Below, in pieces: positions 1 to 12,402 of a stretch of DNA of 12,402 nt. The notes under the pieces were generated by a model that saw only the letters and a program-made list of their open reading frames with translations, searched no databases and was not told the DNA's origin. The position numbers were made by a program, and so were the translations under genes. Source of the stretch: Cyanobacteriota bacterium (lineage in GTDB: Bacteria > Cyanobacteriota > Cyanobacteriia > Leptolyngbyales > Leptolyngbyaceae); NCBI GenBank assembly GCA_027482985.1, contig JAIXVO010000311.1, forward strand, positions 1 to 12,402, given 5' to 3'. Each line of letters starts with the position of its first letter. The stretch's first letter is position 1.

Positions 1-232
1 CGTCTCGCCGGAGATTCGTTCGTAGCGACACGCCGTTAGCACGTCTCGCCAGAAATCGGTGATCAGAGGAGGGGCGATCGCCCAATTAATTACGCCACCC
101 GCAGCCTACCTATGTTTGCCCTAATCCCCTGGGAGACTTGCCAGCGGCGCGTCTCTACGTATTCTCTATCAATCTTTAAGATAGGCACCAAAGGCGCTCC
201 TCACCTCCGTCACCTCCCTCACCTCCCTCTCC
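1..232. other. Gene-free left edge with short repeats
   Basis: I see no convincing gene here. The nine-base string CGTCTCGCC occurs at 1-9 and 42-50, and a related GCGTCTCTACG lies near 150. Strings of this kind (GTAGAGACGC-like) are scattered in many cyanobacterial genomes, which is general knowledge and not checked. One GCGATCGC site lies near 74. At 202-228 there are three tandem 9-bp units (CACCTCCGT, CACCTCCCT, CACCTCCCT) immediately beyond the permease stop codon. Confidence 0.5.
202..228 (-). repeat. Three tandem 9-bp units rich in GGAGGTGA
   Basis: Read on the minus strand, directly after the permease stop, this stretch contains GGAGGTGA three times at 9-bp spacing, with one base change. 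Each copy is a near-perfect Shine-Dalgarno sequence. It may be a simple-sequence expansion in the 3' untranslated region or the ribosome site of a gene beyond the left edge. No start codon and frame are visible here to decide. Confidence 0.6.
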
Positions 233-1030
233 CTACCCTCCCGGAATCACCGCACTCCCCGTCCCCTGGAACATAATCCAGGAGAGAAAGAAGTTGCTGA
301 TGAAGATGGCCAGCAGCGAGGTGACAACAGCGGTCGTGGTCGATTGCCCCACCCCTTTAGCACCGCCCGTAGTGGTTAAGCCCCAGCTCGTACCAATCAC
401 GGCAATCAGGGCACCAAAGAAGAAGCCTTTAATGGGAGCACTGAATAAATCCCACAAACCGAGAAAATTTTGGACGGAATCGAGAAATACACTTTGCGAA
501 ATGCCGTAGAGGGACGTGGCAATCAGCAAGCCGCCGCCCAATCCCGTCAGGAAAGACAGCACCGTTAAGACGGGCAGCATTAGGCAGCAGGCAATCACGC
601 GGGGAATGACCAGGTAGTCGATTGGGTCGGTTTTCAGGACATAGAGGGCATCAATTTGCTCCGTCACTTGCATCGTCCCCAACTCCGCCGCAAACGCAGA
701 TCCCACGCGCCCCGCCAGCACCACTGCGGTTAACACGGGGGCTAACTCCCGCCCCAGTGCCAACGCCAGTACACCGCCCACCGCACTCCCTGCCCCCAGG
801 GTGATAAATTCTCGTGCCACCTGGATGGTAAACACCATGCCCACAAACGCCGCCGTGACCAAGGCGATGACTAAAGAGGCTGGCCCCACCAGAGCCATCT
901 GTTCTAAAGTGTTGCGGCGATGGATTTTGCGGGTGAGCAGATGCATCATCACTTGCCCCCCCAACAACACAGCAGAGAACAATCGCCCTGCCCACCGTCC
1001 GAGACCCATCAAGGATTTGGATTCGCTCAC
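233..1030 (-). CDS. MlaE/YrbE-type ABC transporter permease
   Basis: This is an integral membrane permease of the MlaE (TIGR00056/Ycf63-like) family. With an ATPase and an MCE-domain protein, the family moves lipids between membranes; in cyanobacteria and plastids it is tied to envelope lipid transport. The 265 residues match the family length. The signature block is at about 93-129 (GRELAPVLTAVVLAGRVGSA followed by the AELGTMQVTEQIDAL segment), with hydrophobic segments before it (about 50-70) and after it (about 145-175, 200-260). The start is GTG at 1030, preceded by a weak GAGGG ribosome site; an ATG seven codons in is the alternative. ATPase and MCE genes are not in the window and may lie further left or elsewhere. 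The stop at 233 is followed by a GGAGGTGA-rich tandem repeat. Confidence 0.9.
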   Translation of the reverse strand: MSESKSLMGLGRWAGRLFSAVLLGGQVMMHLLTRKIHRRNTLEQMALVGPASLVIALVTAAFVGMVFTIQVAREFITLGAGSAVGGVLALALGRELAPVLTAVVLAGRVGSAFAAELGTMQVTEQIDALYVLKTDPIDYLVIPRVIACCLMLPVLTVLSFLTGLGGGLLIATSLYGISQSVFLDSVQNFLGLWDLFSAPIKGFFFGALIAVIGTSWGLTTTGGAKGVGQSTTTAVVTSLLAIFISNFFLSWIMFQGTGSAVIPGG

Positions 1031-1228
1031 ACAGCCCTCAAGCTACAAAATCTTTTGCCAGAATAGCCGAAGTTGGCAGTGAGGGGATGGAAGATCGGTT
1101 GGGGTTTGATCAACTGTCGCGATCGCTTCACCAAGATTCTTAAGGCTATTTTAAGATTTACGTTAATTTCGAGTGCTAAAGGCGATCGCTGGGTACTGTA
1201 ATAGCAGTTAGTTATTTCTCCCGCTCCA
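1031..1228. other. Divergent intergenic region
   Basis: This lies between the permease (-) and the small membrane protein (+), so it must hold both promoters. Two GCGATCGC sites are present (about 1120 and 1182), with an AT-rich block between them at about 1135-1170. I could not pick a convincing -35/-10 pair for either direction. Confidence 0.4.
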
Positions 1229-1675
1229 GTGGCTCGTCTCACTGCCGGCACATTTACATTTTCCAAGGTGTTGTCCACCCCCTCTTTTAATTTTGCTTTT
1301 CCCGGTTTGACCCTTAGTAAAGCGTTATTTCAGCTTTCAGGTCAGTTCACCCAAGTTGGTCAAGTCATGCGTTCCAAAGCATTTGTTCAATCCCTCATCG
1401 TTGCAAGCCTCATGAGCTTTGTCTTGCCATTGCTCATCATGGGTGGGATTGTGGTGGTCTTAGCACTGGTTGCTTATGTTCCCGGTTTCGCCACCGTGAG
1501 CCAAATTGTGACCAACCAAGTGCTGCAATTTTTGGGTACTTTTGGCAACGGGGATGCGATTGGTGGGGCCGTGGTCATCTCTCTCGTCTTTACGCTAGTC
1601 GGAGCTTTATTCGATACTTACAGCTTCTACTACCGCTCCTTATTGCGCGTCAATCCCGGCAGCGGACGGGCATAA
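1229..1675 (+). CDS. Small conserved membrane protein, function unknown
   Basis: This 148-residue protein has no enzymatic motif. Residues about 60-85 and 108-133 are strongly hydrophobic, giving at least two likely membrane helices around a short region with GFATV and FLGTFGNGD, and ending GALFDTYSFYYRSL. Comparable small membrane proteins occur in cyanobacteria (from memory). The start is uncertain. GTG at 1229 lacks a clear ribosome site, and an ATG at 1367 (MRSKAFVQS) would give a shorter protein of about 102 residues that keeps both helices. Its last 46 bases overlap the 3' end of the convergent glycosidase-like gene, so both C-termini share DNA. Confidence 0.7.
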   Translation: MARLTAGTFTFSKVLSTPSFNFAFPGLTLSKALFQLSGQFTQVGQVMRSKAFVQSLIVASLMSFVLPLLIMGGIVVVLALVAYVPGFATVSQIVTNQVLQFLGTFGNGDAIGGAVVISLVFTLVGALFDTYSFYYRSLLRVNPGSGRA

Positions 1676-2559
1676 ACCCCCAAATGATTCGCCACAGACC
1701 GTTCTCGCATCGGAATTTTGGTATGCACAGGCGCATTTAACAGGCGGAACTCCTTTCCACTTGCCGCCACTAGCGTCGTTGAGCCACCCCCATCCAGGTT
1801 CAAGGCGCTGTCTGCCCCCTGCGCGATCGCGATCTCTGCCAATTCCGCCAGGGTCACCCCTTCACTGTAAAACCACTGCTTGTCATCCACGGCAATGATC
1901 CACAACCGCTTCCCCGTGCGATCAACTGCCACTGCCGTCCGCGAATAATTCCCATCACTATCAGCTGACCCTGCTGGGGCGGCAACGGGCTTGCCATGCT
2001 GCACCAATACACTGCTACCCGCTACCGCCTGCATCGTACCGGGAGGACAGCGATCCGCTCGTAAGATCTGCACCTGCTGATCCGCTGCCACACACAACAC
2101 AGACCAGGATTCTAAAGGATAGGAATATTCCACGCCATTCGCGATCGCCTGCCCCACGGCTCCCACGCGATCGCCGCTGCGGGGGTAATAGTCCCAGGGC
2201 GACACCTCGCGAAAGGGATGAAAGAAGCTGGCATTCACCGCCAATTGCAAATCGAATTCTTGCAAAAACTCCGAAGTCGTCCGGGCATTGGTTTCCGACT
2301 CAATTGACTGCTGCTGCCCCGGTGTGACCATTAGCCGCACCCCCGGAGCCGTCAAATCAATGCTGACAATATGCAGCATGAGGGGTCGCGGACTGGCCCG
2401 AAATTCCCGTTGATAATTGATGCCTTGAAACAGCGGTTGGGTCAAGTTGGTTTGGGGTGGACGTTGCCCGACCAACCCGCCAAACACCAGCAACGGGATC
2501 GCTAAAATCCCCATCCCCACGCCGTTGACTGCCCACTTCACCAAAACCCGATTGTCCAT
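1630..2559 (-). CDS. Phosphodiester glycosidase (NAGPA-domain) family protein
   Basis: This 309-residue protein has an N-terminal hydrophobic anchor (about residues 10-30, WAVNGVGMGILAIPLLVFGG), so it is probably membrane-anchored and faces the periplasm. The NAGPA/DUF2233 domain then runs from about residue 60. Visible signatures are LAVNASFF, AVAVDRTGKRLWIIAVDD, NLDGGGSTTLV (about 254-264) and the terminal RSVANHLGVY. The family includes the enzyme that removes N-acetylglucosamine from phosphodiester-linked mannose; bacterial members act on exopolysaccharide or envelope phosphodiesters, and the substrate here is unknown. It lies 10 bp downstream of the SAM-hydrolase-like gene on the same strand, so the two are probably co-transcribed. 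No functional link between them is evident. Confidence 0.85.
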   Translation of the reverse strand: MDNRVLVKWAVNGVGMGILAIPLLVFGGLVGQRPPQTNLTQPLFQGINYQREFRASPRPLMLHIVSIDLTAPGVRLMVTPGQQQSIESETNARTTSEFLQEFDLQLAVNASFFHPFREVSPWDYYPRSGDRVGAVGQAIANGVEYSYPLESWSVLCVAADQQVQILRADRCPPGTMQAVAGSSVLVQHGKPVAAPAGSADSDGNYSRTAVAVDRTGKRLWIIAVDDKQWFYSEGVTLAELAEIAIAQGADSALNLDGGGSTTLVAASGKEFRLLNAPVHTKIPMRERSVANHLGVYARPLPGLTRNKER

Positions 2560-2569
2560 CCGTTGCGAC

Positions 2570-3358
2570 TTACCCTAATTGCGTGACTTGTTGATTCACT
2601 TTGGGGCGACCAAAGCGTTCCCAGGCATTGCCGCCCCGCAAAAATAACTCCATCCAGCGCAGCGATTGACCATCTCGCCCCACCCAGCCCGAACTCCCTG
2701 GTGCGAAGGCCAGCGTTCCTTCCGGCACTTTAAAACTGCCGTCAGAATAAATCGCATCACTCACCACATCCCCAATCCGAATCACAATTTTGCTTTGGGG
2801 TTCGAGGTTCACCTGAGCCGCTGGAATCGTGGTTTTGATGTTGCCATAGCCATCAATCCAGGCAATTCGATCCAGCGGTGGGTCGGGAATTTGGGCCGGA
2901 TTGATCGCCTCCCCCAGCACACTCAAATCCCCCTGCGCGATCGCCGCTGCCGCCGGGGGAAACACATCCCGCGAGCGAAACTGCGAACCGCCGCGCGCCA
3001 CATTCACCGTCCGGAGCGCCGTCGCCGCCTGCTTAATAAAGGAGATCGTGAACCCCGCATTCACCCCCACCACCGTCACCCCATTCGGCAACAGAGCATA
3101 GGTCAACCCCTCCCCTTCGTTGTCCTGACGGGCTTCCGGATCGTCTTTGCGAGGGGCGCAGTTGTGATAGATCAGGCGATCGCGCGGCCCCGGATTGAAG
3201 CCCAGTTGCGCCACCCAGAAGCCTGTTGCCAGGGTACTGAAAGAAGGCACTGATAACTCATGAATTTGGGCCTGGGGGATCGCCATCAACAGCCGTTGCT
3301 TCACTTCAGCAAACGCCGGATCGCCCGTCCCATAATCTGCAATCAAGGAAATGAACAT
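2570..3358 (-). CDS. SAM hydroxide adenosyltransferase-fold protein (DUF62), divergent
   Basis: This 262-residue protein begins LIADYGTGDPAFAEVKQRL, matching the ITLLTDFGTxDxYVxxMKG opening of the DUF62/SAM hydrolase and halogenase family. It also has RSRDVFPPAAAAIA (128-141) and a C-terminal IAWIDGYGNIKTT segment typical of the second domain. Characterised members convert S-adenosylmethionine and water to adenosine and methionine. The expected catalytic blocks are altered. The VVDPGVG stretch is replaced by LIYHNCAPRKDD (62-73), and the His of FHGRD is Arg128. It may therefore bind SAM without hydrolysing it or use other residues. It is the promoter-proximal gene of a two-gene set with the glycosidase-like gene. 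No clear ribosome site precedes ATG 3358. Confidence 0.8.
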   Translation of the reverse strand: MFISLIADYGTGDPAFAEVKQRLLMAIPQAQIHELSVPSFSTLATGFWVAQLGFNPGPRDRLIYHNCAPRKDDPEARQDNEGEGLTYALLPNGVTVVGVNAGFTISFIKQAATALRTVNVARGGSQFRSRDVFPPAAAAIAQGDLSVLGEAINPAQIPDPPLDRIAWIDGYGNIKTTIPAAQVNLEPQSKIVIRIGDVVSDAIYSDGSFKVPEGTLAFAPGSSGWVGRDGQSLRWMELFLRGGNAWERFGRPKVNQQVTQLG

Positions 3359-3426
3359 GGCTATCGACTGAACGCTGGCGCTAGCCTAACCCATCGTTCC
3401 CGCAAACTCCAATGCGCTAGATGACA

Positions 3427-3687
3427 TCAGCGGTAAACCTCACGCCGATGCCCCACCTTCACCACAGTGACGAGCAATTGCTGATCCTGAATTTCGTCAA
3501 CCACACGATATTGACTAGCCACCCGAATCCGGTACAAATCCGTTTCACCTTTGAGTTTTTTGCACCCATCTGGACGCGGATTCTCAGCCAGTAATTCAAT
3601 ATCAGCCAAAATTGTGCTTTGTACCGCTGCTTCTAATTTTCGCAGTTGCCGTAAAGCCGCAGGTTTGAAACCAACCTCATAAGCCAT
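3427..3687 (-). CDS. RelE/ParE-type toxin
   Basis: This 86-residue protein has the RelE/ParE fold pattern: a start with VGFKPAALRQLRKLE, an ILADIELLAENPRPDGCKKLKG segment, then LYRIRVASQYRVVDEI and a terminal VVKVGHRREVYR. The YRIRxxxYRVxYxI and VGHRxxVY strings are characteristic of RelE-like ribosome-dependent mRNA interferases. The conserved basic residues (Arg in YRIR, Arg in QYR, His-Arg-Arg near the end) are intact, so the toxin is probably functional. The ATG abuts the stop of the upstream antitoxin with no gap, which indicates translational coupling. Confidence 0.88.
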   Translation of the reverse strand: MAYEVGFKPAALRQLRKLEAAVQSTILADIELLAENPRPDGCKKLKGETDLYRIRVASQYRVVDEIQDQQLLVTVVKVGHRREVYR

Positions 3688-3918
3688 TTAGCGCAACCCT
3701 AATTCTCGTTTGACCTCAGCCAAAGAAATATATCCAGGTTCAGCCAAAGCCGCATGGGCATCCGCCACATCTTCAGCATCTTCAAGCGCCTCCACGTCCT
3801 GCTGATGACGTAAAAATAAAATGAAATCCAACACTGCTTGTTGGCGTCCCGCTGAAAGATGCTCGATGTTTTGAAGGATCAGATCCTGTGTTCCCATCTG
3901 CCTCATTCCTTGCAACAT
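3688..3918 (-). CDS. Antitoxin partner of the RelE-type toxin
   Basis: This 76-residue acidic protein lies immediately upstream of the RelE-like gene. The N-terminal half (TQDLILQNIEHLSAGRQQAV LDFILFL) is helical. The C-terminal part is acidic and ends ISLAEVKRELGLR, a tail typical of antitoxins that wrap their toxin. I cannot assign the DNA-binding fold firmly. Three in-frame ATGs lie at the front (codons 1, 5 and 8). An AAGGAATGAGG purine run lies just before codon 8, so MGTQDLIL may be the true start. Antitoxin-first order is standard and usually means autoregulation by the complex. Confidence 0.8.
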   Translation of the reverse strand: MLQGMRQMGTQDLILQNIEHLSAGRQQAVLDFILFLRHQQDVEALEDAEDVADAHAALAEPGYISLAEVKRELGLR

Positions 3919-4031
3919 GTCACTAAGTTAGCATTCAGTTAAAGTCTCATTCAAACGATCTGACCCGTGAGAATAACGCTGACGGCGTAGGGTATGATGC
4001 GGGGTGACTAGGCGTAAATTTAGACATCCCC

Positions 4032-4832
4032 ATGCAGAACGAGATTTTACGGAAAGAACAGGAGTTTCACGATCGCTGGGCCTCGATCATTGATGTCGAT
4101 GGTATCCGGGTCGCCGATTACTTTGAAGCCTGCACCGCTCCCGAAAATCGGTTCATTCTCAAACAATTAGGGGATGTCCAGGGCAAACTCCTGCTGGATC
4201 TGGGGTGTGGCGCGGGCGAAAATAGCGTCTACTTTGCCATGCAGGGTGCCAAGTGCGTCGCCTCCGATTATTCTCCCGGCATGGTAGATGTAGCGCTGAA
4301 GCTGGCCGAAAAAAACGGAGTGCAGGTCGAGGGCAAAGTCATCAACGCGATGGACATCGACTATCCCGACAACACCTTTGATATTGTCTATGCGTCCAAC
4401 CTGCTGCATCACATCCCCCATCCCGAAATCACGATTCAAGAAATCTATCGCGTGTTGAAACCGGGGGGACAGATGTGCTTTTGGGATCCGCTCAAACACA
4501 ATCCGGTGATCAACGTCTATCGTCGGATGGCGATCGAAGTCCGCACCGACGACGAAACGCCCTTAGACATTAATATCGTCAACTTTGTGCGATCGCGTTT
4601 CGCCCAAACGCAGTACGACACCTTCTGGATTGCCACTCTCTGGATCTTTCTGAGTTTTTACCTGATTGAGCGCGTCAATCCCAACGAAGAACGCTACTGG
4701 AAAAAAATTATCCTGGAACACGATCGCCTGCGCCCCACCTATCGCCGCTTGGAAAAACTCGATCGCCTGCTCAAATACCTCCCCGGTATGAAACGCATGG
4801 CCTGGAACCTAGCGATCGTGGCCACGAAATAG
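4032..4832 (+). CDS. Class I SAM-dependent methyltransferase
   Basis: This 266-residue protein has a Methyltransf_11-type domain. Motif I is LLLDLGCGAG (53-62), the acidic residue after strand 2 is D79 in ASDYSPGMVDVA, motif IV is FDIVYASNLLHHIPHP (116-131) and VLKPGG is at 141-146. The C-terminal part has an aromatic, hydrophobic stretch (FWIATLWIFLSFYLIERV, about 198-215) that may contact the membrane or a lipid, then a basic tail. The substrate cannot be read from sequence; similar proteins modify small molecules, lipids or glycans. It is transcribed alone, divergent from the toxin-antitoxin pair. A -10-like TATGAT lies at 3993-3998 without a clear -35. Confidence 0.85.
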   Translation: MQNEILRKEQEFHDRWASIIDVDGIRVADYFEACTAPENRFILKQLGDVQGKLLLDLGCGAGENSVYFAMQGAKCVASDYSPGMVDVALKLAEKNGVQVEGKVINAMDIDYPDNTFDIVYASNLLHHIPHPEITIQEIYRVLKPGGQMCFWDPLKHNPVINVYRRMAIEVRTDDETPLDINIVNFVRSRFAQTQYDTFWIATLWIFLSFYLIERVNPNEERYWKKIILEHDRLRPTYRRLEKLDRLLKYLPGMKRMAWNLAIVATK

Positions 4833-5114
4833 ACCCGATCATTGAATTCAAACAAAGCAGCAAAATTTGGCTTTTTGTGATACTACTTTGGAAAGTTCAC
4901 CATCTGGGTGGAGTAGAGTTCTGCATGCGGCAAAATAATTTTGAAAATCCCGTGCAGTTTGGCAAACCGCGTATATCATGAGCATCGCATCCCCCTGCTG
5001 GATAATCGCCGTAGCCCGACATAGTATGGCTCCAGTGAATCAGCACTTGATCTCTGCTATCGCTTTCTCACCAAAGCGCTCCATCGCCCTTCCGTTGTCC
5101 AGAATTCCACTGCT
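4833..5114. other. Intergenic region, no gene seen
   Basis: I found no coding potential or RNA gene between the methyltransferase and the coiled-coil gene. The AT-rich stretch at about 4850-4900 may hold termination signals, but I see no convincing stem followed by a T-run. The promoter of the coiled-coil gene must lie here, but no box is clear. Confidence 0.4.
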
Positions 5115-6839
5115 ATGAGTGACGCTATGAATCCCTCTTCTTACCTGCCTGATGATGCTTCGTCTGCGTTGCCACCGCTCACCCCTGGGGGCGATCGCCA
5201 GGAACCCGATAGCAGTGATTGGGAGACGGTCAATTTTCCAGGGGCGTTAGATGTGGATGCGTTACCCATCCAGTTTCATCGTCATGCGGCACCATTAATG
5301 GGCACAGCCAATCTGTTTGATCCCGATGGCAGCTTACAGCCAGCCGAGCATCCTCCGGTGCTACAGCAATTGGAACAGGAAAATGCCACCCTGCGATCGC
5401 AACTTGCCCAACTCGAAGCAGACTTATCGCAGGCGCAAATTGAATTGCAACTGGAAATGGCACGATTCTACTGTAAACAGGCTGAGGCCACAGTAGACGC
5501 ACCCGCCCCGGCAGCTTTGCATCAGGCGGAAAGCCAAATTCAGGCACTCAACGAGCAAATTCAAGGCTTGAACGAGCAAATTCAATCCTTGAATCAATCC
5601 TTGCAAACCGCACAACAAGCTTTAGAAACCCAGCAATCAACGCTGTCGCAAAAAGAATCAGCATTGCAAGCGCTAACGGGACAATTGGATACCAGCCAGC
5701 AACGAATTGCCCAGTTAGAGCGGGATTGTGCCCTCAGCCAGCAACGCTACGATGAACAACTGCAACTGGTGTCGCAAGCCGAAAACACCTGTCAAGATTT
5801 GCGGATGCGCTTACATCGGCAACAGCAACAAACCTTACAATTTAAAGCAGCATTAGAGAAAAGTATTGAGACGACTGCGATCGCGACTGCTCACGACACA
5901 GAAGCACCCACGATCGCTACTCCCGAAACCGACAGCGCCGCAACCAATGCAGCGGCCTTCATTCCCAAAGCAAAGCCCGTCCAACCCTGGTCTACTGCGC
6001 CGCGCCTAACGCCTGTTCCAGCCACTCATGCCAAATCTACCGGAGGCTTACCCAACTTGCTGGCAAAACTCGCCCGTCCACCGCTCGCCGCTGGAACGCC
6101 AGCTACAGAAGCGGTCGAGGATGTTGTGATGATGCCGGTAGAACCCCCGATCGCCCCTCCGACTCCCTCCCCTCCTCCCCCGCTGGATGCCGCCAGTCAG
6201 AACATTTTGGAGTTTCTGTTCCCCTCCCAATCCGTTCCCCCTGTTGCGCAACCCGCTCCCGAACAGGCGGCAATCTTCGACTTAGGCGCATTCATCGAAG
6301 CAGGAGAAGTCGATGCCGTGCAGCCTCCCAGCGCCAATGAGGTGCTCCCGACGGCCTCGGTCGGCCAACCAGATCCCACCCCCACCCCGCTACCGGGAAC
6401 TCAACCCGCCGGATTGTGGGCCGATTTAGCCCGCTTGATCGAACCCGAGTTGGCAGTTGAAGCCCCCGCCACGGCAGCCGTGATTGAGACCCAGGCGATC
6501 GCCCTGCAACCTGACCCCGCCGCGACCGTCCCGCAATCGCCTGCACCCGAACCTCGCGTCTTCGCTGAGACCCCCCTATCTTTCGTGATTGCTGATCCCT
6601 TACCAGCGAACCCCACGCCAGAAACAGCACCTGTTGCCGATCAGAATCCATTCCCATCCTTCACCCTGCACAGTGACGAGTTCAGTCGGGCAGCGGCGAT
6701 CATCGCGATCGCCACCACTGCCCCCGCTGAAGCTGTAGCATCCAGCCATTCGCCTTCGCCCATTCTGTACCCCGATCGCCAGCCCAAAAAGATTCCCTCA
6801 ATGGCCGCTGTCGATCTGCCCAGTTTTCCCAGAGGTTAG
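5115..6839 (+). CDS. Coiled-coil and Pro/Ala-rich protein, unknown function
   Basis: This 574-residue protein has no signal peptide or membrane segment. It has an acidic N-terminal region (1-80), a coiled coil at about 81-125 (VLQQLEQENATLRSQLAQLE), a short linker and a second coil at about 135-205. That coil contains three perfect heptads, QIQALNE, QIQGLNE and QIQSLNQ (141-161). The segment at about 205-250 (QQRYDEQLQLVSQAENTCQD, then LRMRLHRQQQQTLQFKAALEK) resembles a conserved block I remember from cyanobacterial hypothetical proteins. A long Pro/Ala-rich, probably disordered region follows (about 255-510), and the tail ends PKKIPSMAAVDLPSFPRG, which also looks conserved. A scaffold or structural role is plausible but not shown. 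An in-frame ATG at codon 5 is an alternative start. Confidence 0.75.
   Translation: MSDAMNPSSYLPDDASSALPPLTPGGDRQEPDSSDWETVNFPGALDVDALPIQFHRHAAPLMGTANLFDPDGSLQPAEHPPVLQQLEQENATLRSQLAQLEADLSQAQIELQLEMARFYCKQAEATVDAPAPAALHQAESQIQALNEQIQGLNEQIQSLNQSLQTAQQALETQQSTLSQKESALQALTGQLDTSQQRIAQLERDCALSQQRYDEQLQLVSQAENTCQDLRMRLHRQQQQTLQFKAALEKSIETTAIATAHDTEAPTIATPETDSAATNAAAFIPKAKPVQPWSTAPRLTPVPATHAKSTGGLPNLLAKLARPPLAAGTPATEAVEDVVMMPVEPPIAPPTPSPPPPLDAASQNILEFLFPSQSVPPVAQPAPEQAAIFDLGAFIEAGEVDAVQPPSANEVLPTASVGQPDPTPTPLPGTQPAGLWADLARLIEPELAVEAPATAAVIETQAIALQPDPAATVPQSPAPEPRVFAETPLSFVIADPLPANPTPETAPVADQNPFPSFTLHSDEFSRAAAIIAIATTAPAEAVASSHSPSPILYPDRQPKKIPSMAAVDLPSFPRG
5535..5597 (+). repeat. Three 21-bp tandem repeats encoding heptads
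   Basis: Units at 5535-5555, 5556-5576 and 5577-5597 each begin CAAATTCA and encode QIQxLNE/Q. They lie in frame within the second coiled coil, so copy-number change would lengthen or shorten the coil by whole heptads without breaking the frame. Confidence 0.85.
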
Positions 6840-7057
6840 TCGCCGCTTCAATCCCAGCTTGTGAGTTGCGGCTACGGGTAATGGACTAGACCTGTGAATC
6901 GAGCCAAACACTCAAGCCAAATTCACCGCGGTTGATGAACAAACCAAGGACAATATCATGCATCCAGATTGACTTGGAGCAGCAAATGGGTTTAAGGGCT
7001 AACCGCTTAATCCGAGTGGATTAGGTTGTGGTCGGACGACATAGCAGCCAGCACTGC
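6840..7057. other. Intergenic stretch at the edge of the decayed region
   Basis: I see no gene. A 6-bp inverted repeat, TAATCC-GAGT-GGATTA, lies at 7008-7023 next to the point where the transposase similarity fades. It could be a remnant of an element end or a weak bidirectional hairpin; no T-run follows it. Confidence 0.35.
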
Positions 7058-7550
7058 ACTCGTAAGCACCCCAGTCATCGGTATAGCACTGCATAATCCC
7101 ATAGGGTTTTAACAACCCCTTGAGTTCCAGAAATGCTTTCTCTTCATGAGATGCCAGCACATACGCCACATCTCAGCCATCTCTGCCTCAAGCTCTAAAG
7201 CGTCTGCACGGCACAACCAGACGATCTCCTGATCGGGTTCAAGTTCGGCCAGAACTGCTTGATTGACCGCTTGTAAGTGCCGCTCTTTTTTTTAATTCCT
7301 CAATCACCGTGGTTGGGCTAATTCCCAACATACGAGCTGTGGCGCGAATGCCACTGCCATTGATTGCCATATCACTAATCTGCCGTTTGACATGCGGTAG
7401 GTAGCCTTGATAACTGTACTCCCGAATAAAGCTAATCCGACTGCATTCGGAATTTTGGCAGCAATAGCGTTGCTTGCCTGCCGCAGTCGTGCCATGCTTA
7501 ATCACCTCGATCCCATCACAATCGGAACCATGAATTGGTTCCAAAACCAT
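7058..7550 (-). pseudogene. Broken IS1-family transposase (InsA/InsB remnant)
   Basis: Read on the minus strand, the first part carries an InsA-like domain (GKQRYCC, then SDMAINGSGIRATARMLGIS and PTTVIEELKK), a helix-turn-helix. The first zinc-binding Cys pair expected in CPxCGS is lost (EPIHGS here). At an eight-A run (7286-7293 as T on the + strand) the frame must change to read on as RHLQAVNQAVLAELEPDQE and ALELEAEMAEMW, the start of the InsB part. Near 7165 there is an out-of-frame internal deletion. After it the text resumes in another frame as AYVLASHEEKAFLELKGLL and IMQCYTDDWGAYE, and the C-terminal catalytic part is missing. The deletion removes roughly 25 residues by comparison with remembered IS1 relatives. 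The element cannot encode an active transposase. Terminal inverted repeats and target duplications were not found. Confidence 0.8.
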
Positions 7551-8069
7551 GCACTATAGACGGACGGGAACGCTCGTCGCCTGTCTTTATCGAGGACATC
7601 ACAGAGCGCCTTTATTTCTGAATACTTCCAACTCACCCGCTCCACACCGCCTCCAAGTTGAAGCAAAAATCCTCCATTCAACGACAACCGCTTTAATCTC
7701 TAAGCCAAAGAGTGCCCAGTCTGGGTGATGCAGTAAGCTATTATCGCCAACCACCAGATACTGCAAATCCTGTTCCACATCCGCTGGCAACCGAAAGAGA
7801 TGAAACACGCTGCCAATTCCAACCTGCTCATCATGTAACCGCCGAGCGGTATCCCGAACACTGTTGTCTTGAGCCAAGCGGGTTGTTCTAGCAAAAATAG
7901 GGGCTAAAAAATTGCGGCTGGATGGAGAAAAGAAGCTGGTTGACCACCAATTGTCTTGATCCTTCTCGCCCAGGTAACCCACCAAAAGTCGCAGATGGCC
8001 ATATAAGTTGAGCGTTGAGCGATCTATAACCTCACACAGTGACAGCAAGAGAGGGGTGACTGCCCCCAT
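7551..8069 (-). pseudogene. BrxE-like gene fragment, frameshifted and 3'-truncated
   Basis: The open frame reads LRLLVGYLGEKDQDNWW, then STSFFSPSSRNFLAPIFART, ARRLHDEQVGIG and VFHLFRLPADVEQDL. This pattern matches what I remember of BrxE, a small protein of unknown role found in some BREX phage-defence loci. After EIKAVVVEW the frame loses sense, and around 7650-7690 a second frame continues with LLQLGGGVERVSWKYSEIKA and LCDVLDKDRRRAFPSVYSA. A single indel therefore broke the gene. It stops where the IS1 remnant begins, at about 7550. The start is uncertain: ATG 8069 is the first in frame, but residues before HLRLLVG look unconserved. The family assignment is from memory; decay is visible in the sequence. 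Confidence 0.5.
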
Positions 8070-8226
8070 TGCATATTAGTGCCACGCTCCATTGTCGGAT
8101 GCAGGTAGGCGATCTCAGGAAATCGCTTAGTCCCAGGCGCGCCTAATCTGGCTGCAATCTTACATTGCTGTGTGAGCGCAGTCGAAACCAGCGACTAGAG
8201 TTTCTGGTCAAAATCGCTTTAAGTGA
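8070..8226. other. Short gap with an unrecognised open frame (-)
   Basis: On the minus strand a frame without a start codon runs from about 8189, reading ALTQQCKIAARLGAPG, then TKRFPEIAYLHPTMERG, and stops inside the BrxE-like fragment. It looks protein-like and may be the end of another lost gene. I do not recognise it. Nothing else is seen. Confidence 0.3.
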
Positions 8227-9114
8227 TTATTGAGTTTGATGGGGGTCACGCTCGCCCGTCAACCCATACAGCTGACAGAGCGGTTCTAGCTCCTGTTTCA
8301 AGCGATCGCGCACAGCCTCCGGTGACACGATTTCGCAGTCTTTGCCGTAACGTAAGACTTCTCGAATCAACCAGAAGGTATAGGGAACTTGCCGCACCAC
8401 TCGCCGCACTTGCGGTAAATCGGTTACCCATTCGTTCACCTGATCGATCGCCGTTTTACTTTGATAGGCAAATGCCAGTCCATGAAACAGATGCAGTTCG
8501 ACAGTGATGGTATCAAGTCTGGGTCGCCATTGCCCAGGAAGGGGCGAAACGGCAGCGTCAGTAATTCGATCGAGGCGGAGACACCAATTATGCATCAGCG
8601 CTGGTAAGTCTCGATTGCCTTCGGTTTCTTCACACCAACAATCAAGGTATTGCCGCGATTCATGGGTGACAATTTCGGCATAGCGAATGGTGAAATGCCA
8701 GACTCGTTCTGCGGCATCCTGATAGGCCAACTGAAAGGGTTGTTGCCGCCGGATGAATCGTTGCACTTCCACGCGCCATGGCAACATTGGTCTGACAACA
8801 AACTGTTCCAGTTCATGCCGGAGCGGAATAGTCAGTTCGCTGCGTTCTAGCAAAAATTGGGCGATCGCGATTGCCATCTCAATCTCTCCCGCATCTACTA
8901 ATGCAGTTCTCGCCCGATTCAAGGCATTGACCCGCTCCTTTGGCCAATCATGGTTGGGCGCGATCACCAGTTCCTGCCGAGCGATCGCTTCGATCAATTT
9001 GGAAATATTTGGGCGATCGCCCCAGGTTTTGCCCAACTCCAAGGCAAGGCGCTCTAATTGAGCCTTGTCCTGCTCTGAAATAGACAGGGTAATGGAATGA
9101 CCTTTGCGACTCAT
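8227..9114 (-). CDS. WYL-domain regulator with ribbon-helix-helix N-terminus, CRISPR-associated
   Basis: This 295-residue protein has a ribbon-helix-helix-like N-terminus (SITLSISEQDKAQLERLALE, about 7-26, then ISKLIEAIARQEL), a helical middle and a WYL domain at about 125-190. That domain contains FQLAYQDAAERVWHFTIRYA and RQYLDCWCEETEGN, with QYL at the WYL position (155-157), then NWCLRLDRI. The WCX-type tail reads WLIREVLRYGKDCEIVSPEAV, a canonical ending. WYL proteins of this architecture sit beside cyanobacterial CRISPR loci; Sll7009 of Synechocystis 6803 lowers crRNA levels of its type I-D system. Divergent placement next to cas10d supports the same role here. The WYL domain is expected to sense a nucleic-acid or nucleotide ligand. 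No ribosome site precedes ATG 9114, but a TATACT box lies only 3 bp upstream, which suggests a leaderless mRNA. Confidence 0.85.
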   Translation of the reverse strand: MSRKGHSITLSISEQDKAQLERLALELGKTWGDRPNISKLIEAIARQELVIAPNHDWPKERVNALNRARTALVDAGEIEMAIAIAQFLLERSELTIPLRHELEQFVVRPMLPWRVEVQRFIRRQQPFQLAYQDAAERVWHFTIRYAEIVTHESRQYLDCWCEETEGNRDLPALMHNWCLRLDRITDAAVSPLPGQWRPRLDTITVELHLFHGLAFAYQSKTAIDQVNEWVTDLPQVRRVVRQVPYTFWLIREVLRYGKDCEIVSPEAVRDRLKQELEPLCQLYGLTGERDPHQTQ

Positions 9115-9324
9115 AAAAGTATACGGACACTTTAGCTGTGTACTATCTTGTCACCTCCTATTTTCGATGTCATGATCCACTTATGCAACACTTTACGGAC
9201 ACAATCTCAGGGGATGAAGAGCGGTGATGACAAATGAGCCTTGTCAATTTGGATGGTGGGATCAGTGTCTATGCTGGTTTGGCGGGCAGGTTTAGGGAAT
9301 TCTAGTTGAAGGAGGAATTTTGTG
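9115..9324. promoter_or_regulatory. Divergent control region between WYL regulator and HTH genes
   Basis: The region contains a 9-bp direct repeat TACGGACAC at 9122-9130 and 9194-9202. The first copy touches the TATACT box (minus strand, + positions 9118-9123) of the WYL gene. An inverted repeat TGACAA-N7-TTGTCA lies at 9228-9246, and a further TTGTCA is at 9148-9153. These are candidate operator half-sites for the WYL/ribbon-helix-helix protein. That is inference from position and repetition only. Confidence 0.4.
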
Positions 9325-9456
9325 ATGACGACACTCGAAAAGTTGTTGCAGGTTTTATCAGATGGTGACTGGCATTCAACTGAGGACCTGGTGCAGGAAG
9401 TAGGACATCGCTTCTCAGCCACGATTCACGTCGCGAAGCAGAGGGGCGATCGCTAG
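9325..9456 (+). pseudogene. Truncated copy of the small winged-helix-like gene
   Basis: After an excellent ribosome site GAAGGAGG (9308-9315), ATG 9325 (or GTG 9322) opens a 43-codon frame. It reads TTLEKLLQVLSDGDWHSTED, then LVQEVGHRFSATIHVAKQRG and a stop. It aligns along its length with the N-terminal half of the 76-residue protein at 9825: LSDGDWHSTEDL versus LADGEWHWSEEL, and HRFSATI versus WRFGATI. The frame ends inside a GCGATCGC octamer (9446-9453), where the intact copy continues GYLIETGSLGKHYRYRL. No continuation is found in other frames. It is probably a decayed duplicate, although the strong ribosome site means a 43-residue peptide could still be made. Confidence 0.65.
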
Positions 9457-9516
9457 ATACCCCGAAACATCTCGACCAACAGCCTGTTGAAAGGAGGTAA
9501 ATTATCGTTTTAGGAA
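9457..9516. other. Gap with an orphan ribosome-binding-site-like sequence
   Basis: GTTGAAAGGAGG at about 9485-9496 closely repeats the GTTGAAGGAGG ahead of the truncated HTH gene at 9325, but no credible start codon and reading frame follows. It may be a leftover from a lost gene copy. It lies just beyond the 3' end of the crRNA-like locus. Confidence 0.4.
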
Positions 9517-9556
9517 AATTATTGTCCCGGTATCGGGATTTATTGGAGATGGAAAT
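9517..9556 (-). repeat. Degenerate type I-D CRISPR repeat, handle lost
   Basis: This unit is about 40 nt. The 5' part TTTCCATCTCC and the ATCCCG-ATAC-CGGGAC stem resemble the type I-D repeat, but the terminal TGAAAC is replaced by AATAATT. The degeneration is complementary to that of the other unit, as in crRNA-like regulators and also in terminal repeats of old arrays. Confidence 0.55.
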
Positions 9557-9591
9557 AAGGCAGGTTGCACAAAGCAAGTGCAGACATATTT

Positions 9592-9628
9592 GTTTCAGTC
9601 CCGAATCGGGATTGGAATTGACTTTCAG
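9592..9628 (-). repeat. Degenerate type I-D CRISPR repeat, handle-bearing
   Basis: This unit is 37 nt. Its 3' half is intact in type I-D form (AATCCCG-AT-TCGGGACTGAAAC), sharing the last 13 nt with the Synechocystis CRISPR1 repeat as I remember it. Its 5' half (CTGAAAGTCAATTCC) has diverged. The half that is kept is the one Cas6 needs to make the crRNA 5' end. Confidence 0.65.
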
Positions 9629-9633
9629 TCAGT

Positions 9634-9663
9634 TGTATATCCATCCAACTTACAGTCTATCAG
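9634..9663 (-). promoter_or_regulatory. Candidate promoter of the crRNA-like RNA
   Basis: On the minus strand, CTGATA (+ 9658-9663, 4/6 match to -35) and TATACA (+ 9634-9639, 4/6 match to -10) are 18 bp apart. A start about 7 nt downstream falls at about 9627, the first bases of the handle-bearing repeat. A dedicated promoter directly ahead of the first pseudo-repeat is typical of CreA-type genes. The boxes are weak by themselves; their position gives them weight. Confidence 0.4.
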
Positions 9664-9705
9664 TATGGTTGCGCCGTCCTACCCTAACGTTCCTTTTGAT
9701 TACCT

Positions 9706-9724
9706 AAGTTCAGACATATTTAAC
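9706..9724 (-). promoter_or_regulatory. Predicted target (partial protospacer with GTT PAM) of the crRNA-like RNA
   Basis: The minus strand reads GTT followed by AAATATGTCTGAACTT. The spacer of the crRNA-like locus begins AAATATGTCTGCACTT. Positions 1-11 and 13-16 match and position 12 does not; from 17 onward similarity stops. Type I effectors flip out every sixth guide base, so position 12 is the place where a mismatch should cost least. GTT fits the GTN/GTH PAM reported for type I-D. Weak promoter boxes TTGATT (9696-9701) and TATTTA (9717-9722, 15 bp apart) overlap the site on the + strand, about 100 bp ahead of the HTH-cas10d genes. Confidence 0.6.
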
Positions 9725-9748
9725 CCTTGCTTCCAGCTATCGAATACG

Positions 9749-9788
9749 CTACCTTTTGATCAACAGAAGAAGGTAGTTCGTTTGAACT
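9749..9788. promoter_or_regulatory. Two inverted repeats in the HTH-cas10d leader
   Basis: CTACCTT (9749-9755) and AAGGTAG (9770-9776) form a 7-bp inverted repeat whose loop contains the palindrome TTGATCAA (9756-9763). Next to it, AGTTC-GTTT-GAACT spans 9775-9788. They lie between the predicted guide target and the ribosome site AGGGAGA (9814-9820). They may be operators for the small HTH protein or the WYL regulator, or a leader hairpin. Confidence 0.35.
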
Positions 9789-9824
9789 GTTGTTTTCTGG
9801 AGTTTTGTATTTTAGGGAGAAGTC

Positions 9825-10055
9825 ATGCCAAGTCTGAACAAAACCAAAGTTGAACTGCTTTTGGAAGCTCTTGCTGACGGAGAGTGGCACTGGAGTGAGG
9901 AATTAGCAAGTAAGGTTAGCTGGCGATTCGGAGCCACCATCAAAGATGCACGAGACAAGGGTTACCTGATCGAAACTGGCTCTTTAGGTAAGCATTACCG
10001 CTACCGCTTATGCAGCGGTTACCCTGTCCAAGCTAAGCAGAAGAAAGGGAGTTGA
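9825..10055 (+). CDS. Small winged-helix-like protein leading the cas10d operon
   Basis: This 76-residue basic protein reads NKTKVELLLEALADGEWHWS, then EELASKVSWRFGATIKDARD, KGYLIETGSLGKHYRYRL and a basic tail. The pattern of a helix, a DG(E/D)WH turn, a helix-turn-helix and a beta-wing ending in YRYRL is typical of small winged-helix DNA-binding proteins. I know no characterised homologue. It is preceded by the ribosome site AGGGAGA (9814-9820), its stop is 2 bp from the cas10d start, and it is therefore almost certainly co-transcribed with cas10d. It is probably a local transcription regulator. A broken copy lies at 9325. Confidence 0.75.
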   Translation: MPSLNKTKVELLLEALADGEWHWSEELASKVSWRFGATIKDARDKGYLIETGSLGKHYRYRLCSGYPVQAKQKKGS

Positions 10056-10057
10056 TA

Positions 10058-12402
10058 ATGAAACTATTAAACCGTCCTCCCAAGACACTTGAAGAACGCT
10101 ATTTCAGTGAAATTCGACCCCTTCTCTACGAACGACACGGAACTCAGCACCAATGGGGTACGCGAGAAAAACACACCCTGGCAGAACATCTCGATTCTGC
10201 TTGCCAGTTTGTTTTGACCGTTAGCAAAATGGCAGGAGTGCCAGATGATAAACGGGCTGTGATTCTAGCAGCTACAGCAGTGCATGACTTAAACAAGTTG
10301 GACAAGTCTGAACGTAAAGTTAAGACTTTGGCGAGAGACAAAGATTTTTTGCGAGAACAGCTAGAAGAAGCTGGAGTGAACAGTTTTGTCCCAAGTGAAG
10401 CTGAACTTGAACTGGTGAGACGTTTAATTGAACGACACTCCGGGCATAACGCGAGTGATGGGGCATTATTTTTACCCGAAGACCCTCAAATTAAGCGGTG
10501 GGTCGCGATTCTAATTGCCGCAGATTTATTCGATCTGGGCTTACCAGCAGACAAACTGACCCAAAAACTTCAGAAAGAGTTAACGGTCGCGTTAAATCGT
10601 CCCAGCAACTTGTATCAGATTCGAATTTCTGAGGATCGAGGTTACATGACGGCACTGCTACTTGCTGCTTGTGAAGAAGTTCTGATCGAGTACAAGTTGA
10701 CTCCTCTAGCAATTTCCCCAGATGGTGAATTGTTTGAAGGTGAAGGGTTTCCAGAGGTTGACCTAGTGCCTAAAATTGCAGCTCGTTGGCAATCTAAAAT
10801 CGATGCAGTTTTTGGCAATAACATTGACCAGCTTGTGAAGCCTGGAAATAATGGCATTCGGATTATGTCCCAAGCTGTTCAGCAAGATTTGCAGGAAGTC
10901 ATCACTGTTGTGCTGTATCACCTGGAAAGAAAAAAGGCTGGCTACAAGGCAGAAAAAGTCCAAGCAGAGGTGAATAAACACCTGACCAAAGTTGATCCAA
11001 CGGCTTTGAAGGCTGCAAGTGAGGTGGGACTATTACCTGTTGACTCGGCTGAAGCGTTTGCTCTAGCAGAAGGACTGAAGGCTGCTTTTGTCAGTTATCG
11101 CAAGGTCAAACCTGATATACCCGTTGATCAAGTGTGGGACAGGCTGGCTGCTCATGTTGGTTTATCAGAACAACAACGTCAGGCTTTGCAACCTTTCAAT
11201 GAGCAATATGGGCGATCGCTGCTGGCAGCAAAAGCCATCACAACAGGCATAGAAGGGATTAAAACGGCTTTGATGGAATCGCTGGAAATGAGAAGAGGTT
11301 CAGCGAGTAGTGAGTCCGAAGAAGTAGAAGTTGCAGAAGATTTAGTCGCGCTGGCTGCTAGAACACTGAATTTGCCGCACAGCAATCGGTTAGCAGGCTT
11401 CAGTGAGTTGGATACTTATACCCAAGTAAATCCAAGGCAACGCTGTTCTTTAGGACCAACAGTGAGTGGTACCGAAGACTTAGCTGCAATGCCAGTGGGT
11501 ACAAAGGTTCAGGTGTTTTCTAATCGCCTGCCAGGTGGTTTGGTGGCAGAACCCAAAAGACAAGCAGAATCAACCACTCTACGGGCATACCAATTACTTG
11601 CGATCGGGGCTAACTTTCCGGCGATTAAGAAGGAGCCACCGTATTATTTGCATCTGGCATTACCAGTGGGTTCATGCCCAGAACTGTTAAGAATCTGGAG
11701 AGAATGCCTCCTAGATCTGGCTAGAACGAATGCAGAGGGTGGTCCCGTTTCTGTAGATGTGGTCAAGCTGTATCGGGATAATGCAGTTGAATTTACTCCA
11801 AATAAGGTAGTGGGAGTTGCGTTTCCGAAACGTCCGGAGTTTGTTCACAATGTTGTTCCCTTGCCGATGGTTTGGGGGGATGCTAATACTTCAGTGGCTT
11901 TGCTTAAATCTTTGCGACTCGCTTTAGAACTTTCACTTTCTTTTGATTTTGGATTTCCATTTGTCTTGAGTTCCAGTTTGCAAATTGAACCCTCAACAGA
12001 ATTTCATGGACGGGTAGAAGGGATTCCGACTTCATTTTCTAGCTTGTTGAAAACTGGACGGTATAGCAGAGAAGAAGCAGAAATTGTGCGCGATCGCCTC
12101 CGCTGGTTAGGCAATCTCGTACAAGCAGTTGCTAGCATTCCAAAATTTGATGACTGCCTTTATGACTTAGCACGAGCAACGTCTTCACCCCTCAATCTGT
12201 ACTATGTTCTGCTCCGCTGGATTCTCCGAGAAAATGACCAACCGAACCTCATTACATTTTGGAGAAAAATACGTGAACCCTTGAAAAAACTACTGGAGAG
12301 CCTTATGCCTGATGAAAACAATGCCCTGACTGAATATCTGAAAGCAGCTACTCAAATTGCTGCGGAGGGAAGAATTTGGGGGAGTTCCTGGGAGCGTAGC
12401 CC
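10058..12402 (+). CDS. cas10d: Cas10d/Csc3, type I-D CRISPR large subunit with HD nuclease, 3' end outside window
   Basis: The frame is open from ATG 10058 to the window edge: 781 codons with no stop, about four fifths of the usual Csc3 length (about 950-1000). The N-terminal HD nuclease domain has H39, H44, the H76-D77 pair in AVHDLNKLDK, H127/H130 in ERHSGHN and D156 in IAADLFDLG, so its metal ligands look intact. The middle is the diverged Cas10 palm-like region. The last part (HGRVEGIPTSFSSLLKTGRY, then RLRWLGNLVQAVASIP and YVLLRWILRENDQPN) matches the helical C-terminal region of Csc3. Cas10d is the large subunit of the I-D effector and carries its nuclease. A ribosome site (AAAGGGAG) lies 6-7 nt upstream. 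The usual upstream gene, the Cas3 helicase, is not present here. Confidence 0.9.
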   Translation, partial: MKLLNRPPKTLEERYFSEIRPLLYERHGTQHQWGTREKHTLAEHLDSACQFVLTVSKMAGVPDDKRAVILAATAVHDLNKLDKSERKVKTLARDKDFLREQLEEAGVNSFVPSEAELELVRRLIERHSGHNASDGALFLPEDPQIKRWVAILIAADLFDLGLPADKLTQKLQKELTVALNRPSNLYQIRISEDRGYMTALLLAACEEVLIEYKLTPLAISPDGELFEGEGFPEVDLVPKIAARWQSKIDAVFGNNIDQLVKPGNNGIRIMSQAVQQDLQEVITVVLYHLERKKAGYKAEKVQAEVNKHLTKVDPTALKAASEVGLLPVDSAEAFALAEGLKAAFVSYRKVKPDIPVDQVWDRLAAHVGLSEQQRQALQPFNEQYGRSLLAAKAITTGIEGIKTALMESLEMRRGSASSESEEVEVAEDLVALAARTLNLPHSNRLAGFSELDTYTQVNPRQRCSLGPTVSGTEDLAAMPVGTKVQVFSNRLPGGLVAEPKRQAESTTLRAYQLLAIGANFPAIKKEPPYYLHLALPVGSCPELLRIWRECLLDLARTNAEGGPVSVDVVKLYRDNAVEFTPNKVVGVAFPKRPEFVHNVVPLPMVWGDANTSVALLKSLRLALELSLSFDFGFPFVLSSSLQIEPSTEFHGRVEGIPTSFSSLLKTGRYSREEAEIVRDRLRWLGNLVQAVASIPKFDDCLYDLARATSSPLNLYYVLLRWILRENDQPNLITFWRKIREPLKKLLESLMPDENNALTEYLKAATQIAAEGRIWGSSWERS

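Follow-up and report, generated by a model that had tools for sequence, protein, structure and literature searches.

A predicted CreR-like guide element upstream of cas10d in cyanobacterial type I-D CRISPR loci

Introduction

What is a single spacer flanked by two degenerate repeats doing directly upstream of the cas genes of a cyanobacterial type I-D CRISPR system, when its first bases recur beside a PAM in front of those same genes? CreR RNAs are credited with autorepression in types I-B, I-E and V-A (Liu et al. 2023, cited by PMC13131331 and PMC12737573) and are described in PMC12737573 as responding to the crRNA level and to anti-CRISPRs, and degenerate repeats are, according to PMC9458426, typical of CreA. 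Type I-D is given in PMC11903412 as the commonest type I system of cyanobacteria, present in 63.2% of the genomes surveyed, and for Synechocystis the review PMC10212523 lists Sll7009, a WYL protein, among negative regulation factors. Based on the sequence comparisons presented here we consider it highly probable that the mini-array is a type I-D CreR, that is, a source of crRNA-like RNA predicted to guide the I-D complex to the hth-cas10d promoter without cutting.

Results

Organization of the window

The window, i.e. the whole stretch of 12,402 nt that was analysed, is an entire contig, G000:C656. The draft cyanobacterial genome from which it comes has 838 contigs and is 84% complete. The contig terminates within cas10d and leaves the remaining operon beyond its end. 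The features on which the analysis is based are:

8227–9114, minus strand: divergent regulator with a WYL/WCX domain (PF25583 and PDLC01652)
9325–9456, plus strand: older HTH gene, truncated, 43 aa by translation, with 95% identity across 43 aa to the HTH from the same-genus genome G149
9515–9538, minus strand: terminator-like site, formed by the psi-repeat 2 stem and CAATAATTTT; same arrangement in locus L225, function putative
9519–9555, minus strand: psi-repeat 2, with the CCCG-CGGG stem kept and the ACTGAAAC tail lost; boundaries by analogy
9556–9591, minus strand: spacer (guide) AAATATGTCTGCACTTGCTTTGTGCAACCTGCCTTA, 36 nt, its pairing part being the first 16 nt, a limit taken from 18 aligned pairs
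9592–9628, minus strand: psi-repeat 1, CTGAAAGTCAATTCCAATCCCGATTCGGGACTGAAAC, a degenerate I-D repeat with a predicted CCCG-AUU-CGGG stem, the 8-nt 5' handle ACTGAAAC and a core as in G000:C804 and G115
9706–9721, minus strand: target AAATATGTCTGAACTT, from sequence and repeat search, identical to the guide in 15/16 positions, mismatch at position 12
9722–9724, minus strand: GTT PAM, 5' of the target
9727–9755, plus strand: candidate hth-cas10d promoter, TTGCTT-17-TACCTT, or with the −10 at TATCGA (9738–9743); weak by consensus
9825–10055, plus strand: HTH gene of 76 aa, with which the predicted operon begins (PDLC01152, E 5.2e-32)
10058–12402, plus strand: cas10d of the short variant, truncated where the contig ends (PDLC02021 Cas10_Id, 1254.7 bits)

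The initial annotation of this DNA described two imperfect I-D-type repeats on the minus strand around a 35-nt spacer, and direct reading bears out the repeats and the spacer as such, the length of the latter being 36 nt by the boundaries used here. The target was correctly placed upstream of cas10d, but the HTH gene that comes first, 103 bp from the target, had been missed. It is separated by 2 bp from cas10d, which starts with ATG at 10058 and whose product matches the PADLOC model Cas10_Id of 893 positions. In a search for the remaining I-D operon Csc2 was not found in the window's own genome, an 84% complete draft, and all three Cas1 matches fell on other contigs; since the rest of the operon is missing and Csc2 was not found, the I-D complex of this strain is a predicted one. 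Elsewhere on the minus strand of the window a BrxE-family ORF fragment adjoins an InsA-type HTH fragment (7599–8069 and 7239–7550), possibly a remnant of another defence island, and a ParE-type toxin gene (3427–3918) with a small ORF upstream likely forms a toxin-antitoxin (TA) pair.

The core of psi-repeat 1, AATCCCG..CGGGACTGAAAC, is common to the repeats of two arrays. One is in contig G000:C804 of the same genome, with a repeat that ends AATCCCGATCGCCGGGACTGAAAC; the other belongs to G115 from the same family, and its repeat AATCCCGGCAACGGGACTGAAAC shares an 18-kb stretch with a Cas10d of 66% identity. The presumed kinship of the two units with the I-D repeat of this genome is thus supported, and they are related to repeats of the cognate system, the own-genome I-D array being a fragment assigned by similarity. 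This fragment (G000:C804:1-130, locus L112) is the end of an array whose repeat is of the I-D type and whose last repeat is degenerate. The remainder of the array is absent from the assembly; the gene adjoining this end is presumably rpsB-like.

As an ordinary CRISPR array the element does not qualify, since its repeats are non-identical and its spacer fits DNA upstream of its own cas genes. Its layout is that of CreR: next to cas genes, a single spacer between two repeat-like units.

Guide and target

The pairing part of the guide, AAATATGTCTGCACTT, and the target show a single difference, at position 12: positions 1–11 and 13–16 match, and past position 16 no similarity is left. The match reported for the window (15/16 beside GTT, 9721–9706 of the minus strand) is therefore confirmed, and a repeat search pairs guide and target over 16 nt at 94%. 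A partial match of this kind (15/16, GTT), upstream of hth-cas10d and beside the PAM of the subtype, is a further trait of CreR, the promoter of the window being weak.

For scoring we used the I-D rules given in PMC10212523 (GTN PAM, 8-nt handle, 35-nt spacers, flipped sixth bases), and the target score was taken as the best match over 14 positions (1–16 without 6 and 12) beside GTN in the same upstream region. The window site scores 14/14, a value reached by 65 of 415,467 other sites in the 77 upstream regions described below, and the best score among 20 shuffles of the window spacer was 10. As had been claimed, the match goes beyond chance, which was rejected as its source. Folding of the predicted guide RNA showed no significant excess over shuffles (z −1.4, with 22 of 200 shuffles equally good) and was rejected as support for a guide RNA.

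Recurrence in loci with short and long Cas10d

The Cas10d of the window was searched against 388 genomes of the class and matched in 33. A scan of genome contigs yielded 70 Cas10d loci, of which 68 were used (L102 and L104 were dropped as partial matches); together with the window and 13 non-duplicate loci from the 388-genome search they made up 82, and removal of five with less than 600 nt upstream left a first set of 77. It includes a few distant loci (Poribacteria, L034) as well as L032, where Cas10d is a piece and the DNA upstream of it is not that of the operon. Repeat-like sites were defined blind to targets, as a stem followed by a handle like ATTGAAAC or ACTGAAAC, with native arrays masked. 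There were 40 such sites in 34 loci, and their target scores fell into two groups: at least 12/14 in 14 sites, 11/14 in none and 10 or less in 26. In the background of 415,467 other sites, scores of at least 12 make up 0.26% and scores of at least 13 make up 0.048%.

As a control, the same strict rules were applied with five altered handles. This yielded 178 sites (78 from the first set and 100 from the second, see below), 1 of which scored 12 or more, as compared with 43 of 132 sites for the real handles in both sets with arrays masked and the stem required. A loose scan (handle 6/8, no stem, arrays unmasked) gave 28 pairs with the real handles and 26, 25, 29 and 8 with altered ones, and the altered-handle pairs were attributed to native arrays and tandem repeats. 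For further comparison we assembled 18 short-Cas10d pairs, 13 of them from the 14 strict-scan sites and 5 from looser scans (L028, L068, L069, L076, L089); many guide-target pairs share descent, and the counts are not independent. Two cases were excluded: L086, with its target on the opposite strand 230 nt off, and L103, a Poribacteria locus with the element on the plus strand. In L103 the repeat-like site and its target (−1776 and −1670) match 14/14 with a mismatch at position 6 and a GTT PAM, which makes it a possible non-cyanobacterial case. No counted guide-target pair was found in 59 of the 77 loci of the first set, and in L043 and L092 repeat-like sites are present for which no matching target was found.

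Intergenic DNA of the window matched 2 of 42 genomes of the order, its own and G122. In the latter the mini-array lies between cas3d and HTH-cas10d of an I-D system with a long Cas10d, with cas7d, cas5d and cas6d downstream. The G122 guide resembles that of the window shifted by one base, and its match is 12/16 to a target on the other strand, the best in register being 10/16; since the guide is out of register by one base, G122 was counted as a lead only. A long-Cas10d match was found in 101 of the 388 genomes, distant ones included. Upstream regions of 60 better, mostly full-length matches and that of G122 were taken, and after one shorter than 900 nt was dropped, 60 loci formed the second set. 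They contain 92 repeat-like sites, 29 of which, in 29 loci, have a target at 12/14 or more, against a background of 0.34% among 170,000 sampled sites. In the other 31 loci no counted pair was found, and none occurs in any of the eight loci L248–L255, whose Cas10d is about 50% identical to the long query.

Guides of 14 of the 29 long-Cas10d pairs start with AAATA or GAATA and hold GTCTG, as the guide of the window does. Two or more targets at 11/14 or better are available to the guide in 12 of the 29 long-Cas10d loci; more than one target is found for 3 of the 18 short-Cas10d guides. In 8 of 12 AAATA-GTCTG loci (e.g. L198, L196, L209) two targets stand head to head, PAM to PAM, 7–8 nt apart, an arrangement as if two effectors were meant for one promoter.

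Pairing rules, co-variation and PAM

In the 18 pairs the mismatches at positions 1 to 16 number 0, 0, 0, 0, 0, 13, 0, 0, 3, 3, 0, 13, 6, 2, 1 and 3, and past position 16 they climb to roughly chance level. The long-Cas10d pairs (n = 29) have mismatches in 19/29 at position 6 and 19/29 at position 12, 10 at position 10 and 6 each at positions 11 and 16. Pairing thus stops at about 16 in both groups (18 and 29 pairs), a match predicted to be too short for interference, as is proper to CreR. The pairs were selected by a score blind to 6 and 12, and tests with equal weights and with other phases were used as checks free of that bias. When all 16 positions counted alike, mismatches among the 14 top-scoring sites numbered 9 at position 6, 8 at position 12 and 0–5 elsewhere, and the number of first-set sites scoring 13 or more was 10 upon exclusion of 6 and 12 and 3 or 4 for any other pair of positions six apart. 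Such accumulation at 6 and 12, which had escaped the initial annotation, as had the breadth of the element, is as would be expected of flipped-out bases. According to PMC10212523, type I-D effectors flip out every sixth base, with the count beginning at position one, which differs from the free positions 6 and 12 seen here; the review's general description of the type I seed exempts position 6.

Seed and target vary together across related loci, a comparison that the initial annotation had called for: the 18 seeds match their own targets with a mean of 13.0/14 and those of other loci with 5.4, and none of 20,000 permutations was as good. For the 29 long-Cas10d pairs the values are 12.9 and 5.8, and here too 0 of 20,000 permutations did equally well. 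Of the 18 short-Cas10d seeds, 16 fitted their own target best or equally best and 9 fitted it better than any other, the latter number being this low because related loci have seeds in common. A group of eight loci whose first ORF is short shows joint changes of guide and target at positions 1, 3, 5, 7, 8 and 15. These data bear on the supposition that the element is a leftover array, an old self-targeting spacer with decayed repeats and no current function. Its degenerate repeats, the second without a handle, would suit such an origin, as would the weak promoter of the window and the truncated older HTH copy nearby. However, seed and target stay matched while varying across loci, their mismatches fall at 6 and 12, and decay would not preserve positions 1–16 yet release those from 17 onward, which makes a functionless relic very improbable as compared with a working type I-D CreR.

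When the PAM was not demanded and long near-identical repeats were dropped, targets scoring 13 or more were preceded by GTT or GTC in 11 of 11 cases in the first set and in 21 of 23 in the second (32/34 in total). Both the PAM and the position upstream of cas genes, noticed earlier in the window, hence recur in related loci. One can also imagine that the two copies of the 16-mer are operators bound by the HTH or the WYL regulator and that one of them adjoins a repeat by chance. Regulators of both kinds do flank the site, and the head-to-head target pairs of long-Cas10d loci resemble an operator. Yet one copy begins right at the handle end, which is so by site definition, though with altered handles 1 of 178 sites had a target at 12 or more, and the other directly follows GTT or GTC though no PAM was demanded. 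Moreover, the sequence varies widely across loci and the 6/12 pattern would have no obvious reason in a protein site, so that the operator explanation is scarcely credible to us, even less so than a relic.

Promoter-like signals and genes behind the target

In 16 of the 18 short-Cas10d loci (12 of 13 from the strict scan) a TANNNT box, defined as at least a 4/6 match to TATAAT, is found 13–17 bp past the target, as compared with 6.8% in the background, the 13–17 bp stretch having been picked after viewing the data. At the usual promoter spacing the −35 region would then be covered by the target, and TGACA is part of the target in 6 of the 18 loci. The two loci without the box at this offset are L068 and the window, which reads CTATCGA there; a CTATCG motif is present downstream of targets, mostly further off, in several long-Cas10d relatives. 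No plus-strand sigma-70 site was called in the hth-cas10d upstream region of the window, and together with the absence of TANNNT at the usual offset this makes the blocked promoter least clear in the window itself. For the mini-array, a −10-like box lies within 40 nt upstream of repeat 1 in 15/18 and 28/29 loci (background 28–30%), and a second stem is present in 14/18 (background 6.6%) and 25/29 (background 1.0%), signals that favour a transcription unit of its own. The terminator-like site, which in the window (9515–9538) is a candidate end of the guide RNA, occurs in 10 of 18 short-Cas10d loci and in 1 of 29 long-Cas10d loci.

The genes that follow the target raise the question of an antitoxin of the CreA type, in which case the guide would chiefly silence a toxin of the operon and addict the cell to the I-D complex, control of cas genes being secondary. 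TA-like ORFs were seen by eye between target and cas10d in 6 of 18 short-Cas10d positives (L015, L053, L044, L068, L076, L089); for two of these loci Pfam gave DUF433 and DUF5615 (L044) or Polbeta and a HepT-like domain (L076), and in Dolichospermum annotated nucleotidyltransferase and DUF86 genes occupy the same place. A short ORF of roughly 55–70 aa comes first in 10 of 18 loci, and four of these that were tested had no Pfam match above the cut-off and no PADLOC match. On the other hand, no TA-like ORF was seen in this interval in the other 12 of the 18 positives, and in the window the HTH gene is directly followed by cas10d, with no TA pair there and no known toxin by Pfam or PADLOC. The antitoxin role is unlikely, if less so than the two alternatives already discussed, and a type I-D CreR acting on cas genes is preferred. 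Among side observations, TA-like genes of the DUF433/DUF5615 or nucleotidyltransferase/HepT-like kinds also follow the target upstream of cas10d in L258, and a short first ORF with an acidic end stands directly upstream of cas10d in L058, L046, L041, L064, L090, L095, L009, L080, L028 and L067.

Discussion

The claim that sequence supports most strongly is that guide-target pairing has apparently been selected by a type I effector with a GTT/GTC PAM upstream of I-D genes. Repression is the likeliest outcome, over activation or another use of binding, given that the target overlaps promoter-like boxes and that CreR behaves so in other types. According to the proposed scheme the mini-array would be transcribed from the minus strand, its transcript would be processed by Cas6 at the handle and the guide RNA loaded into the I-D complex, which, as pairing stops at 16, would bind the target without cleavage and block RNA polymerase at the hth-cas10d promoter. 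If the complex were occupied by normal crRNAs or disabled by an anti-CRISPR, repression would weaken and the cell would make more Cas protein, as with CreR elsewhere. Phage mimics of the guides were sought in two viral scans, one of which gave four stretches with no repeat stem or array around them by eye, and the other none.

The copy in the window may have a composite history. The HTH genes nearest to that at 9825 belong to long-Cas10d loci, with identities of up to 71%, and the truncated one at 9325 is also close to HTH genes in genomes with short-Cas10d loci, e.g. G099, G303 and G115. These HTH similarities and the guide shared with long-Cas10d loci suggest that a CreR-HTH cassette from a long-Cas10d system displaced an older HTH gene before the short-Cas10d operon. 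A broader picture, which we doubt slightly more than we trust, is that guide-based self-control is standard in cyanobacterial type I-D and travels as a cassette. In this genome CreR, target promoter and HTH gene of a long-Cas10d system would have been swapped in before the short-Cas10d operon, displacing the old HTH, and would now serve as a readout of a different effector. The guide of the donor family would meet two head-to-head targets, which would place two effectors PAM to PAM at a single promoter; at some loci this promoter would also drive toxin-antitoxin genes, tying autorepression to addiction.

Among named strains the element is found on plasmids of Picosynechococcus sp. PCC 7117 (score 13; locus L225, guide AAATACGTCTGTACTTATTGGT, plasmid record NZ_CP016482.1), Dolichospermum sp. 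UHCC 0315A (14) and Anabaena sp. 90 (13). In Leptolyngbya sp. BL0902 (L028) it was detected by looser scans and not by the strict one, and in Stanieria PCC 7437 the best score was 10. No repeat-like site was found by the same scan in Synechocystis 6803, Picosynechococcus PCC 7002 and Gloeothece PCC 7822, and for Synechocystis 6803 and PCC 7002, the usual models, this result may explain why the element went unnoticed there. If the proposed role is true, RNA-guided self-control extends to type I-D and adds a second layer to the WYL repressor known from Synechocystis. The natural pairs would also disclose the pairing rules of the I-D effector (16 bases, positions 6 and 12 ignored, GTT or GTC PAM), and they are a possible source of natural non-cutting guides for gene silencing in cyanobacteria.

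In the literature searched, which did not cover Liu 2023 and Shmakov 2023, a CreR of type I-D was not found. With CreR of types I-B, I-E and V-A, as portrayed in PMC13131331 and PMC12737573, the likeness consists in a mini-CRISPR beside cas genes, a crRNA-like RNA, a partial match to a cas promoter and predicted autorepression. The differences are that here the effector is of type I-D with Cas10d, the match comprises 16 nt with 6 and 12 free beside a GTT/GTC PAM, the targets are often doubled head to head in one long-Cas10d seed group, and HTH, small or TA-like genes stand between promoter and cas10d. Mini-arrays with standalone repeats were reportedly predicted by Shmakov et al. in 2023 in many type I subtypes, an entry for I-D being possible; they are likewise regulatory mini-arrays near cas promoters, mostly of type I. 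CreA of CreTA/CrePA, as presented in PMC9458426 and PMC12737573, shares two degenerate psi-repeats and a spacer partly matching a promoter, whereas in the window the place of a known toxin as first gene is taken by an HTH regulator, with cas10d behind it. Finally, Racr and solitary phage repeat units, in the description of PMC10651486, are similar in being repeat-like RNA outside arrays, but the element described here lies beside cas genes and has two repeats with a matching guide, and is not a decoy.
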